NCBI RefSeq assembly: GCF_000317615.1
Contig: NC_019780.1
Span: 806,001 to 870,000, forward strand
Reading direction: 5' to 3'
Length of the DNA stretch: 64,000 nucleotides
Source: Dactylococcopsis salina PCC 8305
GTDB lineage: Bacteria > Cyanobacteriota > Cyanobacteriia > Cyanobacteriales > Rubidibacteraceae
Shown: positions 1 to 64,000 of the stretch, one piece after another
Layout: each line of letters starts with the position of its first letter
How positions within the stretch are numbered: the first letter of the stretch is position 1
Notes under the pieces: model-generated
Seen by the model: the letters and a program-made list of their open reading frames with translations, nothing else
What the model was told of the DNA's origin: nothing
Database searches by the model: none
Made by a program: the position numbers and the translations under genes

Positions 1-52
1 CTGGAGTCATTAATTTCGTCTCTATTCTTTTTTACCTATTTTATTATTTGTA

Positions 53-1120
53 ATGTACTCATTAGACCAAAATTATCGCCGACTCCAACAACAATTAATC
101 GGGGGAGGATTAACCCTAGCTGGAGTTTTTTTACTGGGAACACTGTGGTATCGCTTGATCGAACAGTGGAGTTGGTCAGAAGCCGCTTATATGACCGTGA
201 TCACCCTTTCTACCGTCGGCTTTTCCGAAGTTCGTCCCTTGCCAGAGCGATCGCAGTTGTTTACCATTGGTTTGATTGCGGCTGGTCTGATTACCATTGG
301 TTATATTGTTAATCGGTTTACAGAAGCCATTATTCAAGGCTATTTCCAGAAAGGCATTCAACTGAGGCAACGAAAACGCTTGATAGATACATTAACAAAT
401 CATTACATTGTTTGTGGGTTCGGACGCATGGGAAGGCAAATTTGCCGCGAATTTCAGTCCGAGTCCATTCCCTTTGTCGTCGTGGACACATCTCCAGAAA
501 AAGTGGAAATTGCTCGCAATGCCAATTATCTCGCTTTAGAAGGGGATGCGACTTTAGATGAAACCTTAATTGAAGTTAAAATTGAAGCCGCCACCTGTAT
601 TGTTGCCGCTTTGAGTTCCGATGCGGAAAACCTTTACACCATTTTATCAGCAAAAACCCTCAACTCAAACATTCGCGCGATCGCCCGCGCCAACACCGAA
701 GAAGCAGTACAAAAACTACAACGCGCTGGGGCTGATGCTGTGGTTTCCCCTCATATCACTGGCGCTAGACGACTCGCTGCGGCGGCTTTGCGTCCCCAAG
801 TAATGGACTTTGTGGATGGGATTCTCGCCGGAACTGAAGGCTCTTTTTATATTGAAGAATTTCTCCTTGATCCCGCTCGATCGCCCTGTGTGGGACAAAC
901 CCTCAGTCAAGCTCGATTAAGAGCGCAATCTGGGGCGTTAGTGTTAGCCATTCGTCGCGCCAATGGGGTATTAATCGGCGGCCCCACCGCCAATGAAGTG
1001 TTGCAAGCGGGAGACTTACTATTTTGTATGGGAACAGCAGAACAACTACGGAGCATTAATCGCATTTTAGCCCCCACTCAGGGAGCGTCACCACGCCCCC
1101 CAAAAGAGAAATCATCTTAA
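53..1120 (+). CDS. Two-TM potassium channel with RCK (TrkA-N/TrkA-C) domains
   Basis: Inner-membrane K+ channel subunit of 355 residues. Two hydrophobic segments (about 15-33 and 68-88) flank a pore loop with the filter TVGFSEV (54-60), a variant of TVGYGD. A Rossmann-type RCK domain follows, with GFGRMG at 122-127 and an acidic residue after the second strand (VVVDTSPEK), so NAD(H) or another nucleotide may gate it. A TrkA-C-like domain lies at about 255-345. This order matches the MthK/Kch family. The gene stands alone and a convergent small gene follows by 2 bp. The filter has S-E where G-D or G-E is usual, so ion selectivity is inferred from the family, not shown. Confidence 0.9.
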   Translation: MYSLDQNYRRLQQQLIGGGLTLAGVFLLGTLWYRLIEQWSWSEAAYMTVITLSTVGFSEVRPLPERSQLFTIGLIAAGLITIGYIVNRFTEAIIQGYFQKGIQLRQRKRLIDTLTNHYIVCGFGRMGRQICREFQSESIPFVVVDTSPEKVEIARNANYLALEGDATLDETLIEVKIEAATCIVAALSSDAENLYTILSAKTLNSNIRAIARANTEEAVQKLQRAGADAVVSPHITGARRLAAAALRPQVMDFVDGILAGTEGSFYIEEFLLDPARSPCVGQTLSQARLRAQSGALVLAIRRANGVLIGGPTANEVLQAGDLLFCMGTAEQLRSINRILAPTQGASPRPPKEKSS

Positions 1121-1122
1121 GA

Positions 1123-1272
1123 TTAATTGCGAGTTCTTTCAATATGTTCCATAATGCGTCTTTTTCTAGCATCCATATCATTAGAACTATTATCTTGATT
1201 GGAAATAAATTCTGTCGTTTGATTCAGGTGTTCAAAAATACGACGTTTACGATCTTGAGAAAAAGTAGCCAT
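1123..1272 (-). CDS. 49-residue basic protein with a duplicated R-K-R-R-I-x-E-H motif
   Basis: A short open frame with ATG at 1272 and TAA at 1123. The protein contains the same motif twice, RKRRIFEHLNQT (residues 8-19 region) and RKRRIMEHIERT (36-47 region), joined by a polar, Asn/Ser/Asp-rich linker. The internal duplication at protein level, with different codons, argues for real coding. It lies 2 bp from the end of the convergent K+ channel gene. I do not recognise the family. The charged, helical repeats suggest a nucleic-acid or protein-binding peptide, but this is inference. Confidence 0.6.
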   Translation of the reverse strand: MATFSQDRKRRIFEHLNQTTEFISNQDNSSNDMDARKRRIMEHIERTRN

Positions 1273-1348
1273 GATAATTGTTTTTTGCGCGATACAAGGT
1301 CACGCCAATTTTAACAACTTCCTCGCCTGATCGTTGAAGGACAACCAT

Positions 1349-1560
1349 GTAGGTTGGGTGGAGTTTACGAAACCCAACACCAATCAGTGACCAGTGACCA
1401 GTGACCAGTGACCAGTTACCAGTTACCAGTTACCAGTGACCAGTGACCAGTGACCAGTTACCAGTTGTGCTTGATCTAATCAGTTACTTAGTAGCTTACA
1501 ATCTGTTACGAATTAATTGCTTACTATTCACTATTCACTGCTTACCCCTCGACAGGTGGA
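1349..1560. repeat. Dispersed GTAGGTTGGG palindrome plus CCAGTGA heptamers
   Basis: At 1349-1380 is the first of many copies of a quasi-palindrome: GTAGGTTGGGTGGAG, a short loop, then AAACCCAACAC. About eleven tandem CCAGTGA/CCAGTTA heptamers follow (1386-1466), then a block (1465-1545) that recurs near 10.09-10.28 kb. These match the heptanucleotide STRR class known in cyanobacteria. Beyond 1549, a CTCGACAGG/GAGCTTGCCGAAG repeat is also seen. Confidence 0.85.
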
Positions 1561-1680
1561 ACACTGAGCTTGCCGAAGTGCTCAGGGCAAGCTGATCACT
1601 GATCACTGATCATTGGTCACTGCAATGGGTGGAGAAGACGAAACCCAACACCGTGGTTAAGATTATTTGGTAGGAATCAA

Positions 1681-2046
1681 GTGCAACTACAAGCCATTGA
1701 GGAACTACAACAGTTACCAAAAGAAAATCAGTTCCGCGATCGCATTCTGGAAATAGTTGCCAACTTAATTGCTATTTTAGAAGTAAGACGAGAGGAACAA
1801 GAAAACTTAGAATCAGAAGAAGGAGAGTTTCTCATGCAGTTATCAACCATTTACACCCAACGCCTAGAAGAAGCCACCCAAAAAGGAATTGACATTGGTG
1901 AACAACGCGGTGAACAGCGCGGAAAAGAGCTTACCCAACGAGAAATTGCCACGAATCTGCTGAATACAGGGTTAGAAATTGAGCAGATTGCTCAAGTGAC
2001 TGGACTTTCCCCAGAAGAAGTTAGAAAACTGATTACAAGTAACTAA
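1681..2046 (+). pseudogene. C-terminal remnant of a PD-(D/E)XK Rpn-like protein
   Basis: A 121-codon frame beginning with GTG at 1681. It aligns with the C-terminal tails of the Rpn-like genes at 43.6-46.3 kb: an acidic helical stretch, a KGIDIGEQRGEQRGK linker, then TQREIATNLLNTGLEIEQIAQVTGLSPEEVRKLI, a helix-turn-helix-like end. The N-terminal nuclease half is absent. Upstream sequence is repeats, so the gene was probably truncated by repeat expansion or recombination. A short protein could still be made, but no good ribosome binding site is seen before the GTG. Confidence 0.6.
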
Positions 2047-2099
2047 TAGTTATGGTAACTGATAACTGGTCACTAAATATCTTGCTTTGAACCAAAAAA

Positions 2100-3647
2100 A
2101 TGAAAACAACCGAGCAAATTCTTTCTCAACTCCCTGGTGATGTTTTAAGTGGACTTCGTAAAGCTGACCAAATTTGGCATCAGCTTCGCCATCAACCTAA
2201 CCCCATTCCTCGATCGATCGAAACCCATTCTGATCCCATTTCTTCCTCAGAATTTGATGTCATTATCTGTGGGGGAACCCTCGGCATTTTATTGGCAACA
2301 GGGCTACAGCAAAACGGCTTTAAAGTAGCTGTTTTGGAAAAAGGAAAGTTGCGAGGACGGGAACAAGAGTGGAATATATCTCGTCAAGAACTACTAGACC
2401 TTGTTGAAATGGGGTTATTAACCGAAGCAGAACTCGAAAGCGCGATCGCATCTAGCTATAATCCTGCTCGTGTTGCCTTTCATCAGGGAATTGAACTGTG
2501 GGTGAGAGATGTTCTTAATATTGGTGTTGATCCAGTTATACTTCTTGATCTGCTGAAAAATAAATTTCTGAATTATGGTGGCACGTTACTGGAAAAAACC
2601 GCCTTTCTCGGTGCAAATATTCATCCCAATGGCGTTACCCTCAAAACTGATGGGAAACCTCTCACCACACGCTTATTAGTGGATGCGATGGGACACTTTT
2701 CCCCCATTGTCAAACAAGCGAGAAAAGGAGAAAAACCAGAAGGAACTTGTATCGTTGTCGGGAGTTGTGCGGCGGGATATCCTCACAATGAAACTGGCGA
2801 CTTACTCGCTTCCTTTACTCCCATCCAGAATCAATGTCAATACTTTTGGGAAGCCTTTCCCGCAAAAGATGGACGCACCACTTACTTATTTTCCTATCTT
2901 GATGCTGAACCCGATCGTCCAAGTTTAGAATTTTTCATGGACGAGTATTTTCGTCTCTTACCAGAATACCAACAAGTCGAACTGTCTCAGTTAGACTTCA
3001 AACGAGTTTTATTTGGCTTTTTCCCAGCCTACCGTAAAAGTCCCTTGCGCGTACCTTGGTCACGGGTTCTACCCATCGGCGATAGTAGTGGGATTCAATC
3101 TCCCGTCAGTTTCGGCGGGTTTGGGGCGATGATTCGTCATCGATCCCGTTTAACAACTGGAGTCACAGAAGCACTGAACGCAGACGCACTCTCTCAAACT
3201 GATTTAGCGTTATTACAGCCCTATCAACCGAATATCTCCGTCACTTGGCTTTTTCAGCGCACAATGAGTGTGGGAATCAATCAAAACCTTTCCTCTAATC
3301 AAATTAACGAACTGTTGAGTGGCGTATTTACAGCAATGAATGAATTAGGGGATGATGTGCTTAAACCCTTCTTACAAGATGTGGTTCAGTTTTCAGGATT
3401 AAGCCAAACCTTAGCTTTAACCGCCGTGAAGCGTCCTGATCTCGTTCTCCCCGTGATTCCGCAAGTGGGAATCCCTCCCTTACTGGATTGGTTGGTTCAT
3501 TACCTTAATTTAGGGCTGTACAGTGGTTTATCAGAAGTCAGCCAACCTTTACTTCCTACTTTAAAGAATCTTTCTCCAGAACAACGATATCGTCTCCATC
3601 GTCTAGTGGAAGCGTGGCAATATGGCTGCGGAAAAGATGCCAATTGA
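2100..3647 (+). CDS. cruP: FAD-dependent oxidoreductase, CruP-type lycopene cyclase homologue
   Basis: A 515-residue flavoprotein. The dinucleotide-binding motif GGTLGILLATG lies at about 57-67, followed by an ExGxLRGREQEWNISRQEL block (about 82-101), which is diagnostic of the CruA/CruP family. A second conserved region has PIGDSSGIQSPVSFGGFG, like the FAD-contacting part of the same family. CruA and CruP were proposed as lycopene cyclases of cyanobacteria, and plant CruP is linked to protection from singlet oxygen, so a cyclase activity here is uncertain. It is monocistronic by context, with the Rpn-like remnant upstream and repeats downstream. Family placement is from memory of motifs. Confidence 0.75.
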   Translation: MKTTEQILSQLPGDVLSGLRKADQIWHQLRHQPNPIPRSIETHSDPISSSEFDVIICGGTLGILLATGLQQNGFKVAVLEKGKLRGREQEWNISRQELLDLVEMGLLTEAELESAIASSYNPARVAFHQGIELWVRDVLNIGVDPVILLDLLKNKFLNYGGTLLEKTAFLGANIHPNGVTLKTDGKPLTTRLLVDAMGHFSPIVKQARKGEKPEGTCIVVGSCAAGYPHNETGDLLASFTPIQNQCQYFWEAFPAKDGRTTYLFSYLDAEPDRPSLEFFMDEYFRLLPEYQQVELSQLDFKRVLFGFFPAYRKSPLRVPWSRVLPIGDSSGIQSPVSFGGFGAMIRHRSRLTTGVTEALNADALSQTDLALLQPYQPNISVTWLFQRTMSVGINQNLSSNQINELLSGVFTAMNELGDDVLKPFLQDVVQFSGLSQTLALTAVKRPDLVLPVIPQVGIPPLLDWLVHYLNLGLYSGLSEVSQPLLPTLKNLSPEQRYRLHRLVEAWQYGCGKDAN

Positions 3648-3698
3648 TCATCTTACAATTGTTGGGTTTCGTTTCTCTACACCCAACCTACTAGGCTA

Positions 3699-4088
3699 CT
3701 AGGCGAGGGTTTCTGGACAATATCCGAGTCCTTTGGTAAATTGTTCTCGGAAGGCTTCAATGTCGCTGTAGTTCGGTTGACCGTGAGAAACTACAGCAAG
3801 CTGGTAACGACGCATTACATCCACGATCGACTGTCCTACTTCTAAACTCCACAGTGCCATTTGTAAGCGAATTTCAGGTTCGTAGGGAATACCAATTTCG
3901 CTGAGGTAGGCTTGGAAATCTTTATGTTGTGCTTGGGTTAGTTCTTGGCTAAACTTAATTTTGACTAGCCAGCCATCAATGCGATGAATTACAGTAACAA
4001 TGCTAGTCGGAAATTGACAATCTCTGCACAGATGATCAATTAGTCTTAGAGTTAAACTGGCATTACTGAGAAAATAAATGTACTGCAT
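3699..4088 (-). CDS. Conserved hypothetical protein, 129 residues
   Basis: ATG at 4088. A small mixed alpha/beta protein without signal peptide or membrane segment. It has two Cys near the N terminus (HLCRDCQF) and ends with a helical region. I do not recognise the family. It faces divergently from queA with a 120-bp gap holding a perfect palindrome, so the two may share a control region. A dispersed GTTGGGTTTCG repeat (about 3660-3690) separates it from cruP. Typical size and codon use suggest a real gene. Confidence 0.6.
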   Translation of the reverse strand: MQYIYFLSNASLTLRLIDHLCRDCQFPTSIVTVIHRIDGWLVKIKFSQELTQAQHKDFQAYLSEIGIPYEPEIRLQMALWSLEVGQSIVDVMRRYQLAVVSHGQPNYSDIEAFREQFTKGLGYCPETLA

Positions 4089-4165
4089 TTTTGAAAACCT
4101 CTAGATTCGCGATCCCATCCATTGGGGTTATCTTTAGTCTCCCAGAGAAACCGATCGCTTTACTA

Positions 4166-4179
4166 GGGGAATATTCCCC
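4166..4179. promoter_or_regulatory. Perfect 14-bp palindrome upstream of queA
   Basis: GGGGAATATTCCCC lies 30 bp before the queA start, in the gap between divergent genes. It could be an operator or part of the promoter. No protein can be assigned from sequence. Confidence 0.3.
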
Positions 4180-4209
4180 AATTTAAACTGGGTAGTTTGA
4201 AAAGAAATT

Positions 4210-5292
4210 ATGGAAATGAAACCTGATTCTTCTCCTTTCGATCGAAAACTGAGTAGTTATGATTACGATTTACCAGAGAGTTATATCGCGCAAACCCCTG
4301 TTACACCCAGAGATCATTCTCGTTTGTTAGTGGTTGATTCTCCCACTCATCATCAGCATCAACATTTTTATGATCTTCCCCAGTGGTTACAAGCAGGGGA
4401 TTTATTAGTTGTTAATAATACCAAAGTCATCCCAGCGCGAATGTATGGCTATAAAACCACTGGCGCAACGGTAGAAGTTTTACTATTGGAAGAAAAAAGC
4501 CCAAATTGCTGGTTAGCGTTGGTAAAGCCAGGAAAACGCTTACAAATTGGTGCAAAAATTCAGTTTTATCCCCGTCAAGATGAACAATTGCCGATTTTAG
4601 AAGCAACGGTGATGGCAAAAGATACGGCGACGGGAGGGCGTTTATTGGCGTTTGATTTGGGGGAAACGTCTTTAGTTTCGGTTTTAGATGCTTATGGGGA
4701 GATTCCTTTTCCTCCCTATGTGACGGAGAAAAAAGCACAGCCAGAACAATACCAAACGGTTTATGCTGAGGAATTAGGCGCGGTGGCAGCACCAACAGCA
4801 GGATTACATTTTACCGATCGATTGTTAAGAGAGTTACAGGAAAAAGGGGTCAATCAAACGGAGGTGACGCTTCATGTGGGAGTGGGAACATTTCGCCCAG
4901 TGGAAACGGAAACCATTACTGATCATCAAATGCACGAAGAATGGATTAATGTTCCTTCAGAAGCGGTGAAACGAGTTCAGGAAACGAAAGCGCAAGGGGG
5001 AAGAGTGGTTGCAGTGGGGACAACTGTCGTGCGAGCATTAGAAGGGGCTGTGGCGGCAGAAGGGCATTTAAAGGCCTATTGTGGAAAGACGGATTTATTT
5101 ATTTATCCAGGTTATGAGTTACAGGTGGTGGCTGGGTTGATTACGAATTTTCATTTGCCTCGATCGAGTTTGTTAATGTTAGTGAGTGCGTTTATTGGAC
5201 GGGAACGGTTATTATCGTTGTATCAAAGCGCGATCGAACATCAATATCGCTTTTATTCTTTTGGCGATGCCATGCTTATCATTAATAATTAA
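4210..5292 (+). CDS. queA: S-adenosylmethionine:tRNA ribosyltransferase-isomerase
   Basis: Makes epoxyqueuosine in tRNA from preQ1-tRNA, using the ribosyl part of SAM. The 360-residue length is normal. Family motifs are the N-terminal [21 protein letters not shown] region (21-41), [13 protein letters not shown] (about 190-203) and [10 protein letters not shown] just after, and a C-terminal [15 protein letters not shown]. The first codons MEMKP give two possible ATGs (4210 and 4216) and neither has a strong ribosome binding site. A DUF433 antitoxin follows 23 bp downstream. Confidence 0.97.
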
Positions 5293-5315
5293 TATAACGT
5301 CTGAAATCAGCCATT

Positions 5316-5609
5316 ATGACCACTGAAATTAAAACTCGTTATGTGACGCGCCAACCTGAAATTTTATCAGGTGAACCGATTATTGTTGGTACAAGAACAC
5401 CCGTTCGAGCGATTGTAGAAAACTGGCGTTTAGGGATGCGACCAGAGGAAATTCCCTCTCATTTACCTCATTTAAGTTTAGCGCAAGTGTTTGATGCCCT
5501 TAGTTTTTATCTGGATAATCAAGCAGAAATTAATGACTATATTGAGCGTAATCATGTATCAGAGGACTTAGTTCATCCTAGAGTACAAGCAAGGTTAAAT
5601 CAGCGATGA
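5316..5609 (+). CDS. DUF433-family antitoxin
   Basis: A 97-residue protein with the DUF433 pattern: the ILSGEPIIVGTRTPVRAIVENWRLGMRPEEIPSHLPHLS core at about 15-52, which is a winged/helical DNA-binding fold. DUF433 proteins are usually the first gene of a pair with a DUF5615 PIN-like toxin. Here the stop overlaps the start of such a toxin (ATGA, 5606-5609), but the toxin is cut short after 20 codons. The antitoxin itself looks intact. Confidence 0.85.
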   Translation: MTTEIKTRYVTRQPEILSGEPIIVGTRTPVRAIVENWRLGMRPEEIPSHLPHLSLAQVFDALSFYLDNQAEINDYIERNHVSEDLVHPRVQARLNQR

Positions 5610-5668
5610 CAATTTTTGCTCAAGTTTATCTCGATGAAGATGTTTGGTCATTGGTCATTGGTCATTAG
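5606..5668 (+). pseudogene. Truncated DUF5615 PIN-like toxin start
   Basis: The ATG at 5606 overlaps the antitoxin stop in the usual ATGA arrangement. It encodes MTIFAQVYLDEDVWS, where YLDEDV is the N-terminal DUF5615 motif carrying the first catalytic acid. From codon 14 the frame runs into TTGGTCA heptamers and ends at TAG (5666-5668). The rest of the toxin gene is absent, replaced by the repeat tract up to trpE. Confidence 0.75.
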
Positions 5669-5731
5669 TCATTGGTTTACAAATAACAAATAACAAATAA
5701 CAAATAACGAATAACAAATAACAAATAACAA
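5644..5731 (+). repeat. TTGGTCA and AAATAAC heptamer tracts abutting trpE
   Basis: TTGGTCA-type heptamers (about 5644-5675) are followed by seven AAATAAC/GAATAAC units at 5681-5729. The last partial unit supplies the A residues right before the trpE ATG at 5732. No Shine-Dalgarno sequence is visible in this leader. Confidence 0.85.
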
Positions 5732-7246
5732 ATGATCGAATTTTCCAAATTTTCCCAACTAGCAAAGCAAGGTAACTTTATCCCCGTTTATCAAGAATGG
5801 ACCGCAGACTTAGAAACGCCCGTTTCTGCTTGGTTTAAAGTCTGCGCTGGACAACCTTATAGTTTCCTGTTAGAGTCCGTAGAAGGAGGAGAAAAACTCG
5901 GACGCTACAGCTTTTTGGGATGTGACCCGATGTGGGTATTGGAAAATCGCGGTGAAACGACAAAACAGGTCGATCGCGCGGGCAAAGAAACGATTTATCA
6001 TGGGAATCCCTTTAATATCTTAAAGCAGTGTTTAGAGACCATTCATCCCGTTAAAATTGATCCGCTTCCTCCTGGGATTGGTGGGTTATTTGGAATGTGG
6101 GGATATGAGTTAATTCATTGGATTGAACCCCGTGTTCCCATTCATCCTCCACAAGAAACTGATTTACCTGATGGGGTATGGATGCAGGTGGATCAGTTAT
6201 TAGTATTTGACCAAGTAAAACGGAAAATTTGGGCGATCGCCTATGCTGATCTCCGAGAAGAAACGAACCTCGAAATTGCCTATAAAAAAGCACTCGATCG
6301 CGTCGATAAATTAGTCCAAAAACTGCAATCGCCCCTCCCAAAACTTGCCAACAACATCGCCATTTCTTCTTCTTCAGACCAACAAATTGTTTATGAAAGT
6401 ACCACCACCCCCGAACGATTTTGTCACAGTGTCGAAAAAGCGAAACACTACATCCACGAAGGAGATATCTTTCAAGTTGTGCTTTCCCAACGTCTAAACA
6501 CCGCTTACACGGGACATCCGTTTAATCTTTATCGTTCCCTACGCATGGTGAACCCTTCCCCTTATATGGCTTATTATCAGTTTGGCGACTGGCAGTTAAT
6601 TGGGTCTTCTCCAGAGGTGATGGTGAAGGTCGAACAAACCCCAGAAAACACTCAGCAAGCCACCTTACGACCCATTGCTGGCACTCGTAAACGAGGATCA
6701 ACCGTTGCCGAAGATATCGCACTCGCCGAGGACTTATTACAGGATAACAAAGAACTCGCCGAACATATTATGTTAGTGGATTTAGGACGGAATGATCTCG
6801 GACGGGTTTGTAAACAGGGCAGTGTCACTGTTGATCAGTTAATGACGATCGAGCGCTATTCTCATGTGATGCACATTGTTAGTAACGTTATCGGAGAAGT
6901 GGCAGATCAGCAAACCGCTTGGGAAGTCTTAAAAGCAACCTTTCCCGCGGGAACTGTCAGTGGTGCGCCCAAAATCCGCGCCATGGAGATTATTTCCGAA
7001 TTAGAACCCCATCGGCGGGGGCCTTATTCTGGAGTCTATGGTTACTACGATTTTGAAGGACAACTCAACAGCGCGATCGCCATTCGCACCATGATTGTTC
7101 GTTCTGATGGCGAAGGACAACATACCGTTTCCGTACAAGCTGGCGCGGGAGTGGTCGCTGATTCAATTCCGATGAAAGAATATGAAGAAACGTTAAATAA
7201 AGCCAAAGGATTACTAATTGCAATTCAATCTTTACAAGTAAGTTAA
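5732..7246 (+). CDS. trpE: Anthranilate synthase component I
   Basis: Converts chorismate and glutamine-derived ammonia to anthranilate, the first step of tryptophan synthesis. It has 504 residues with an N-terminal domain holding the tryptophan feedback region (LLESVEGGEKLGRYSFLG, about 47-64). The chorismate-binding domain shows LRPIAGTRKRG (about 311-321), LVDLGRNDLGRVC, HIVSNVIGEV and GAPKIRAMEII. No trpG lies nearby. The start is fixed by homology at the ATG that directly follows a heptamer tract, so the 5' leader is repeat DNA. Paralogues such as PabB or MenF lack this N-terminal feedback motif set. Confidence 0.93.
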   Translation: MIEFSKFSQLAKQGNFIPVYQEWTADLETPVSAWFKVCAGQPYSFLLESVEGGEKLGRYSFLGCDPMWVLENRGETTKQVDRAGKETIYHGNPFNILKQCLETIHPVKIDPLPPGIGGLFGMWGYELIHWIEPRVPIHPPQETDLPDGVWMQVDQLLVFDQVKRKIWAIAYADLREETNLEIAYKKALDRVDKLVQKLQSPLPKLANNIAISSSSDQQIVYESTTTPERFCHSVEKAKHYIHEGDIFQVVLSQRLNTAYTGHPFNLYRSLRMVNPSPYMAYYQFGDWQLIGSSPEVMVKVEQTPENTQQATLRPIAGTRKRGSTVAEDIALAEDLLQDNKELAEHIMLVDLGRNDLGRVCKQGSVTVDQLMTIERYSHVMHIVSNVIGEVADQQTAWEVLKATFPAGTVSGAPKIRAMEIISELEPHRRGPYSGVYGYYDFEGQLNSAIAIRTMIVRSDGEGQHTVSVQAGAGVVADSIPMKEYEETLNKAKGLLIAIQSLQVS

Positions 7247-7279
7247 AATAATATCCAGTTACTTTTTATCAATTAATAA

Positions 7280-8395
7280 ATGGATATTATTACTCTCATC
7301 AAATTCGTGATTGGTTTAGCTTTACTGGTAAAAGGGGCTGATTATTTAGTAGAAGGGGCGGGAAAAATTGCCACTTTAGCAGGAATTTCTCCTCTGGTTG
7401 TCGGATTAACTGTCGTTTCTTTTGGCACAAGTTCCCCTGAATTAGCAGTAAGTTTGAAAGCAAATTTCACTCAACAAGCTGATATTTCGATCGGGAATGT
7501 AGTGGGAAGTAATATTACTAATATCTTACTAATTCTCGGTATTGCCGCGACAATTACACCGCTACGAGTTTCGCAAAAATTAGTCCGCATGGATGTTCCG
7601 ATTATGATTGGGATATCAGTTTTAACTTTATTTTTTAGTTTAGATCAAAAAATCGGAAAACTTGATGGCGCTTTATTCTTATTAGGAGGGATTCTTTACA
7701 CCAGCTTTCTTCTCATCCAAAGTCGTCGCCAAAATGTCTCACCTGAAGAATTTACAGAAGAATTTGATGTGATTCCTAAAGAAAAATCAATTAAGGAATG
7801 GTTGATTAATTTAGGGTTATTTGCGATTGGTTTAGTAATGGTAGTTTTAGGATCAGATTGGTTAGTTTCAGGGGCAACAACGATCGCGAAAGCATTAGGA
7901 ATTAGTGAATTAGTGATTGGTTTAACGGTCGTTGCTTTGGGAACATCTTTACCCGAATTAGCAACATCAATCACAGCCAGTTTCAAAGGAGAAGGAGACA
8001 TTGCTGTTGGTAATGTCATTGGTAGCAACATTTTTAATCTTCTCATTGTGTTAGGAACTGCGGGAATTTTTGCCCCTTCAGGAGTGGAAGTGTCTCTCGC
8101 TGCCATTAACTTAAATATTCCGATTATGATTGCCGTCGCGATCGCCTGTCTTCCCATTTTCTTTACTGATAATTTGATTTCTCGTTGGGAAGGAGTTTTC
8201 TTTTGGTTGTATTATATCGTTTATAGTTTATTCTTATTTCTCAAATCGACAGAACAAGAAAGCCTACCGATTTTTAATGCCGTAATGTTGTGGTTTGTGA
8301 TTCCGATTACTGCCGTTACTTTAGTCATCTTAACAATTGCTCATTGGCGCGATCGCGCTCTACATCAGAGAGGGGAAGAAGAAGGGGAAAAATAA
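7280..8395 (+). CDS. Calcium/sodium (CaCA family) exchanger
   Basis: An integral membrane antiporter of 371 residues with about ten hydrophobic segments. The two inverted alpha-repeats are clear: VSFGTSSPELAVS then GNVVGSNITN (about 54-95), and VALGTSLPELATS then GNVIGSNIFN (about 217-258). These carry the ion-binding Glu and Asn residues of the YrbG/NCX family. The acidic segment between the halves (about 150-175) is the usual cytoplasmic loop. It starts 33 bp after trpE, and co-transcription is possible though functionally unrelated. Confidence 0.92.
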   Translation: MDIITLIKFVIGLALLVKGADYLVEGAGKIATLAGISPLVVGLTVVSFGTSSPELAVSLKANFTQQADISIGNVVGSNITNILLILGIAATITPLRVSQKLVRMDVPIMIGISVLTLFFSLDQKIGKLDGALFLLGGILYTSFLLIQSRRQNVSPEEFTEEFDVIPKEKSIKEWLINLGLFAIGLVMVVLGSDWLVSGATTIAKALGISELVIGLTVVALGTSLPELATSITASFKGEGDIAVGNVIGSNIFNLLIVLGTAGIFAPSGVEVSLAAINLNIPIMIAVAIACLPIFFTDNLISRWEGVFFWLYYIVYSLFLFLKSTEQESLPIFNAVMLWFVIPITAVTLVILTIAHWRDRALHQRGEEEGEK

Positions 8396-8474
8396 CTCTT
8401 TGGGAGTAATTGATTTTTGTTAAAAATGGTTAAGCTGAAAGGAAAGACATTTACAAAACTTAATATCCAAAACA

Positions 8475-9053
8475 ATGAACCGCAAAACGTTTCCCTCAAA
8501 ACTACTCAGCGCGACTCTGTTATTTGCGATTAGTATTGGCATTACCCCCAGCGCGATCGCATCAGAAACCGCTAGAGAAACCACTTCCCCAGCACAAACT
8601 CAAATTGCCCAAAGCGAAGCCGATATTGTCAGCATTGCCAGCAGTAACGAAAATTTCAGTACCCTAGTCCAAGCAGTACAAGCGGCGGATTTAGTCGAAA
8701 CCTTACAAGGAGAAGGCCCTTTTACCGTTTTTGCACCGACAAATGATGCTTTTGCGATGCTTCCTGATGACATTGTTGAGTTTCTATTGCAGCCAGAAAA
8801 CAAAGACTTATTAGTTGATGTTTTAACCTATCATGTGGTGTCTGGAAACGTCACCTCAAATCAGTTATCAACGGGTACAGTAGAATCTCTTGGCGGTGGT
8901 CTTTCCGTCGCCGTCTCTCAAAATGGTGTCATCATTAATAATGCAAGTGTGATTCAAGCAGATGTGGAAGCAAGCAATGGAGTAATTCATGCCGTCAATC
9001 GTGTGTTACTTCCAGAAGGGTTCACCGCAAAACTTGGCAACCGTATGAACTAA
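8475..9053 (+). CDS. Secreted fasciclin (FAS1) domain protein
   Basis: A 192-residue exported protein. A signal peptide spans residues 1-28 (basic start, hydrophobic core, cleavage near AIA-SE). A single FAS1 domain covers about 50-188 with the H1 box FTVFAPTNDAFAML and the H2 region YHVVSGN, ending in VIHAVNRVLLP. FAS1 proteins act in adhesion at the cell surface or in biofilm. A polar Ala/Thr/Gln linker follows the signal. No lipobox or wall anchor is seen. An inverted repeat follows at 9076-9100. Confidence 0.9.
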   Translation: MNRKTFPSKLLSATLLFAISIGITPSAIASETARETTSPAQTQIAQSEADIVSIASSNENFSTLVQAVQAADLVETLQGEGPFTVFAPTNDAFAMLPDDIVEFLLQPENKDLLVDVLTYHVVSGNVTSNQLSTGTVESLGGGLSVAVSQNGVIINNASVIQADVEASNGVIHAVNRVLLPEGFTAKLGNRMN

Positions 9054-9075
9054 TCAAGAATTTCAGAAAAAATAG

Positions 9076-9100
9076 CAGGGTGCGTAATTAATGTACCCTG
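9076..9100 (+). terminator. CAGGGT/ACCCTG hairpin after the fasciclin gene
   Basis: A 6-bp stem (CAGGGT at 9076-9081, ACCCTG at 9095-9100) with a 13-nt loop lies 22 bp after the stop. The T content after it is weak (TTGTAATATT), so this is a tentative terminator. Confidence 0.35.
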
Positions 9101-9219
9101 TTGTAATATTGGGAATGATGGCTGACAATACCCTGAATTAAATTGTCAGGGATTGATAGCGACTAACCCACATTTTTGAAGCCGAGGAAATCACTCGGAA
9201 TGTTGTCTAGGAGGTTTAC

Positions 9220-9942
9220 ATGACATCTTTTGCCACTGCTTCTGCCAGAGCCGAAATGAATGAATTACGACGTTTAAAAACCCTGCTACCGCCAGAGTTA
9301 CAAAGCTGGGTGATTGTTGAGGCAACAACAGAAGTGAATCCCCCGATCATTCGCAGCGAAGAAATTGGTCGGGATGAAGTGGAAATTCAAATTGATCTTG
9401 GGAAGTGGGAAAATCTTTCTCTAGACCAACGTAACTTGATGTTTTGGCATGAAGTCGCTCGGATTCAAGATGATACCATCCCGAAAGAAGGATGGGAAAT
9501 GGCAGCCCTTGCTATTGGCTTAGGTGGCGCAGTGGGTGAACTTTGGGTGCAAGATGGACTACTCTTGATTTTAGCAGTGGGATTATGTGGGGTTTCAGGT
9601 TATCGACTCTGGCAGAAAAATAATGGCGAAAAAACCATTCAAGCTGCGATCGATGCTGATGAAAAGGCGATCGCCCTTGCCACTCGTTTCGGCTATACTG
9701 TCCCCAATGCCTATAAAAGCCTCGGTAGTGCCTTAAAAGCACTGATTGAACAAACTCCTAACCGACGCAACCGCAAAAGTTACGAAACCCGTTTACAAGC
9801 CCTTCGTAAAAGTGCCGCCAAAGCAAAATCAAAAATGCAAGGGGACAAAAAAGGCAAATCCACAGAACCACAGCCAGAAGCACCCCGTCAACAAGCACCA
9901 AGAAGCGCGAGAAGTCAAGTCAGACGGAAAAATTTACAGTAA
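9220..9942 (+). CDS. DUF3318 protein, cyanobacterial conserved
   Basis: A 240-residue protein starting 10 nt after an AGGAGG-like sequence (TAGGAGGTTTACATG), an unusually strong ribosome binding site for this window. The N-terminal half has the conserved RRLKTLLPPELQ and LMFWHEVARIQ segments. Two close hydrophobic segments (about 95-125) suggest a membrane hairpin. The C terminus is long, basic and Pro/Gln-rich. DUF3318 is found almost only in cyanobacteria and has no assigned function. Confidence 0.85.
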   Translation: MTSFATASARAEMNELRRLKTLLPPELQSWVIVEATTEVNPPIIRSEEIGRDEVEIQIDLGKWENLSLDQRNLMFWHEVARIQDDTIPKEGWEMAALAIGLGGAVGELWVQDGLLLILAVGLCGVSGYRLWQKNNGEKTIQAAIDADEKAIALATRFGYTVPNAYKSLGSALKALIEQTPNRRNRKSYETRLQALRKSAAKAKSKMQGDKKGKSTEPQPEAPRQQAPRSARSQVRRKNLQ

Positions 9943-9949
9943 ATTTTGC

Positions 9950-10136
9950 CCCCTAACCCCCAAACTTGGGGGAATGACAAGGGGAAGCCCCCTAACCCCC
10001 AAACTTGGGGGAATTAACTCTGTTCCCCAGATAAAAGTAGGTTGGGTGGAGTTTACGAAACCCAACATCAATCAGTGACCAGTGACCAGTTGTTCTTGAT
10101 CTGATCAGTTACTTAGTAGCTTACAATCTGTTACGA
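9950..10136. repeat. CCCCCTAACCCCCAAACTTGG repeats and GTAGGTTGGG copy
   Basis: Two direct copies of a hairpin-forming unit (CCCCCAAACTTGGGGGAA) at about 9949-10015, then a GTAGGTTGGG quasi-palindrome (10037-10068), CCAGTGA heptamers and a copy of the 1465-1515 block. No gene is seen. Confidence 0.75.
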
Positions 10137-10140
10137 ATTA

Positions 10141-10243
10141 TAGTGATTCCAAATAAAAAACAGCAGATCAAAGGTAGTGGGAGCATCTTGCTCCCTAGTA
10201 GCAGCCAAAATGGCTGCACTACGGAATTGAATTGGAACGACTA
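10141..10243. mobile_element. 103-bp MITE with TA target duplication
   Basis: Ends are TAGTGATTCCAA and the complement of TAGTCGTTCCAA, forming imperfect terminal inverted repeats of 12 bp. TA dinucleotides flank both sides (10139-10140, 10244-10245). The interior holds two small hairpins (GGGAGCATCTTGCTCCC and GCAGCCAAAATGGCTGC). The same flanking block occurs without the insert around 1514-1515, giving an empty site. TA duplication and size fit an IS630/Tc1-mariner-driven MITE. Confidence 0.85.
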
Positions 10244-10306
10244 TAATTGCTTACTATTCACTGTTCACTATTCACTGCTTACTGATCACTGATCACTGAT
10301 CACTGG

Positions 10307-10927
10307 TCACTGCAAAGAGAAAGCGTTTAACACCTGTTGCGCTTCGGCTTGAGTGGAAAAATGAGAGCAATCACAATCACCGTTGATGCAATTGGGTAAG
10401 TTTTCACGGCTTGCTATGGGAAGAGGGGGACGTTTCCCTTGACGATAAAGCCAAGGCGCGATCGGATCATCCAGTGACCAAACCCCTGCTTCCAAACGTT
10501 CGGCGTTGCGTTGTGCTTCTCGATAACGTTGAGCATCACAAGGATCAATATAATCTTCGTAAACGATCGCTTGTCCGTCTTTTACCATTCTTAAATTAAT
10601 CAGGCGATCGTCCTGATAGACTTCCGCAACTTGGCGACCATAGCGATCTTCTGTGATCATCCGTAGTTTAATTTTAGTCCCGATCGGGATTAGTTGCTCT
10701 AATCGTCTTGATGATGCTTTTCCTCCCCTCTGTTGCGTTTCTGGTGCGTCAATACAAGCCAGTCTGACAATAACGGGTTTTCCGTTTCGATCGATTTTGA
10801 TCGTATCCCCGTCAATGATAGAAACAATTTTTGCAGGAAGATAAGAAGAATCAGCATTTTGCAAAAATAAAAATAAAGAAATCAGAAAACCGATCGTTAA
10901 TAAGGCTTTTTTAAAGTGAGATGTCAT
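10307..10927 (-). CDS. Exported thermonuclease (SNase) family protein
   Basis: A 206-residue protein with an N-terminal hydrophobic segment (8-24) acting as signal or anchor. The SNase domain shows IIDGDTIKI (about 37-45), VRLACIDAPE (53-62) and EDRYGRQVAEVY (about 92-103), which carry the expected catalytic Arg, Glu and Ca2+-binding Asp residues. The C-terminal tail NCINGDCDCSHFSTQAEAQQVL resembles an Excalibur-like Cys/Asp calcium motif found behind extracellular nucleases. The end overlaps a repeat-rich strip. The role is probably extracellular or periplasmic DNA/RNA degradation. Confidence 0.9.
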   Translation of the reverse strand: MTSHFKKALLTIGFLISLFLFLQNADSSYLPAKIVSIIDGDTIKIDRNGKPVIVRLACIDAPETQQRGGKASSRRLEQLIPIGTKIKLRMITEDRYGRQVAEVYQDDRLINLRMVKDGQAIVYEDYIDPCDAQRYREAQRNAERLEAGVWSLDDPIAPWLYRQGKRPPLPIASRENLPNCINGDCDCSHFSTQAEAQQVLNAFSLQ

Positions 10928-10954
10928 TAATTTCAGTTTCTAAGTTTTAGGAGA

Positions 10955-11240
10955 TCAGGGATTTTTCCAGACAAATCGTAACGGTTTTTCTCGCCATTCT
11001 CCAGCGTGTTTACTAATGCCAATTCTAGGAGTTGTTACGATTTGCGATCGCGCCACCTCAACGCCTGTATCTCGAAACCAGAGTCCGTTGTCTGGAATCG
11101 GTGTTTTCCCATTGAATAATGAGGCTGGTGATTTTCCCCTGTGGATATTGTCGCACTAATTCTTTACCTAACAATTTCGGAGCAAGCTCGATCGCCGCAT
11201 CTTGGAAAAAACTTGTGGGAATAATCTGATTATGATTCAT
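10955..11240 (-). pseudogene. Internally deleted 3-methyladenine DNA glycosylase (Mpg)
   Basis: The first 40 codons read IIPTSFFQDAAIELAPKLLGKELVR, the N terminus of alkyl-base DNA glycosylases. In another frame, down to the TGA at 10955, the sequence gives WFRDTGVEVARSQIV and PRIGISKHAGEWREKPLRF, the family's C terminus. The middle, including the catalytic region, is missing and the two ends are joined out of frame near 11110. A normal gene is about 190-200 codons, so roughly half is lost. Confidence 0.8.
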
Positions 11241-11365
11241 AATTGTAAATATTTATTTTCTTCATCCAGTATTCTACTATAGAAACAAGAGATAAAAGTG
11301 AGTCGCGCTTTACTCGTGGAGTTTTTTGGTAATATCATTTTGATAAACTGGTGCTACACACTAGC

Positions 11366-11445
11366 CCATTTTCCCCCCTTTCAAAGGCTAGGGGGGGTTT
11401 ACCCATTTTCCCCCCTTTCAAAGGAGGGCTAGGGGGGATTTACTG
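11366..11445. repeat. CCCATTTTCCCCCCTTTCAAAGG direct repeats (two copies)
   Basis: Two copies of a CCCCCCTTTCAAAGG...AGGGGGG hairpin unit, each ending in TTTAC, in the gap between the Mpg remnant and the Uma2 gene. This is a common type of dispersed hairpin. The rest of the 260-bp gap shows no gene. Confidence 0.7.
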
Positions 11446-11499
11446 TAACTTGACTTCTTCAAAATAGTATAAATAAAAAATGATTTTGAATCAAAAGAA

Positions 11500-12123
11500 A
11501 TGAGTTTAACTACTGCCAATCAATTACAGCATTTTCAAGCAATAATTGAGTTAGCGAAATCTAAGAATCGTGACGCTGAACAAATTTTTATTATTAATAA
11601 TGTAACTTGGCAAGAGTATGAAAAATTACTGGAAATAACCAGCGAAGAAGCAGGAATATTATTAAAGTATAATCAAGAAAATTTAGAATTAATGTCGCCC
11701 AGCAGTCGCCATGAAATTTACAAAGAAAATATTGGCATTTTATTAGAGTGTTATTTTCTAACCAAGAAGATTCGATTTTATTCCCTCGGATCAACTACCT
11801 TTCTTTCTCAGTCACTTTCTCGCGGAATTGAACCTGATAAAAGTTATTGCGTTAATAGCCGAAAAGATTTCCCTGATTTAGCAATTGAGGTGATTATTAC
11901 TCATGGTGGAATTGATGCTTTAGAAATCTATAAAACCTTAGAAGTGAGTGAAGTTTGGTTTTGGGAAGAAGAGAAACTAAACATTTATGTTTTACAAAAT
12001 CAAGAGTATATTCAAGTCAATCAAAGTAATTTATTTCCTGATTTACCCCTAGAGTTATTAGTGCAATATATTCCCAGTGATGAACCCTTTGATGCTGTTT
12101 TACAATTTAGAAATCAAATTTAG
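11500..12123 (+). CDS. Uma2 family endonuclease-like protein (DUF820)
   Basis: A 207-residue PD-(D/E)XK superfamily protein. The Uma2 hallmarks are LELMSPSSRHE (about 65-75), the IEPDKSYCV acid motif (about 109-117), FPDLAIEVI (about 126-134) and YKTLEVSEVWFWEE (about 147-160). These proteins are abundant in cyanobacteria and their function is unsettled; a transposon-linked nuclease role is often assumed. The stop codon TAG is made from the target duplication plus the first G of the element inserted at 12123; the uninterrupted sequence would have read TAA at the same place. Confidence 0.88.
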   Translation: MSLTTANQLQHFQAIIELAKSKNRDAEQIFIINNVTWQEYEKLLEITSEEAGILLKYNQENLELMSPSSRHEIYKENIGILLECYFLTKKIRFYSLGSTTFLSQSLSRGIEPDKSYCVNSRKDFPDLAIEVIITHGGIDALEIYKTLEVSEVWFWEEEKLNIYVLQNQEYIQVNQSNLFPDLPLELLVQYIPSDEPFDAVLQFRNQI

Positions 12124-12369
12124 GGTTTGCTGAAAAAGTTCATGTTTTCGGTATAGTAAGGCAAAAGGCAAGAGGCAAGAGGCAAGAGGCAAGATGGGGA
12201 AGATGGGGGAGATGGGGGAGATGGGGGGAGAAAAATCGCTCCCTTGTCTTCCTTGTCTTCCTTGTCTCCCATTGCTCCCTTGTCTCCCATTTCTCCCTTG
12301 CACTTTTTCCAAGAATTAAGAGCCTTAAAAGCTGATTGGATAAAGGTTTTAGGTTTATTCAGTAAGCCC
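12123..12369 (+). mobile_element. Non-autonomous element, 7-bp target duplication AAATTTA
   Basis: Starts GGGTTTGCTGAAAAAG and ends TTTATTCAGTAAGCCC, imperfect inverted repeats. Direct repeats AAATTTA flank it at 12116-12122 and 12370-12376. Inside are GGCAAGA heptamers, GATGGGGGA nonamers and then CTTGTCTCC nonamers, which are roughly self-complementary. A conserved arm (AAGAGCCTTAAAAGC) sits near the right end. No transposase is encoded. Confidence 0.85.
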
Positions 12370-12423
12370 AAATTTAAAAATAAGGTGGGCAAGGCAAACC
12401 CTACTATGGTTAAGAAGCTAGTT

Positions 12424-13842
12424 TTACAGTTGTTTCACTTCTGCGACTAACTGACTCAACATATCTTTCGCACTGCCAAACAGCATGGTCGTTTTATCTT
12501 GGAAAAAGAGTTCATTCTGAATCCCAGAAAACCCCGTTCCCAAACTGCGCTTAATAACAATGGTTTGCTTTGCCTTATCCACCTCTAAAATCGGCATTCC
12601 ATAAATCGGACTTCCCGCATCATGTCGCGCCCCAGGGTTAACCACATCATTTGCGCCAACCACTAACGCCACATCCGTTTGTTCAAACTGGGGGTTAATG
12701 TCATCCATATCATAGAGTTGGGTATAAGGAACATTTGCCTCCGCGAGCAAAACATTCATGTGTCCAGGCATTCTTCCCGCCACTGGGTGAATGGCATATC
12801 TGACTTCAACGCCTCCTTGTTCAAGCAGAATCGCTAATTCCTGAATCGCTTGTTGGGCTTGAGCAACTGCCATCCCATATCCTGGAACAATCACCACCGA
12901 ACGCGCATAGCGCAACATCATCGCTGCTTCTTCTGATCCAATGCTGCGAACCACTTTATCCCCTAAATCAGCGCCACCAGCACCAGCAACACCACCAGAG
13001 TCACCGCCACCGAAAGCACCGAATAAGACGCTGAGGAGAGAGCGATTCATGCCTTTACACATGATTTCTGTGAGAATTAAACCCGATGCACCGACTAACG
13101 CCCCAGCGATAATCAGCATATTGTTCATCACCACGAAACCAGCCGCACTCGCCGCTAATCCCGACAGAGAGTTTAACAGGGAAATCACAACGGGCATATC
13201 GCCGCCACCGATGGGAAGTACAAATAAAATCCCAAACAGACTCGCTAACCCAATCATGGCGAAAAACGCCGCTTGATCCGCAGGATTCGCAATTAAAAAG
13301 CCACTGCTGACTACAAACGCCCCAGCGATCGCGATATTCACGGGTTGCTGTAAAGGAAACGTCACGGGTTTTCCTGTAATAATTCCTTGTAACTTTCCAA
13401 CCGCAACTAAACTACCCGTCAAGGTTGCGCCACCGATAAAGATGCCTAAAACGACAGTAATCGTTGCATCGAGGGGAACACCTGCTTCGGTGTGGACTAA
13501 ACGCCAAAATTCGCCCATAGCAACCAACGCCGAAGCCGCCCCCCCTAATCCGTTCAGGAAGCCGACCATTTGGGGCATTGCTGTCATGGCAACGGTTTTA
13601 GCAATAATCGCACCAATCACCGAACCAACCGCAACTCCGATTAACACCCATTGATAATTGAGAATCTGTTGATCCAGTAGAGTGACAACCACAGCCAGTA
13701 ACATTCCCGCTGCGGATAAAACGTTGCCATTGCGGGCGGTTGCAGGAGAACCGAGTTTCTTTAAGCCCAGAATAAATAGGGATGCAGCCACTAAATAGCT
13801 GATTTGAATCCCTGTGGGTAAAAATGCTGTTAAATCATTCAC
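12424..13842 (-). CDS. pntB: NAD(P) transhydrogenase subunit beta
   Basis: Membrane subunit that couples proton translocation to hydride transfer between NADH and NADP+. It has 472 residues with about nine transmembrane helices in the first 270. The NADP(H)-binding domain III lies at the C terminus with VVIVPGYGMAVAQAQ (about 313-327), RMPGHMNVLLAEANVPY, and DVALVVGANDVVNPGARHD. It is the last gene of pntA1-pntA2-pntB, 16 bp after pntA2, in the thylakoid or plasma membrane. Confidence 0.97.
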   Translation of the reverse strand: MNDLTAFLPTGIQISYLVAASLFILGLKKLGSPATARNGNVLSAAGMLLAVVVTLLDQQILNYQWVLIGVAVGSVIGAIIAKTVAMTAMPQMVGFLNGLGGAASALVAMGEFWRLVHTEAGVPLDATITVVLGIFIGGATLTGSLVAVGKLQGIITGKPVTFPLQQPVNIAIAGAFVVSSGFLIANPADQAAFFAMIGLASLFGILFVLPIGGGDMPVVISLLNSLSGLAASAAGFVVMNNMLIIAGALVGASGLILTEIMCKGMNRSLLSVLFGAFGGGDSGGVAGAGGADLGDKVVRSIGSEEAAMMLRYARSVVIVPGYGMAVAQAQQAIQELAILLEQGGVEVRYAIHPVAGRMPGHMNVLLAEANVPYTQLYDMDDINPQFEQTDVALVVGANDVVNPGARHDAGSPIYGMPILEVDKAKQTIVIKRSLGTGFSGIQNELFFQDKTTMLFGSAKDMLSQLVAEVKQL

Positions 13843-13858
13843 GTTTGCTGATTCCTCC

Positions 13859-14140
13859 TTACTTCTTAAACATTTGTAGCATTCGATCGGTGACTAAAAA
13901 GCCTCCCACCACATTAATCGTCCCTAAAATTACCGCAATAAAGCCCATCACCGTGGTGACGGTACTATTACCACTCGCACCAGCAATTAAAACCGCACCA
14001 ATGACGGTAATGCCAGAAATCGCATTCGCACCGGACATTAAGGGCGTGTGTAACGTTGGGGGAACTTTATTGATCACCTCAAAGCCCACAAACGCAGCCA
14101 GAACAAAAACAAATAAACTGGCGATCAGTGTTGTTTCCAT
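13859..14140 (-). CDS. pntA2: NAD(P) transhydrogenase alpha subunit, membrane part
   Basis: A 93-residue protein with three transmembrane helices, equal to the C-terminal membrane domain of E. coli PntA. It contains SGANAISGITVIGA (about 40-53), a conserved proton-channel segment, and HTPLMSG before it. A separate small gene for this part is usual in cyanobacteria and Rhodospirillum. It lies between pntA1 (18 bp) and pntB (16 bp), so all three should be one transcript. Confidence 0.95.
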   Translation of the reverse strand: METTLIASLFVFVLAAFVGFEVINKVPPTLHTPLMSGANAISGITVIGAVLIAGASGNSTVTTVMGFIAVILGTINVVGGFLVTDRMLQMFKK

Positions 14141-14158
14141 GATTATTTCCTCGCTTTT

Positions 14159-15310
14159 CTAGACTTTTGATTCGGTTTTCGTGGCTAAAATATCCTTAAC
14201 TCGTTGGTTACGGAGTTCGCCATCGTGAGTGAGACAAATACTGTTGATAATATCGTCTTCAAAATTGAGTTGCATTTGTTCCTCTTTAACCAGATATTGC
14301 AAAAGGGTAGAAATATTTTTGCTGTACATCTGGCTAGAGTGAACGGGAAGCGAGGAAGGAAGATTAATCGGTCCGATGACAGTGATACCCGGTTCAACTT
14401 GGATATCTTTTCCAGCTTCGGTGGGTTCGCAGTTCCCTCCCTGTTCGCCAGCTAAATCAACGATGACAGAACCAGATTTCATTTCCTTGATCATCTCCGT
14501 TGTCACCAGTTGTGGCGCTCGTTTTCCTTGTACTTGTGCGGTAGTGATCACCACATCCGCCGTAGCCACGTGCTTGGCGATCAGTTCTTGGGATTTTTGT
14601 TTCGCATCTTTAGAAACTTCTTTGGCGTAACCATCTTTGGTGGTGGTTTCTTCCTCAACGGTCATTTCTACGAATTTACCGCCTAAACTTTCCACCTGTT
14701 CTTTCACTTCTGGACGAATATCAAAGGCTTCTACCAGTGCGCCTAAACGTCTGGCGGTGGCGATCGCTTGTAAACCAGCAACCCCAACGCCAATGACAAA
14801 AACAGTCGCTGGGCGAATCGTTCCCGCTGCGGTGGTTAACATCGGGAAGAATTTCGGAAGCGCGGTAGCACCGAGTAAGACGGCTTTATAACCAGCGATG
14901 TTCGCTTGGGAGGAAAGCGCGTCCATACTTTGGGCGCGGCTGGTACGCGGCATTAATTCCAGTGAGAAAGCATTAACGCCCTGTTCTCCCAGAGTTTGAA
15001 TCAGTTCGGGGTTTCCAAAGGGGTTAAGCAACCCAATGATCGATTTTCCTTTTTGTAACAAAGGGAGTTCTTCTTCTTTGAGGGCTGCTACTTTCGTGAT
15101 GATGTCCGCATTTTGCCAAAGTGTCGCTTTATCGGCGATAATGGTTGCGCCTGCTTCTTCATAAGCGCGATCGCTAAAAAAACCAGCCTCTCCAGCCCCA
15201 GCTTCCACTTCAATTTCCCAGCCTTGTTTAACGAGACGGGAAACTACGTCTGGAATCAACGCGACGCGACGTTCCCCGACTTCGATTTCTTTCGTTACTG
15301 CTATTTTCAT
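14159..15310 (-). CDS. pntA1: NAD(P) transhydrogenase alpha subunit, NAD(H)-binding part
   Basis: Soluble domain I that binds NAD(H). It has 383 residues, closely related to alanine dehydrogenase. The N terminus EIEVGERRVALIPDVV and the Rossmann motif VFVIGVGVAGLQAIATARRLGA (about 170-191) with the acidic D of EAFDIRP are clear. The mobile loop and VVITTAQVQGKRAPQLV follow. It is first in the operon, with a divergent lipoprotein gene upstream. A TTGACA (plus-strand TGTCAA at 15390-15395) could be the -35 box for this operon. Confidence 0.96.
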   Translation of the reverse strand: MKIAVTKEIEVGERRVALIPDVVSRLVKQGWEIEVEAGAGEAGFFSDRAYEEAGATIIADKATLWQNADIITKVAALKEEELPLLQKGKSIIGLLNPFGNPELIQTLGEQGVNAFSLELMPRTSRAQSMDALSSQANIAGYKAVLLGATALPKFFPMLTTAAGTIRPATVFVIGVGVAGLQAIATARRLGALVEAFDIRPEVKEQVESLGGKFVEMTVEEETTTKDGYAKEVSKDAKQKSQELIAKHVATADVVITTAQVQGKRAPQLVTTEMIKEMKSGSVIVDLAGEQGGNCEPTEAGKDIQVEPGITVIGPINLPSSLPVHSSQMYSKNISTLLQYLVKEEQMQLNFEDDIINSICLTHDGELRNQRVKDILATKTESKV

Positions 15311-15467
15311 TTTTTCTGAGTTTCTAGGTCTCTACAAGTCCTGATTGAACGGACAACGAATAATCTATTGTTGATTTTTACAATCAAGTTGTCAAATATC
15401 TTAATGTATCGGACGATGAGAGGAAGGAGAATTTTAGGTTCTCTTATAGTTTTGAGAGACGGAATGG

Positions 15468-15947
15468 ATGATGCTTTTTCCTCGACGTTGCTTCTCGGTT
15501 GCTCTGATTTTACTTCTAACTCTGTTAACTGCTTGTGGAGGGAATACCCCACCGAAAGGGTTAGCCCCTGGAAAAGACATTGTTAAACACGCGATCGCGC
15601 GACAGTTAACTTTAATCGAAGATCGCCTCACCGCGCAACTCGATCGAGTCTCCCCCACCAACTTTACCATCCAAAATCTCAATATTAAAACCCTCAACCC
15701 AGTTTATATCGCCGATTTAGCCACCTATCAAATCAGTGGCACATACACCTTAAAATTAAATCTCCCTCGTCAAGAAGTGACCCAAGAAAAAAACCAGTTT
15801 GAAATCTATCTCCAACGACAAGCAGAAGGGAAAACTTGGCGCTTGTTAATTCGTGACAATGACTTTTCTGCCAGTAATACGAATGAGAATCAGGAAGAAG
15901 ACACAGAAGAGAAAGTAACCGCTTGGAAAAGTTATTTGGTTACTTAA
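15468..15947 (+). CDS. Predicted lipoprotein, 159 residues
   Basis: A type II signal peptide with lipobox LLTAC (Cys23), followed by GGNTPPK. The mature part is mixed beta-strand and rich in charged residues, with an acidic C terminus (NENQEEDTEEK). I do not recognise a family. It is divergent from pntA1 with a 157-bp shared upstream region. Two start codons lie in tandem (ATGATG) and the first is used here. Confidence 0.75.
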   Translation: MMLFPRRCFSVALILLLTLLTACGGNTPPKGLAPGKDIVKHAIARQLTLIEDRLTAQLDRVSPTNFTIQNLNIKTLNPVYIADLATYQISGTYTLKLNLPRQEVTQEKNQFEIYLQRQAEGKTWRLLIRDNDFSASNTNENQEEDTEEKVTAWKSYLVT

Positions 15948-15978
15948 CTTTTTTACTTGTTTATGTTCTAAATAATCT

Positions 15979-16284
15979 TTAGGAGAATGAGACATATTCA
16001 ACCTCCCGCAAGATTTTAAAGCCAAAGTGAGGACTTAAAGATTCTGGGGTAACTAAGTCAACTTTACGCTCAAATAAATCTTCTAGAAAACAACTTAGTT
16101 CCATGAAATTTCGGAACGTTTTTTGTTCAGGATTAAAAATAACAAAAATATCTAAGTCACTATTAGCTGTGACAGTTCCAGTAACAAAAGAACCGAATAT
16201 TCCCAACTCATTGACCCCAAATTCTTTTAGCTGGTTTCGATGTTTCTGCAAATTTTGAATAATTTCATCTTTCGTTGTTACCAT
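15979..16284 (-). CDS. MNT-type nucleotidyltransferase, orphan antitoxin-like
   Basis: A 101-residue minimal nucleotidyltransferase with the active-site signature IFGSFVTGTVTANSDLDIFV (about 29-48), where G-S and D-x-D are the catalytic elements. In MNT/HEPN modules this protein is the antitoxin that modifies the HEPN ribonuclease. No HEPN gene lies within several kilobases on either side, so the partner has been lost or lies elsewhere. The gene runs antisense between the lipoprotein and a heptamer tract. Confidence 0.85.
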   Translation of the reverse strand: MVTTKDEIIQNLQKHRNQLKEFGVNELGIFGSFVTGTVTANSDLDIFVIFNPEQKTFRNFMELSCFLEDLFERKVDLVTPESLSPHFGFKILREVEYVSFS

Positions 16285-16365
16285 TAACTATATTTCTCGC
16301 GTATTTTTATAGCGCTACAAAATCAGGTTAGGACATTCCAAAATCTTGAAACTCACCTATAACTT

Positions 16366-16503
16366 ACTAAGGCAACTTGCCTCTTGCCTCTTGCCTCTTG
16401 CCTTTTGCCTCTTGCCTCTTGCCTTTTGCCTCTTGCCTCTTGCCTTTTGCCTTTTGCCTTTTGCCTCTTGCCTCTTGCCTTTTACCTCTTGCCTCTTGCC
16501 TAG
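16366..16503. repeat. CTTGCCT/CTTTTGC heptamer array
   Basis: About nineteen tandem heptamers of CTTGCCT with CTTTTGC variants. On the complement it reads GGCAAGA/GGCAAAA, the same unit carried inside the 7-bp-duplication elements. Open frames here (poly L-L-P-L-A-F) are translated repeat, not genes. Confidence 0.9.
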
Positions 16504-16595
16504 CACTATAAAGACAACTTCGATTATAACCAATCGGTGCTTGCATCAATTACCTTCTATCATGGAAATGTCTGATTGTAGGTAAGGAACTAATT

Positions 16596-17522
16596 ATGAG
16601 TGATAATCAGCAACGCATTCTCGGATATTTTATCGAAGAAGCAAAAGAACATCTCGGAACACTGGAACAAGGATTAATGAACCTTTCTGAAGCCAGTGAA
16701 GACTCCGAACAAATTGACGAGTTATTCCGCGCAGCACACTCCATTAAAGGGGGTGGGGCAATGTTAGGATATGGAAGCATCCAAAAAACTGCCCATCGTC
16801 TCGAAGATGCTTTTAAGGTGTTTCGCGATGGGAAGGTTAATGTTGATGAAAAACTAGAGTCTTTGTTTCTGACAGCGTTTGATGTCTTACAGGATTTAAT
16901 TACTCGTTTAGAATCTCCTGAAGGATTAAGTGAAGCACAAGGGAAAGAGTTAGTTAAAGGCGCAGAATCCCAGTTTAAAGAATTACAGCAACATTTAGAT
17001 CAATGCGCTGATATTAAAGCAGTGATTGCTGATTTAGGGGCGACAGAAACTGAGGAAACCCCAACCGCAAGCGAACCTCAAGAGACAGAAAAAACAACGG
17101 CGGTTAGTCCTCTTGAAAGTTTGCGTCCCCTCTTACGGCAAATGTTAGCAGACTTTAAAGGAGATGATAATCCTGATAGTCGTCAGAGTTTATGGGAAAC
17201 TTGCGATCGCGCCAAGGACATTGCCCCTGACAATTCTCAATGGCTAGAATTAGTTAAGGCAAGTAAAAGCGCCATCGGCAACCCTAAACATTCTTATTCT
17301 ACTCTTGCTCCCGTGATTATTCAAGAATTAAAACAAGGAGCAGATCACTTAGAACTGGGTCAACCTGAAAAAATAGAAGTCAGTGAAAGCCTTGAACGTC
17401 TCGCTAATACTCCCACCCCACAAGTTTTAATTCCCGCCGAACCCGAAGCCGCCGCCGCCTTACTGAAACGTATTTTTAATCAACAGCAACTCTCACAACT
17501 GAAAGCAAAAATTGGCGTTTAA
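16596..17522 (+). CDS. Hpt domain phosphotransfer protein, CheA N-terminus-like
   Basis: A 308-residue protein. The N-terminal Hpt domain (1-115) has the phosphorylatable His48 in AAHSIKGGGAMLG. A linker rich in Glu, Thr and Pro (about 148-175) leads to a second helical domain of unknown type. There is no kinase, P3 or CheW domain, so this is a stand-alone phosphotransfer protein or a relative of the Hpt head of CheA-like regulators of type IV pilus motility. No response regulator lies next to it. Confidence 0.85.
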   Translation: MSDNQQRILGYFIEEAKEHLGTLEQGLMNLSEASEDSEQIDELFRAAHSIKGGGAMLGYGSIQKTAHRLEDAFKVFRDGKVNVDEKLESLFLTAFDVLQDLITRLESPEGLSEAQGKELVKGAESQFKELQQHLDQCADIKAVIADLGATETEETPTASEPQETEKTTAVSPLESLRPLLRQMLADFKGDDNPDSRQSLWETCDRAKDIAPDNSQWLELVKASKSAIGNPKHSYSTLAPVIIQELKQGADHLELGQPEKIEVSESLERLANTPTPQVLIPAEPEAAAALLKRIFNQQQLSQLKAKIGV

Positions 17523-17561
17523 ACCAAATTTTGAGTGGGAAAAAAATGATTAGTGATTCTG

Positions 17562-17570
17562 TGATATAAT
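17562..17570 (+). promoter_or_regulatory. Extended -10 promoter TGATATAAT
   Basis: A perfect TGnTATAAT box 40 bp after the Hpt gene. Transcription should start near 17577. This places the TTG at 17570 upstream of the transcript start and argues for a later start codon for the next gene. Confidence 0.55.
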
Positions 17571-17599
17571 TGCAAGCTGGTAATTTTACCCAACCCAAC

Positions 17600-17878
17600 T
17601 TGGTTTTGTTTATTTTGCTCAATTCTCTCCTCTCACAACTACAACCTTTTTTAATCCCCCTGTGTTTTTTGTGCGCTTGGGGATTTATAATCTTATTGTT
17701 ATGGACGGTGATGAGTGCGATTTATGCCACCGTTAAACGCAGTCAAATCATGCACCAAGTTCCCTGTCCAAACTGTCAGTTTTTTACCAATGATTATCGG
17801 CTAAAATGCACGGTGAATCCTTTAGTTGCTAACACCGAACAAGCAATTACTTGTCAAGATTACTGTCCAAAAATATAA
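17600..17878 (+). CDS. Small membrane protein with Cys-rich C terminus
   Basis: About 92 residues from the TTG at 17600; an open frame extends in phase to a TTG at 17570, but an extended -10 box overlaps that codon. One or two hydrophobic segments span LLSQLQPFLIPLCFLCAWGF and the following IILLLWTVM. The cytoplasmic tail has PCPNCQFF, then C and CQDYCP, five Cys that could bind a metal. I do not recognise the family. The cupin gene begins 25 bp downstream. Confidence 0.65.
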   Translation: MVLFILLNSLLSQLQPFLIPLCFLCAWGFIILLLWTVMSAIYATVKRSQIMHQVPCPNCQFFTNDYRLKCTVNPLVANTEQAITCQDYCPKI

Positions 17879-17903
17879 AAGAAATTAAGGAAAAAAATCA
17901 TCA

Positions 17904-18269
17904 ATGTTAGTTAGAAAACTCAACGAATGCGAAGAATTTACCGCCGGTGATGGCACAATATTAAAAGAACTTTTACATCCCGACAAACAACCGTTAGCAC
18001 TCCGTTACAGCCTTGCTCACGCGATCGTGCCAGTCGGTCAAACCTCAATCCCTCACTCCTTAACGACCTCGGAAGTTTACTATATTATGCAGGGAAAAGG
18101 GGAAATGCACATCGACAACGAAACTCAACTCATTGAACCAGGAGACGCAGTTTATATTCCCCCCAATGCTCGTCAATATGTTCATAATTGTGGCGATGAA
18201 CCATTAGTTTTTGTCTGTATGGTTGACCCCGCTTGGCGAGAAGAAGATGAAACGATTTATAATGAATAA
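17904..18269 (+). CDS. Single-domain cupin protein
   Basis: A 121-residue beta-barrel cupin. Motif 1 is SEVYYIMQGKGEMHI (about 56-70) with an upstream IPHSLTTSE, and motif 2 is PGDAVYIPPNARQYVHNCG (about 82-100). The metal ligands would be the His/Glu of motif 1 and the His of motif 2. Substrate unknown; many are mannose-6-phosphate isomerase-like or small-molecule dioxygenase-like. It may be co-transcribed with the small membrane protein. Confidence 0.88.
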   Translation: MLVRKLNECEEFTAGDGTILKELLHPDKQPLALRYSLAHAIVPVGQTSIPHSLTTSEVYYIMQGKGEMHIDNETQLIEPGDAVYIPPNARQYVHNCGDEPLVFVCMVDPAWREEDETIYNE

Positions 18270-18299
18270 TTAGTAATTAATAATTAATAGTTAGTTATT

Positions 18300-18361
18300 T
18301 GTTTGAGTAACCAAGAACCAATAACCAATGACCAATAACCAATGACTAATGACTAATACAA
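18300..18361 (+). repeat. CCAATAA/CCAATGA heptamers forming the accC leader
   Basis: Tandem CCAATAA and CTAATGA heptamers end one codon before the accC start. No ribosome binding site is visible. Confidence 0.75.
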
Positions 18362-19735
18362 ATGTCCTTCTCAAAAATTTTAATTGCTAATCGTGGGGAA
18401 ATTGCCCTGCGGATATTACATAGTTGTGAAGAATTGGGGATCGCCACCGTCGCTGTCCACTCTAGCATCGATCGCAACGCCCTCCATGTCCAACTCGCAG
18501 ACGAAACCGTTTGTATTGGCGAACCTCCTTCCAGCAAAAGTTATCTCAATATTCCCAACCTCATCGCCGCCGCCCTCACTCGCAACGCCACAGCGATTCA
18601 TCCTGGATATGGCTTCCTAGCAGAAAACGCCAGATTTGCCGAAATCTGTACCGATCATCAGATTCACTTCATCGGACCTACTCCCGACGCGATTCGTGCT
18701 ATGGGAGACAAATCGACCGCCAAAGAAACCATGCAAAAAGCAGGCGTTCCCGTTGTTCCTGGCAGTGATGGCTTACTCGCTGACGAAACCAGCGCTTATC
18801 GCTTTGCGCGAGACATTGGCTTTCCCGTGATGTTAAAAGCCACCGCTGGCGGTGGGGGGCGAGGAATGCGCCTCGTTCATCACGAAGGAGAATTAAGTAA
18901 ACTTTTCCAAGCTGCCAAAGGCGAGTCAGAAGCAGCGTTTGGTAATAGTGGGGTTTATTTAGAAAAATTTATTGAACGTCCTCGTCATATTGAGTTTCAA
19001 ATCTTAGCGGATAGTTATGGCAATGTGGTGCATTTAGGCGAAAGAGATTGTTCCATCCAACGTCGCCACCAAAAATTGTTGGAAGAATCACCGAGTCCCG
19101 TTTTAACCCCCAACTTACGACAAAAAATGGGGAAAGCCGCCGTGAAAGCCGCGCAGTCGATTAATTATGTTGGCGCGGGAACGGTAGAATTTTTGTTAGA
19201 TGCTCACGATAATTTCTATTTCATGGAAATGAATACTCGTATCCAAGTTGAGCATCCCGTTACAGAGATGGTAACTGGATTAGATTTAATTGCAGAACAA
19301 ATTCGCATCGCCCAAGGGGAAAAGTTGAGTTTTCGACAAAAAGATGTCCAAATTCGAGGACACGCCATTGAGTGTCGCATTAATGCAGAAGACCCCGATC
19401 ATGATTTTCGTCCCCAACCTGGACGCATTAACGGTTATCTTCCCCCAGGGGGACCAGGGGTGAGAATGGACTCTCATGTTTATACGGATTACGAAATTCC
19501 CCCTTATTATGATTCTCTCATCGGTAAATTGATTGTTTGGGGACCCACCAGAGAAGCGGCGATTAAACGCATGAAACGAGCCTTAAGACAATGTGCCATT
19601 ACAGGAGTAAAAACAACGATCGGGTTTCATCAGAAGATTCTAGAAACGCCCGCATTCCTAGCAGGAGATGTTTACACCAATTTTGTCCAACAACATTTGT
19701 TCAATAATCAACTTCGCGTCAACATTGGTGACTGA
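18362..19735 (+). CDS. accC: Biotin carboxylase subunit of acetyl-CoA carboxylase
   Basis: ATP-dependent carboxylation of biotin on AccB, the first step of fatty-acid synthesis. Length is 457 residues, as expected. N-terminal [17 protein letters not shown]-grasp loop [10 protein letters not shown] (about 161-170); HIEFQIL and [18 protein letters not shown]; catalytic [14 protein letters not shown] (about 287-300). accB is not adjacent. The last 17 bp overlap the end of the convergent hydrolase gene. The ATG follows a heptamer repeat directly. Confidence 0.97.
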
Positions 19736-20627
19736 TGATCCAATCCTTGATCCCTTCATTCACCTGTTGCGGCACTTCATCATGGGGACAGTGTCCAGCG
19801 TTAAGAAAACGTTCCGAAATTTGACTGTAGTATTGATGGAATTTGCTCGATCGAGTTCTGGTATCCATCCAAGGATCACCTTCTCCCCACAGTAACAACA
19901 AAGGAACAGTTAACCGTTTTAATAACTCATCGACTTTATCCCCTCTCGGACTCTTGAACACAGAAGCAAACACTTTCGCCGCTCCTCGATCACAAGAAGG
20001 ACGATAAATATCTTCTACCAACTGGTCAGTTACCGCACTTTGATCCAAATAAACCTGCTTTAGAGTTTTCCGAATCATCGACTTGCGGCGGACATATTGA
20101 AACAGCAGAAAACTACTCCAAGGTTGTAAGAGAATTGAACGAACTGTTTTTTGTAATTTCTGTTTTAACGTTAATTGTTCCTGTTTTCCCTCATCTTTTT
20201 TCTCTTGATCCGAAAACGGACCCGCACTATTTAATAAAACCACACCTCGCGTTAACTCAGGATGATTTCCTCCCACACACAAACACGCATATCCTCCCAA
20301 AGAATTTCCCGCTAAAACCACCGCTTCACCCACGACTTCCTGAATAAATGCAGCCAGTTGCTCTTCCCATACTTTGCCACTATAAACCCAGTCTGGTTTG
20401 CTCGATCGTCCAAACCCCAGCAGATCGATCGCATAAACCTTAAAATCCGTTTGTAACGTCGCAATATTTTTTCGCCAATGATCCGTCGAAGCGCCAAAAC
20501 CATGAATTAACAACAAAGGAGGATAATCACCCTTTTTTTTCCCTGCTTGCACATAATAAATGTTTTGTCCTCGCCATTGCCAATAATCTCCCACCACTGT
20601 TGTTGACACTGCTTGATTTACTTCCAT
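19719..20627 (-). CDS. Alpha/beta hydrolase
   Basis: A 302-residue cytosolic hydrolase. Oxyanion region LIHGFGAS (about 40-47), nucleophile elbow GNSLGG (Ser109), acid in WGEGDPW and His in [10 protein letters not shown] near the C terminus form a full catalytic triad. It resembles the cyanobacterial and plastid pheophytinase/haloalkane-dehalogenase-like group, but the substrate is not determined by sequence. Its 3' end overlaps the end of accC by 17 bp, tail to tail. Confidence 0.88.
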
Positions 20628-20686
20628 CGTTTTCTTAAGTTAAGTTTTTTTAAGCATAATCTAACTTTCAATATAGCAACCTATAT

Positions 20687-20825
20687 GTAGGTTGGGTGAA
20701 GCAAAACGAAACCCAACACCAATCAGTGATCAGTAACCAGTAAAAGGTAGGTTGGGTGAAGCAAAACGAAACCCAACACCAATTAGAATCATCAGCCCCC
20801 TTACCCCCAATTTTGGGGGAATTAT
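20687..20825. repeat. Two GTAGGTTGGG copies and a CCCCCAATTTTGGGGG hairpin
   Basis: Quasi-palindromes at 20687-20719 and 20747-20779 with the loop variant GAAGCAAAACG, then a G/C-rich hairpin at about 20803-20820. These occupy the gap upstream of the hydrolase. Confidence 0.8.
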
Positions 20826-20867
20826 AAGCATTGATCGCCTATGAATCCCCCCAGGGGCGAAATTTTT

Positions 20868-20876
20868 TGCTATAAT
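20868..20876 (+). promoter_or_regulatory. Extended -10 box of candidate RNA copy 1
   Basis: TGCTATAAT, preceded by a block (GATGAATCCCCCC then GCGAAATTTT) that is conserved before the second copy. No TTGACA-like -35 box is present. Confidence 0.55.
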
Positions 20877-20882
20877 AAAAGA

Positions 20883-20990
20883 AGCTCAGATTTAATTTGA
20901 AATCTAGTGAGCAAACATTTGCCCTGCCAAATTTTAGAAAGCTCAAAGTTCGGTGACGCACTCAGGGAAATTTTGCCCAAGTTAGAGCAA
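20883..20990 (+). ncRNA. Candidate small RNA, copy 1 of a tandem pair
   Basis: Begins about 7 nt after an extended -10 box. The 5' hairpin pairs GCTCA-GATTT (20884-20893) with AAATC-TAG-TGAGC (20900-20912), with a 6-nt loop AATTTG and a 3-nt bulge. The unpaired AAACATTT stretch follows. Further 3', CAGGGAAATTTTGCCC can form a second small stem. No open frame is conserved between the copies. The 3' end is not defined, since no clear T-run is seen. It resembles no RNA family I can name with confidence; comparison with Yfr2/Cyano-1 is worthwhile. Confidence 0.5.
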
Positions 20991-21036
20991 TCAAGCATCG
21001 ATCGCCGATGAATCCCCCCCCAACCGCGAAATTTTT

Positions 21037-21045
21037 TGCTAGAAT
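21037..21045 (+). promoter_or_regulatory. Extended -10 box of candidate RNA copy 2
   Basis: TGCTAGAAT in the same position relative to the hairpin as in copy 1. The upstream ATGAATCCCCCC and GCGAAATTTTTTGCTA are retained. Confidence 0.5.
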
Positions 21046-21051
21046 GAAGGA

Positions 21052-21120
21052 GGCTCAGGTTTAATTTGAAACCTAGTGAGCAAACATTTATCCTGCCAAG
21101 TTTTATTCTAAAATCTGAGC
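21052..21120 (+). ncRNA. Candidate small RNA, copy 2 of a tandem pair
   Basis: GCTCA-GGTTT (21053-21062) pairs with AAACC-TAG-TGAGC (21069-21081), same loop and bulge as copy 1. The A-U pair of copy 1 is replaced by G-C, so both sides changed together. Sequence from the promoter to CCTGCCAA is about 85 percent identical to copy 1 by eye. After that the copies diverge, and here TTTTATTCTAAAA can form a short 3' stem before an A-rich run. Confidence 0.5.
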
Positions 21121-21188
21121 AAAAAAATATAACTCAAGATAGTTCACGAAACCCAACACAAATTAGTCAAACTTTCTCCACTACGTTA

Positions 21189-21493
21189 GGGCTTACTGAA
21201 TAAAACTGAAACCTTTACCCAATGAGGCTTTAAGGCTCTTAACCCCTCAAAAAAGTGCAAGGGAGATAAGGGAGACAAGGGAGACAAGGGAGACAAGGGA
21301 GACAAGGGAGACAAGGGAGACAATTTTTCTCCCCCATCTTCCCCATCTCCCCATCTCCCCCATCTTCCCCATCTTCCCCATCTTGCCTTTTGCCTCTTGC
21401 CTTTTGCCTCTTGCCTCTTGCAACTTGCCTCTTGCAACTTGCCTAAGGCAACTTGCCTTACTTAACCAGCCAATGGACTTTTTCAGCAACCCC
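21189..21493 (-). mobile_element. Non-autonomous element, 7-bp target duplication TACGTTA
   Basis: Ends GGGCTTACTGAATAAA and the complement of GGGGTTGCTGAAAAAG. Direct repeats TACGTTA lie at 21182-21188 and 21494-21500. The right repeat contains the stop codon of the lyase-like gene. The interior has CAAGGGAGA nonamers, TCCCCCATC nonamers and GCCTCTT heptamers. Relative to the element at 12123 it is in reverse orientation. Confidence 0.85.
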
Positions 21494-21497
21494 TACG

Positions 21498-22727
21498 TTA
21501 GACAACAGAAATCGCGTCAATAATCGCTTCTAGCGCGATCGCGCAGTGTGTCCAATGCGTTCCTCCCTGCATGAACACCAGATAGGGTTCTCGCAATGGA
21601 CCATCTGCGGATAACTCAGAAGTGCTGCCATCAATAAAAGTTCCCCCAGCCATCACCAACTCACTCTCATAACCAGGCATTTGTGCGGGTACGGGATCAA
21701 GATAAGACCCCACAGGAGATTGTTGTTGTAAAGCACGACAAAAGGCGAGGAGTTTCTCTTTACTTCCCAACTTAATCCCTTGAATGACATCACGACGCGG
21801 CGTTTTCGGAAGGGGATTAACGGGATATCCTAATTCGTGAAAGACGTAAGAGGCTAAATGCGTTCCTTTAATCGCTTCTCCTACCATTTGTGGCGCGAGG
21901 AATAAACCTTGAAATAAGAGACGATTTTGATCAAAGGTTGCACCTCCCTCACTTCCGATGCCAGGGGCGGTGAGACGGCAACAAGCCGCTTCGACAAGCG
22001 ATTTTCGTCCTGCAAGGTATCCCCCCGCCGTGACGATCGTTCCCCCCGGATTTTTGATCAGAGAACCTGCAATTAAATCAGCCCCCACCGCAGGCGGTTC
22101 TTCTGTTTCCACAAATTCCCCATAACAATTATCCACAAAACAAATTGTGTCTGGATTCTGTTTCTTAACCGTTGCCACGATTTCTTTGATGTCCTCGATC
22201 GATAAACTTTCGCGCCAACTATAGCCACAAGACCGTTGAATTAACACTAAACGGGTGTTTTTAGTCACTGCTGTCGTTAAACCCTCCCAATCCAGAGTTC
22301 CGTTTGCGGTGAGAGGGAGTTCTCGATAATGAATGCCAAACTCTTTTAAAGAACCAGATGCGGATTCCCGTAAACCGATTACTTCTTCTAAAGTGTCGTA
22401 AGGTTTTCCCGCCACCGCCAGCATTTCATCTCCTGGACGTAACACCCCGAACAACGCGCAGGCGATCGCATGAGTCCCAGAAACCAATTGTACCCGTACC
22501 GCCGCCGCTTCGGTTGCCATAACAGTTGCAAAAACTCGATCGAGCGTTTCTCGTCCTAAATCCCCGTGTCCATAGCCACTCACACTCGAAAAATGATGTA
22601 CGCCTACCCGTTCTTTTGCAAAGGCTTCTAAAACTTTTTTTACGTTATGCTTAACCTTGGCATCTATTCCAGAAAAAATTGGAAAAAGTGCCGTTTGGGC
22701 TCTTTCTAGCAAGAGTTGACTGTTCAT
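21498..22727 (-). CDS. Methionine gamma-lyase family PLP enzyme (aluminium-resistance-like)
   Basis: A fold-type I PLP enzyme of about 409 residues from the ATG at 22727; an in-frame GTG at 22811 would add 28 residues that look non-conserved. The family is marked by VHHFSSVSGYGHGDLGRE near the start, SGTHAIACALFGVLRPGDE, and the PLP lysine in AGSLIKNPGGTIVTAGGY. It was named for aluminium resistance or YnbB and its substrate is unproven. The stop codon lies in the target duplication of the mobile element. desC is divergent. Confidence 0.88.
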   Translation of the reverse strand: MNSQLLLERAQTALFPIFSGIDAKVKHNVKKVLEAFAKERVGVHHFSSVSGYGHGDLGRETLDRVFATVMATEAAAVRVQLVSGTHAIACALFGVLRPGDEMLAVAGKPYDTLEEVIGLRESASGSLKEFGIHYRELPLTANGTLDWEGLTTAVTKNTRLVLIQRSCGYSWRESLSIEDIKEIVATVKKQNPDTICFVDNCYGEFVETEEPPAVGADLIAGSLIKNPGGTIVTAGGYLAGRKSLVEAACCRLTAPGIGSEGGATFDQNRLLFQGLFLAPQMVGEAIKGTHLASYVFHELGYPVNPLPKTPRRDVIQGIKLGSKEKLLAFCRALQQQSPVGSYLDPVPAQMPGYESELVMAGGTFIDGSTSELSADGPLREPYLVFMQGGTHWTHCAIALEAIIDAISVV

Positions 22728-22851
22728 ATTGTTCAGTTTCTGCGAAGATTCTCTAAATTTTAAGAATTTATTTTGATTTTTGTCTTGAATCTGTATCGCT
22801 AAACTCTGCACAATACCATTAAACTGCTCATAAGGAAACGTAAATTAGTTC

Positions 22852-23664
22852 ATGACTGTCGCAACTGAAAAAAAACTACCATTCAATTGGCCGATTTTTG
22901 CCTATATCGCAGCGATTCATCTCGTCGCCCTCCTCGCCTTTTTCCCCAACTTCTTCAGTTGGTCTGCGGTGGGAGTGGCTTTAATCATGCACTGGGTAAC
23001 AGGAGGCTTAGGGGTAACTCTTGGTTTCCATCGCTTACTTAGTCACCGTAGCTTAGAAGTTCCGAAATGGCTAGAGTATTTCCTCGTGTTTTGTGGCACT
23101 CTTTCCGCCCAAGGTAGCGTCATTGATTGGGTAGGGTTACACCGAATGCACCATAAATACTCGGATAAAAATCCTGATCCCCATGATTCCAATAAAGGGT
23201 TTTTATGGAGTCACATCGGTTGGATGTTACACGAAATTCCCTTAAAAGAAGAGATTCCTAAATATACTAAAGATGTTAGTTCCGACCCCGTTTATCAATT
23301 TTTCTCTAAATACTTTATATTGATTCAAGTTGCTTTTGGTCTTTTCCTGTATGCCATTGGCGGCTGGTCTTTTGTGATTTGGGGTGTGTTTGTACGCCTA
23401 GCTGTAGTTTTCCACTGTACTTGGTTTGTTAACAGTGCCACTCATAAATTTGGCTACAAAACCTACGAGTCTCAAGATGAGTCTCGGAATTGCTGGTGGG
23501 TTGCTCTCTTAACCTATGGTGAAGGCTGGCACAATAATCATCACGCTTATCAATACTCAGCACGTCACGGGTTACAGTGGTGGGAACTTGATATTACTTG
23601 GATGATGATTCGCTCCCTAGAAATCCTCGGTTTAGCCAAAAATGTCAAACTGATTAAAGAATAA
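22852..23664 (+). CDS. desC: Acyl-lipid/acyl-CoA delta-9 desaturase
   Basis: An integral membrane di-iron desaturase of 270 residues, introducing the first double bond in membrane fatty acids. The three His boxes are HRLLSH (60-65), HRMHH (97-101) and HNNHH (about 229-233), and an extra GFH precedes the first box. Four hydrophobic segments fit the family. Such genes are cold-regulated in other cyanobacteria. An intrinsic terminator follows at 23671. Confidence 0.93.
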   Translation: MTVATEKKLPFNWPIFAYIAAIHLVALLAFFPNFFSWSAVGVALIMHWVTGGLGVTLGFHRLLSHRSLEVPKWLEYFLVFCGTLSAQGSVIDWVGLHRMHHKYSDKNPDPHDSNKGFLWSHIGWMLHEIPLKEEIPKYTKDVSSDPVYQFFSKYFILIQVAFGLFLYAIGGWSFVIWGVFVRLAVVFHCTWFVNSATHKFGYKTYESQDESRNCWWVALLTYGEGWHNNHHAYQYSARHGLQWWELDITWMMIRSLEILGLAKNVKLIKE

Positions 23665-23670
23665 TCCCGA

Positions 23671-23699
23671 AGCCTCGCTGTCAGAAGCGGGGCTTTTTC
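23671..23699 (+). terminator. Rho-independent terminator of desC
   Basis: AGCCTCGCT pairs with AGCGGGGCT (9 bp with one G-T pair), loop GTCAGA, followed by TTTTT. It sits 7 bp after the desC stop. Confidence 0.85.
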
Positions 23700-23714
23700 A
23701 GTTGCTTATTTTGT

Positions 23715-23723
23715 TGGTATAAT
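23715..23723 (+). promoter_or_regulatory. Extended -10 promoter of rplI
   Basis: TGGTATAAT, 80 bp before the rplI ATG. It predicts a leader of about 72 nt. Confidence 0.6.
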
Positions 23724-23734
23724 GAAAGTTTGCG

Positions 23735-23761
23735 CCACCTTTTGAGACGATCGTCGGGTGG
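23735..23761 (+). promoter_or_regulatory. Hairpin in the rplI leader
   Basis: CCACC (23735-23739) pairs with GGTGG (23757-23761), enclosing the palindrome GACGATCGTC (23746-23755). It could be a control structure in the mRNA leader; no known r-protein leader motif is recognised. Confidence 0.3.
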
Positions 23762-23801
23762 TCATTATTGTGACTCATTCTAGGGAAATATAGTAGAAAT
23801 C

Positions 23802-24263
23802 ATGGCGAAACGAGTACAGGTTGTATTGAACAAAGACGTAAAGAAGCTCGGAGAAGCAGACGATTTAGTAGAAGTGGCTCCGGGATACGCTCGTAATTAT
23901 TTAGTTCCCCAAAGGTTAGCCAAAATGGCAACCCCTGGGATTCTGAAACAGGTTGAACAACGGAAGGAAAAAGAACGTCAGCGTCAATTGGCGATTCTGA
24001 AAGCGGCGGAAGATCGGAAAACGGCGTTGGAAACTATTGGTCGCTTTACGATTCGTAAACAAGTCGGTGAAGGAGAAGCAATTTTCGGAACGGTAACGCC
24101 CCAAGATGTGGCGGATGTAGTCAAGGAAACCACTGGACAAGAGCTCGATCGACGCGGCATTGTTTTACCAGATGATATTAGTCGTATTGGTTTCTATCAA
24201 GCACAAGTGAGGCTTCATCCTGAAGTGACTGCTACTATTGAAATTCAGGTTGCTTCTTTGTAA
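23802..24263 (+). CDS. rplI: 50S ribosomal protein L9
   Basis: A 153-residue protein of the large subunit. N-terminal RNA-binding domain [33 protein letters not shown] (5-37), the long connecting helix (about 42-78), and a C-terminal domain with [14 protein letters not shown]. Length is normal. It has its own promoter and is followed by a Uma2 gene. Confidence 0.97.
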
Positions 24264-24321
24264 TCTCGCTTTTAATGGTTAAGGTGGCAATGTTCACAGT
24301 TTCGATCCTCAGCTAGATCAG

Positions 24322-24975
24322 GTGGATATTGCCCGCCATACCAGCATTTTTAAGAAACAGGAAAACTTAGTTGTGTTCACCGATTTATTGCATCTTCCGA
24401 TTGATCGCGATCGCGCTAGTTGTGCGGATCAAATCCTTAACCTTACTGGTATGGCTTGGGAGGATTACGAAAGACTAACTGAGGGAGATTTCGGCTATCG
24501 CATTTCTTATTGGCATGGAATCATAAAAATTGTGTCTCCCAGTAGAAACCATGAGAGGATAGCGGAAGTAATCAACGGTTTAATTAAAACTTACTGTCGC
24601 CAATTTAATCTCGCTTATTTTCCGATGGGTTCAATGACACTAAAAAATCCTCCTTTAGCTGGGAAAGAACCCGATCATAGTTTTGCTTTTGAAACAGATA
24701 AGTCGATTCCTGATCTAGCAGTGGAAGTCATTTATAGCAGTGGTAACGTTGCTGATCTAGAAAAGTATCGAGACTTGGAGGTAAAGGAAGTTTGGTTTTG
24801 GCGTGATCATAAAATTACTTTTTATCGTCTGGTTGATGGTAACTATCAAGAGATCGAGGAAAGTGTTTGTTTGCCAAAACTAACGGCTGATTTTTTGATT
24901 ACCTTTATCAATCGGGGATTGACAGAAACTCCACTGACGATCGAACAAGATTTTTATAATTTCTTAAATGGGTAA
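24322..24975 (+). CDS. Uma2 family endonuclease-like protein
   Basis: Up to 217 residues from the GTG at 24322; the real start may be later, since the first 35 residues are poorly conserved. The PD-(D/E)XK features are KIVSPSRNHE (about 72-81), GKEPDHSFAF (about 113-122), IPDLAVEVIY and YRDLEVKEVWFW. It shares the family with 11500-12123 but the two are distant. A fragment of the 7-bp-duplication element (GGGTTTGCTGAAAAAG) begins 4 bp after the stop. Confidence 0.85.
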   Translation: MDIARHTSIFKKQENLVVFTDLLHLPIDRDRASCADQILNLTGMAWEDYERLTEGDFGYRISYWHGIIKIVSPSRNHERIAEVINGLIKTYCRQFNLAYFPMGSMTLKNPPLAGKEPDHSFAFETDKSIPDLAVEVIYSSGNVADLEKYRDLEVKEVWFWRDHKITFYRLVDGNYQEIEESVCLPKLTADFLITFINRGLTETPLTIEQDFYNFLNG

Positions 24976-24978
24976 CTA

Positions 24979-25000
24979 GGGTTTGCTGAAAAAGTCCTTT
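24979..25000 (+). mobile_element. Solo left end of the 7-bp-duplication element
   Basis: GGGTTTGCTGAAAAAGTCC matches the left end of the elements at 12123 and 28665. No right end is found before the following repeats, so it is a remnant. Confidence 0.6.
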
Positions 25001-25015
25001 AATCATATAATTTAA

Positions 25016-25269
25016 CTGATGTTGGGTTTCGTTTCTCTACACCCAACCTACATTTTTGTCTGATGTTGGGTTTCGTTTCTCTACACCCAACCTACATTTT
25101 TGTCTGATGTTGGGTTTCGTTTCTCTACACCCAACCTACATTTTTGTCTGATGTTGGGTTTCGTTTCTCTACACCCAACCTACATTTTTGTCTGATGTTG
25201 GGTTTCGTTTCTCTACACCCAACCTACAATCTGATGTTGGGTTTCGTTTCTCTACACCCAACCTACATT
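25016..25269. repeat. Six tandem copies of the GTTGGGTTTCG quasi-palindrome
   Basis: Units of 44 bp (starts 25016, 25060, 25104, 25148, 25192) and a sixth at 25231 after a shortened fifth unit. Each reads CTGATGTTGGGTTTCG, TTTCTCTAC, ACCCAACCTACA. Same family as the single copies elsewhere. Confidence 0.9.
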
Positions 25270-25270
25270 G

Positions 25271-25312
25271 TTTTCTACGATTAGCGATCAATCCCTTCCT
25301 CCCCCAAAATAT
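25271..25312 (+). repeat. Displaced copy of the dnaB 5' end
   Basis: A 42-bp match to 25893-25933, which spans the dnaB start codon, with one extra C and AC in place of GT at the start codon. It lies just before the Phd antitoxin, so the toxin-antitoxin cassette is bracketed by direct repeats of the dnaB start. Confidence 0.8.
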
Positions 25313-25322
25313 AATTGAGAAC

Positions 25323-25577
25323 ATGAAACAATTATCAGTTCAACAAGCAAGAGAGCAACTCTATGAGTTAATCAATGAAGTAACCCAACAGCATCAACTG
25401 ATTTATATTTCTGGCGATGATAAGAATAATGATGTTGTTTTACTAGCCAAAAAAGACTGGGAAGCCATTCAAGAAACGCTTTATCTTAATCAGATTCCAG
25501 GCATGGTGGAATCGATTCACGAAGCCTCGCAAGAAGCAATTGATGAATGTATTTCGGTTGAGGATTTGGAGTGGTGA
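25323..25577 (+). CDS. Phd/YefM-family antitoxin
   Basis: An 84-residue antitoxin beginning MKQLSVQQAREQLYELINEV, the Phd DNA-binding N terminus, with DVVLLAKKDWEAIQETLYL in the middle and an acidic C terminus (EAIDECISVEDLEW) that would bind the toxin. Although the frame is open upstream, that part is repeat DNA and the ATG at 25323 is the family start. The stop overlaps the toxin start (GTGA, 25574-25577). Confidence 0.88.
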   Translation: MKQLSVQQAREQLYELINEVTQQHQLIYISGDDKNNDVVLLAKKDWEAIQETLYLNQIPGMVESIHEASQEAIDECISVEDLEW

Positions 25578-25830
25578 GTTGGAAGGTTGTCTTATCAAAA
25601 CAAGCCACCAAAGATGCTAAAAAATTAAAAGCCTGCGATTTGAGTCAAAAAGCAAAAGAACTCATTAACACCTACACAATAACCCTTATCAACCCCCTTA
25701 TGAAAAGTTAGTTGGTAACTTGCGCGGGTACTATTCTCGATGAATCAATATTCAACATCGCTTAGTGTATGAAGTTTTTGATGATCAGAAAGTGGTTAAA
25801 GTTTTGAGAATGTGGTCTCATTATGATTAG
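25574..25830 (+). pseudogene. YoeB/Txe-like toxin, frameshift and stop
   Basis: Reads WKVVLSKQATKDAKKLKACDLSQKAKELIN in the first frame, then after a lost base near 25675 NPYQPPYEKLVGNLRGYYSR in another, interrupted by TGA in place of CGA (25740-25742), and then INIQHRLVYEVFDDQKVVKVLRMWSHYD to TAG at 25828. These are the full set of YoeB-type mRNA interferase motifs, so the gene was whole and recently broken twice. Confidence 0.85.
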
Positions 25831-25898
25831 TTCAACGCTGGTGATTGCTAAAATAAAGCAGTGAGTCCTGATAAAAAAAACTGAGGCACGAATTTTCT

Positions 25899-28664
25899 GT
25901 GATTAGCGATCAATCCCTTCCTCCCCAAAATATCGAAGCAGAAGAATCAATTTTAGGCGGGATTTTACTTGATCCAGAGGCGATCGCGCGGGTAGCAGAA
26001 ACTTTAACTCCAGAGGCGTTTTATCTCCAGGCACATCAAACCATCTATCGGGCTGCGATCGCGCTTTATGAACAAAAAAAGCCCACAGACTTGATGACGA
26101 TCAGCACTTGGCTGGCGGATCAGGAATTACTGGACAAGGTGGGAGGAAAGGCAAAATTAGCACAACTCGCCGATCGCACGGTTTCCGCCGTTAACATTGA
26201 TGGTTATGCCCAATTAGTTTTAGACAAATATCTCCGTCGCCAACTGATTAACGCAGGACACAAAATTGTTCAACTGGGATTCGACACCACAGAAGGCTTA
26301 AACTTAGTTTTAGACCGCGCTGAACAAAGTATCTTCCAGATTACCCAAGATCGTCCACAATCAGGATTAATCCCCCTTTCCGAGACGTTATTGGAAACTT
26401 TTGATCAAATCGAAGGGCTTTATTACGAAGATCAACTCCCAGGAATCAATACAGGCTTTTACGATTTAGATAGCATGACCAGTGGCTTACAACCGTCAGA
26501 TTTACTGATTTTGGCGGGGCGACCTTCAATGGGAAAATGTTTGGGTAAAGGCACGAAGGTTGTCATGTTTGATGGGACACTCAAAGCCGTCGAAAATATT
26601 CAAGTCAATGATCAACTGATGGGACCCGACTCAAAACCCCGAAAAGTCTTGTCATTGGCAAGAGGTCGTGAGATGATGTATTGGGTTTGTCAAAAAAGAG
26701 GTGTGGATTATCGTGTAAATGAGAGCCACATCTTATCCCTAAAAGCCAGTGGTAGTGAAGGGCGCAGGGTACATGGCGAAGTTGTTAATATCTCAGTCCA
26801 AGACTATCTGACTAAAAGCCAAAAATTCCAGCAGCGACATAAGGGCTATAAAGTTGCCATCGACTTTCCCCCTCAAATTGTCCCCATTGATCCCTACCTT
26901 TTAGGGCTGTGGCTAGGGGATGGAAAATTGGGCGACAGCAGAATTTTTAACATTGCTGATGAAGTGATAGCTGAACTAGGAGTCATTGCTGTTAGAGAGG
27001 GTTATCGCTTGAGTCATCAACCCAATGGCGACAGGTGTGACTCGTGGAATTTGTGTGCTGGAGAGAACCCAGAGGGTTTCAAAATTCAACTGAGACGGGC
27101 GCAATTACTTGATCAGAAGTGGATTCCCTTATGTTATTTAGCCAACACCAAAGCAGTCCGCTTAGAGTTACTGGCTGGTTTAATGGACTCCGATGGCTAC
27201 TACTGTAAGGATATGCAGTGTTTTGAAAATACTCAAAAAAGCAAAAAACTGGCAGAACAGATTAAGTTTCTTGCGGACAGCTTAGGGTTTAGAACCAGCA
27301 TCATCCGCAAGCAGGGAAGCATTAAAACCAGTAATTTTTGCGGCGAATATTGGCGGGTTAGAGTTTCTGGGAATTTTGAGATCATTCCCACCCGAATTCA
27401 GTATAAAAAAGCTCGTAACTATGCTTCGATGCGCGATTGGCAGGTTACAGGAATTACAATTGAACCTGATGGTGTGGATGATTATTATGGTTTTGAACTA
27501 GATGGTGACGGATTATTTTTGTTAGAGGATATGACCGTTACCCACAATACGGCGTTTGGTTTGAATATTGCCCGTAATATCGCGGGAAAATATCAGTTAC
27601 CAGTGGCGTTGTTTAGCTTGGAAATGTCAAAAGAACAACTGAGTCAACGGTTACTGGCGAGTGAAGCGAAAATTGAAAGCAATCGTTTAAGATCAGGGCG
27701 TTTAAGTGGTCAAGATTACCAAAAGCTAAGTGATGCGATCGGGACGCTGTCGGCAATTCCCATTTATATTGATGATACCGCTACCTTAACAGTAATGGAG
27801 ATGCGATCGCAAGCGCGACGATTACAAGCTGAACAAGGACAATTGGGCTTAGTATTACTGGACTACTTACAGTTAATGGAAGGGGGAGGAGATAATCGGG
27901 TTCAAGAATTATCTCGCATTACTCGCAGTCTCAAAACCCTTGCTAGGGAAATCAAAGCCCCAGTGATTGCTTTATCGCAGTTGAGTCGGGGAGTAGAACA
28001 GCGCACTAATAAACGCCCTATGCTGTCCGATTTGAGAGAAAGCGGTTGTTTGACAGGAGATAGTCTAGTCACGATTGCTGACACGGGAGAAGAAGTTCCG
28101 ATTAAAGATTTGGTTGGACACTCAGGGTTCAATGTTTTTGCCTTAAATTTAGAAACTTGGAAGCTAGAAAAAGCACCAGTGAGTAAAGTTTTCTCTACTG
28201 GAGTCAAGCCAACTCTTGAACTGACCACAGCTTTAGGACGTAAGATTATTGCAACGGGAAACCATAAGTTTCTCACTCTTGATCAGGGTTGGGTACGATT
28301 GGATGAACTCAAAGAGGGAGACTATATTGCTAACCCTCAAATTCTTCGACTAGGAACTAGCGATGTGTATTGGGACAAGATCACTTCAATTACGCCTACT
28401 GGTGAATCAAGTCCTGTTTACGACTTAACTGTCCCGAAACTACATAATTTTGTCGCTAATAACATTATTGTTCACAACAGCATTGAACAGGATGCGGATT
28501 TAGTGCTGATGTTATATCGAGATGCCTATTACAATCCTGACACACCCGATCGCGATCTCGCGGAAGTGATCATCACCAAGCACCGTAACGGACCCACTGG
28601 AACAGTAAAACTGCTTTTCAACGCCGAACTAACAGAATTTCGGAATCTGGCGCGAAATGAGTAG
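25899..28664 (+). CDS. dnaB: Replicative DNA helicase DnaB with two inteins
   Basis: The 921-residue precursor carries a 440-residue DnaB: N-terminal primase-interacting domain (1-150), Walker A split as GRPSMGK/TAF, Walker B LVLLDYLQLM, and C-terminal motifs with SIEQDADLVLMLYRD. Intein 1 occupies residues 214-550 and intein 2 residues 717-860. The start is a GTG (25899). The stop TAG lies inside the target duplication of the element inserted at 28665. Splicing is needed for function since both sites sit in conserved helicase motifs. A phantom copy of the start region lies at 25271. Confidence 0.96.
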   Translation: MISDQSLPPQNIEAEESILGGILLDPEAIARVAETLTPEAFYLQAHQTIYRAAIALYEQKKPTDLMTISTWLADQELLDKVGGKAKLAQLADRTVSAVNIDGYAQLVLDKYLRRQLINAGHKIVQLGFDTTEGLNLVLDRAEQSIFQITQDRPQSGLIPLSETLLETFDQIEGLYYEDQLPGINTGFYDLDSMTSGLQPSDLLILAGRPSMGKCLGKGTKVVMFDGTLKAVENIQVNDQLMGPDSKPRKVLSLARGREMMYWVCQKRGVDYRVNESHILSLKASGSEGRRVHGEVVNISVQDYLTKSQKFQQRHKGYKVAIDFPPQIVPIDPYLLGLWLGDGKLGDSRIFNIADEVIAELGVIAVREGYRLSHQPNGDRCDSWNLCAGENPEGFKIQLRRAQLLDQKWIPLCYLANTKAVRLELLAGLMDSDGYYCKDMQCFENTQKSKKLAEQIKFLADSLGFRTSIIRKQGSIKTSNFCGEYWRVRVSGNFEIIPTRIQYKKARNYASMRDWQVTGITIEPDGVDDYYGFELDGDGLFLLEDMTVTHNTAFGLNIARNIAGKYQLPVALFSLEMSKEQLSQRLLASEAKIESNRLRSGRLSGQDYQKLSDAIGTLSAIPIYIDDTATLTVMEMRSQARRLQAEQGQLGLVLLDYLQLMEGGGDNRVQELSRITRSLKTLAREIKAPVIALSQLSRGVEQRTNKRPMLSDLRESGCLTGDSLVTIADTGEEVPIKDLVGHSGFNVFALNLETWKLEKAPVSKVFSTGVKPTLELTTALGRKIIATGNHKFLTLDQGWVRLDELKEGDYIANPQILRLGTSDVYWDKITSITPTGESSPVYDLTVPKLHNFVANNIIVHNSIEQDADLVLMLYRDAYYNPDTPDRDLAEVIITKHRNGPTGTVKLLFNAELTEFRNLARNE
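26538..27548 (+). other. DnaB intein 1 (P-loop site), with LAGLIDADG homing endonuclease
   Basis: 337 residues from Cys (TGT 26538) to His-Asn (ends 27548), followed by extein Thr. Block A CLGKGTKVVMFDG, block B-like VNESHILSL, endonuclease motifs LLGLWLGDG and LLAGLMDSDG with both catalytic Asp residues present, block F DDYYGFELDGDGLFLL and block G VTHN. All splicing and endonuclease motifs look intact. The site is the Walker A lysine, a known DnaB insertion point. Confidence 0.93.
28047..28478 (+). other. DnaB intein 2, natural mini-intein of 144 residues
   Basis: Starts CLTGDSLVTIADTG (TGT 28047), block B ATGNHKFLTLDQGW, block F VYDLTVPKLHNFVANN, block G IIVHN, then extein SIEQDAD. There is no endonuclease domain. 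The site and sequence match the well-known Synechocystis DnaB intein, whose natural form is larger because it has an endonuclease. Confidence 0.93.
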
Positions 28665-28844
28665 GGGTTGCTGAAAAAGTCCATTGGTTGGTTTAGTAAG
28701 GCAAGAGGCTTGCATGCAAGAGGCAAGAGGGTTGATTGATCGGTAGGAGTTTAAGTTTTGACGATTGAACAATCAATGAACTTGCATTTCTTAATCGCCT
28801 CAAATCCTTATTTGGTAAAACTTTCAGTTTTATTCAGCAAGCCC
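28665..28844 (+). mobile_element. Non-autonomous element, 7-bp target duplication TGAGTAG
   Basis: Begins GGGTTGCTGAAAAAGTCC and ends TTTTATTCAGCAAGCCC. TGAGTAG flanks it at 28658-28664 and 28845-28851, so the dnaB stop was duplicated and preserved. At 180 bp it has only a short GGCAAGA tract and lacks the nonamer arrays of its relatives. Confidence 0.88.
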
Positions 28845-28892
28845 TGAGTAGAGACATCCTAGAAGAACGCCTCTACAAGGAAATGAGTGATT

Positions 28893-29408
28893 TTAAGATG
28901 AGATTCTCAATAATTCCACATCAAAAATCAGAGTCGCATTGGGAGGGATGACACCACCAGCCCCTCTTTGACCATATCCCAATTCTGGGGGAATAATCAA
29001 TTGACGACGACCACCAACACGCATCGTAGAAATTCCTTCTTCCCAACCTTTAATCACTTGTCCTTGTCCTAACTTAAAGCTAAAAGGACGATCGCGATCG
29101 CGAGAACTATCAAACTTCGTTCCATCGGCGAGACCTCCCGTATAATGTACCACTACAGTTTGTCCAGACTGAGGAACTTCCCCCTCTCCTTCTTCCACTT
29201 CCACATAACGCAGTCCAGAGTCAGTGGTTTTCACATCTTCCTTATTGGCGACATCTTCCAAACTCAAAGCAACCAATGTTCCCGATTCAGAAGCAGACAA
29301 AGGAGACGCGATCGCGCTACTGGTTTTTCCTTGATCCACCACTTGCGCCACAATCAACACCAAAACGCACACCACTAGAACGCTAAAACTGACCAAAATT
29401 TCTCGCAT
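28893..29408 (-). CDS. FKBP-type peptidyl-prolyl isomerase, exported
   Basis: A 171-residue protein with an N-terminal hydrophobic anchor or signal (6-24). The FKBP domain spans about 66-170: VVHYTGGLADGTKFDSS, PFSFKLGQGQVIKGWEEGI, IIPPELGYG and PPNATLIFDVELL, with the active-site aromatic and Asp residues in place. It is probably a lumenal or periplasmic folding helper. First of a run of minus-strand genes reaching back to 32313. Confidence 0.93.
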   Translation of the reverse strand: MREILVSFSVLVVCVLVLIVAQVVDQGKTSSAIASPLSASESGTLVALSLEDVANKEDVKTTDSGLRYVEVEEGEGEVPQSGQTVVVHYTGGLADGTKFDSSRDRDRPFSFKLGQGQVIKGWEEGISTMRVGGRRQLIIPPELGYGQRGAGGVIPPNATLIFDVELLRISS

Positions 29409-29442
29409 TAAATTTCCTCCTCAATGAGATTACCTTATATAA

Positions 29443-29766
29443 TTAACGCCAAGATCGATTTTCCAACTCCCTGATTTGACGTTCTATGCGATCGATGCGT
29501 CCTCTCAACTCATCCAACTCATTTTGACGAGGAACGCCCAAATCTTGCAAAGCATTTCGCATTTGACGTTCCATTTGTTCCTCAAAATTACCCTGTTCCG
29601 CTTGAATTTGCTGCATTAAGTCATCCACAAACTCCCGCGCTTGTTCTGGGTTAATTTTACCTTCTTTTACCCACTGTTCACTCACCTCTCTTAATTTCTC
29701 CGCAACTAGAGAGGTTGTACCAACACCGACCATTAACAACTGTTTAATCCAGTTATTGCTATCCAT
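29443..29766 (-). CDS. Phasin-like coiled-coil protein
   Basis: A 107-residue, mostly helical protein. The N-terminal WIKQLLMVGVGTTSLVAEKLREVS helix and the C-terminal coiled coil DELRGRIDRIERQIRELEN resemble the phasin family that coats polyhydroxyalkanoate granules. In cyanobacteria many such proteins have no link to granules. It sits between the FKBP and SDR genes on the same strand. Confidence 0.75.
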   Translation of the reverse strand: MDSNNWIKQLLMVGVGTTSLVAEKLREVSEQWVKEGKINPEQAREFVDDLMQQIQAEQGNFEEQMERQMRNALQDLGVPRQNELDELRGRIDRIERQIRELENRSWR

Positions 29767-29802
29767 TATTTCTATCCCAATTTCCTGATCTGCTTGTTCA
29801 TT

Positions 29803-30678
29803 TTAAGTCCCCAAATAGCGAGTGATAAAACTTTCTAGAGACTCCATCTTCATGTTAAACGTGGTTTCCAACTGATTGATCTCGGTTTCCGTACAGAAAA
29901 ACTCGTTTCCTGAGATTATTCGCAATGTTCCTAAAGACTTTTGTGTTTCTGGATCAATCAACCCAATCCCATCGCGAACACCGTCCAACACAAATAAAGG
30001 AACATTGACCACTAGCGGTTCGCGGTTAAAAATACGACCCAATATCTCTGGAATTTCCTCTCGCTTTAAAACTTCCGGACCACCGACGGGAAAGATTTGA
30101 TTCTTCGCCGCTTCTATTTTTACCGCATCGATCGCAATTTTAGCTAAATCATCAGGGCTAACAATTGAAGTCCGATTTTTGGGATCACCGATAATCAAAT
30201 AAAATCCTGTATCTCGTAAACGTTCTGCTAGGGGAATCAAATCAGATGCTAACCCCGACGGCTGTAGGATTGTATAATTGAGTCCACTTTTTTGTAAATA
30301 CTTCTCGACTTCTCGTTTTGCCTTAAAAGTGGGAGAATCTTCATATCCTCGTTGCGCCCCAAGAACAGAAATATAAACAAAATGTTCCACCCCTTGAGCT
30401 TTTGCTTGATCAATTAAATCAACATTAGCACGATAATCTAACGCCTGAGCATTTCCCCCTGAACCATGGGCGCTAATCACATATTTAACATCTTGACAGG
30501 CTTTAGCGATATCTTTTTCCTCAGTTAATTCACCAATAAAAATATCAGCACCGCGTTGTTCAATTTCGCTATAGTTAGAATCTAAGCGGACAAACCCTCT
30601 CGCCGCTTGTTCCTCTTCTCGTAACAAACGAATGATCCGCCGTCCAATTTGTCCAGTTGCGCCAGTTACTAAAAACAT
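29803..30678 (-). CDS. NmrA/ycf39-like SDR reductase
   Basis: An atypical short-chain dehydrogenase of 291 residues with the NAD(P)-binding motif VTGATGQIGRRIIRLL (4-19) and Arg after the second strand (GFVRLDS), which favours NADPH. It lacks the YxxxK pair of classical SDRs. Relatives are NAD(P)-binding chaperone-like or quinone reductase proteins such as Ycf39. Catalysis is not predictable. Confidence 0.85.
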   Translation of the reverse strand: MFLVTGATGQIGRRIIRLLREEEQAARGFVRLDSNYSEIEQRGADIFIGELTEEKDIAKACQDVKYVISAHGSGGNAQALDYRANVDLIDQAKAQGVEHFVYISVLGAQRGYEDSPTFKAKREVEKYLQKSGLNYTILQPSGLASDLIPLAERLRDTGFYLIIGDPKNRTSIVSPDDLAKIAIDAVKIEAAKNQIFPVGGPEVLKREEIPEILGRIFNREPLVVNVPLFVLDGVRDGIGLIDPETQKSLGTLRIISGNEFFCTETEINQLETTFNMKMESLESFITRYLGT

Positions 30679-30742
30679 ATCATTTCCTATAAATCATCAC
30701 TCGATTCTATTTCTATTATGCAAAGGTTACTTTAACTTTTGA

Positions 30743-31525
30743 TTAAAATTCAACAATGACGGGAGTGTGATCACTGGGTTTTTCTTGTTGACGAGGAATG
30801 ATATCAATCCAACAGTTGCTTACTTTTTCGTATAATCCCTCCGTGAGAAAGTGGTGATCAATGCGCCAACCTCGGTTTTTAGAAAACGCACGGGTGCGAT
30901 AATCCCACCAACTATATTGTCCTCCTTCATGGTTTAACTTACGAAACGCATCTTGAAACCCTAATTTTTTAATCGCTTCGATCGCGCTGCGTTCTTGGGG
31001 AGAAGCCATGATATGATTGTCTTTACCAGTGGGATCGTAAATATCTCGATCGTCTGGTGCAACATTAAAATCGCCACAAAGACAAATTTCCCTTTCTGTT
31101 AACAATTTTTCTAAATACTGATTTAATATCTCAAACCAGCCCATTTTATAATCATATTTTTCACTCCCAACACTGCTTCCGTTGGGAATATAAACATTAA
31201 CAATACGAACTTGATCAATGACACCACTAATCACTCGTTTCTGTTCGTCATAATTCCCGACAATTTCTTCTCCTAAAACTGGTGTAAAACCGCAATGAAA
31301 AGAATCTAAGGGCTGCTTACTAAAAATTGCAACCCCATTATAAGATTTTTGTCCTGAAACATAAACAGAATAACCTAATGATTCAAAAGGAGTTCTGGGA
31401 AAATCTCGATCGATCACTTTGGTTTCTTGTAAACAGAGAACATCAACTGGATGCTCATTTAACCAAGCTAAAACTTGTTCTTTCCGAGTCCGAATTGAGT
31501 TAACATTCCAAGTGGCAATTTGCAT
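30743..31525 (-). CDS. xth: Exodeoxyribonuclease III
   Basis: AP endonuclease and 3'-5' exonuclease of base-excision repair, 260 residues. The family motifs are ATWNVNSIRTR (3-13), LCLQETKV (30-37, metal-binding Glu), VNVYIPNGS, LCGDFNVAPDDRDIYDP and C-terminal SDHTPVIVEF. All catalytic residues are present. It may be part of a minus-strand run with 31540-32313, 14 bp apart. Confidence 0.95.
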   Translation of the reverse strand: MQIATWNVNSIRTRKEQVLAWLNEHPVDVLCLQETKVIDRDFPRTPFESLGYSVYVSGQKSYNGVAIFSKQPLDSFHCGFTPVLGEEIVGNYDEQKRVISGVIDQVRIVNVYIPNGSSVGSEKYDYKMGWFEILNQYLEKLLTEREICLCGDFNVAPDDRDIYDPTGKDNHIMASPQERSAIEAIKKLGFQDAFRKLNHEGGQYSWWDYRTRAFSKNRGWRIDHHFLTEGLYEKVSNCWIDIIPRQQEKPSDHTPVIVEF

Positions 31526-31539
31526 TTTATAAGCGTTAT

Positions 31540-32313
31540 TTAAGGACAGTTTAATGATTTGAGGTTGCTCGATCGAGGGACATTTTTTTTAACGGGTAAC
31601 GGCTCTAAGTTTTGATAAAAATCTATGATCTGATTTCCCACTAACTGCGGATAGTAATAATGGAAAAAATGATTACCTTGAGAACATTTCCAGACGCGAT
31701 CGTCCGCTTTCAAATAACGATTCCATCCCGCTAAAGCGCAAGGATCAACAATCACATCATCTTCACTTCCACACACCATTAAAGGTGAAGGAACTGTTTT
31801 CGGTTCAATACTACCGCGTTGGAATAAAGAATGAGGAGAAGGCGTTGCTTTTAAATCGCGTTTTAACAGAGAAACTAATCCTTTTGTTCGATCGCGATTT
31901 TGACACCCAAATAAAGCTCGTACCATTTGCGCTAAAACAATCTCTTGGCTACAGGGTAACAATTGACGATCAGTATAATAATGAGCGTGCCAGTCGATTA
32001 AAGGCTGAACACCCACTCCTAATAGAGTAAGAGATTTTACTCGTTCTGGAAAGCGGTAAGCATAGAGAAGAGCGACAATTCCTCCCGTACTATGTCCACA
32101 GAGATGAATCGGATCGGCAGAACTTTTGAGATAATCATGCAATAAAGTCAGGGGAATCTCTAAGCTACAAGGTTCATCTTCAGCTTGTTCATATTCCCAT
32201 TCTCGGAACGTAAGTTTTCGGGAGACATATTTCAGTAAAGGACGATGAAATCTTTTCAAGGTGGGACTAACGCTGATCCAGAGGGCTTCTTGTGACATGG
32301 TAGTGTTTTCCAT
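31540..32313 (-). CDS. Alpha/beta hydrolase
   Basis: A 257-residue hydrolase with nucleophile elbow GHSTGG (about 72-77) and a later acid (GSEDDVIVDP) and His (GNHFFHYYYP). The N terminus is shorter than typical because the first strands are reduced; a second start (MSQEALW) lies at codon 6. The C terminus is basic and serine-rich. The substrate is unknown. Confidence 0.8.
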   Translation of the reverse strand: MENTTMSQEALWISVSPTLKRFHRPLLKYVSRKLTFREWEYEQAEDEPCSLEIPLTLLHDYLKSSADPIHLCGHSTGGIVALLYAYRFPERVKSLTLLGVGVQPLIDWHAHYYTDRQLLPCSQEIVLAQMVRALFGCQNRDRTKGLVSLLKRDLKATPSPHSLFQRGSIEPKTVPSPLMVCGSEDDVIVDPCALAGWNRYLKADDRVWKCSQGNHFFHYYYPQLVGNQIIDFYQNLEPLPVKKNVPRSSNLKSLNCP

Positions 32314-32402
32314 TATTGCAAATTAAAATCAATAAGGCATCAAATAACACGATAGCAGATTCCTGTTGGGTAAAGACAAGAAATTGTTAAGAGACTGAAA
32401 AA

Positions 32403-32760
32403 GTAGGTTGGGTGGAGTTTACGAAACCCAACACAGAAGTAGGTTGGGTGGAGTTTACGAAACCCAACACCAATATTCGTTATTCGTTATTCGTTATTCG
32501 TTATTCGTTATTCGTTATTTGTTCACTGATTACTGGTCACTGGTCACCGGTCACTGATCACTGATTACTGGTCACTGGTCACCGGTCACTGATCACTGTA
32601 AAAGGTTGGGTGGAGTTTACGAAACCCAACACCAATATTCGTTATTCGTTATTCGTTATTCGTTATTCGTTATTCGTTATTCGTTATTTGTTCACTGATT
32701 ACTGGTCACTGGTCACCGGTCACTGATCACTGATTACTGCTTACTGATCACTGATCACTG
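32403..32760. repeat. Composite repeat: GTAGGTTGGG palindromes with TCGTTAT and CTGATCA heptamers
   Basis: Two palindromes (32403-32434, 32439-32470), TTCGTTA heptamers (about 32474-32520), then ACTGGTC/ACCGGTC/ACTGATC heptamers; the whole block of about 170 bp is then repeated (about 32600-32760). The last heptamers run into the stop of the next pseudogene. Confidence 0.85.
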
Positions 32761-32761
32761 G

Positions 32762-33642
32762 TCACTGATTACTGAGTTCCATCACTTCTTCTAAAGAAAG
32801 TTCGGTGAGTTCAACAATCTCTTCCCAAGCCATTCCCTTACGGAGAAGTTTTTGTGCAATCCTCCGTTGCGCCGTCTGTTCGGCTTCTCGTTGCCATCTT
32901 TCTTTTTCTTGCTGATAAAGAGGGGCTAAACGCATAATTAATTCTCTCTCTTCTGGTTCTAGGTTCTCTCTTGATTGTAAATTTTCTCGCAGGGTATAAA
33001 GTAGTTCTAGGGCAGGTTGACGAAAAGGATTTTCTGAACTGAGAATTTCTAATTCATCAATGGCTTGTTTTTGCACTTTGTCTCGACCTAAAACTCTTAA
33101 CCATAGGGTTTCTTCAGTGCGTGGTAGTTGATGAATGGCGATAATTGTGGTTTTCCATGAGGGGGCTAAACGATAAAAACCTGATAAGTCATTAGGACTA
33201 GGAAAAGCATTAACTTCTGATAACAAGGTCGCTGAAGCAGTGGGGGTTAATATCCACAATCGCGGAACACTTTCTAAAGAAAAGGAAAGACGTTTCCGTT
33301 TGGCTTGTCGTTTACATTCTCCTTTCACTAACAACCATTTTAATAAACAATCTCCAATTTCATCAGGTGTAATGGCGTTACGGTAGCGAGTGCGTAATTC
33401 TGGGGTTTCCCCAGAATGTAAGACGCACTCAAGACAGGCTCAAAAATAGAGGAAGCGGTTGCCATTCTGCCTAAACATCCTAACTGATTGAGTGCGGTTA
33501 AGTTGTCTCGCGCTGGTTCAAACCAGACATCAATTTGTTGTTCTTCTGCGGATACTCGTCTGGGTGCTTTGACTGTTCCAAATTTTTCGAGAAGGGTTTC
33601 TAGGTAGTCTTTAGCAAATTTATCGTGGATAAAACGGGTCAT
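32762..33642 (-). pseudogene. Rpn-like PD-(D/E)XK protein gene, split by a palindrome insertion
   Basis: Same family as the intact genes at 43610 and 44748. The first part reads MTRFIHDKFAKDYLETLLEKFG...IDVWFEP...SSIFEP and the second resumes with RNAITPDEIGDCLLKWLLVKGE...RLWILTPTAS, through to the HTH-like C terminus. Between them is an extra sequence of about 50 bp (33388-33437), mostly a 43-bp hairpin, that shifts the frame. The last codons are overrun by heptamers. Confidence 0.85.
33388..33430. repeat. Hairpin insertion, GAGTGCGT...ACGCACTC
   Basis: GAGTGCGTA-ATTCTGGGG, loop TTT, CCCCAGAAT-GTAAG-ACGCACTC. The stem is nearly perfect over 17 bp. It interrupts a coding frame at the E-P/Y-R-N position, which is whole in related genes. 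Confidence 0.75.
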
Positions 33643-33694
33643 TATTGATTATAATTAATGGGCAGTAATATCAAGTTCAGGTAATTCCTTATAA

Positions 33695-33790
33695 TTGGTG
33701 TTGGGTTTCGTAAACTCCACCCAACCTACGTTTTGGTGTTGGGTTTCCCGTGGAGACGTTCCATGGAACGTCTCTACCCAACCTACGTTT
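33695..33790. repeat. GTTGGGTTTCG copies, one carrying a GAGACGTTCC palindrome
   Basis: The first copy is standard. In the second the loop is replaced by a perfect 22-bp palindrome (33753-33774, half-site GAGACGTTCCA). A degraded version of the same hybrid lies at about 42380-42434. Confidence 0.8.
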
Positions 33791-33798
33791 TACTTAAT

Positions 33799-36036
33799 TT
33801 AAGGATGAAGCATTGATTGCATATAATTTCCCCACAGTTGCGCGGCGGCGGCGCTACTACCGCGAGTGGGAGAGGGTTGATCATTCCCTAGCCAAATTCC
33901 TGTGGTGAGGTTCTCATCGGGAAGATAGCCAATAAACCATAAATCGACGGCATCATCTGTTGTTCCTGTTTTTCCTGCTGCATTTTTCCCAATGTTGGCA
34001 CTGCTTCCAGTTCCTTCTCTTACTACTCCCTGTAACCATTGAGTCATCGTTGCGGCTGTTTCGGAGGAAATCACGGGGCGATCGAGTGCTGCGTCATTGT
34101 TATCATCATAAATTAACCGACAGGTTTGATAATCATCGGGGTTGCTACAGTCTCCCCCGTCAAAAATGCGAGTAATGCCATGAGGATGATTTTTAATGCC
34201 ATTATGATCAAACACTGCATAAGCGCCGGTCATCTCTAAAACGTTGACTTCACTTTGTCCTAAAACTAATCCTGGCACGGGATTTAAGGAGGAACTAACT
34301 CCCAACCGTTGCGCCATTTCTACTACTTGTTTTAAGCCCACATCTTTTGCGACTCGTAGCGCTACTGCGTTTTCTGATTGCGCTAAACCTCGTCCTAGTG
34401 TGATGTTACCACTGCTACGTTCACAACCGCGATAGTTTTGTCCTTGCCAAGTGATGGGAGTACAGGAATAGGTTTTATTGGGAGAAATGCCTTGTTCTAA
34501 GGCGGCTGCGTAGGCAAAAACTTTAAATGTTGAACCAGGTTGACGTTGCGCTTGTGTTGCTCGATTAAACTGGCTTTCTTGATAGTTTTTACCGCCGACT
34601 AAAGCCAAGATTGCTCCCGTTTCACTGTCGAGAGTGACCATTGCTCCTTGATTATAACCGTAGAATGATCCTTGATTACTAATGTTTTCTCGGAGTTGGT
34701 TTTCGGCGATCGTTTGTCGGTTTAAATCGATCGAAGTTTCAACAATAAAGTTCCCTTCTGAGGCTAATTCTGATCCTAATAGTTGTTGTAATTCTACAAA
34801 AACATGATTATAAAAATAGGGGGCGCGAATTTGAGAAAAGGTTTGTTTTGCTTTGGGGCTGACTTCAATTCGAGAACGACGCGCTCGTTGTGCTTCTTCT
34901 GAGCTTACCATCCCTAATTTTGCCATACGATCGATGACGCGATCGCGGAATTTTACTGCTGTTTCATAATTTCGCACAGGATTATAGGCATTAGGGGCGG
35001 GTAAAATTGCCACTAAAGTTGCTGCTTCTGATAAGTTTAAATCCATCGCTGATTTGTCAAAGTAAAATTGAGCGGCATCCTCAAATCCGTAACTTCCCAC
35101 TCCTAAATAAACTCGATTTAAATAGGTGAGCAAAATTCGATCTTTACTGTAAAATGTTTCTAGTTTGAGAGCGACGATCATTTCATTTAATTTGCGCTCG
35201 ATCGTGTTTTCTCGTCCCACATAGTCAGGATAAAGACTTCGCGCTAACTGTTGCGTGAGGGTACTTGCTCCTTGACGGACATCAGATGCGGTAAAATTAA
35301 TAATTGCTGCTCTTAAAACCCCGATCGGATCAACGCCAAAATGCCAATAAAAACGGGTATCTTCAGAAGCAATCACCGCATCGGGAAGATAAGGAGAAAA
35401 GTCAGATAATTTCTCTAATTCTTGATGAGTATTACTTTGTAAAGGACGTAAGGGAGTTTGTCCGTCACGGGAGTAAACCACCACCGGACCTTGTACGCCT
35501 AAAGGAAGGGGTTGGACAGAAAACTTTGTCCATTGAATGCCAATTAACACCGCTAAAATTACCGCGACTCCTCCCACGCCATAAAAGAAATAGGAAAGAC
35601 TTTGTAATAATAAAGGAGGCGGATTATGGTAAGTAATTTCTACCACATCAGCAACATTAGGCGGACCAAGAGTAAACTTGTCACCATGACGGAGGGGAAA
35701 GGAAGATTTCTTGCGTTTTCCGATATAAATTCCGTTCAGTGAGTCTTCATCTTTGACAAAATAATTGCCCTTTTGATCTTGATTAATCGAAATATGAATT
35801 TGACTAATTAGAGAGTTCCGAATTACAATATCACTGGCGCGAGAACTACGTCCTAATAAATATCGATTGCCCACTAAAGGATGTTTACTAATTTGCTTTT
35901 CTCGACCATTTTTAATGTGTAATTCAGGAACTTTTGCACTGGGTTTTAAGGTCAGTGCTTGCGCTTGTACGGTTTGAATCGCTTGGGTTAAAAAGTTATT
36001 TGTAGAAGCAGATTCTGATTGTTTACGATTGTTCAT
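33799..36036 (-). CDS. Class A penicillin-binding protein with N-terminal FHA domain
   Basis: A bifunctional peptidoglycan synthase of 745 residues. A cytoplasmic FHA domain (about 52-130; GRSSRASDIVIRNSLISQIHISI) precedes one transmembrane helix (about 145-165), then a GT51 transglycosylase (EDTRFYWHFGVDP, GASTLTQQLARSL) and a transpeptidase with SxxK in RQPGSTFK, SxN in SENAVAL and KTG in GKTGTTDDA. The FHA domain binds phosphothreonine, so Ser/Thr kinase control of wall synthesis is likely. Overlaps lspA by 14 bp. Confidence 0.93.
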   Translation of the reverse strand: MNNRKQSESASTNNFLTQAIQTVQAQALTLKPSAKVPELHIKNGREKQISKHPLVGNRYLLGRSSRASDIVIRNSLISQIHISINQDQKGNYFVKDEDSLNGIYIGKRKKSSFPLRHGDKFTLGPPNVADVVEITYHNPPPLLLQSLSYFFYGVGGVAVILAVLIGIQWTKFSVQPLPLGVQGPVVVYSRDGQTPLRPLQSNTHQELEKLSDFSPYLPDAVIASEDTRFYWHFGVDPIGVLRAAIINFTASDVRQGASTLTQQLARSLYPDYVGRENTIERKLNEMIVALKLETFYSKDRILLTYLNRVYLGVGSYGFEDAAQFYFDKSAMDLNLSEAATLVAILPAPNAYNPVRNYETAVKFRDRVIDRMAKLGMVSSEEAQRARRSRIEVSPKAKQTFSQIRAPYFYNHVFVELQQLLGSELASEGNFIVETSIDLNRQTIAENQLRENISNQGSFYGYNQGAMVTLDSETGAILALVGGKNYQESQFNRATQAQRQPGSTFKVFAYAAALEQGISPNKTYSCTPITWQGQNYRGCERSSGNITLGRGLAQSENAVALRVAKDVGLKQVVEMAQRLGVSSSLNPVPGLVLGQSEVNVLEMTGAYAVFDHNGIKNHPHGITRIFDGGDCSNPDDYQTCRLIYDDNNDAALDRPVISSETAATMTQWLQGVVREGTGSSANIGKNAAGKTGTTDDAVDLWFIGYLPDENLTTGIWLGNDQPSPTRGSSAAAAQLWGNYMQSMLHP

Positions 36037-36526
36037 TGCTGTCTTGTTCTCCGTTTCTTGGACGGCGAGAACGTTGGAAAACAGGGAAATTAGTAATGAT
36101 TAGAAAGAAAATACCGAAGTTAATACAAATATCAGCAAGATTAAAAATAGGAAATTGAATTAAACGGAAGTCTAAAAAATCCACAACATAGCCAAATAAA
36201 AAGCGATCTAGACCATTACCCGCCGCACCTGCTAAAACAAACCCATAACCGAGTTGTTCTAGTTTTGGTAAACGAGGACTAAACCAAGCAAACAATATTA
36301 AGCCAATGGTAACAGCTAGGGATAGCCAACGTAACCATTCTCCATTTTCTGCAAACAGACTAAACGCAGCTCCTGTATTAATAACATAGGTAAAATGAAA
36401 AATATTGGGAATAAGCTCGATCGTTTCGCCAATTTCTGAGAAGGATTGAACCACCCATAATTTTGTTCCCTGATCTAAGATAAAACCAAGAATTGCAACT
36501 AGCCAAAATAAACGATTTTTCTTCAT
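36023..36526 (-). CDS. lspA: Lipoprotein signal peptidase
   Basis: Cleaves prolipoprotein signal peptides at the inner membrane. About 167 residues with four transmembrane helices. Active-site aspartates lie in AGAAGNGLDRFLFGYVVDFLDF and PIFNLADICINFG. The ATG at 36526 is chosen by family length; the frame continues upstream through bioY. The start overlaps the bioY stop by one base (TAATG), and the 3' end overlaps the PBP gene, indicating a bioY-lspA-pbp transcript. Confidence 0.95.
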   Translation of the reverse strand: MKKNRLFWLVAILGFILDQGTKLWVVQSFSEIGETIELIPNIFHFTYVINTGAAFSLFAENGEWLRWLSLAVTIGLILFAWFSPRLPKLEQLGYGFVLAGAAGNGLDRFLFGYVVDFLDFRLIQFPIFNLADICINFGIFFLIITNFPVFQRSRRPRNGEQDSNEQS

Positions 36527-37116
36527 TAATAAAACAAGATATTTCTTAATCCATAAGCTAACACAGCGACCGCACAAACTAAAACTAATTGCGCTGATAA
36601 AGGTTGCCAAGAATACTGAATAATATTGGGGATTAGGGGTAATATTGCATCAAAAATCATAAGATTGAAATAATGTAAACCAACTAAATAAATAATTCCC
36701 ATTCCATGAATTACAATCAGTCCCAACAAACAACTTAAAGCCAACCATTCCAATTGTTTTTGACGGCGAAATGCTAAAATACCACAAAACCAAGCCCCAG
36801 GAACAAAACCAATGATATACCCAAAACTAGGTTCGGTGAGATAACCCATCCCACCCCCACGAGAAAACACGGGAAGCCACACTAAACCTAATGTGACATA
36901 AGCAAGTTGTGATAAAAAACCCGCACGTTTTCCCCCCAAACAAGCGGTTAATAAGACAGCAGCAATTTGAAAGGTAATCCCCAAGGAATGAGTTTTAAGT
37001 CCTTCTTCTGACCAAGACCAAGGAAAATTTGTCATAAAGGCTTCTACAAACGTTCCCGCAATGGTCAAAATTAAACCGATGATTGTCCAGAGTAATTCAT
37101 GGTTTGGAGAAGACAC
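36526..37116 (-). CDS. bioY: Biotin transporter BioY (S component)
   Basis: Membrane protein of 196 residues with six helices, the substrate-binding S unit of an ECF-type biotin transporter. QLAYVTLGLVWLPVFSRGGGMGYLTEPSFGYIIGF is the conserved BioY core. No ECF ATPases lie nearby; solitary BioY can function alone. The carboxylase subunit AccC elsewhere in the window depends on biotin. Confidence 0.9.
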   Translation of the reverse strand: MSSPNHELLWTIIGLILTIAGTFVEAFMTNFPWSWSEEGLKTHSLGITFQIAAVLLTACLGGKRAGFLSQLAYVTLGLVWLPVFSRGGGMGYLTEPSFGYIIGFVPGAWFCGILAFRRQKQLEWLALSCLLGLIVIHGMGIIYLVGLHYFNLMIFDAILPLIPNIIQYSWQPLSAQLVLVCAVAVLAYGLRNILFY

Positions 37117-37184
37117 AGACGATCCTCACTTTGGTTGACAAGTTAATAATTTGAAACTTTACTTTATCATTTCTTTGCCTCAGC

Positions 37185-37445
37185 TAAGGCAAAAGGCAAG
37201 AGGCAAGAGGCAAGAGGCAAAAGGCAAGATGGGGAAGATGGGGGAGATGGGGGAGATGGGGCAGATGGGGGAGATGGGGCAGATGGGGGAGATGGGGAAG
37301 AAAAATCGCTCCCTTGTCTCCCTTGTCCTCCTTGTCTCCCTTGTCCCCCTTGTCTCCCATTTATCCCTTGCACTTTTTTGAGGAGTTAAGAGCCTTAAAA
37401 CCAGATGGTACGCGAGTTTTAGCTTTCTTGACTCAAGCCCTAAAT
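37185..37445 (+). mobile_element. Degenerate copy of the 7-bp-duplication element
   Basis: Contains the same ordered parts: GGCAAGA heptamers, GATGGGGGA and GGGGCAGAT nonamers, CTTGTCTCC nonamers, and the arm GAGTTAAGAGCCTTAAAACC with an end CTCAAGCCC. The GGGTTTGCTG left end and a clear target duplication are missing. Confidence 0.65.
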
Positions 37446-37449
37446 ACTG

Positions 37450-37545
37450 GTCACTGGTCACTGGTCACTGATTGGTGTTGGGTTTCGTGTCCTTCACCCA
37501 ACCTACGTTTTTCGTGTTGGGTTTTGTGTCCTTCATCCAAACGAT
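37450..37545. repeat. CACTGGT heptamers and GTTGGGTTTCG copies
   Basis: Three CACTGGT heptamers and two quasi-palindromes with the loop TGTCCTTCA, filling the gap before the DUF4168 gene. Confidence 0.75.
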
Positions 37546-37549
37546 ATCT

Positions 37550-38005
37550 CTACTGGAGTTCTAACATTTCCGCTTGTACTTGTTCTTTTAATTCAGGGTT
37601 AGATTTAACTTCGGTGGTGATGGCGTTAAATTCTGCTACGGTTAATCCCTTTTGCTGTACAATTTCTTTAGAACGATCGCAGTAGTTGGTGATCAACGAT
37701 CGAGCTTCGGAAGTTAAATTACGATAACTCTGGGAGCGATTACAAGCAATTGTCGGCACTTGTTCTGAGTCTAAAATCGTTTGAATTTCTCGAAATGTTC
37801 TTTGACGCAATGGCTCAATAGCAAGAAGAGCTTCAGCATAGTTTTTGACTTGTTGCTGATCATAACTGGTTTCTTGCGCGATCGCTGCTACCCTAATTTT
37901 ATGATCATACTGTGTTGGACTAACCAGATTCAATCCACTCTCAAAAAACAAAAGAGTGGTGGTGAGGAGAGTAATTTTCAAGATGTAATGGAAACAAGAA
38001 AACAT
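37550..38005 (-). CDS. DUF4168 domain protein, exported
   Basis: A 151-residue protein with an N-terminal hydrophobic stretch (8-28) that may be a signal. The DUF4168 part has NYAEALLAIEPLRQRTFREIQ (about 55-75) and a second helix with GLTVAEFNAITTEVKSNPELKEQVQ near the end, a repeated helical-hairpin pattern. Two Cys (CNRSQ, YCDRS) could form a disulfide. Function is unknown. Confidence 0.8.
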   Translation of the reverse strand: MFSCFHYILKITLLTTTLLFFESGLNLVSPTQYDHKIRVAAIAQETSYDQQQVKNYAEALLAIEPLRQRTFREIQTILDSEQVPTIACNRSQSYRNLTSEARSLITNYCDRSKEIVQQKGLTVAEFNAITTEVKSNPELKEQVQAEMLELQ

Positions 38006-38108
38006 AATCAGGGGTAATGTTGATCTAAGTTATTTTTTTGTGGCGAGAATGTGCTTCCCAGAAAGGTGAGACGATGATTAAAATTAAAAAGTTTCAGAAG
38101 GTTGATCC

Positions 38109-39092
38109 CTATTTTTGGAAAATTTGACAAAGTTGTATCACTTGCGATTGAAGTGTTGTCATTGCGTCTTCTCCCCTTTTGAGAGCGGCTTCTAATTCTA
38201 AGAGAAGGGGAAAAGCCTTAATAAATTTTGTGATCGAAACTGACTGTACTTCTTGACGAAGAAAATAAACCCGTTTCGGATTATTAATTTCTGCAGCTTT
38301 AGCAATGACTTGATTATCTTTTTCTCCTTTTGCTATCATCAATTTTAACCAGAACCAAGTTCGGAATTGTCCCACTAAAACAGCGACGATTTTTAAAGCG
38401 GGTTCATTGCGGTTGAGTAAGTCGGATACTAACTGTAAAGCCTGATTGGTATCACCATTAATAATTGCTTTCGCTAACTGTAAGCTGTTGTGAGTGCTAC
38501 CACTGACTAACTGCTCGATCGCGCTCTCGTCGAGGGTGTTCTGGTTTCCCGTCGCATATAAAGCCAGCTTTTCCAACTCTTGGGATAACAAACGAGTATT
38601 ATTCCCCACCGCTTCGGCTAAACGCTCTTTTGCTGCTTTTGTCAGTTTGACTTGTTTTTCTTGCGCGATCGTTTCCACTTGTGTTAACAGTCGTTCAGTT
38701 TGCCAAGGTGGAATCAATCCAAACTCTTTAATGGTGGCATATTTTTTTAAGAAGCGAGTTGATTTTAAACGCCCATCGGGTTTGTTGTTAGTGCTAAACA
38801 ACAGATGAGAAGTAGGGGGGAGTTTTGGTAAAGTGCGCTCTAACTCCAAAAATAAAGCATCTGAGCAACGTTGAGCGATCGTGGCTTGGGATACCCAAAC
38901 AAAACGTTCTCCTGCGCCAAATGGAGGCGTTAACGCTTGATACAGCGCTTCCGTTACTGCTTCGGTTTGATCACCCGCAATAATGTCTTCGTTAAACTCT
39001 TTCCAAAGTGGATCAACAACCTTTTCCCGTAAAACAGTGATCGCTTGCGTTAAGCGATATTCATCCTCTCCCCAAAAAAAGTAAACTGGCAT
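38109..39092 (-). CDS. holA: DNA polymerase III subunit delta
   Basis: Clamp-loader subunit that opens the sliding clamp. It has 327 residues with MPVYFFWGEDEYRLTQAI at the start and a C-terminal collar region ending in LKRGEDAMTTLQSQVIQLCQ. Residues for ATP hydrolysis are absent, as expected for delta. Sequence conservation is low in this family and the call rests on the N-terminal motif and the overall pattern. Confidence 0.9.
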   Translation of the reverse strand: MPVYFFWGEDEYRLTQAITVLREKVVDPLWKEFNEDIIAGDQTEAVTEALYQALTPPFGAGERFVWVSQATIAQRCSDALFLELERTLPKLPPTSHLLFSTNNKPDGRLKSTRFLKKYATIKEFGLIPPWQTERLLTQVETIAQEKQVKLTKAAKERLAEAVGNNTRLLSQELEKLALYATGNQNTLDESAIEQLVSGSTHNSLQLAKAIINGDTNQALQLVSDLLNRNEPALKIVAVLVGQFRTWFWLKLMIAKGEKDNQVIAKAAEINNPKRVYFLRQEVQSVSITKFIKAFPLLLELEAALKRGEDAMTTLQSQVIQLCQIFQK

Positions 39093-39281
39093 CAGTCGAA
39101 TATGTTTTTTGTCGGTTTTTCCTTTATTGTGGTTATATGAGGGTAGTTAACGCCAGCATTGCTGGAAAAAACCCTTTCTGGACAGCAGTAGGAAGTGGAA
39201 CTCAGGCTAGATCAGATTTCCGAGAAATCGGTTTTAGTTGTTGTAAGTTCCTTATAACGGTTATCAGGAGATAGATTAGCC

Positions 39282-40079
39282 TTGGACGAAGCCTATCAAA
39301 AGTATGTGGAACAAGTCGGGCGCTTATCACAGCCGTCTTTGTATCCAACACAATTAAAAAATATTCAGGAATCCCCGAAATTTCAACGGGATGAGACGGG
39401 GAAGGTAGAAGCGCGATCTTTCCCAGGATATAGCGTGGTCACTCCTCCCTATCAAGATGATAGTAGCAATGAGGGGTTTTATCATCACTTGGCGCAAACC
39501 CAAAAACGGTTATTGAGTCAACTTCCCCAAGACTTTATTTTACCCGTGCCGCCTCCTAGTTTTCATGTTACTTTAGCGGACTTGATTTGGGGAGATGAAT
39601 TTCAAAGCGCAGTGGCAAAAAATCCCGAGTTTGAAACTCAATTGAAAGCTCAAATCGCTGCTAGTTTTGAACAATATCAACGAGAAAATTATGCTTCTAA
39701 ACCTTTACAATGGCAGTTATTAGGATTAATTATTCGCCCTCGCGCGATCGTGGTTGGTTTGCTACCGAAAGATGATCATTCTTATCAGCAAGTGCTTCAA
39801 TTACGGCGTGCCATTTATCAAAATCAAGGTTTATTATCATTAGGATTAGAACAACATTATCATTTTTTAGCTCATGTTACTTTAGGGTATTTTGGAAAAG
39901 TGCCACCCGAATCAGAAAAAGATGCTATTTGCACAACTTTAACCGCAATTAATGACCAATGGCTAGAGATTGATCCTAAAATTCTGACGGTCGATCGCGC
40001 TGAGTTACGGAAGTTTTCTGATATGACTTCTTTCACTCGTGATGCTGATTTCCCTGTGATTAATTTTAGAGAAAAATGA
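39282..40079 (+). CDS. DUF1868 protein, 2H phosphoesterase-like
   Basis: A 265-residue protein with two H-x-T/S motifs of the 2H phosphoesterase fold: FHVTLADLIWG (about 93-103) and HFLAHVTLGYFG (about 195-206). These relatives act on RNA ends or cyclic nucleotides, but DUF1868 has no proven substrate. The TTG at 39282 is used with AGGAG 11 nt upstream; no ATG fits well. It has a 189-bp upstream gap with small hairpins and no recognised gene. Confidence 0.85.
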   Translation: MDEAYQKYVEQVGRLSQPSLYPTQLKNIQESPKFQRDETGKVEARSFPGYSVVTPPYQDDSSNEGFYHHLAQTQKRLLSQLPQDFILPVPPPSFHVTLADLIWGDEFQSAVAKNPEFETQLKAQIAASFEQYQRENYASKPLQWQLLGLIIRPRAIVVGLLPKDDHSYQQVLQLRRAIYQNQGLLSLGLEQHYHFLAHVTLGYFGKVPPESEKDAICTTLTAINDQWLEIDPKILTVDRAELRKFSDMTSFTRDADFPVINFREK

Positions 40080-40139
40080 TTAATTTTCCAATAAGTTTTT
40101 AAGCATCTAAATTATACCATTTTGGAAAAGTTAAGTTAC

Positions 40140-40380
40140 ACTTGATCCCCCCAAACCCCCCTTATTAAGGGGGGCTTAGCCGATCGTTAATGTAGCGCCA
40201 ATTGTTCAAAATGGTATTAGTTTGTTGAGACAGGAGAAGCCAAAGCGTAGGTTGGGTGGAGGCAACAAAACCCAACCCCACCCTTATTTTCATTGGGTAA
40301 AGTCGCTGAAATCTCCCCATCTCCCCCATCTCCCTTGTCTCCCTTGTCTCCCTACCTCCCTTGATTTCAAAAGAATGAAA
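40140..40380. repeat. Hairpin, GTAGGTTGGG copy and CTTGTCTCC nonamers
   Basis: CCCCCCTTATTAAGGGGGG hairpin (about 40155-40173), a quasi-palindrome with loop GAGGCAACAAA (about 40245-40276) and TCTCCC/CTTGTCTCC nonamers (40310-40360) with part of the 7-bp-duplication element's inner region. No gene is seen. Confidence 0.7.
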
Positions 40381-40428
40381 CAACCCTGAGGTTAGGGGGG
40401 ATAAAAATTTTGTCAATTTACTATTTCT

Positions 40429-41046
40429 ATGGAAAAAAAATCGCTCAATCATCCGATCGTCGAAGAAAGTTTTGCTATCATTGACCAAGAAGTTGGAGAA
40501 CATTCTTATCCAACCGCAGAATATCAAGTGATTCGTCGCGCCATTCATGGGACAGCAGATTTTGAATTTCTAGATTTATTCTATTTTAGCGATCGGGCGA
40601 TCGACTGCGCGATCGAAGCCTTAAAAAACCAGACTCCCATTATTGTTGATGTGGGAATGGTAAAAAAGGGAATCCAAAACCTAGTGGAAAAAACTTCCCA
40701 AAACCCAATTTTATGTGCGTTAGACGAAGCGAAAAATGTTCCTGTTGGCAAGACACGCACCGAAACAGGATTAGTCAAATGTTTAGAGAATTATCCGCAA
40801 GGGATTTATGTCATTGGCAATGCTCCCACCGCGCTTTTAGCCTTATGTGATGGCATCAAAAAAGGAATTGCACAACCGAGTTTAGTTGTGGGTGTACCCG
40901 TAGGGTTTGTATCAGTTATCGAGTCAAAAACAGCACTGGCACAAACCAATATTCCCCAAATTCGAGTAGAAGGACGTAAGGGCGGATCAGCAGTTGCAGG
41001 AGCAATTATAAACGCTTTATTGGTGCTAAGTCAAGAGGAAAAATGA
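40429..41046 (+). CDS. cobH: Precorrin-8X methylmutase
   Basis: Moves a methyl group from C-11 to C-12 in corrin synthesis. 205 residues. The substrate-binding core includes IVDVGMVKKGI (about 73-83), TRTETGLVKCLENYPQGIYVIGNAPTAL and VGVPVGFVSVIESK. The catalytic His is in YQVIRRAIHGTADFEF. The stop overlaps the start of cobL (ATGA, 41043-41046), so both are translated from one mRNA. Confidence 0.95.
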   Translation: MEKKSLNHPIVEESFAIIDQEVGEHSYPTAEYQVIRRAIHGTADFEFLDLFYFSDRAIDCAIEALKNQTPIIVDVGMVKKGIQNLVEKTSQNPILCALDEAKNVPVGKTRTETGLVKCLENYPQGIYVIGNAPTALLALCDGIKKGIAQPSLVVGVPVGFVSVIESKTALAQTNIPQIRVEGRKGGSAVAGAIINALLVLSQEEK

Positions 41047-42296
41047 GTCAGTTTTTACCGATTTCTGTGGTTGGTGTTGGTTTGGATGGTCGGGAAGGAT
41101 TAACGGAAAAAGTCAGAAAAATTATTAATGAAGCAACGGTTTTGGTGGGAAGTGAACGGCAATTAAGTTATTTTACTTCCTCCGCTGCTAAAGCGGTTAA
41201 ATTAGGCAATTTGGAGGAAACGATCGCGCTGATTAAAACTCATCAAGAAGCATCGGAAAAGATTGTCATTTTAACCAGTGGTGATCCGTTATTTTATGGT
41301 TTAGGTCGTTTATTATTAGAGCATTTTCCCCCTAATCAACTGACCTTTTATCCTCATCTTTCCGCTTTACAAATTGCTTTTAATCGGATTAAAATTCCCT
41401 GGCAGAATGCGACATTAATCAGCGCTCATGGACGGAATACAGAAGCATTAGTCAAGGCAATTCAACGGGGAGACAAAAAAATTGGTATCCTCACCGATTA
41501 TAACAATAATCCTAGCGCGATCGCGCAACTGATTACCGCTCTTGACTTGCCATTTTCTTATCAATTTTGGGTGTGTGAGAATCTAGAAGGAACAGAGGAA
41601 AGCTGTCGCTGTTTAGATTTAGAAACCGTAAAATCGGAGCAATTTTCCGCGCTCAATGTGGTCATTTTATTACGAGAAGAAACCCCAATTCCCGATTTAG
41701 AAACTTTACCCAGTTTGGGATTAACAGATGATCTTTTTCTGAGTTTTCCCGATCGACCAGGCTTAATGACAAAACGAGAAATCAGACCTTTAATATTAGC
41801 AGAATTAGGACTAAAACCAGAACAAATCATTTGGGATATTGGCGCAGGAACAGGCGCAGTTTCCATTGAAATCGCCCGTTTATTTCCAACCTCGCACATT
41901 TACGCCTTAGAAAAAACAGCAATGGGAGCATCTTTAATTAAAGCCAACTGTCAACGTTTAAATGTTGAAAATGTAACAGTAATCGAAGGAAGCGCACCCG
42001 AAAAACTTCCCAATTCTATACATCCTCAACGAATTTTTATTGGTGGAACAGGTGGCAATTTAACCGCCATTTTAAACCATTGTGAAGAACAATTAGTAAC
42101 AGGAGGACGGATCGTTTTTGCTTTAGCAACCTTAGAAAACTTAGAAGAAGCTAGACAATGGTTGAGGGAACATCAGTGGCTCGATCGCATTCTACAAATT
42201 CAAATTTCTCGTTCTCTTCCCATTGCTCATCTTACCCGTTTTTCTCCTCTCAATCCCGTTACCTTACTAACCGCTTGGCGTATCAATCAATCATAA
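41043..42296 (+). CDS. cobL: Precorrin-6Y C5,15-methyltransferase (CbiE-CbiT fusion)
   Basis: A 417-residue fusion. The N-terminal CbiE part (1-205) has VVGVGLDGREGLT and LTSGDPLFYGLGRLLLE; the C-terminal CbiT part (about 225-417) has WDIGAGTGAVSIEIARLFP, a SAM-binding motif, and decarboxylates as well. Together with cobH it carries out adjacent steps of cobalamin synthesis. cobO, also in this pathway, lies 21 kb away on the other strand. Confidence 0.95.
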   Translation: MSQFLPISVVGVGLDGREGLTEKVRKIINEATVLVGSERQLSYFTSSAAKAVKLGNLEETIALIKTHQEASEKIVILTSGDPLFYGLGRLLLEHFPPNQLTFYPHLSALQIAFNRIKIPWQNATLISAHGRNTEALVKAIQRGDKKIGILTDYNNNPSAIAQLITALDLPFSYQFWVCENLEGTEESCRCLDLETVKSEQFSALNVVILLREETPIPDLETLPSLGLTDDLFLSFPDRPGLMTKREIRPLILAELGLKPEQIIWDIGAGTGAVSIEIARLFPTSHIYALEKTAMGASLIKANCQRLNVENVTVIEGSAPEKLPNSIHPQRIFIGGTGGNLTAILNHCEEQLVTGGRIVFALATLENLEEARQWLREHQWLDRILQIQISRSLPIAHLTRFSPLNPVTLLTAWRINQS

Positions 42297-42299
42297 AAC

Positions 42300-42435
42300 G
42301 TAGGTTGGGTGGAGAGAAGCGAAACCCAACACCAAAAACGTAGGTTGGGTGGAGAGAAGCGAAACCCAACACCAAAAACGTAGGTTGGGTAGAGACGTTC
42401 CATGGAACATCTCCAAGCGAAACCCAACCTACTCT
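42300..42435. repeat. Three GTAGGTTGGG copies, the last with the GAGACGTTCC palindrome
   Basis: Two copies with loop GAGAGAAGCG (42300-42332, about 42339-42373), then a hybrid copy with an imperfect GAGACGTTCCATGG palindrome. A GGGGGCGAG...CCCCCAGAATTGGGGGT hairpin follows at about 42480-42515. Confidence 0.8.
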
Positions 42436-42527
42436 TTATCATCGATCGAGCGAACCTGATATAAAACCCAAATATAAAAGGGGGGCGAGTAATATTTCCC
42501 CCAGAATTGGGGGTGAGGGGGGAGAAT

Positions 42528-43073
42528 TTAATCATCTGAAGAAACAACAGATAATAACTCCTCAACATTAGCATTAGGAGAGAGAAAAGAAAACAGATGT
42601 TTGTATTGTAGAACCCCTTCTTCATCTAAGACAAATTCAGCAGGAAGAGGCGCACCTAACGCTTGACCAACACCATATTTCCGAAAGACACTGCAAGTGG
42701 GATTACTAAGTAAAGGAAACTGAATATTTAAATCTTTAACCACCTGTTTAGACTGAGAAACATCAGTGCTAGTAATCATTAAAATCTCGATTCCGCGTTG
42801 GGTAAATGCTTCATAGCGTTGATTTAATTCCAGAATGTGGGGATAGCAAAGGGGACAATATTGTTTTTCTGTAAAAATGCGAGTAAACGCAAGAATAACT
42901 GGTTTTTCTTCCCGATAATCATTCAGTTTAACTTGTTGATCATGGGTAACATCAGGAAGTTCAAAATTAGGAGTTTTTAAACCTAAAATTAAGGGACTAC
43001 TAGCAGGAATCGGAAAAAAGTTATTGAGAAAACGCTGATTAAATAAGCCACTAAAATCGGTTGATGTTAACAT
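42528..43073 (-). CDS. AhpC/TSA family peroxiredoxin-like protein
   Basis: A 181-residue thioredoxin-fold protein. LGLKTPNFELPDVTHDQQVKLNDYREEKPVILAF is the AhpC/TSA N-terminal pattern, and QYCPLCYPHILELNQRYEAF has a CxxC (Cys73, Cys76) instead of the single peroxidatic Cys in T-x-x-C. This resembles redoxin or thiol-disulfide oxidoreductases, so peroxidase activity is uncertain. No signal peptide is seen. Confidence 0.85.
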   Translation of the reverse strand: MLTSTDFSGLFNQRFLNNFFPIPASSPLILGLKTPNFELPDVTHDQQVKLNDYREEKPVILAFTRIFTEKQYCPLCYPHILELNQRYEAFTQRGIEILMITSTDVSQSKQVVKDLNIQFPLLSNPTCSVFRKYGVGQALGAPLPAEFVLDEEGVLQYKHLFSFLSPNANVEELLSVVSSDD

Positions 43074-43146
43074 AACGGATTAATTTCAATCTAATTATTT
43101 AACTCCAATTTTAACAAATTGAGATGAGTTATAAAAAAACAATAGT

Positions 43147-43458
43147 GAGAAGCAATTGATGAATGGGAAGCATTGTAATGAAAACAATCCCTTTCACCAA
43201 AGGGCGCTGGAACTGCTCTATACCCTGCAAAAGAGTTTAAAATCAAAGCAGGAAATCGAACTAGAGGATAGGGAATTAATTATGAGACTAGAACCTCTTT
43301 ATCAAATTGAACGTGAACAACGCGATCGAGAAGTTAAACAGCTCACGCAGCGAGAAATTGCAGCTAATCTCCATGCTATGGGTATGGGAATTGAGCAAAT
43401 TGCCCAAGCCACCGGTCTTTCTCCTGAAGAAGTGAGAAAACTGATTGCAAGTAACTAA
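43147..43458 (+). pseudogene. Truncated Rpn-like C-terminal part
   Basis: Aligns to the gene at 43610 from EAIDELE onward. An indel near 43163 and a TAA (GTAATG) break the join, but from AACAATCCC the frame is open to the end: RALELLYTLQKSLKS..., MRLEPLYQIEREQRDRE, REIAANLHAMGMGIEQIAQATGLSPEEVRKLI. The N-terminal 150 codons are missing. A TTG at 43156 could start a 100-residue protein. Confidence 0.7.
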
Positions 43459-43609
43459 AACCCCGCGCCCCCTCCCTCAAACCTGATCGCGCTCCCTCCC
43501 TCAAACCTCGATGTCGCGAAGCGACCGCTCTACGAGCATCGCACCCCGAACTAGAATTTCTTACCCCAATCATTTATAATCGTTTAGTTGGTTCATCGCT
43601 CCTGATTTT

Positions 43610-44446
43610 ATGACTCGTTTAATCCATGATAAGTTTGCCAAGGATTATTTTGAATCTCTCCTCGAACCCTTTGGCAAAATTAACTCACAGAAACGAGTCT
43701 CCGCAGAAGACCAATATATCGATGTTTGGTTTGAACCTGCCCAAGAGCATTTAAGAGAACTTAATGAGTTAGGCGGTCTGGGGAGAATGGCAACCACTCC
43801 CTCCATGTTTGAACCTTATCGCAATCCCGTTACCCCTGAGCAAATTGGCGATTGTCTTCTCAAATTATTGCTAGTCAAAACACAGATGAAACGACAGGCA
43901 AGACGAAAGGAATCTTCTTTGGCTGAAGAAAGTGTTCCTAGATTATGGATTTTAACACCAACCGCTTCTTCAAAGGTCTTATCAGGATTTAACGCTGTCC
44001 AAACTCCTGATGAGTTAGAGGGATTTTATACGTTAGGAAGTTCACTCAATACCCAGATCATCGTCATTCATCAACTTCCTTGTACAGAAGAAACGCTTTG
44101 GTTAAGAGTTTTAGGAAGAGACAGAGTTCAACAAGAAGCAATTGATGAATTGGAAGCCTTGAGTGAAAACAATCCCTTTCGCCAAAGGGCACTAGAACTG
44201 CTCTATACCCTGCAAAAGAGTTTAAAATCAAGGCAGGAACTCCCATCAGAGGATAGAGAATTAATTATGAGACTAGAACCCCTTTATCAACAAGAACGTG
44301 AACAACGCGATCAAGAAATTAAACAACTCATGCAAAAGCAATTTGCCCAAAAACTTCTGAGTAAGGGAATGGAAATTGAGCAAATTGCTGAACTCACTGA
44401 ACTTTCCCCAGAAGAGATTACTAAGCTAACCAACAATGATAAGTAG
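43610..44446 (+). CDS. Rpn-like PD-(D/E)XK family protein, copy 1
   Basis: A 278-residue protein. Start MTRLIHDKFAKDYFESLLEPFG; IDVWFEPA (about 37-44) is the first acid motif; EIGDCLLKLLLVK...RRKESSLAEE...PRLWILTPTAS carries the lysine/acid part; LWLRVLGRDRVQ follows. The C-terminal third is helical with an HTH-like end (AQKLLSKGMEIEQIAELTELSPEEITKL). These resemble Rpn/PDDEXK proteins that promote recombination, but the nuclease activity is not shown. Related copy at 44748 is about 90 percent identical by eye. Confidence 0.8.
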   Translation: MTRLIHDKFAKDYFESLLEPFGKINSQKRVSAEDQYIDVWFEPAQEHLRELNELGGLGRMATTPSMFEPYRNPVTPEQIGDCLLKLLLVKTQMKRQARRKESSLAEESVPRLWILTPTASSKVLSGFNAVQTPDELEGFYTLGSSLNTQIIVIHQLPCTEETLWLRVLGRDRVQQEAIDELEALSENNPFRQRALELLYTLQKSLKSRQELPSEDRELIMRLEPLYQQEREQRDQEIKQLMQKQFAQKLLSKGMEIEQIAELTELSPEEITKLTNNDK

Positions 44447-44451
44447 TTTTG

Positions 44452-44690
44452 TAGCGCGATCGCGCCCCGAATTAGATTTTCTACCTAGCGCGATCGCGCC
44501 CCGAATTAAAATTCCTTCCCAACTCGATCGCGCCCCCTCCCTCAAACCCCGATCGCGCACTCTCCCTCAAACCCCGATCGTGCTCCCTCCTTCAAACCTC
44601 GATCGCGCTCCCTCCTTCAAACCTCGATCGCGCACCCTTCCTCCAACCTCGATCGCGCACCCTCTCTCAAACCCGATCGCGCCCCGAACT
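44452..44690. repeat. HIP1-core repeats with CCCTCCCTCAAACC
   Basis: About eight units of 20-27 bp, each with GATCGCGC or GCGATCGCGC followed by CCCTCCCTCAAACC(T/C). Two units begin CCGAATTAGATT or CCGAATTAAAATT. Shorter runs of the same unit lie at 43470-43515 and 46325-46390, each just after an Rpn-like tail. Confidence 0.85.
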
Positions 44691-44747
44691 AGAATTTCTT
44701 ACCCCAATCATTTATAATCGTTCAGTTGGTTCATCGCTCCTGATTTT

Positions 44748-45581
44748 ATGACTCGTTTAATCCATGATAAGTTTGCCAAGGATTATTTTGAATCTCTCCT
44801 CGAACCCTTTGGTCAAATTAACTCACAGAAACGAGTCTCCGCAGAAGACCAATATATTGATGTTTGGTTTGAACCTGCCCAAGAGCATTTAAGAGAACTT
44901 AATGAGTTAGGCGGTCTGGGAAGGATGGCAACTACTCCCTCGATGTTTGAACCCTATCGTAATCCTGTTACCCCTGAGCAAATTGGCGATTGTCTTCTCA
45001 AGTTATTGTTGATCAAAGCAGAGATGAAACGACAAGCCAGACGAAAGGAGTCTTCTTTGGCTGAAGAAAGTGTTCCTAAATTATGGATTTTAACCCCAAC
45101 CGCTTCTTCAACCGTCTTGTCTGGATTTAACGCTTTGCAAACACCTGATGAGTTAGAGGGATTTTATACGTTAGGAAGCTCACTGAGTACCAATATCATC
45201 GTCATTCATCAACTCCCTCGTACCTCAGAAACACTTTGGTTAAGAGTCTTAGGAAGAGACAGAGTTCAAAAGGAAGCAATTGATGAATTGGAAGCCTTGA
45301 GTGAAAACAATCCCTTTCGTCAAAGGGCGCTGGAACTGCTCTATACCCTGCAAAAGAGTTTAAAATCAAAGCAGGACATTGAACCAGAGGATAGGGAATT
45401 AATTATGAGACTAGAACCTCTTTATCAAATTGAACGTGAACAACGCGATCGAGAAATCAAACAAGAAATTGCTACCAATCTCCATAGTATGGGTATGGGA
45501 ATTGAGCAAATTGCCCAAGCCACCGGTCTTTCTCCGAAACAGGTGATGAAACTGATTAACCAAAATTCTGATGACCAATGA
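44748..45581 (+). CDS. Rpn-like PD-(D/E)XK family protein, copy 2
   Basis: A 277-residue near-duplicate of the gene at 43610, including about 50 bp before the ATG. Nuclease motifs are the same (IDVWFEPA, RLGG.., PKLWILTPTAS, LWLRVLGRDRVQ). The tail differs: here it ends REIKQEIATNLHSMGMGIEQIAQATGLSPKQVMKLINQNSDDQ, while copy 1 ends KLTNNDK. The swap in tails points to recombination between family members. Confidence 0.8.
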   Translation: MTRLIHDKFAKDYFESLLEPFGQINSQKRVSAEDQYIDVWFEPAQEHLRELNELGGLGRMATTPSMFEPYRNPVTPEQIGDCLLKLLLIKAEMKRQARRKESSLAEESVPKLWILTPTASSTVLSGFNALQTPDELEGFYTLGSSLSTNIIVIHQLPRTSETLWLRVLGRDRVQKEAIDELEALSENNPFRQRALELLYTLQKSLKSKQDIEPEDRELIMRLEPLYQIEREQRDREIKQEIATNLHSMGMGIEQIAQATGLSPKQVMKLINQNSDDQ

Positions 45582-45626
45582 CCAGTTACCAACAAATAAC
45601 GAATAACGAATAACGAATAACAAATT

Positions 45627-45815
45627 ATGAGATTAGAACCGCTTTATCAACAAGAAAAAGAAGAACTACAACGAGAAGTTAAACAGCTCACGCAGCGAGA
45701 AATTGCGGCTAATCTTCTCAATAAAGGAATGGAAATTCAGGAGATTGCCGAAGTGACTGGTCTTTCCCCGGAAGAAGTGACGAAACTGATTAACCAAAAT
45801 TCTGATGACCAATGA
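45627..45815 (+). pseudogene. Free-standing Rpn tail, unit B
   Basis: A 62-codon frame, MRLEPLYQQEKEELQREVKQL to QNSDDQ, equal to the C-terminal tail of the gene at 44748. It begins at the conserved ATG of LIMRLEPLYQ and is preceded by AACGAAT heptamers and no ribosome binding site. It may be an untranslated relic or a cassette. Confidence 0.6.
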
Positions 45816-45860
45816 CCAGTTACCAACAAATAACGAATAACGAATAACGAATAACAAATT

Positions 45861-46073
45861 ATGAGATTAGAACCGCTTTATCAACAAGAAAAAGAAACAC
45901 TCGTTCGCGAAGCTGAAGAACGCGGTGAAGAACGTGGAGAAGAGCGTACACAGCGAGAAATTGCAGCTAATCTCCTTAGTATGGGTATGGGAATTGAGCA
46001 AATTGCCCAAGCCACCGGTCTTTCTCGGAAACAGGTGATGAAACTGATTAACCAAAATTCTGATGACCAATGA
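45861..46073 (+). pseudogene. Free-standing Rpn tail, unit C
   Basis: A 70-codon frame with the same start and end as unit B but with a different middle (REAEERGEERGEERTQREIAANLLSMGMGIEQ). The spacer before it is nearly identical to the one before unit B. Confidence 0.6.
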
Positions 46074-46104
46074 CCAGTTACCAACAAATAACGAATAACA
46101 AATT

Positions 46105-46320
46105 ATGAGATTGGAACCGCTTTATCAACAAGAAAAAGAAACACTCGTTCGAGAAGCCCAAAAGCGGGGTATGGAAATTGGTGAAGAACGTGGTATTGAG
46201 ATCGCGCAAAAGCGATTTGCCCAAAAACTTCTGAGTAAGGGAATGGAAATTAAGCAGATTGCTGAACTCACTGAACTTTCCCTAGAAGAGATTACTAAGC
46301 TGACCAACAATGATGAGTAG
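46105..46320 (+). pseudogene. Free-standing Rpn tail, unit D
   Basis: A 71-codon frame starting like B and C but ending KIAELTELSLEEITKLTNNDE, the tail type of the gene at 43610. The DNA after it (GTAGCGCGATCGCGC) is also the DNA after that gene. It is therefore a mosaic of the two tail types. Confidence 0.6.
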
Positions 46321-46321
46321 T

Positions 46322-46545
46322 TTAGTAGCGCGATCGCGCTCCCTCCCTCAAACTTTGATCGCGCCCCCTCTCTCAAACCCCGATCGCGCTAGGAATTAAA
46401 ATTTCTTTCCCAAATAATTTACAATCGTCAAGACAGTGACCAGTTACCAGCTTGCCGAAGGGTGATCAGCTTGCCCTGAGCCTGTCGAAGGGTTACCAAC
46501 GAATAACGAATAACGAATAACGAATAACGAATAACAAAATAATCG
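46322..46545. repeat. HIP1-core units, AGCTTGCCCTGAGCC repeat and AATAACG heptamers
   Basis: GCGATCGCGC units (46327-46390), then CCAGTTACC, GCTTGCCGAAGGG and CTTGCCCTGAGCCTGTCGAAGG, then five AATAACG heptamers (46499-46535). No gene is seen. Confidence 0.75.
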
Positions 46546-46709
46546 CGCTTTTCCCACCGACCGAATTTGTAAAGATTTGTATCAATTTGGCTACCTTACC
46601 TGACGAGAAAAGTGGGGTTTAGAGTAATTCTAAGCATTAATTGTAATTTAAATTTCTAAATGAGTCTCAAATTGGGTGAATTGAGCCGTGTCTAAAGTCT
46701 TCTATCGGA

Positions 46710-46739
46710 TTGACATTAGAAGCGATCTTACTCTAAAAT
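46710..46739 (+). promoter_or_regulatory. Sigma-70-like promoter of the giant gene
   Basis: TTGACA (46710-46715), 18-bp spacer, TAAAAT (46734-46739). It lies 87 bp before the ATG, and an AGGA precedes the ATG at 46819. It is the clearest -35/-10 pair in the window. Confidence 0.65.
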
Positions 46740-46825
46740 CAAGCTATTAATTTAATCAAACTTAATTTCAACTCCTAAGGGATTAACCCACTAATCTAAA
46801 TCAACGACACAATTGGGCAGGAATC

Positions 46826-49800
46826 ATGGCATTTCAACCGAATAGTGAGGCGGTGGCAATGGAAGAAGCGTTACTCGAAGGCGCAGTGATCAACGTTGGA
46901 GCGTTATTAACTAAATTCGCGTCCAGTGACCATTTCCACTCGATCTTAGAAACCAGTTTTGGTGACAACTCCGACACCAGATTAATCGAAGAGTTACAAC
47001 AAGCCCTATACACTGGGGCTTTTTTCGATGGCATTGAAATAGAAGTCCTGCCCAGTGCTGAGTTGGAAGGAGCATTAGGGGCTTATGCCGAGGCAACCAA
47101 TACTATATATCTGTCTCAAGATTTGCTGGTTTCTTCGACTCAACAAGCGAGTGCGGTGTTGTTGGAAGAGGTGGGACACGCGATCGATGCTTATTTGAAT
47201 GTGGAGGATAGCGCTGGGGATGAAGGCGCGATCTTTTCAGCGTTGGTAAGGGATGTTAGTTTGAGTCCTTTAGAATGGCAACAGTTGAAGGCAGAAGATG
47301 ACACAGCGACTCTGACGATTAATGGAGAAGCTGTAACTGTCGAACAGGCAGACGTTTCTTACATTGGTGGTGATGGCGACTGGTACGACCCTGCTAATTG
47401 GAGTAACGGAACTGTACCTGGTACTAATGATGATGTCACCATCACTAGCAATAATACTGATATTACAATTACTTTTTCACAAGGGAATCCTAGCGTCAAT
47501 AGTCTATCGCTGTTTGCCGAAAATGGGGGCAATTTGGCGCTTTCTGGTTTAACCAGCTATGAAGGGGCAGACTTCGATACCTCCATTCGAGCCACAGGAG
47601 GCAGTAGCATTGACTTGTCCTCGATCACTACCCTTTCAGGAGGAACCGGATACAAGGATCAACTATTCATCGAAGCGATTAATGGCACCGTCAACCTGAG
47701 CAACTTAACGGACATCACGGGAGGGGCAACGCGGGTTTTAGCCGATGGCACCAACAGCAATATCGACTTGTCGAGTTTAAATCGCTTTGCGGATGATAAT
47801 GGTTATACTTATTCCCAAGTGAATGCCCTTAATGGAGGAACAATCCAAACTCCAAATCTTGATAGCCTCAATGGGGTTTCCTTACTTTTTAACAGCAGCG
47901 GCAACTTTGACGCCGAACAAATCACAAGTGTTACCAATGGCTCGATTACAGTGGAGGGAACAGCTGCCAACTTGAGCAGCTTAACCAATGTCAGTGGTTC
48001 CAGTGTTACTTTAAGCAATGGTGGGACTGCTGATTTCAGCAACGTCAGCAACATTGATACAGCTAGTCTATTTGTCAATGACGGGGTAAGTTTAGAGTTG
48101 CCGCAAGTAACCAGCTATGAAGGAACAAACTTCGATACCTCCATTCGAGCCACAGGAGGCAGCAACATTGACTTGTCCTCGATCACTACCCTTTCAGGAG
48201 GAACCGAATACAAGGATGAACTATTCATCGAAGCGATTAATGGTACCATCAATCTGAGCAACTTAACGGACATCACGGGAGGGGCAACGCGGGTTTTAGC
48301 CGATGGCACCAACAGCAATATCGACTTGTCGAGTTTAAATCGCTTTGCGGATGATAATGGTTATACTTATTCCCAAGTGAATGCCCTTAATGGAGGAACA
48401 ATCCAAACTCCAAATCTTGATAGCCTCAATGGGGTTTCCTTACTTTTTAACAGCAGCGGCAACTTTGACGCCGAACAAATCACAAGTGTTACCAATGGCT
48501 CGATTACAGTGGAGGGAACAGCTGCCAACTTGAGCAGCTTAACCAATGTCAGTGGTTCCAGTGTTACTTTAAGCAATGGTGGGACTGCTGATTTCAGCAA
48601 CGTCAGCAACATTGATACAGCTAGTCTATTTGTCAATGACGGGGTAAGTTTAGAGTTGCCACAAGTAACCAGCTATGAAGGAACAAACTCGGACACCTCC
48701 ATTCAAGCTACAGGGGGCAGTAGCATTGACTTGTCCTCGATCACTACCCTTTCAGGAGGAACCGGATACAAGGATCAACTATTCATCGAAGCGATTAATG
48801 GCACCGTCAACCTGAGCAACTTAACGGACATCACGGGAGGGGCAACGCGGGTTTTAGCCGATGGCACCAACAGCAATATCGACTTGTCGAGTTTAAATCG
48901 CTTTGCGGATGATAATGGTTATACTTATTCCCAAGTGAATGCCCTTAATGGAGGAACAATCGATCTTGATCAACTCTCTGACATTTCAGGAGAAGTCCTG
49001 CCAATAACAGCAGATGGAACGAATAGTATTATCGACTTGTTCCAAATTTCAGAAAGCAATTCCAGTATTAACCCCACTGAAGAAAATGGCGGCGACATTA
49101 TCTTCCTGGAAAATGAAGTGCCCACTTTCACTTCACCAGATGCGATCGAGATTTCGGAAAATGAAACCGATGTGGTGACTCTCAGCGCCACTGATCCTGA
49201 TGGGGATACGTTAAGTTTCTCGATTACGGGAGGTGTGGATGAAGATTTATTCACTCTCGATGATGAGGGAGGTTTAAGTTTCAGCAACGCACCTGATTTT
49301 GAGAATCCCAGTGATGAGGATGGGAATAATGTTTATCAGGTGACGGTGACGGTAGATGATGGTAAGGATATCACTGTTGAACAGGATTTAACGGTAACGG
49401 TAACGGATGTGAATGAAGCGCCTACTTTCACTTCTGAAAATGCGATCGAGATTTCAGAAAATGAAACCGATGTGGTGACTCTCAGCGCCACTGATCCTGA
49501 TGGGGATACGTTAAGTTTCTCGATTACAGGAGGTGTGGATGAAGATTTATTCACTCTCGATGATGAGGGAAGTTTAAGTTTCAGCAACGCACCTGATTTT
49601 GAAAATCCCAGTGATGAGGATGGGAATAATGTTTATCAGGTGACGGTGACGGTAGCTGATGGTAAGGGTAGCACGGTTGAACAGGATTTAACGGTAACGG
49701 TAACGGATGTGAATGAAGCGCCTACTTTCACTTCTGAAAATGCGATCGAGATTTCAGAAAATGAAACCGATGTTGTTACTCTCACCGCCACTGATCCTGA

Positions 49801-52800
49801 TGGAGATACGTTAAGTTTCTCGATTACGGGAGGTGTGGATGAAGATTTATTCACCCTTGATGAGGGAAGTTTAAGTTTCAGCAACGCACCTGACTTTGAG
49901 AATCCCAGTGATGAGGATGGGAATAATGTTTATCAGGTGACGGTGACGGTAGCTGATGGTAAGGGTAGCACGGTTGAACAGGATTTAACGGTAACGGTAA
50001 CGGATGTGAATGAAGCGCCTACTTTCACTTCTGAAAATGCGATCGAGATTTCAGAAAATGAAACCGATGTGGTTACTCTCAGCGCCACTGATCCTGATGG
50101 AGATACGTTAAGTTTCTCGATTACGGGAGGTGCGGATGAAGGTTTATTCACTCTCGATGATGAGGGAAGTTTAAGTTTCAGCAACGCACCTGATTTTGAG
50201 ACTCCCAGTGATGAGGATGGGAATAATGTTTATCAGGTGACGGTGACGGTAGCTGATGGTAAGGGTAGCACGGTTGAACAGGATTTAACGGTAACGGTAA
50301 CGGATGTGAATGAAGCGCCAATTATTGAAGATCAAAGTTTTTCGATTCCTGAAAACAGTGAGGGGGAAACCGTCGTGGGGGCGATCGAAGCTAGTGATCC
50401 AGAAGGAAATTCCCTCAGTTACAGTTTAGAGGAAGAAGGCTTTGGGATTAATGAGACAGGAGAAATTTTCGTTACGGGTGAAACGGATTTAGACTTTGAG
50501 ACGAATCCGAATCGAGAATTAACGGTAACGGTGAGTGATGGGGAATTCACACCAACCGCAACAGTGACGGTAAATCTCACGGATGTGAATGAAGCGCCCA
50601 CTTTCACTTCTGAAAATGCGATCGAGGTGTCGGAAAATGAAACCAGTGTTGTTACTCTCAGCGCCACTGATCCTGATGGGGATACGTTAAGTTTCTCGAT
50701 TACAGGAGGTGCAGATGCAGCATTATTCACCCTTGATGAGGATGAAAACTTAACCTTCAATCAATCTCCCGACTTCGAGAACCCGCAAGACAGCAACAGC
50801 GATAACATCTATCAAGTCCAAGTCAGCGCTGATGACGGAAACGGCGGAAACAGCAGCCAAAGCATCAATTTGGAAGTGTTGGATGTCAATGAATCTCCTG
50901 AAATCACATCTGATTCCTTACCAACCATTGAAGAAAACACGATCGCGCCGCTCTCTCTCCAAGCAGATGATCCAGATGGGGATGAAGTTACTTTCTCCCT
51001 CACGGGTGGCGCTGACCAAGGATTATTTACGATTAATCCTGATACAGGAGAATTAGAGTTTAATAATCCTCCCGACTTTGAAAACCCCATAGACGCTGAT
51101 GAGGATAACATTTATGTACTAGAAGTGACTGCCACTGACAGTGAAGGGGCAAACGTCAGCGAGACGTTAGAGGTAATCGTTGAGAACGTAAACGAAGTTC
51201 CCACAGCAGAGGATGACACGGGTAGCACCGACGAAGATAGTTCCTTTACAGTTGATGCGGCAAATGGCGTTCTCGCCAATGACGTTGATCCTGATGGAGA
51301 TGCTCTAACTGTCAGGGCCGTAAATGGAGAAGCGGGTAAGGTTGACACAGAAATCACCTTAGACTCCGGTGCGTTACTCACTCTCAATGCTGATGGAAGC
51401 TATGAGTATGACACCAATGGCGCATTTGAAGACCTCAACGACGGGGAAACTGCTACTGATACCTTTACCTACACCGTAGCTGATGGCAATGGCGGTACAG
51501 CTACTGCCGAAATAAGGATTACGATTAATGGAAGCACAGGTAATCAAGCCCCTGTTGTAGAAATCCCCATCAATGATATTAATCTCTCCCAAGGAGAAAT
51601 TCCTGACCCGATCAACCTTTTTGATCTCTTTGAAGATAATGAAGATACCGACGAAGAACTAACCTACAGCATTACCGAACAAACCAACGCTGATCTAATC
51701 CAAGCCGCCATAAACGAAGGAGAAGGAGAACTCAGCTTCGTTATCTTTTCCGGTAGTGGCAGCAGCAACATCACTATCCAAGCCACTGACACCGATGGAC
51801 TTAGCGTTAGCGAAACCTTCACCGTCACTGTTAACGCCCGTAACACTGCCCCAGAAATAACTAACCCCCTCAATGATTTAAGCATCGATGCGGGAAGTGA
51901 CCCGGTTCCCATCAACCTCTTTGAGACCTTTGAGGATACGCAAGATGCCGACTCCGACCTGAAATTTAGGGCTAGCAGCAGCAACAAATCCCTTGTCAAT
52001 GCCGATAGTATTAACACCAGTAGTGGTGAACTCTTCCTGCAATTCCCCTCCACTCGAACCGGTTCTAGCGAAATCACCGTCAGCGCTGTTGATACCAGTG
52101 GATTCACCACCACCGAAACCTTCACCGTTACCGTTAACCCCAGTGGCGAAGTCATCAGCCTCGAAGAAACCAACGACACCTTAGAAACCGCCAGCACCCC
52201 TCAACTCAGCCCCGACACCCCCAACATCAACCTCGCTGGCGAAATTGGCGACAACAATTTTGGTGATCAAGATATCGACCTTTATCGCCTCGAACTGCAA
52301 AAAGGCGACCAACTCACCGCCGACATCAACACTGATGATAACTCCTCCCTCGACTCCTTTTTAAGACTCTTCGACAGCTTCGGACAAGAAGTAGAACGCA
52401 ACGACGACAGCCAACAAGGGGAAAACGACTCCCTATTAGAATTTAGTGCTGATACCTCACAAACCTACTATATTGGAGTCAGTGGCTTTGGTAACGACCA
52501 ATACAACCCCAACTTAGAAAACTCTGGTAGTAAAGGAGACACTGGCAGTTATAACCTCGCCCTCACCCTCACCAGTACCGCCAGCGAAACCCCCAACGAT
52601 ACCATTTCCCAAGCGATCGCCACCAGCGCCTTGATTCAAGAAAACGGGCAATTTCAACAACCTGGCTTCCTCGGCGACAACAGCACCCTTAATAACCCCA
52701 ACCTCGACGTTGACTTTTACGAAATCCAACTGACTCAAGGGGAAACCGCCACCATCGACATCGACACCACAGAAAACAGTCCCCTCAACCCCATCCTACG

Positions 52801-55800
52801 CATCTTTAACGCCACTGGCGGCAACGTTCCCAACGGCTTCAACGATAACGCCAAAGCCCCAGGTGAACAATTAGGAAATGACCCCTATCTCGAATTTAGC
52901 GCCCCCTTCAGCGGCACCTATTATGTCGGAGTCAGCGACCAAGCCAACGACCTGTATAGCCCCTACAACCCCGAAAGTGGACAAAGTCCAGGGGCAACAG
53001 GTGCGTATGAAATCAACATTACGCAAGATGTTTCCCGTGAAGATAGTCCCCCCGAAGCCTCTCCCAACGACACCCTCGACACCGCCACCGCCTTGTTAGT
53101 GGGAGATGAAATTCAAGGGAATATTGGCGATAGAACGGAATTTGTCACCGTTCCAGGATTAGACGTTGACCTTTACACCCTCACCCTCGAAGCTGACCAA
53201 GCCATCAGAATTAACCTCAATCGCACCTCCCGTCTTGACCCCGTCTTACGACTATTCAACGCCCAAGGAGAAGAAATTGCCTTCAATGACGACATCGGTA
53301 GCAGTGACAACGCCCTCTTAGAACTCACCATTCCCGAAACAGGAGACTACTACATCGGAGTCAGTGGCTTTGGTAACGAAAACTATGATGTCACCACAGC
53401 AGGAAGCGGTAAATCATTCGCCAGTACGGGCAGCTATCAACTCATCATCAGTGACCAACAACCAGAAATTTTAGAAGCAGGAGAAGAAGAAGAAAACGAT
53501 ACTCTAGACACCGCCACCGCCACCAGTTTAACCGCAGACAGCCTCGGTAGCCTCAAACAAACCAACGCCATTGGCAATAATCCCAATTTAGAAGAAGCAG
53601 GATTAGATGTAGATATCTTCCAAGTAGAACTAGATACTAATACCCGTCTCACCGCCGAAATTAACACCGAAAACTTCAACAGTGAGTTTGACTCCCTCCT
53701 CCGTGTCTTCAACAGTGAAGGAGAACAACTCGACTTTAATGATGATGAAAGCAGCGAGAATTTAGACTCCCAATTAGAATTTATTCCCACCGCACCTGGA
53801 ACCTATTATGTGGGAGTCAGTGGTTTAGGGAATGAAAACTATAACCCCAATACAGTCAGTAGCGGTAACGCTGGCAGCATCGGAGATTATGAAATTGAAC
53901 TTCGCCTCAATGAAGTCACTCCCCAAGAAAATCCCACCAACGAAACCCCCGAAACAGCAAGCCAAGTCAACTTAACCAATAACCGCTTTAGCACCAATGG
54001 TGTAATCGGTGACAATACTAATGTTGAGGTCGATCGAGACTTCTACGAAATTGACTTAGAACAAGGAAACATTCTCAATATAAGAGTGAACGGAGACAAC
54101 CTCGAAAGTTTCGTCCGTCTCTTCAACAGTAAGGATGAAGAAATTCCCCTCGAATATGAAGCGGGAGACTTCCCTCACCCCAGCCTCAACTTAACCATTC
54201 CCGAAGACGACACCTACTTCCTACAAATCAGCGCCTTCGATAACAATGAAGACGGTATCCCAGACGATAGCATCGGAGACTATCGCCTCAACCTAGCCGT
54301 CGCACCCCCTCCCCTTGCCGCCCAACCCCCCGTCGAAGAAATTCGACCCACCGCCAACAACGATCGCTTTCGGGCTGCCTCCCAGCGCACTGCTATCTTT
54401 AATGTTTTGGGAAATGACAGCGCCAACGATGACCAAGGCTTTCTCGAAATTACTGACTTCACCGCAACCACCGAAAAAGGCGGAACTGTTGAACTCGATA
54501 ACCAGTCGCGGTTAAGATACACTCCCAACCCCGACTTTGGAGGCGTTGATACTTTCACCTACACCGTCGCCAATGAAAGTGGTGGCTTTGACCAAGGCAC
54601 AGTAGAAGTCAATGTTAATCGTCCGCCAGAAGGCGCAAGTGTTCAAGTTGAGTTGGATGTGCGTTCCGTTCCTGGAAAAGAAGACCAACTCAATGACGGC
54701 TTGCAAATCGGAGAAGAGTTTATCGTTGATGTTCGTTTTCTCGATCGAACCGCAGCCAACAATCCATCTCAAGCAGTATTATCAGGATATGCAGACTTAT
54801 TGTTTAACCCTGAGATTCTACAAGTGATATCTGAGGAAGAGATAGACACGGATGGAATAATTAATGGAGTGATTCACGACAACAGCCGTTATAACCTGTT
54901 ACGAAAAGGAACAGTACGCAACGAAGAAGGATTGGTCAATGAAGCGGGAGCAGGTACTTTAGCTTTAGGAGGAGTGGAAAGCCTACCAGAAGATAATCGT
55001 ATTTTCAGCCTCCATTTCCAAGCCGTTGGCGGCGGAAATACTGCGCTTTTAGCCAGTCAAGCAGGACAGCAAATTAATTCAGCAATTACGATCCTGAATC
55101 CAGATTTTATCAGTGACCAACGAGATCAAACTCGCTTTGGTGAAGTTGACATTATCTCCGCTTTGAATAACCAAAACAACATTGAGAGTGCTTTTCCTCC
55201 CTCTGCCAACTTCGCTCTGAGTAATAATATCATTCTCTCTGAACAGGAAGACGTATCAGCAGTACAAGGAGTCATTGAAGCCATGGCGGTGAACATTGAC
55301 TTTCAAGACTTAGCAGGGAACGCCTTAGAAGATGTCGCTGTGGGAGAGGAGTTTAAGATTGTTCTCTCTGCGGAAGACTTACGTCCAGAGGGTCAACAAT
55401 TAGGAGTGTTTAGCGTCTTTGCCGATGTCTTATATGATACGGTTTTGATTGATGTCACCGAAGCCGAATTAGTGGGAGATTTTGCCTCCCCCGTCTTAGA
55501 ATTACCCACAGCAGTGGAACAGGGTTCAGGAGAAGGATTAATCGATGAATTGGGGGGAACACAAAGTAACTTTAATCCCGTCAGAAGCGGCAGTCAAACC
55601 TTTGCCGAATTAACCGTCACCGCCAAAGCGCCTGGACAATTAGATGTAAGTACCAACGCCCCAGAGGGGAAAACCGCGAAAAATACACTGTTTGGGGTGG
55701 ATGTGGAGGTGACAGAGGGGACAGTTTACAGCGAAAAGAGTATTAATCTTGTTGGTGAAACAGAAGAAGGGAATCCTGATTTAGTGATTACGGAATTTGA

Positions 55801-56512
55801 CGCAGTTGTTGATCATGTATTGGGAGGAGAAACTGAGGTCAATTTGACAGTGGAAAATCAAGGGGATGGGAGTTCTCCAGGTTTCCAAGTGGAAATTCTT
55901 TACTATACCGCCGATGATCCAGGGGAATTAGAAGAAGAAGAACCAATGGTGGTGAAAACTCTGGCTTTTGAGGAGTTAACAGGGAGTGGAAGCAGAAGTG
56001 AAACCGCAGCGGTGTCTCTACCAGTAGAGGTAATGTTAGCAGAAGCGTTAGAAGATGATCCTTCAGTGTTTGGAGAAACCGTTCCAGAAGAGGGCTTCTT
56101 TGAGTCGAATAATATCGACTATTTAGGGGTGCGCTTAGTTAATAGTGAGAGTTCTGGGGAAACTACAGAAGAGTTTACGAATAACGGTGTGGATGGAACA
56201 GAAGGGGTAAATGTGGATGATATTGCTTATTTCCCCTGGGATGTGGTGAGAAATGATCTGGGAAATGTTGTTCAAGGGGGAGAAGATGAGGTAGAAACGG
56301 ATGGAGCGGTTTCTGGAAGTGACCTCACCCAAGTGTATGATAATATTGGTACGATTATTTCTGAAGGAACGGGTGAAGCTCCCTCTGGCTTAGATTTAGG
56401 GCGCATTGATTTAGATTTAGATGGGGCGATTTCTCCTGTGGATGCGGTGCGTGTTGCTAACCGCTTGGGATATAATCTCAATCCTGCCATTATTGAGGAG
56501 AGTGTTGGTTAG
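46826..56512 (+). CDS. Giant modular extracellular/adhesin-like protein
   Basis: 3228 residues, very acidic. Approximate order: N-terminal domain (1-170) with LLEEVGHAID, a HExxH-like motif lacking the first His; 558-bp repeats encoding 186-residue units (243-712); seven cadherin-like repeats of about 100 residues (765-1455); a tandem-95/VCBS-like repeat (1458-1569); two Ig-like repeats (1572-1775); five PPC-type domains (1778-2491; e.g. YYIGVSGFGN); an Ig-like repeat (2505-2595); two cohesin-like domains (2605-2788 and 2793-2978); a CARDB-like region; and a dockerin-like pair of Ca loops (about 3153-3175 and 3192-3215; DLDLDGAISPVD). No Sec signal. Secretion by type I is likely but no RTX repeat is seen. 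A Ca2+-dependent surface or matrix protein is the best guess. Confidence 0.8.
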   Translation: MAFQPNSEAVAMEEALLEGAVINVGALLTKFASSDHFHSILETSFGDNSDTRLIEELQQALYTGAFFDGIEIEVLPSAELEGALGAYAEATNTIYLSQDLLVSSTQQASAVLLEEVGHAIDAYLNVEDSAGDEGAIFSALVRDVSLSPLEWQQLKAEDDTATLTINGEAVTVEQADVSYIGGDGDWYDPANWSNGTVPGTNDDVTITSNNTDITITFSQGNPSVNSLSLFAENGGNLALSGLTSYEGADFDTSIRATGGSSIDLSSITTLSGGTGYKDQLFIEAINGTVNLSNLTDITGGATRVLADGTNSNIDLSSLNRFADDNGYTYSQVNALNGGTIQTPNLDSLNGVSLLFNSSGNFDAEQITSVTNGSITVEGTAANLSSLTNVSGSSVTLSNGGTADFSNVSNIDTASLFVNDGVSLELPQVTSYEGTNFDTSIRATGGSNIDLSSITTLSGGTEYKDELFIEAINGTINLSNLTDITGGATRVLADGTNSNIDLSSLNRFADDNGYTYSQVNALNGGTIQTPNLDSLNGVSLLFNSSGNFDAEQITSVTNGSITVEGTAANLSSLTNVSGSSVTLSNGGTADFSNVSNIDTASLFVNDGVSLELPQVTSYEGTNSDTSIQATGGSSIDLSSITTLSGGTGYKDQLFIEAINGTVNLSNLTDITGGATRVLADGTNSNIDLSSLNRFADDNGYTYSQVNALNGGTIDLDQLSDISGEVLPITADGTNSIIDLFQISESNSSINPTEENGGDIIFLENEVPTFTSPDAIEISENETDVVTLSATDPDGDTLSFSITGGVDEDLFTLDDEGGLSFSNAPDFENPSDEDGNNVYQVTVTVDDGKDITVEQDLTVTVTDVNEAPTFTSENAIEISENETDVVTLSATDPDGDTLSFSITGGVDEDLFTLDDEGSLSFSNAPDFENPSDEDGNNVYQVTVTVADGKGSTVEQDLTVTVTDVNEAPTFTSENAIEISENETDVVTLTATDPDGDTLSFSITGGVDEDLFTLDEGSLSFSNAPDFENPSDEDGNNVYQVTVTVADGKGSTVEQDLTVTVTDVNEAPTFTSENAIEISENETDVVTLSATDPDGDTLSFSITGGADEGLFTLDDEGSLSFSNAPDFETPSDEDGNNVYQVTVTVADGKGSTVEQDLTVTVTDVNEAPIIEDQSFSIPENSEGETVVGAIEASDPEGNSLSYSLEEEGFGINETGEIFVTGETDLDFETNPNRELTVTVSDGEFTPTATVTVNLTDVNEAPTFTSENAIEVSENETSVVTLSATDPDGDTLSFSITGGADAALFTLDEDENLTFNQSPDFENPQDSNSDNIYQVQVSADDGNGGNSSQSINLEVLDVNESPEITSDSLPTIEENTIAPLSLQADDPDGDEVTFSLTGGADQGLFTINPDTGELEFNNPPDFENPIDADEDNIYVLEVTATDSEGANVSETLEVIVENVNEVPTAEDDTGSTDEDSSFTVDAANGVLANDVDPDGDALTVRAVNGEAGKVDTEITLDSGALLTLNADGSYEYDTNGAFEDLNDGETATDTFTYTVADGNGGTATAEIRITINGSTGNQAPVVEIPINDINLSQGEIPDPINLFDLFEDNEDTDEELTYSITEQTNADLIQAAINEGEGELSFVIFSGSGSSNITIQATDTDGLSVSETFTVTVNARNTAPEITNPLNDLSIDAGSDPVPINLFETFEDTQDADSDLKFRASSSNKSLVNADSINTSSGELFLQFPSTRTGSSEITVSAVDTSGFTTTETFTVTVNPSGEVISLEETNDTLETASTPQLSPDTPNINLAGEIGDNNFGDQDIDLYRLELQKGDQLTADINTDDNSSLDSFLRLFDSFGQEVERNDDSQQGENDSLLEFSADTSQTYYIGVSGFGNDQYNPNLENSGSKGDTGSYNLALTLTSTASETPNDTISQAIATSALIQENGQFQQPGFLGDNSTLNNPNLDVDFYEIQLTQGETATIDIDTTENSPLNPILRIFNATGGNVPNGFNDNAKAPGEQLGNDPYLEFSAPFSGTYYVGVSDQANDLYSPYNPESGQSPGATGAYEINITQDVSREDSPPEASPNDTLDTATALLVGDEIQGNIGDRTEFVTVPGLDVDLYTLTLEADQAIRINLNRTSRLDPVLRLFNAQGEEIAFNDDIGSSDNALLELTIPETGDYYIGVSGFGNENYDVTTAGSGKSFASTGSYQLIISDQQPEILEAGEEEENDTLDTATATSLTADSLGSLKQTNAIGNNPNLEEAGLDVDIFQVELDTNTRLTAEINTENFNSEFDSLLRVFNSEGEQLDFNDDESSENLDSQLEFIPTAPGTYYVGVSGLGNENYNPNTVSSGNAGSIGDYEIELRLNEVTPQENPTNETPETASQVNLTNNRFSTNGVIGDNTNVEVDRDFYEIDLEQGNILNIRVNGDNLESFVRLFNSKDEEIPLEYEAGDFPHPSLNLTIPEDDTYFLQISAFDNNEDGIPDDSIGDYRLNLAVAPPPLAAQPPVEEIRPTANNDRFRAASQRTAIFNVLGNDSANDDQGFLEITDFTATTEKGGTVELDNQSRLRYTPNPDFGGVDTFTYTVANESGGFDQGTVEVNVNRPPEGASVQVELDVRSVPGKEDQLNDGLQIGEEFIVDVRFLDRTAANNPSQAVLSGYADLLFNPEILQVISEEEIDTDGIINGVIHDNSRYNLLRKGTVRNEEGLVNEAGAGTLALGGVESLPEDNRIFSLHFQAVGGGNTALLASQAGQQINSAITILNPDFISDQRDQTRFGEVDIISALNNQNNIESAFPPSANFALSNNIILSEQEDVSAVQGVIEAMAVNIDFQDLAGNALEDVAVGEEFKIVLSAEDLRPEGQQLGVFSVFADVLYDTVLIDVTEAELVGDFASPVLELPTAVEQGSGEGLIDELGGTQSNFNPVRSGSQTFAELTVTAKAPGQLDVSTNAPEGKTAKNTLFGVDVEVTEGTVYSEKSINLVGETEEGNPDLVITEFDAVVDHVLGGETEVNLTVENQGDGSSPGFQVEILYYTADDPGELEEEEPMVVKTLAFEELTGSGSRSETAAVSLPVEVMLAEALEDDPSVFGETVPEEGFFESNNIDYLGVRLVNSESSGETTEEFTNNGVDGTEGVNVDDIAYFPWDVVRNDLGNVVQGGEDEVETDGAVSGSDLTQVYDNIGTIISEGTGEAPSGLDLGRIDLDLDGAISPVDAVRVANRLGYNLNPAIIEESVG
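47552..48960 (+). repeat. 558-bp tandem repeats inside the giant gene
   Basis: Copies start at 47552, 48110 and 48668, exactly 558 bp (186 codons) apart; the third is partial. They are nearly identical at nucleotide level, with changes such as TGYKDQ/TEYKDE and ADFDTSIR/TNSDTSIQ. Recent duplication or gene conversion is implied. Confidence 0.92.
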
Positions 56513-56587
56513 CTCTAGACAGTGATCTGGCGAAACCACTGCTCTAGGAGCATCCCGCAAGATTTCAGGAGACAGTAATGAGAGGAA

Positions 56588-57197
56588 TTATTCTTCTGTT
56601 CCTCTTGAATCAAGCAACCAACGCTGAAGATCATCGATCGAGGTAAAATCTAACAGAGCTTCAGCAAGGGCTTCAGTTTCCTCAATCTCTAACTCCTCAA
56701 TCTGGGTTTGAATGGAGGAAGGAATGTCTCCAAAGCGCCGTGACAGTTGTCGCCAGACTAGCGATTGAATTCCTTCTTTTTTCCCTTCTTCTTTCCCTTC
56801 TTTTTTCCCTTCTTTTTTCCCTTCTTTTTTCCCGCGTTCTTCAACTTGTTGTTCCCATTCTAAAAAGGCTTGTGGCAAGGGCATAGTTACCTCCTCCCCT
56901 TCTGGGAGTTCTGGATTAGCTTCGACAATGATTTTCCATACTGATAACAATCTTAACGCTTCGGTTCGTCTAGCATCTTCTTCTGGCAGAGCGATTACTT
57001 CTGCCACGGCTTGCCGTTGAACGCTTCCTTTTCCCAGCAGTCTTAACCAAAGCTTCAGGGGAAAAGTAGAGATCAATGAAGCGGGGTTCTCCTGGCACTT
57101 CTTTGGAGATTTCTACTTTTCCGCAAGGGGTGAGCAGTTGTTCTAGGAGTTGTTTGGCTAGTTGGTCGAAGGGATGACGAGTCACAAATCGGCTCAA
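56588..57197 (-). pseudogene. Rpn-like protein gene with internal deletion
   Basis: N-terminal MSRFVTRHPFDQLAKQLLEQL...FIDLYFSPEA is joined out of frame to LWLRLLGKGSVQRQAVAEVIALPEED, which normally lies about 100 codons later. The C-terminal part has KKEGKKEGKKEGKEEG repeats and a helical end. The deletion took out the core of the domain. A 162-codon frame remains open from about 57076 and could be expressed. Confidence 0.75.
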
Positions 57198-57239
57198 AAG
57201 GAAAGGGAATTGATTAATTTTAACTGATTTCAGTGTTTC

Positions 57240-57368
57240 CTACAAACTTCGCGATCGCTGCTTGATCAACCGCCGTGAGTAGAATAAGACTCTTGTGTAA
57301 CTGGTTTGAGAATAGTCTGGATCAGGGGCGATCGCGAGAACACGCAGTTTAACGCCTTTTTTCTCCAT
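57240..57368 (-). other. Unassigned 42-codon open frame
   Basis: Reads MEKKGVKLRVLAIAPDPD then SYTRVLFYSRRL. The first half has normal composition, but no family is recognised and the frame ends in HIP1 sequence. Probably a gene remnant. Confidence 0.25.
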
Positions 57369-57381
57369 GTCGAACAATGAC

Positions 57382-57933
57382 CTAAACACCAGCAATGATA
57401 CTTTTGTACATTAATTCAATTTGCTCAAAAATTTCCCTGTTTCCAGTCTTTTGATTATCAGGATGATAAACTTTAGAAAGTTGGTAATAGGCTTTTTTTA
57501 TTTCATTTTTAGTGGCAGTTTTTGGGTCTAAATTAAATACTTGCCAAGGCTTAAAATATTGAAATACATTAATACCATTAATACAACCGTATCCTTCTTG
57601 ATTCATTTCGTTGGGTAAAATTCCGATAAACTTACGATATAGTTTTTCCCAAGTTACTTTCAGGCGAAAATCTAGTTTTTCCATGCCGTCAGTTGCCATT
57701 TGGAAATGATTAGATTGCTTTAATTCTTTAGTATTTTTTACCTTAAAACGCTGATAAACTGCTTCTTTTAAGTCACTGATGTTCAGCTTGTTTTTAACTT
57801 TACTAGCAGACTTATGATTGATTTTAATTACAAATTCTGCAAATTCTTCTAACACTTCATGGTCGATCAATTTTTCTTGGGAAAGCCGATTGATCTCCTG
57901 TTTAACTTCTGGAGTCAGAGTTGCTGTAGCCAT
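57382..57933 (-). CDS. C-terminal J-domain protein
   Basis: 183 residues. The J domain lies at the C terminus (about 128-183) with helix II NEIKKAYYQLSKVYHPDNQ, the HPD motif intact, and helix III REIFEQIELMYKSI. The N-terminal 110 residues are helical and unlike known J proteins; MATATLTPEVKQEINRLSQE resembles small antitoxin N termini, but this is weak. It could recruit DnaK to a specific partner. Confidence 0.8.
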   Translation of the reverse strand: MATATLTPEVKQEINRLSQEKLIDHEVLEEFAEFVIKINHKSASKVKNKLNISDLKEAVYQRFKVKNTKELKQSNHFQMATDGMEKLDFRLKVTWEKLYRKFIGILPNEMNQEGYGCINGINVFQYFKPWQVFNLDPKTATKNEIKKAYYQLSKVYHPDNQKTGNREIFEQIELMYKSIIAGV

Positions 57934-57999
57934 GATCTTCTCCGAACTAGCTAAAATTTCATTAATTATATCAACTGCGCTGAGATTTATAACTAACTA

Positions 58000-58190
58000 A
58001 AAGGTTGATTTTGGGTTACGTTTTCACTCCACCCAACCTACTTAATAAGGTTGATGTTGGGTTACGTTTTCACTCCACCCAACCTACTTAATGGGTTGCG
58101 TTTTCACTCCACCCAATTACTCCTCATATTTAGCTTAGAGTTTAATGTGCGATTCGATCGCTAACATGGACGATTCCTCCTTTGTCACCT
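58000..58190. repeat. Direct repeat flanking the HEPN/MNT module, left copy
   Basis: GGTTGATGTTGGGTTACG palindromes followed by ACTCCTCATATTTAGCTTAGAG, a GATTCGATCGCTAACATGG block and CCTCCTTTGTCACC. The block from about 58126 to 58190 recurs at about 59100-59175. Confidence 0.85.
58135..58167 (-). other. SD-led 10-codon open frame, copy 1
   Basis: AGGAGG (plus-strand CCTCCT 58176-58181), 8 nt, ATG (58167), then MLAIESHIKL and TAA. A strong ribosome binding site for a tiny frame suggests a cut gene start or a leader peptide. Confidence 0.4.
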
Positions 58191-58253
58191 TAAACCTTAT
58201 TATGCCTATGCTTTGATCGCTGGAAACATAACCGAATCCGTTATCCCATTGTT

Positions 58254-58646
58254 TCAAGTCTCATCAGATAAATTTCCAATCAATGACTGAGCTAACTGCA
58301 AAAACTCTTCTGCTTGATCAATTAATTCTTTAGCTTGAGTGGGAGTAATTTCATCATAAAATCCATAATCTCCTCGGTTACGTTTGTCCTGAGCATTCAA
58401 TAAATAGCGATGGAAATGTGGGGGAACACGCTTTGGTTTAGCAAAGTCTCGACCAAATGCTGAGATCACCGCAGCATGACCTGAAAAAGACATTTGATCC
58501 TCTTCTAGAAATGCTTCTGCAACATAAAACATACTGTAATAAGCTCGTGAAGCTGCAAAGTCAGAGAATCCTTCGTCATATAAAGTTTGGGCGGCACGCC
58601 AACTCCGAACTGCTTTTTTTAGGATGGCTTGCTGGGAAGGATTCAT
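58254..58646 (-). CDS. HEPN-domain toxin-like protein
   Basis: 130 residues, all helical, with SRAYYSMFYVAEAFL (about 34-48) and the C-terminal DKRNRGDYGFYDEI (about 92-105) typical of the HEPN/HepT family. The R-x4-6-H ribonuclease motif is not clear here; RNRGDY carries the Arg. It follows the MNT gene with a 4-bp overlap, the normal antitoxin-first order. Confidence 0.85.
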   Translation of the reverse strand: MNPSQQAILKKAVRSWRAAQTLYDEGFSDFAASRAYYSMFYVAEAFLEEDQMSFSGHAAVISAFGRDFAKPKRVPPHFHRYLLNAQDKRNRGDYGFYDEITPTQAKELIDQAEEFLQLAQSLIGNLSDET

Positions 58647-58963
58647 ACTAAAATTCCTTCACGATGAACATTCCGAAAGAAAGGAAGAGATTCTTGATTA
58701 AATTGAGATAAAGAAACGAAAGCACGAGAAATAACGACATTATTTTCTAAACAAAAGTTAGAGGTAAACTCTCCTGTTTGCTCAATTTCTTCCCAAGCAT
58801 TAACGGGGTCTTTCAAGATAATCAAAAGATCAATATCAGAATCAGCTTTTGCTTCTCCTCTGGCTTGTGAACCATAAAGAATTACTTTTACTAATTTTTC
58901 TTGATAGTGTTGTTTCAAACTATTTCGATATTGGTTAATAATTTGTTTTAATTGATTATTCAT
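58643..58963 (-). CDS. MNT nucleotidyltransferase antitoxin
   Basis: 106 residues with YGSQARGEAKADSDIDLLIIL (about 31-51), the minimal nucleotidyltransferase active site (G-S, D-x-D). Antitoxin of the HEPN gene just downstream (overlap 58643-58646). In studied pairs it adds AMP to the HEPN protein. The pair is complete, unlike the orphan MNT at 15979. Confidence 0.9.
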   Translation of the reverse strand: MNNQLKQIINQYRNSLKQHYQEKLVKVILYGSQARGEAKADSDIDLLIILKDPVNAWEEIEQTGEFTSNFCLENNVVISRAFVSLSQFNQESLPFFRNVHREGILV

Positions 58964-59013
58964 TTTTCTATTTTGATCTTGATGATTCCGTCAGTTCTCG
59001 GAACTTTTATGTA

Positions 59014-59175
59014 TTTAAAAGGTTGATGTTGGGTTTTGTTTTCACTCCACCCAACCTACTTAATAAGGTTGATGTTGGGTTTTGTTTTCACTCCACCTAA
59101 TTACTCCTCATATTTAGCTTAGAGTTTAATGTGCGATTCGATCGCTAACATGGACGATTCCTCCTTTATCACCTT
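59014..59175. repeat. Direct repeat flanking the HEPN/MNT module, right copy
   Basis: Same parts as at 58000-58190: two GGTTGATGTTGGGTTTTG palindromes, CCTCATATTTAGCTTAGAG and GATTCGATCGCTAACATGG. Differences are few. Confidence 0.85.
59119..59151 (-). other. SD-led 10-codon open frame, copy 2
   Basis: Identical MLAIESHIKL frame with AGGAGG at the same spacing. It lies within the right direct repeat. Confidence 0.4.
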
Positions 59176-59301
59176 AATCGGTTCGATGATTCATTTCGGT
59201 TAAGTGTCTATTCAGGCAATCACTTGTATTAAAGAATACACAATAGCATCAGAGCTTTAGATACGGTTGGGGGTGATCAAAATCGACTTCTAGAAAAATT
59301 A

Positions 59302-60699
59302 ATGTATAGAAAAGGAAAATCACTTTTCAAAGGTTGGCAAATTCTATTAGCCCTAGTGATTAGTATTGGTGTGATTACTAATTTTTGGTCAATTCAAACT
59401 GGTACTGCTGATGATGCGAACTTCCAGGGTCAAAAAGTAAGTTCTAATGAATGTAGTGCTTCACCCTCAACACCAAGAGAACTTGATCTTGTCGCTAGTC
59501 CAGAAACTGTCCATTGGGGATTTTTCAGCAAAAATTTACCACCTGTAAGCACAATTCACTCTGGAGATTATCTCACGATTGAAATGATTACCCATCATGC
59601 TGGAGATGACTATGCGCGCATGATTGCTGGAGATGAGGCTCTTGAAAGCATCTATCACTGGACTAAAGAGGAGAAAACTATTAGTCAGCGAGGGCCCGGG
59701 GTTCATATTCTTACAGGTCCAGTGTATATCTGTGGAGCAGAACCCGGAGACTTACTGGAAGTTCGCATTGTCAATTTAGAACCGAGACCCAGCAAAAACC
59801 CGCTTTATCCAGGAAAGGCATTTGGCTCTAATGCCTCAGCTTGGTGGGGCTTTCAATACAACAATTTAGAGGAAGAACCGAAACCTCGTGAAATAATCAC
59901 TCTCTATGAGGTAGATACCACAGGAAAACGGGACTGGGCGAAAGCGGTCTATCGCTATCGATGGACTCCCCAGACTACCCCTGATGGAGTCGTGCATGAA
60001 CGTATTGACACTCCCGGTATCGTCGTAGATCACAGTAAAGTAACAAAAATTGATCAAACCTTAGAAGGAGTACGAATTCCCTTACGTTATCACGTTGGTG
60101 CGATGGGAGTTGCTCCCAAAGAAGCAGATGTTGTTGATTCAATTCCTCCTAGTTACTTTGGTGGGAATATAGATGACCGTCACGTGGGAATTGGCACGTC
60201 TATGTATTACCCTGTTTCCGTACCAGGAGCCTTATTTTCTGCTGGAGATGCTCATGCTGCTCAGGGGGATTCTGAATTAGATGGTACCGCGATCGAAATT
60301 TCAATGAATGGCACCTTCCAGTTCATCTTACATAAGCAAACTGATTTGGAAGATACTATCTTAGAAGGTATTGATTATCCTTTACTCGAAACGCCAGATT
60401 CGTGGATTGTACACGGATTTACTTTTCCCAATTACTTGGCACAGTTGGGTGAAAACGCTCAAAGCAAAATTTATGAGTTGTCTTCCTTAGACCCAGCATT
60501 ACAAGATAGCTCGACTAAATTACGCGACTTTTTAGAGAATGGCATGGGTTTAACTGAGGATGAAGCCTACTCTCTGATCACTGTTGGCGCTGATTTTGCT
60601 ATTACTCAGGTGGTCGATGGAAACTGGGGAGTTCATGGAATCCTGCCTAAAGCAATGTTCGATCAGGCTAATGTTAAACCCAAACCCTCTTCAGAGTAG
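59302..60699 (+). CDS. Exported acetamidase/formamidase family protein
   Basis: 465 residues with an N-terminal signal or anchor (about 11-28). The FmdA/AmdA fold shows VHWGFFS, HAGDDYARM, GPVYICGAEPGDLLEVRI, SVPGALFSAGDAHAAQGDSELDGTAIE, the conserved metal-binding block, and HGFTFPNYL. These enzymes hydrolyse formamide or short amides. An exported form is less usual and suggests use of extracellular amides. The upstream 120 bp hold no clear promoter. Confidence 0.88.
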   Translation: MYRKGKSLFKGWQILLALVISIGVITNFWSIQTGTADDANFQGQKVSSNECSASPSTPRELDLVASPETVHWGFFSKNLPPVSTIHSGDYLTIEMITHHAGDDYARMIAGDEALESIYHWTKEEKTISQRGPGVHILTGPVYICGAEPGDLLEVRIVNLEPRPSKNPLYPGKAFGSNASAWWGFQYNNLEEEPKPREIITLYEVDTTGKRDWAKAVYRYRWTPQTTPDGVVHERIDTPGIVVDHSKVTKIDQTLEGVRIPLRYHVGAMGVAPKEADVVDSIPPSYFGGNIDDRHVGIGTSMYYPVSVPGALFSAGDAHAAQGDSELDGTAIEISMNGTFQFILHKQTDLEDTILEGIDYPLLETPDSWIVHGFTFPNYLAQLGENAQSKIYELSSLDPALQDSSTKLRDFLENGMGLTEDEAYSLITVGADFAITQVVDGNWGVHGILPKAMFDQANVKPKPSSE

Positions 60700-60726
60700 T
60701 TTTCTAGAGTAGCCTACACATGATTG

Positions 60727-60745
60727 GGGTGGGGCAGACCCACCC
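60727..60745. terminator. GGGTGGG/CCCACCC hairpin between convergent genes
   Basis: A 7-bp perfect stem (60727-60733 with 60739-60745), loop GCAGA. No T-run follows on either strand, so it may be a pause or processing site rather than a terminator. Confidence 0.35.
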
Positions 60746-60759
60746 GACAGTTAAGGAAA

Positions 60760-61998
60760 TCAGACTTTTAAGTTTTGGGTAATGCGTCTCATTGCTTCGT
60801 TAACGTTTTCTCGACTGTTAAAGGCAGAAATGCGAAAATATCCTTCTCCTGCTGCGCCAAAACCCGAACCTGGTGTTCCGACAATATGCGCTGCATAAAG
60901 CAATTTATCAAATAAATCCCAACTGGAAAGCCCCTCTGGTGCTTTTACCCAAATATAAGGCGCATGAATCCCTCCGTAAACGGTTAAACCAGCGGCGGTG
61001 AGTTTTTCGCGGATGATTTTTGCATTGTCTAAATAGAAGTTAATTAGGGCTTTAACTTCTGCTTTTCCTTGTTCTGAATAAACTGCTTCTGCTCCTCGTT
61101 GTACGATGTAGGAAACGCCGTTAAATTTAGTGGAGTGACGACGATTCCACAGTTGCCAAAGTTGAATTTCTGAACCATCGGAAGCCTTGGCGGTTAAGGT
61201 TTTGGGAATGACGGTCAAGGCGCAACGAGTACCTGTAAAACCAGCGTTTTTTGAGAAGGAACGAAACTCGATCACGCAATCTTTCGCCCCTTCTACTTCA
61301 TAAATGGAATGGGGGATGGTTTCATCGGTAATATACGCTTCATAAGCGGCATCAAATAGAATCAACGCATCCACTGATTTGGCATAATTCACCCATGCTT
61401 GTAAATGTTCTTTGGTTGCAACCGCGCCTGTGGGATTATTGGGAAAGCACAAGTAAATTAAATCAATGTTTTTGTTGGTGGGGATAGCTGCGGTAAAGTT
61501 GTTTTCAGCAGTAACGGGAATATAAATTAATCCCTCATATTTTCCCTCATCATTTGCTGATCCAGTATGTCCCGCCATGACATTGGTATCCACATACACG
61601 GGATAAACGGGATCAGTAACGGCGATCGTGTTATCATCCCCTAAAATATCTAAAATGTTTCCTGTGTCGCATTTTGAGCCATCAGACACAAAGATTTCAT
61701 CGGCGCTAATGTCACAACCGCGATTTTGATAGTCGTTTTGAGCAATTTTTTCTCGCAACCAAGAAAACCCTTGTTCCGGACCATAGCCCTGAAACGTTGA
61801 TCGATCGCGCATTTCATCTACTGCTTTCGCCATGGCATCACAACAGGCTTGTGGTAACGGTTCAGTAACATCACCAATTCCCAGTTTGATAATTTCGGCA
61901 TTGGGATTGGCTTCAGCAAAGGTGTTAACGCGACGAGCAATTTCTGGGAAAAGATAACCGGCTTTGAGTTTCAGGTAATTTTCGTTAATTTTGACCAT
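60760..61998 (-). CDS. dapL: LL-diaminopimelate aminotransferase
   Basis: PLP enzyme that makes LL-diaminopimelate directly from tetrahydrodipicolinate, for lysine and wall synthesis. Length of 412 residues is normal. [19 protein letters not shown], the PLP-binding Asn/Asp in [14 protein letters not shown], and the Schiff-base Lys in [15 protein letters not shown] are all present. The enzyme is typical of cyanobacteria, plants and chlamydiae. Confidence 0.96.
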
Positions 61999-62089
61999 AA
62001 ATAATCTTGAGACAAATCTGATTTTGGCATTCTAACAAAGGTCGAGACCGTTCTGATAAACTTACACAAATTTAACCAAATAGGCTAAA

Positions 62090-62250
62090 CTTGACGTTAA
62101 CTTCCTGCTTCTTTCCCACGAGGGGCTTTTCCTAGCAACGTCGGCGTTATCTAGTCCACAGGCTTCTTCTATTTATACGAGCGAACTACCCGCAAAAGCC
62201 AGATTTTTACTGGCATTTAAGTCTCGATCGCATCGAAAACCACAACTTTC
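62090..62250 (-). ncRNA. Putative omega RNA / right end of the TnpB element
   Basis: The sequence after the tnpB stop on the minus strand (GTTCGCTCGTATAAATAG, GCCTGTGGACTAGATAACG, CGTTGCTAGGAAAAGCCCC, CTCGTGGGAAAGAAGCAGG) has the form of a TnpB element right end. In these elements the guide RNA spans the end of tnpB and this region, with the guide beginning at the element edge. The exact edge (near AGCAGGAAGTTAACG, about 62095) is inferred. Confidence 0.55.
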
Positions 62251-63270
62251 ACATTGAAAAGTTCTTTCTGATAGAGACATTTTTTCTTTCACTGTTCCAC
62301 AGTTAGAACAAGTTTTAGAAGAGGGAAACCATCGGTCAACTATGATTAATTGGGAACCAAAAAGTTGACACTTGTACTCTAGCTGACGACGGAACTCATA
62401 GAAGCCCATATCTGCGATCGCTTTAGCCAGTTTGTGGTTAGCTAACATTCCTTTGACGTTTAAGTTTTCGATAACAATCTTACTGTGGTTCTTAGCAAGA
62501 TAAGTCGTTAACTTATGAAGTACGTCTTTACGAATGTTAGCTATCTTTCGATGAAGTCTAGCCATCTTAATCTGGGCTTTTTTCCAATTTTTAGAACCGA
62601 TTTCTTTATGGCGATTTAAGTATTGAAGACGAGAAAGTTTGGCTTCAAACTTCCGATAAGACTTCGCACCTTCAAAAACCTCTCCAGTAGATAGTGTTGC
62701 TAAAGTCTTGACACCTAAATCAACTCCTACAATCTCGTGAGCTTTTGGTGTATTTTTGACTTCCACTTCAATCTTAAAAGAGACAAACCATTTATCTGCT
62801 GTGCGAGAAATCGTAATTGTTTTAGGGTTAACACCTTGAGGAAGTCTCTCAAAAGTTCTCACCCAGCCAACCTTTGGAAGTTTGACATGGAAATGATCAA
62901 TCTTGATGCTTCCATCTAAGGTGAAGCTATCATTCCTGCCTTTTTTCTTAAATTTTGGAGGTTTTGAAACACCACCAAAACATCTTTTCCATGCTTCTCT
63001 GAGATTCCTTAAAGCAAATTGAGGAGCGCATTTAGAGACTTCGTAATACCAAAGATTTTTGGGTTTACAAAGAGCAACTAATAACTTGTGAAGTTCAATT
63101 GCTGAAGGAAACTTAATTTTATCGTCAGGATTTGCTTTATTATGATCAAGAATGAACTTAGTTAACGATAATCCCCAGTTATAAGCATGACGGGCAACTC
63201 CTGCGTGTTTGGCACAAAGAGTTTTCTGTTGATTATTAAGGTTTAATTCAGTCTTAAAAGATAGAATCAT
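62173..63270 (-). CDS. tnpB: RNA-guided endonuclease TnpB
   Basis: 365 residues. RuvC motifs: IVGVDLGVKTLATLS (first Asp, about 195-209), KIVIENLNVKGM (Glu, about 263-274) and CDRDLNASKNLA (last Asp, about 346-357). The zinc finger TCSNCGTVKEKMSLSERTFQCESCGF lies between the last two. All catalytic residues are intact. An IS200/IS605-type Y1 transposase is absent; a very short remnant of another gene overlaps the start. The C terminus is short after LAFAGSSLV. Confidence 0.93.
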   Translation of the reverse strand: MILSFKTELNLNNQQKTLCAKHAGVARHAYNWGLSLTKFILDHNKANPDDKIKFPSAIELHKLLVALCKPKNLWYYEVSKCAPQFALRNLREAWKRCFGGVSKPPKFKKKGRNDSFTLDGSIKIDHFHVKLPKVGWVRTFERLPQGVNPKTITISRTADKWFVSFKIEVEVKNTPKAHEIVGVDLGVKTLATLSTGEVFEGAKSYRKFEAKLSRLQYLNRHKEIGSKNWKKAQIKMARLHRKIANIRKDVLHKLTTYLAKNHSKIVIENLNVKGMLANHKLAKAIADMGFYEFRRQLEYKCQLFGSQLIIVDRWFPSSKTCSNCGTVKEKMSLSERTFQCESCGFRCDRDLNASKNLAFAGSSLV

Positions 63271-63314
63271 TTTAAGTCTTTGGCTACCTCAGAAACTGTA
63301 ACTAGATTAGACAT
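63267..63314 (-). pseudogene. 15-codon remnant of a MerR-type HTH protein, possible IS607 tnpA
   Basis: MSNLVTVSEVAKDLK followed by TGA that overlaps the tnpB ATG. TVSEVAKDL is the start of a MerR/excisionase-type helix-turn-helix, as in IS607-family serine recombinases, which sit just before tnpB. The rest of the gene is missing. Confidence 0.45.
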
Positions 63315-63342
63315 ATATTGGTTAAATCTGTTTGCTTGTTTA

Positions 63343-63351
63343 AGTATAACA
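63343..63351 (-). promoter_or_regulatory. Extended -10 box upstream of tnpB
   Basis: On the minus strand TGTTATACT, 73 bp before the tnpB ATG. Confidence 0.45.
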
Positions 63352-63397
63352 AACTTTATCCAAGATTTTGTTTTCTGTTTTTAACCCCTTTAATCGG

Positions 63398-63979
63398 TTA
63401 ATAATCGACACCGCGCCGCAATTCTACTCCATGGTAGGCGTAATGTTTATGACAGACCATTTCTGAATAAACATTGGCGAGATCAAAATAGGGAGGACGG
63501 TTAAAACAACGTCCTGTAATGATGACTTGGGTATCGTCGGGTTTCGCGGCGAGGGTTTCGACAATTGGTTTCCCATCGAGCAATTCTAGGTCAATGGTGG
63601 GGTTTAATTCATCGAGGATGATGGTTTTATAAGTTCCCGACTCGATCGCCTCTTTTGCCGTTTTCCAGCCTCTTTCTGCTTCGGCGTAGTCGTCTAGTTG
63701 CTGTTTCCCTCGCCAAACGATCGCGTCTCTTCCACAGCGAATCTGATCCAATAGTTTGGGATAACTTGCTTTTAAGGCTGCGATCGCCGCGTCTTCTGTG
63801 TAGCCAGTTCCTCCTTTCAACCACTGGACAATTAAAACACGATGAGACCGATCGCGATCAATTCCTCGTCCGATCGCCAGTAATGCCTTTCCTAACGCAC
63901 TGGTTGACTTTCCTTTTCCATCACCCGTATAAATTTCGATCCCTTCTAAGGCTTGATCCGTTGCCAGATGCGGTTTCAT
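63398..63979 (-). CDS. cobO: Cob(I)yrinic acid a,c-diamide adenosyltransferase
   Basis: 193 residues. It adds the adenosyl group to corrinoids with ATP. The P-loop TGDGKGKST (18-26) is in the reversed CobA/CobO arrangement. LIVQWLKGG, IILDELNPTID and VIITGRCFNRPPYFDLANVYSEM follow. It completes a cobalamin gene set with cobH and cobL 21 kb away. The gene starts 21 bp before the window end. Confidence 0.95.
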   Translation of the reverse strand: MKPHLATDQALEGIEIYTGDGKGKSTSALGKALLAIGRGIDRDRSHRVLIVQWLKGGTGYTEDAAIAALKASYPKLLDQIRCGRDAIVWRGKQQLDDYAEAERGWKTAKEAIESGTYKTIILDELNPTIDLELLDGKPIVETLAAKPDDTQVIITGRCFNRPPYFDLANVYSEMVCHKHYAYHGVELRRGVDY

Positions 63980-64000
63980 TTCTGAATGTAAATCACATAA

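Follow-up and report, generated by a model that had tools for sequence, protein, structure and literature searches.

The window, by which we mean the whole 64,000-nucleotide stretch of the Dactylococcopsis salina PCC 8305 genome that was analyzed, contains a gene-free gap of about 870 bp between an alpha/beta hydrolase gene and a gene for a methionine gamma-lyase family protein. An earlier inspection of the letters, hereafter the sequence-only reading, had put this gap at 560 bp. Inside it we found a repeated unit of about 70 bp, present in two copies that are both on the plus strand. The features of the locus are as follows:

19719-20627, minus strand: alpha/beta hydrolase, left flank (Pfam check)
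20841-20872, plus strand: copy 1 shared upstream block (ATGAATCCCCCC ... GCGAAATTTTTTGCTA), read in the sequence and common with copy 2
20868-20876, plus strand: copy 1 extended -10 box TGCTATAAT, predicted start near 20883; such a box lies at all nine credible copies of the genome
20884-20912, plus strand: copy 1 hairpin, predicted outer stem of 4-5 bp, inner stem of 5-6 bp and 3-nt bulge on the 3' side (covariation in 23 sequences; itself a member of the model)
20913-20936, plus strand: copy 1 conserved tail AAACATTTGCCCTGCCAAATTTTA; the tail is conserved across families
21008-21041, plus strand: copy 2 shared upstream block, read in the sequence
21037-21045, plus strand: copy 2 extended -10 box TGCTAGAAT, predicted start near 21052 (sequence and extended -10 survey)
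21053-21081, plus strand: copy 2 hairpin, predicted (covariation; itself a member of the model)
21082-21105, plus strand: copy 2 conserved tail AAACATTTATCCTGCCAAGTTTTA, with a predicted duplex with the genome's own 23S rRNA of -26.8 kcal/mol against a shuffled mean of -17.6
21498-22811, minus strand: methionine gamma-lyase family protein, right flank (Pfam check)

Read directly, the hairpin is GCTCA-GATTT-AATTTG-AAATC-TAG-TGAGC in copy 1 and GCTCA-GGTTT-AATTTG-AAACC-TAG-TGAGC in copy 2. The compensatory change from A-U to G-C, the AATTTG loop, the TAG bulge and the GCTCA/TGAGC outer stem are all present in the letters as the sequence-only reading had described them, and so are the paired extended -10 boxes and the upstream blocks ATGAATCCCCCC and GCGAAATTTTTTGCTA common to both copies. 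The tandem arrangement that it proposed also stands, with a measured offset of 169 bp in place of about 165. The two copies are 86% identical over 113 bp, and a DNA search of the own genome (labelled G000, a single contig of 3,781,008 bp) returned a third copy at G000:471502, with 89% identity over 92 bp.

Other repeats share the gap. Its right part, at 21258-21458, is made of simple repeats that are partly complementary to one another (seven of CAAGGGAGA, six of the TCTTCCCCA type and nine of TCTTGCC); the short unit GGTTGGGTGAAGCAAAACGAAACCCAACACC is found twice at 20690-20785, upstream of copy 1, and a piece of the ACGAAACCCAACAC type, which recurs many times in the genome, lies downstream of copy 2.

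Distribution of the family among cyanobacteria

The search led from the third copy, obtained by DNA search, to two more that were recognized by reading another match, and then, through a search of relatives, to homologues in three genomes of the genus. A first covariance model (R1) comprised eight sequences with the structure set by eye (outer stem of 4 bp, inner stem of 6 bp, 3-nt bulge), R2 was built from 23 sequences and R3 from 63 rows. With R1 we found nine credible copies in the own genome, the window pair included, six of which sit in three tandem pairs. The same model found the RNA in all six genomes of the genus that were searched and in none of three searched genomes from other genera of the same taxonomic family.

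A covariance-model search across cyanobacteria had been proposed in the sequence-only reading, and it located the family both in the genus and beyond, with a patchy occurrence in six other cyanobacterial families, which we label f10, f6, f7, f13, f23 and f28. R2 had matches, many of them doubtful weak singles, in 41 of 388 genomes from the order (E<=0.05), and R3 in 20 of 291 at E<=3e-5. Among the R3 matches, a part of which was read, there are 10-16 in each of seven f10 genomes and at least 20 in genome G013; the own genome gave ten, one of which (2331309) is a coding false match. We take f10 to be of the Phormidium willei or Sodalinema type, the latter genus name being our assumption, because copy L087 of genome G045 hardly differs from copy L078, which is from P. 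willei. An exact motif scan of named genomes found the motif in Prochloron, Halothece, 'Cyanobacteria bacterium SW_9_44_58', Spirulina CS-785/01 and Phormidium willei BDU 130791, and a reversed-pattern control had no match in 388 genomes. Three non-cyanobacterial records that matched the exact motif were rejected, as the architecture was absent by eye.

Among further loci with weak matches that were read, the architecture was seen only in L136, L137 and L194 (genomes G014, G013 and G426); the remaining weak model matches, read in part, are not counted as copies. Neither are L216 (G000:2331309), L227 and L169, which lie inside a long open frame, although the 30 Halothece-group rows in the tail-consensus and promoter counts given below include them. 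Another 16 rows fall within frames that run 101-167 codons from stop to stop, and these were retained. Two rows that are out of register (L050 and L229) were excluded from the transition/transversion and 23S scoring and are present in the earlier counts, while window copy 2 (L016) is missing from the terminator, placement and transition/transversion counts. On contig C81 of G013, model matches at 24934-24985 (+) and 24991-25043 (-) stand tail-to-tail, 5 bp apart.

Hairpin, promoter sequences and genomic placement

The hairpin covaries. In the 23-row alignment, which was fitted to the model and thereby favours the structure, standard pairs occupy 95.4% of 216 cells and changes on both sides occur at nine of the ten pairs. 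Double-change cells number 51, against 12.9 +/- 3.6 in shuffled alignments (none of 500 as high), and the covariation score of 0.641 drops to 0.124 or less when the partners are slid. An eight-row MAFFT alignment, made of the same rows on which the structure was chosen, is 97.5% paired and has ten double-change cells against 3.7 shuffled. The covariation claim rests on the 23-row alignment because L169, a coding match, is among the 63 rows of R3. Between copies, the outer stem changes as a block (GCUC/GAGC, GGCU/AGCC, GGUU/AACC, GAUC/GAUC, GUCC/GGAC and GGUC/GACC). Homologues in relatives that had lost the stem pairing would have spoken against the sequence-only reading by its own account, and we found that they keep it. 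By this 23-row covariation, the family has the conserved, compensated secondary structure expected of a bacterial small RNA. Folding energies of the window copies are unremarkable (z of -0.31 and -1.50); the evidence for the predicted structure is comparative, and energy folding alone is insufficient to reveal it. A pseudoknot between loop and tail reached p<=0.05 in one of 52 distinct cases, and its mean did not improve on that of shuffled sequences. One sequence out of seven (L155, an f10 copy) has a minimum-energy fold with an alternative hairpin in the tail, and some of the others pair the tail partly elsewhere.

Promoter-like sequences are enriched upstream of the copies. A sigma70-type pair with a score of at least 10 out of 12 is found there in 27 of 31 rows of f10, 9 of 11 of f6, 3 of 4 of f13, 2 of 7 of f7 and 5 of 30 of the Halothece group, and is absent from the single f23 row and the single f28 row; an equal stretch downstream reached the same score in 0/31, 0/11, 0/4, 1/7 and 0/30 rows, respectively. 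In the Halothece group, three of whose 30 rows are coding false matches, an extended -10 box lies upstream in 18 rows versus one downstream, with 1.6 expected from shuffles, and it is present in nine out of nine credible copies of the own genome. A consensus -35/-10 scan of 20640-21500 gave no site at the promoters of the window copies. A promoter of its own, as a bacterial small RNA should have, is indicated for the family at the level of sequence enrichment. In three own-genome copies, the window pair included, and in G426 the -10 box adjoins the hairpin, so the RNA would begin at the hairpin or just before it, while other copies have a 5' part, very roughly 20-90 nt long, ahead of the hairpin. 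In the 5' part of many f10 and several Halothece-group copies we observed by eye a second recurrent element, CACCAAATTTTTT or AAAATTTTTT.

An intrinsic terminator, the other signal commonly expected of such RNAs, is not a feature of the family: canonical ones were found within 130 nt in only 4 of 81 rows (shuffles 0), in none of 26 in the Halothece group and nowhere in the window stretch 20640-21500. In L217-L221 and L165 (G014) and in several f10 copies among L151-L160, inverted repeats that are specific to the lineage and carry a GTACA- or GTATCA-like element were seen by eye a few bases past the tail; these are possible 3'-end signals.

Forty of the 41 copies with long flanks lie outside open reading frames of at least 120 aa, and one lies inside. 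The neighbouring genes that were read are diverse, with no common function and no recurrent neighbour. They are mostly housekeeping in look, going by names assigned from the sequences (the Pfam check covered the window flanks only). What we take to be a PNPOx-element-FtsH neighbourhood is common to G002 and G003, a presumed HAD phosphatase neighbour to G000 and G003, and a presumed histone-deacetylase-like neighbour to G001, G003 and G005; genes that we take to be TnpB-like lie near three Halothece-group copies. Vertical inheritance after local duplication would describe the family better than present mobility.

The conserved tail and its candidate partners

The most constant part of the RNA is its tail, CAAACAUCUAnSCWGSGCAA followed by an A/U-rich end (85 rows). 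Its positions 2-7 are almost invariant, and it is conserved while the stem sequence, the 5' part and the 3' flank vary. The AAACA that follows the stem, singled out by the sequence-only reading as a possible single-stranded target-binding region, does open this segment, and the binding role is a candidate only. In 64 distinct tails, positions 2-10 have 31 transition versus 0 transversion cells and positions 11-18 have 51 versus 110, counts that come from related sequences and are not a probability. Transition-only change at positions 2-10 fits a pairing that would tolerate G-U.

A role of the tail as an anti-ribosome-binding-site was tried and rejected, with no signal at gene starts and no clear enrichment of seeds. 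Duplex energies at 644 gene starts fell within the range of 12 shuffled tails, and for 14 of 40 shuffled tails some site among the 644 did at least as well as the top site (proC-like, mean -20.1). Complements of the seeds versus their reversals numbered 11 and 12, 10 and 5, 25 and 26, 15 and 10, and 112 and 124. When two mismatches were allowed, the own genome had 99 sites complementary to the tail versus 67 for the reversed pattern; the 99 include eight copies of the family itself. Thirty sites were read, those eight among them, and an ATG that begins a frame longer than 100 codons was seen only at L103, where it is internal to a longer frame. No pairing of the tail with Cyano-1 RNA was found, and pairing with 16S rRNA was no better than shuffled.

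The best lead to a partner may be 23S rRNA, and the evidence is suggestive only. Tail positions 5-20 are antisense to positions 2024-2039 of the own 23S rRNA, UUGCGCAGGAUAGGUG, or 2108-2123 in E. coli numbering by alignment to rrlB, a segment that we take to be the L1 stalk; the 23S rRNA of the own genome was also used for the tails of other families. In a clade-weighted profile of 65 distinct tails over positions 5-20, the 23S site scored 24.88, above all 3,327,850 sites in 1.664 Mb of genome. Random sites score as high once in 39.97 million, with about 7e-5 expected in random RNA of 23S length. The site is the best one in 23S for six of seven clades, and when f10, f6, f7 and the Halothece group are each scored alone, at most one of 1.73 million genomic sites reaches the same score. 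Judged by duplex energy, 44 of 80 rows have their best 23S match here, the strongest case being a G017 copy with 16 contiguous positions paired to the own-genome 23S rRNA (-29.4 kcal/mol); window copy 2 reaches -26.8 kcal/mol. Of four plasmid-borne 23S copies from cyanobacteria, two carry the 16-nt site unchanged and the others carry it with one and three differences.

These results would agree with a tail that base-pairs with the L1 stalk of 23S rRNA while 50S particles are immature or lack L1, and that tunes their assembly or activity. However, the stretch 5-20 was chosen after a duplex had been seen, and for other stretches genomic sites at least as good number 56 (positions 2-20), 48 (5-15) and 29 (1-24), some of them being the antisense of the copies themselves; with positions 2-10, 23S rRNA is nowhere special and 7,041 genomic sites are as good. 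In f28 and f13, 44 and 91 genomic sites score as high as the 23S site, the single f23 tail prefers another site in 23S rRNA, and window copy 1 has its best site elsewhere, at an energy that equals its shuffles. Moreover, the nearly invariant AAA at positions 2-4 stays unpaired, position 11 is the complementary U in only 11 of 85 rows, and in mature ribosomes the site is base-paired and covered by protein. We hold this pairing, which is a sub-case of the explanation preferred below, to be rather unlikely.

Interpretation and relation to known RNA families

The family is absent from Rfam 15, which gave no match at the gathering threshold in the window or in 19 homologous loci. In a permissive scan of the window, the strongest matches were miRNA families at 21250-21400 on both strands, spurious matches that the simple repeats produce. 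A few weak matches that touch the copies belong to unrelated families (E 1.5-7.8) and were rejected, and a permissive scan of 20 further loci likewise gave nothing relevant. The sequence-only reading had suggested a relation to Yfr2/Cyano-1, and here the comparison was negative. The Cyano-1 model (RF01701), through which Yfr2 was compared on the assumption that the two are one family, had no match at E<=10 in 20600-21500 of the window, nor at E<=3 in 20 further loci. In the own genome Cyano-1 occupies other loci, G000:3218147 (over the cut-off) and 393383 (below it), and none of the nine loci of the new family, from which the copy at 3218147 differs in sequence. The GGAAACA repeat of the 5' hairpin loop is absent from the window copies, a weak distinction given that six Cyano-1 matches of the genus are also without the exact string.

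Yfr2-Yfr5 are cyanobacterial small RNAs that are multicopy in MED4, occupy changing loci, have their own -10 elements and carry a GGAAACA repeat within the loop of a 5' hairpin (PMC1242208). The new family is like Yfr2-Yfr5/Cyano-1 in its genetics (multicopy, changing loci, own -10) and differs from Yfr2-5 in sequence and fold, being a hairpin followed by a 3' single-stranded CAAACAUCUA tail (PMC1242208). Ribosome targeting would be shared with rancRNAs if the 23S pairing, here a predicted complementarity, is real; bacterial examples such as tmRNA, SRP RNA, nicked tRNA and SprF1 are other kinds of RNA (PMC8938821). A literature search by motif strings and topics, with most subscription journals outside its scope, returned no description of the family. 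NsiR1, Qrr and the csRNAs are multicopy small RNAs in which several paralogous genes share one interaction segment, and the new family is likened to them by description, not by sequence.

We consider it probable that the window holds a tandem pair of genes belonging to an undescribed family of multicopy small RNAs that act in trans and have the tail as their working surface. The small-RNA interpretation offered by the sequence-only reading gains support from covariation in 23 sequences and from promoter enrichment, and we infer that the copies are transcribed, act in trans and use the tail as a contact surface. Each copy would start from its own promoter, with an extended -10 in the genus and TTGACA/TATAAT in others, and the transcript would open either directly with the hairpin or with a lineage-specific 5' part ahead of it. 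The hairpin, with its bulge on the 3' side, would be a scaffold that exposes the nearly constant single-stranded tail and its A/U-rich end, which may act on something common to the carriers.

It is possible, though we do not favour it, that the tail is bound by an RNA-binding protein that the copies titrate or recruit, following a logic like that of CsrB or 6S. Conservation of the tail over a variable stem sequence, 5' part and 3' flank, the lack of an mRNA target signal at the sites scanned and the multicopy state would all agree with this, but there is no protein candidate, and transition-only change at tail positions 2-10 fits G-U-tolerant pairing at least as well. The number of copies, the tandem pairs, the lineage-specific expansions and the presumed TnpB-like genes near three Halothece-group copies might also suggest a dispersed structured repeat or a decayed mobile element without RNA function. 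We find this improbable: promoter sequences are kept, pairing is kept by compensation, some neighbourhoods are common between species with no recurrent neighbour gene, and viral contigs contain no match to the strict exact f10-type pattern, which would also miss the window copies. A cis-regulatory leader or attenuator, which a hairpin plus A/U-rich end and the alternative tail hairpin of one f10 copy might recall, is very improbable. It is largely refuted by orientation, as 24 of 41 copies are followed downstream by a gene on the opposite strand (16 by one on the same strand and one by none) and the element is therefore not a leader; nor do the neighbouring genes that were read have a common function.

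Read as trans-acting small RNAs, these genes would add a structured RNA family, with 10-16 matches in f10 genomes and at least 20 in G013, to organisms in which few small RNAs are understood, and the constant tail offers a defined starting point from which to seek the partner even without 23S pairing. That the family acts on the ribosome, its tail pairing with L1-stalk 23S rRNA and its high gene number matching an abundant partner, is in our estimate unlikely. If the 23S pairing holds, bacteria would have a small-RNA family that targets ribosomal RNA in place of mRNA, and cyanobacteria would control 50S assembly or activity through RNA.
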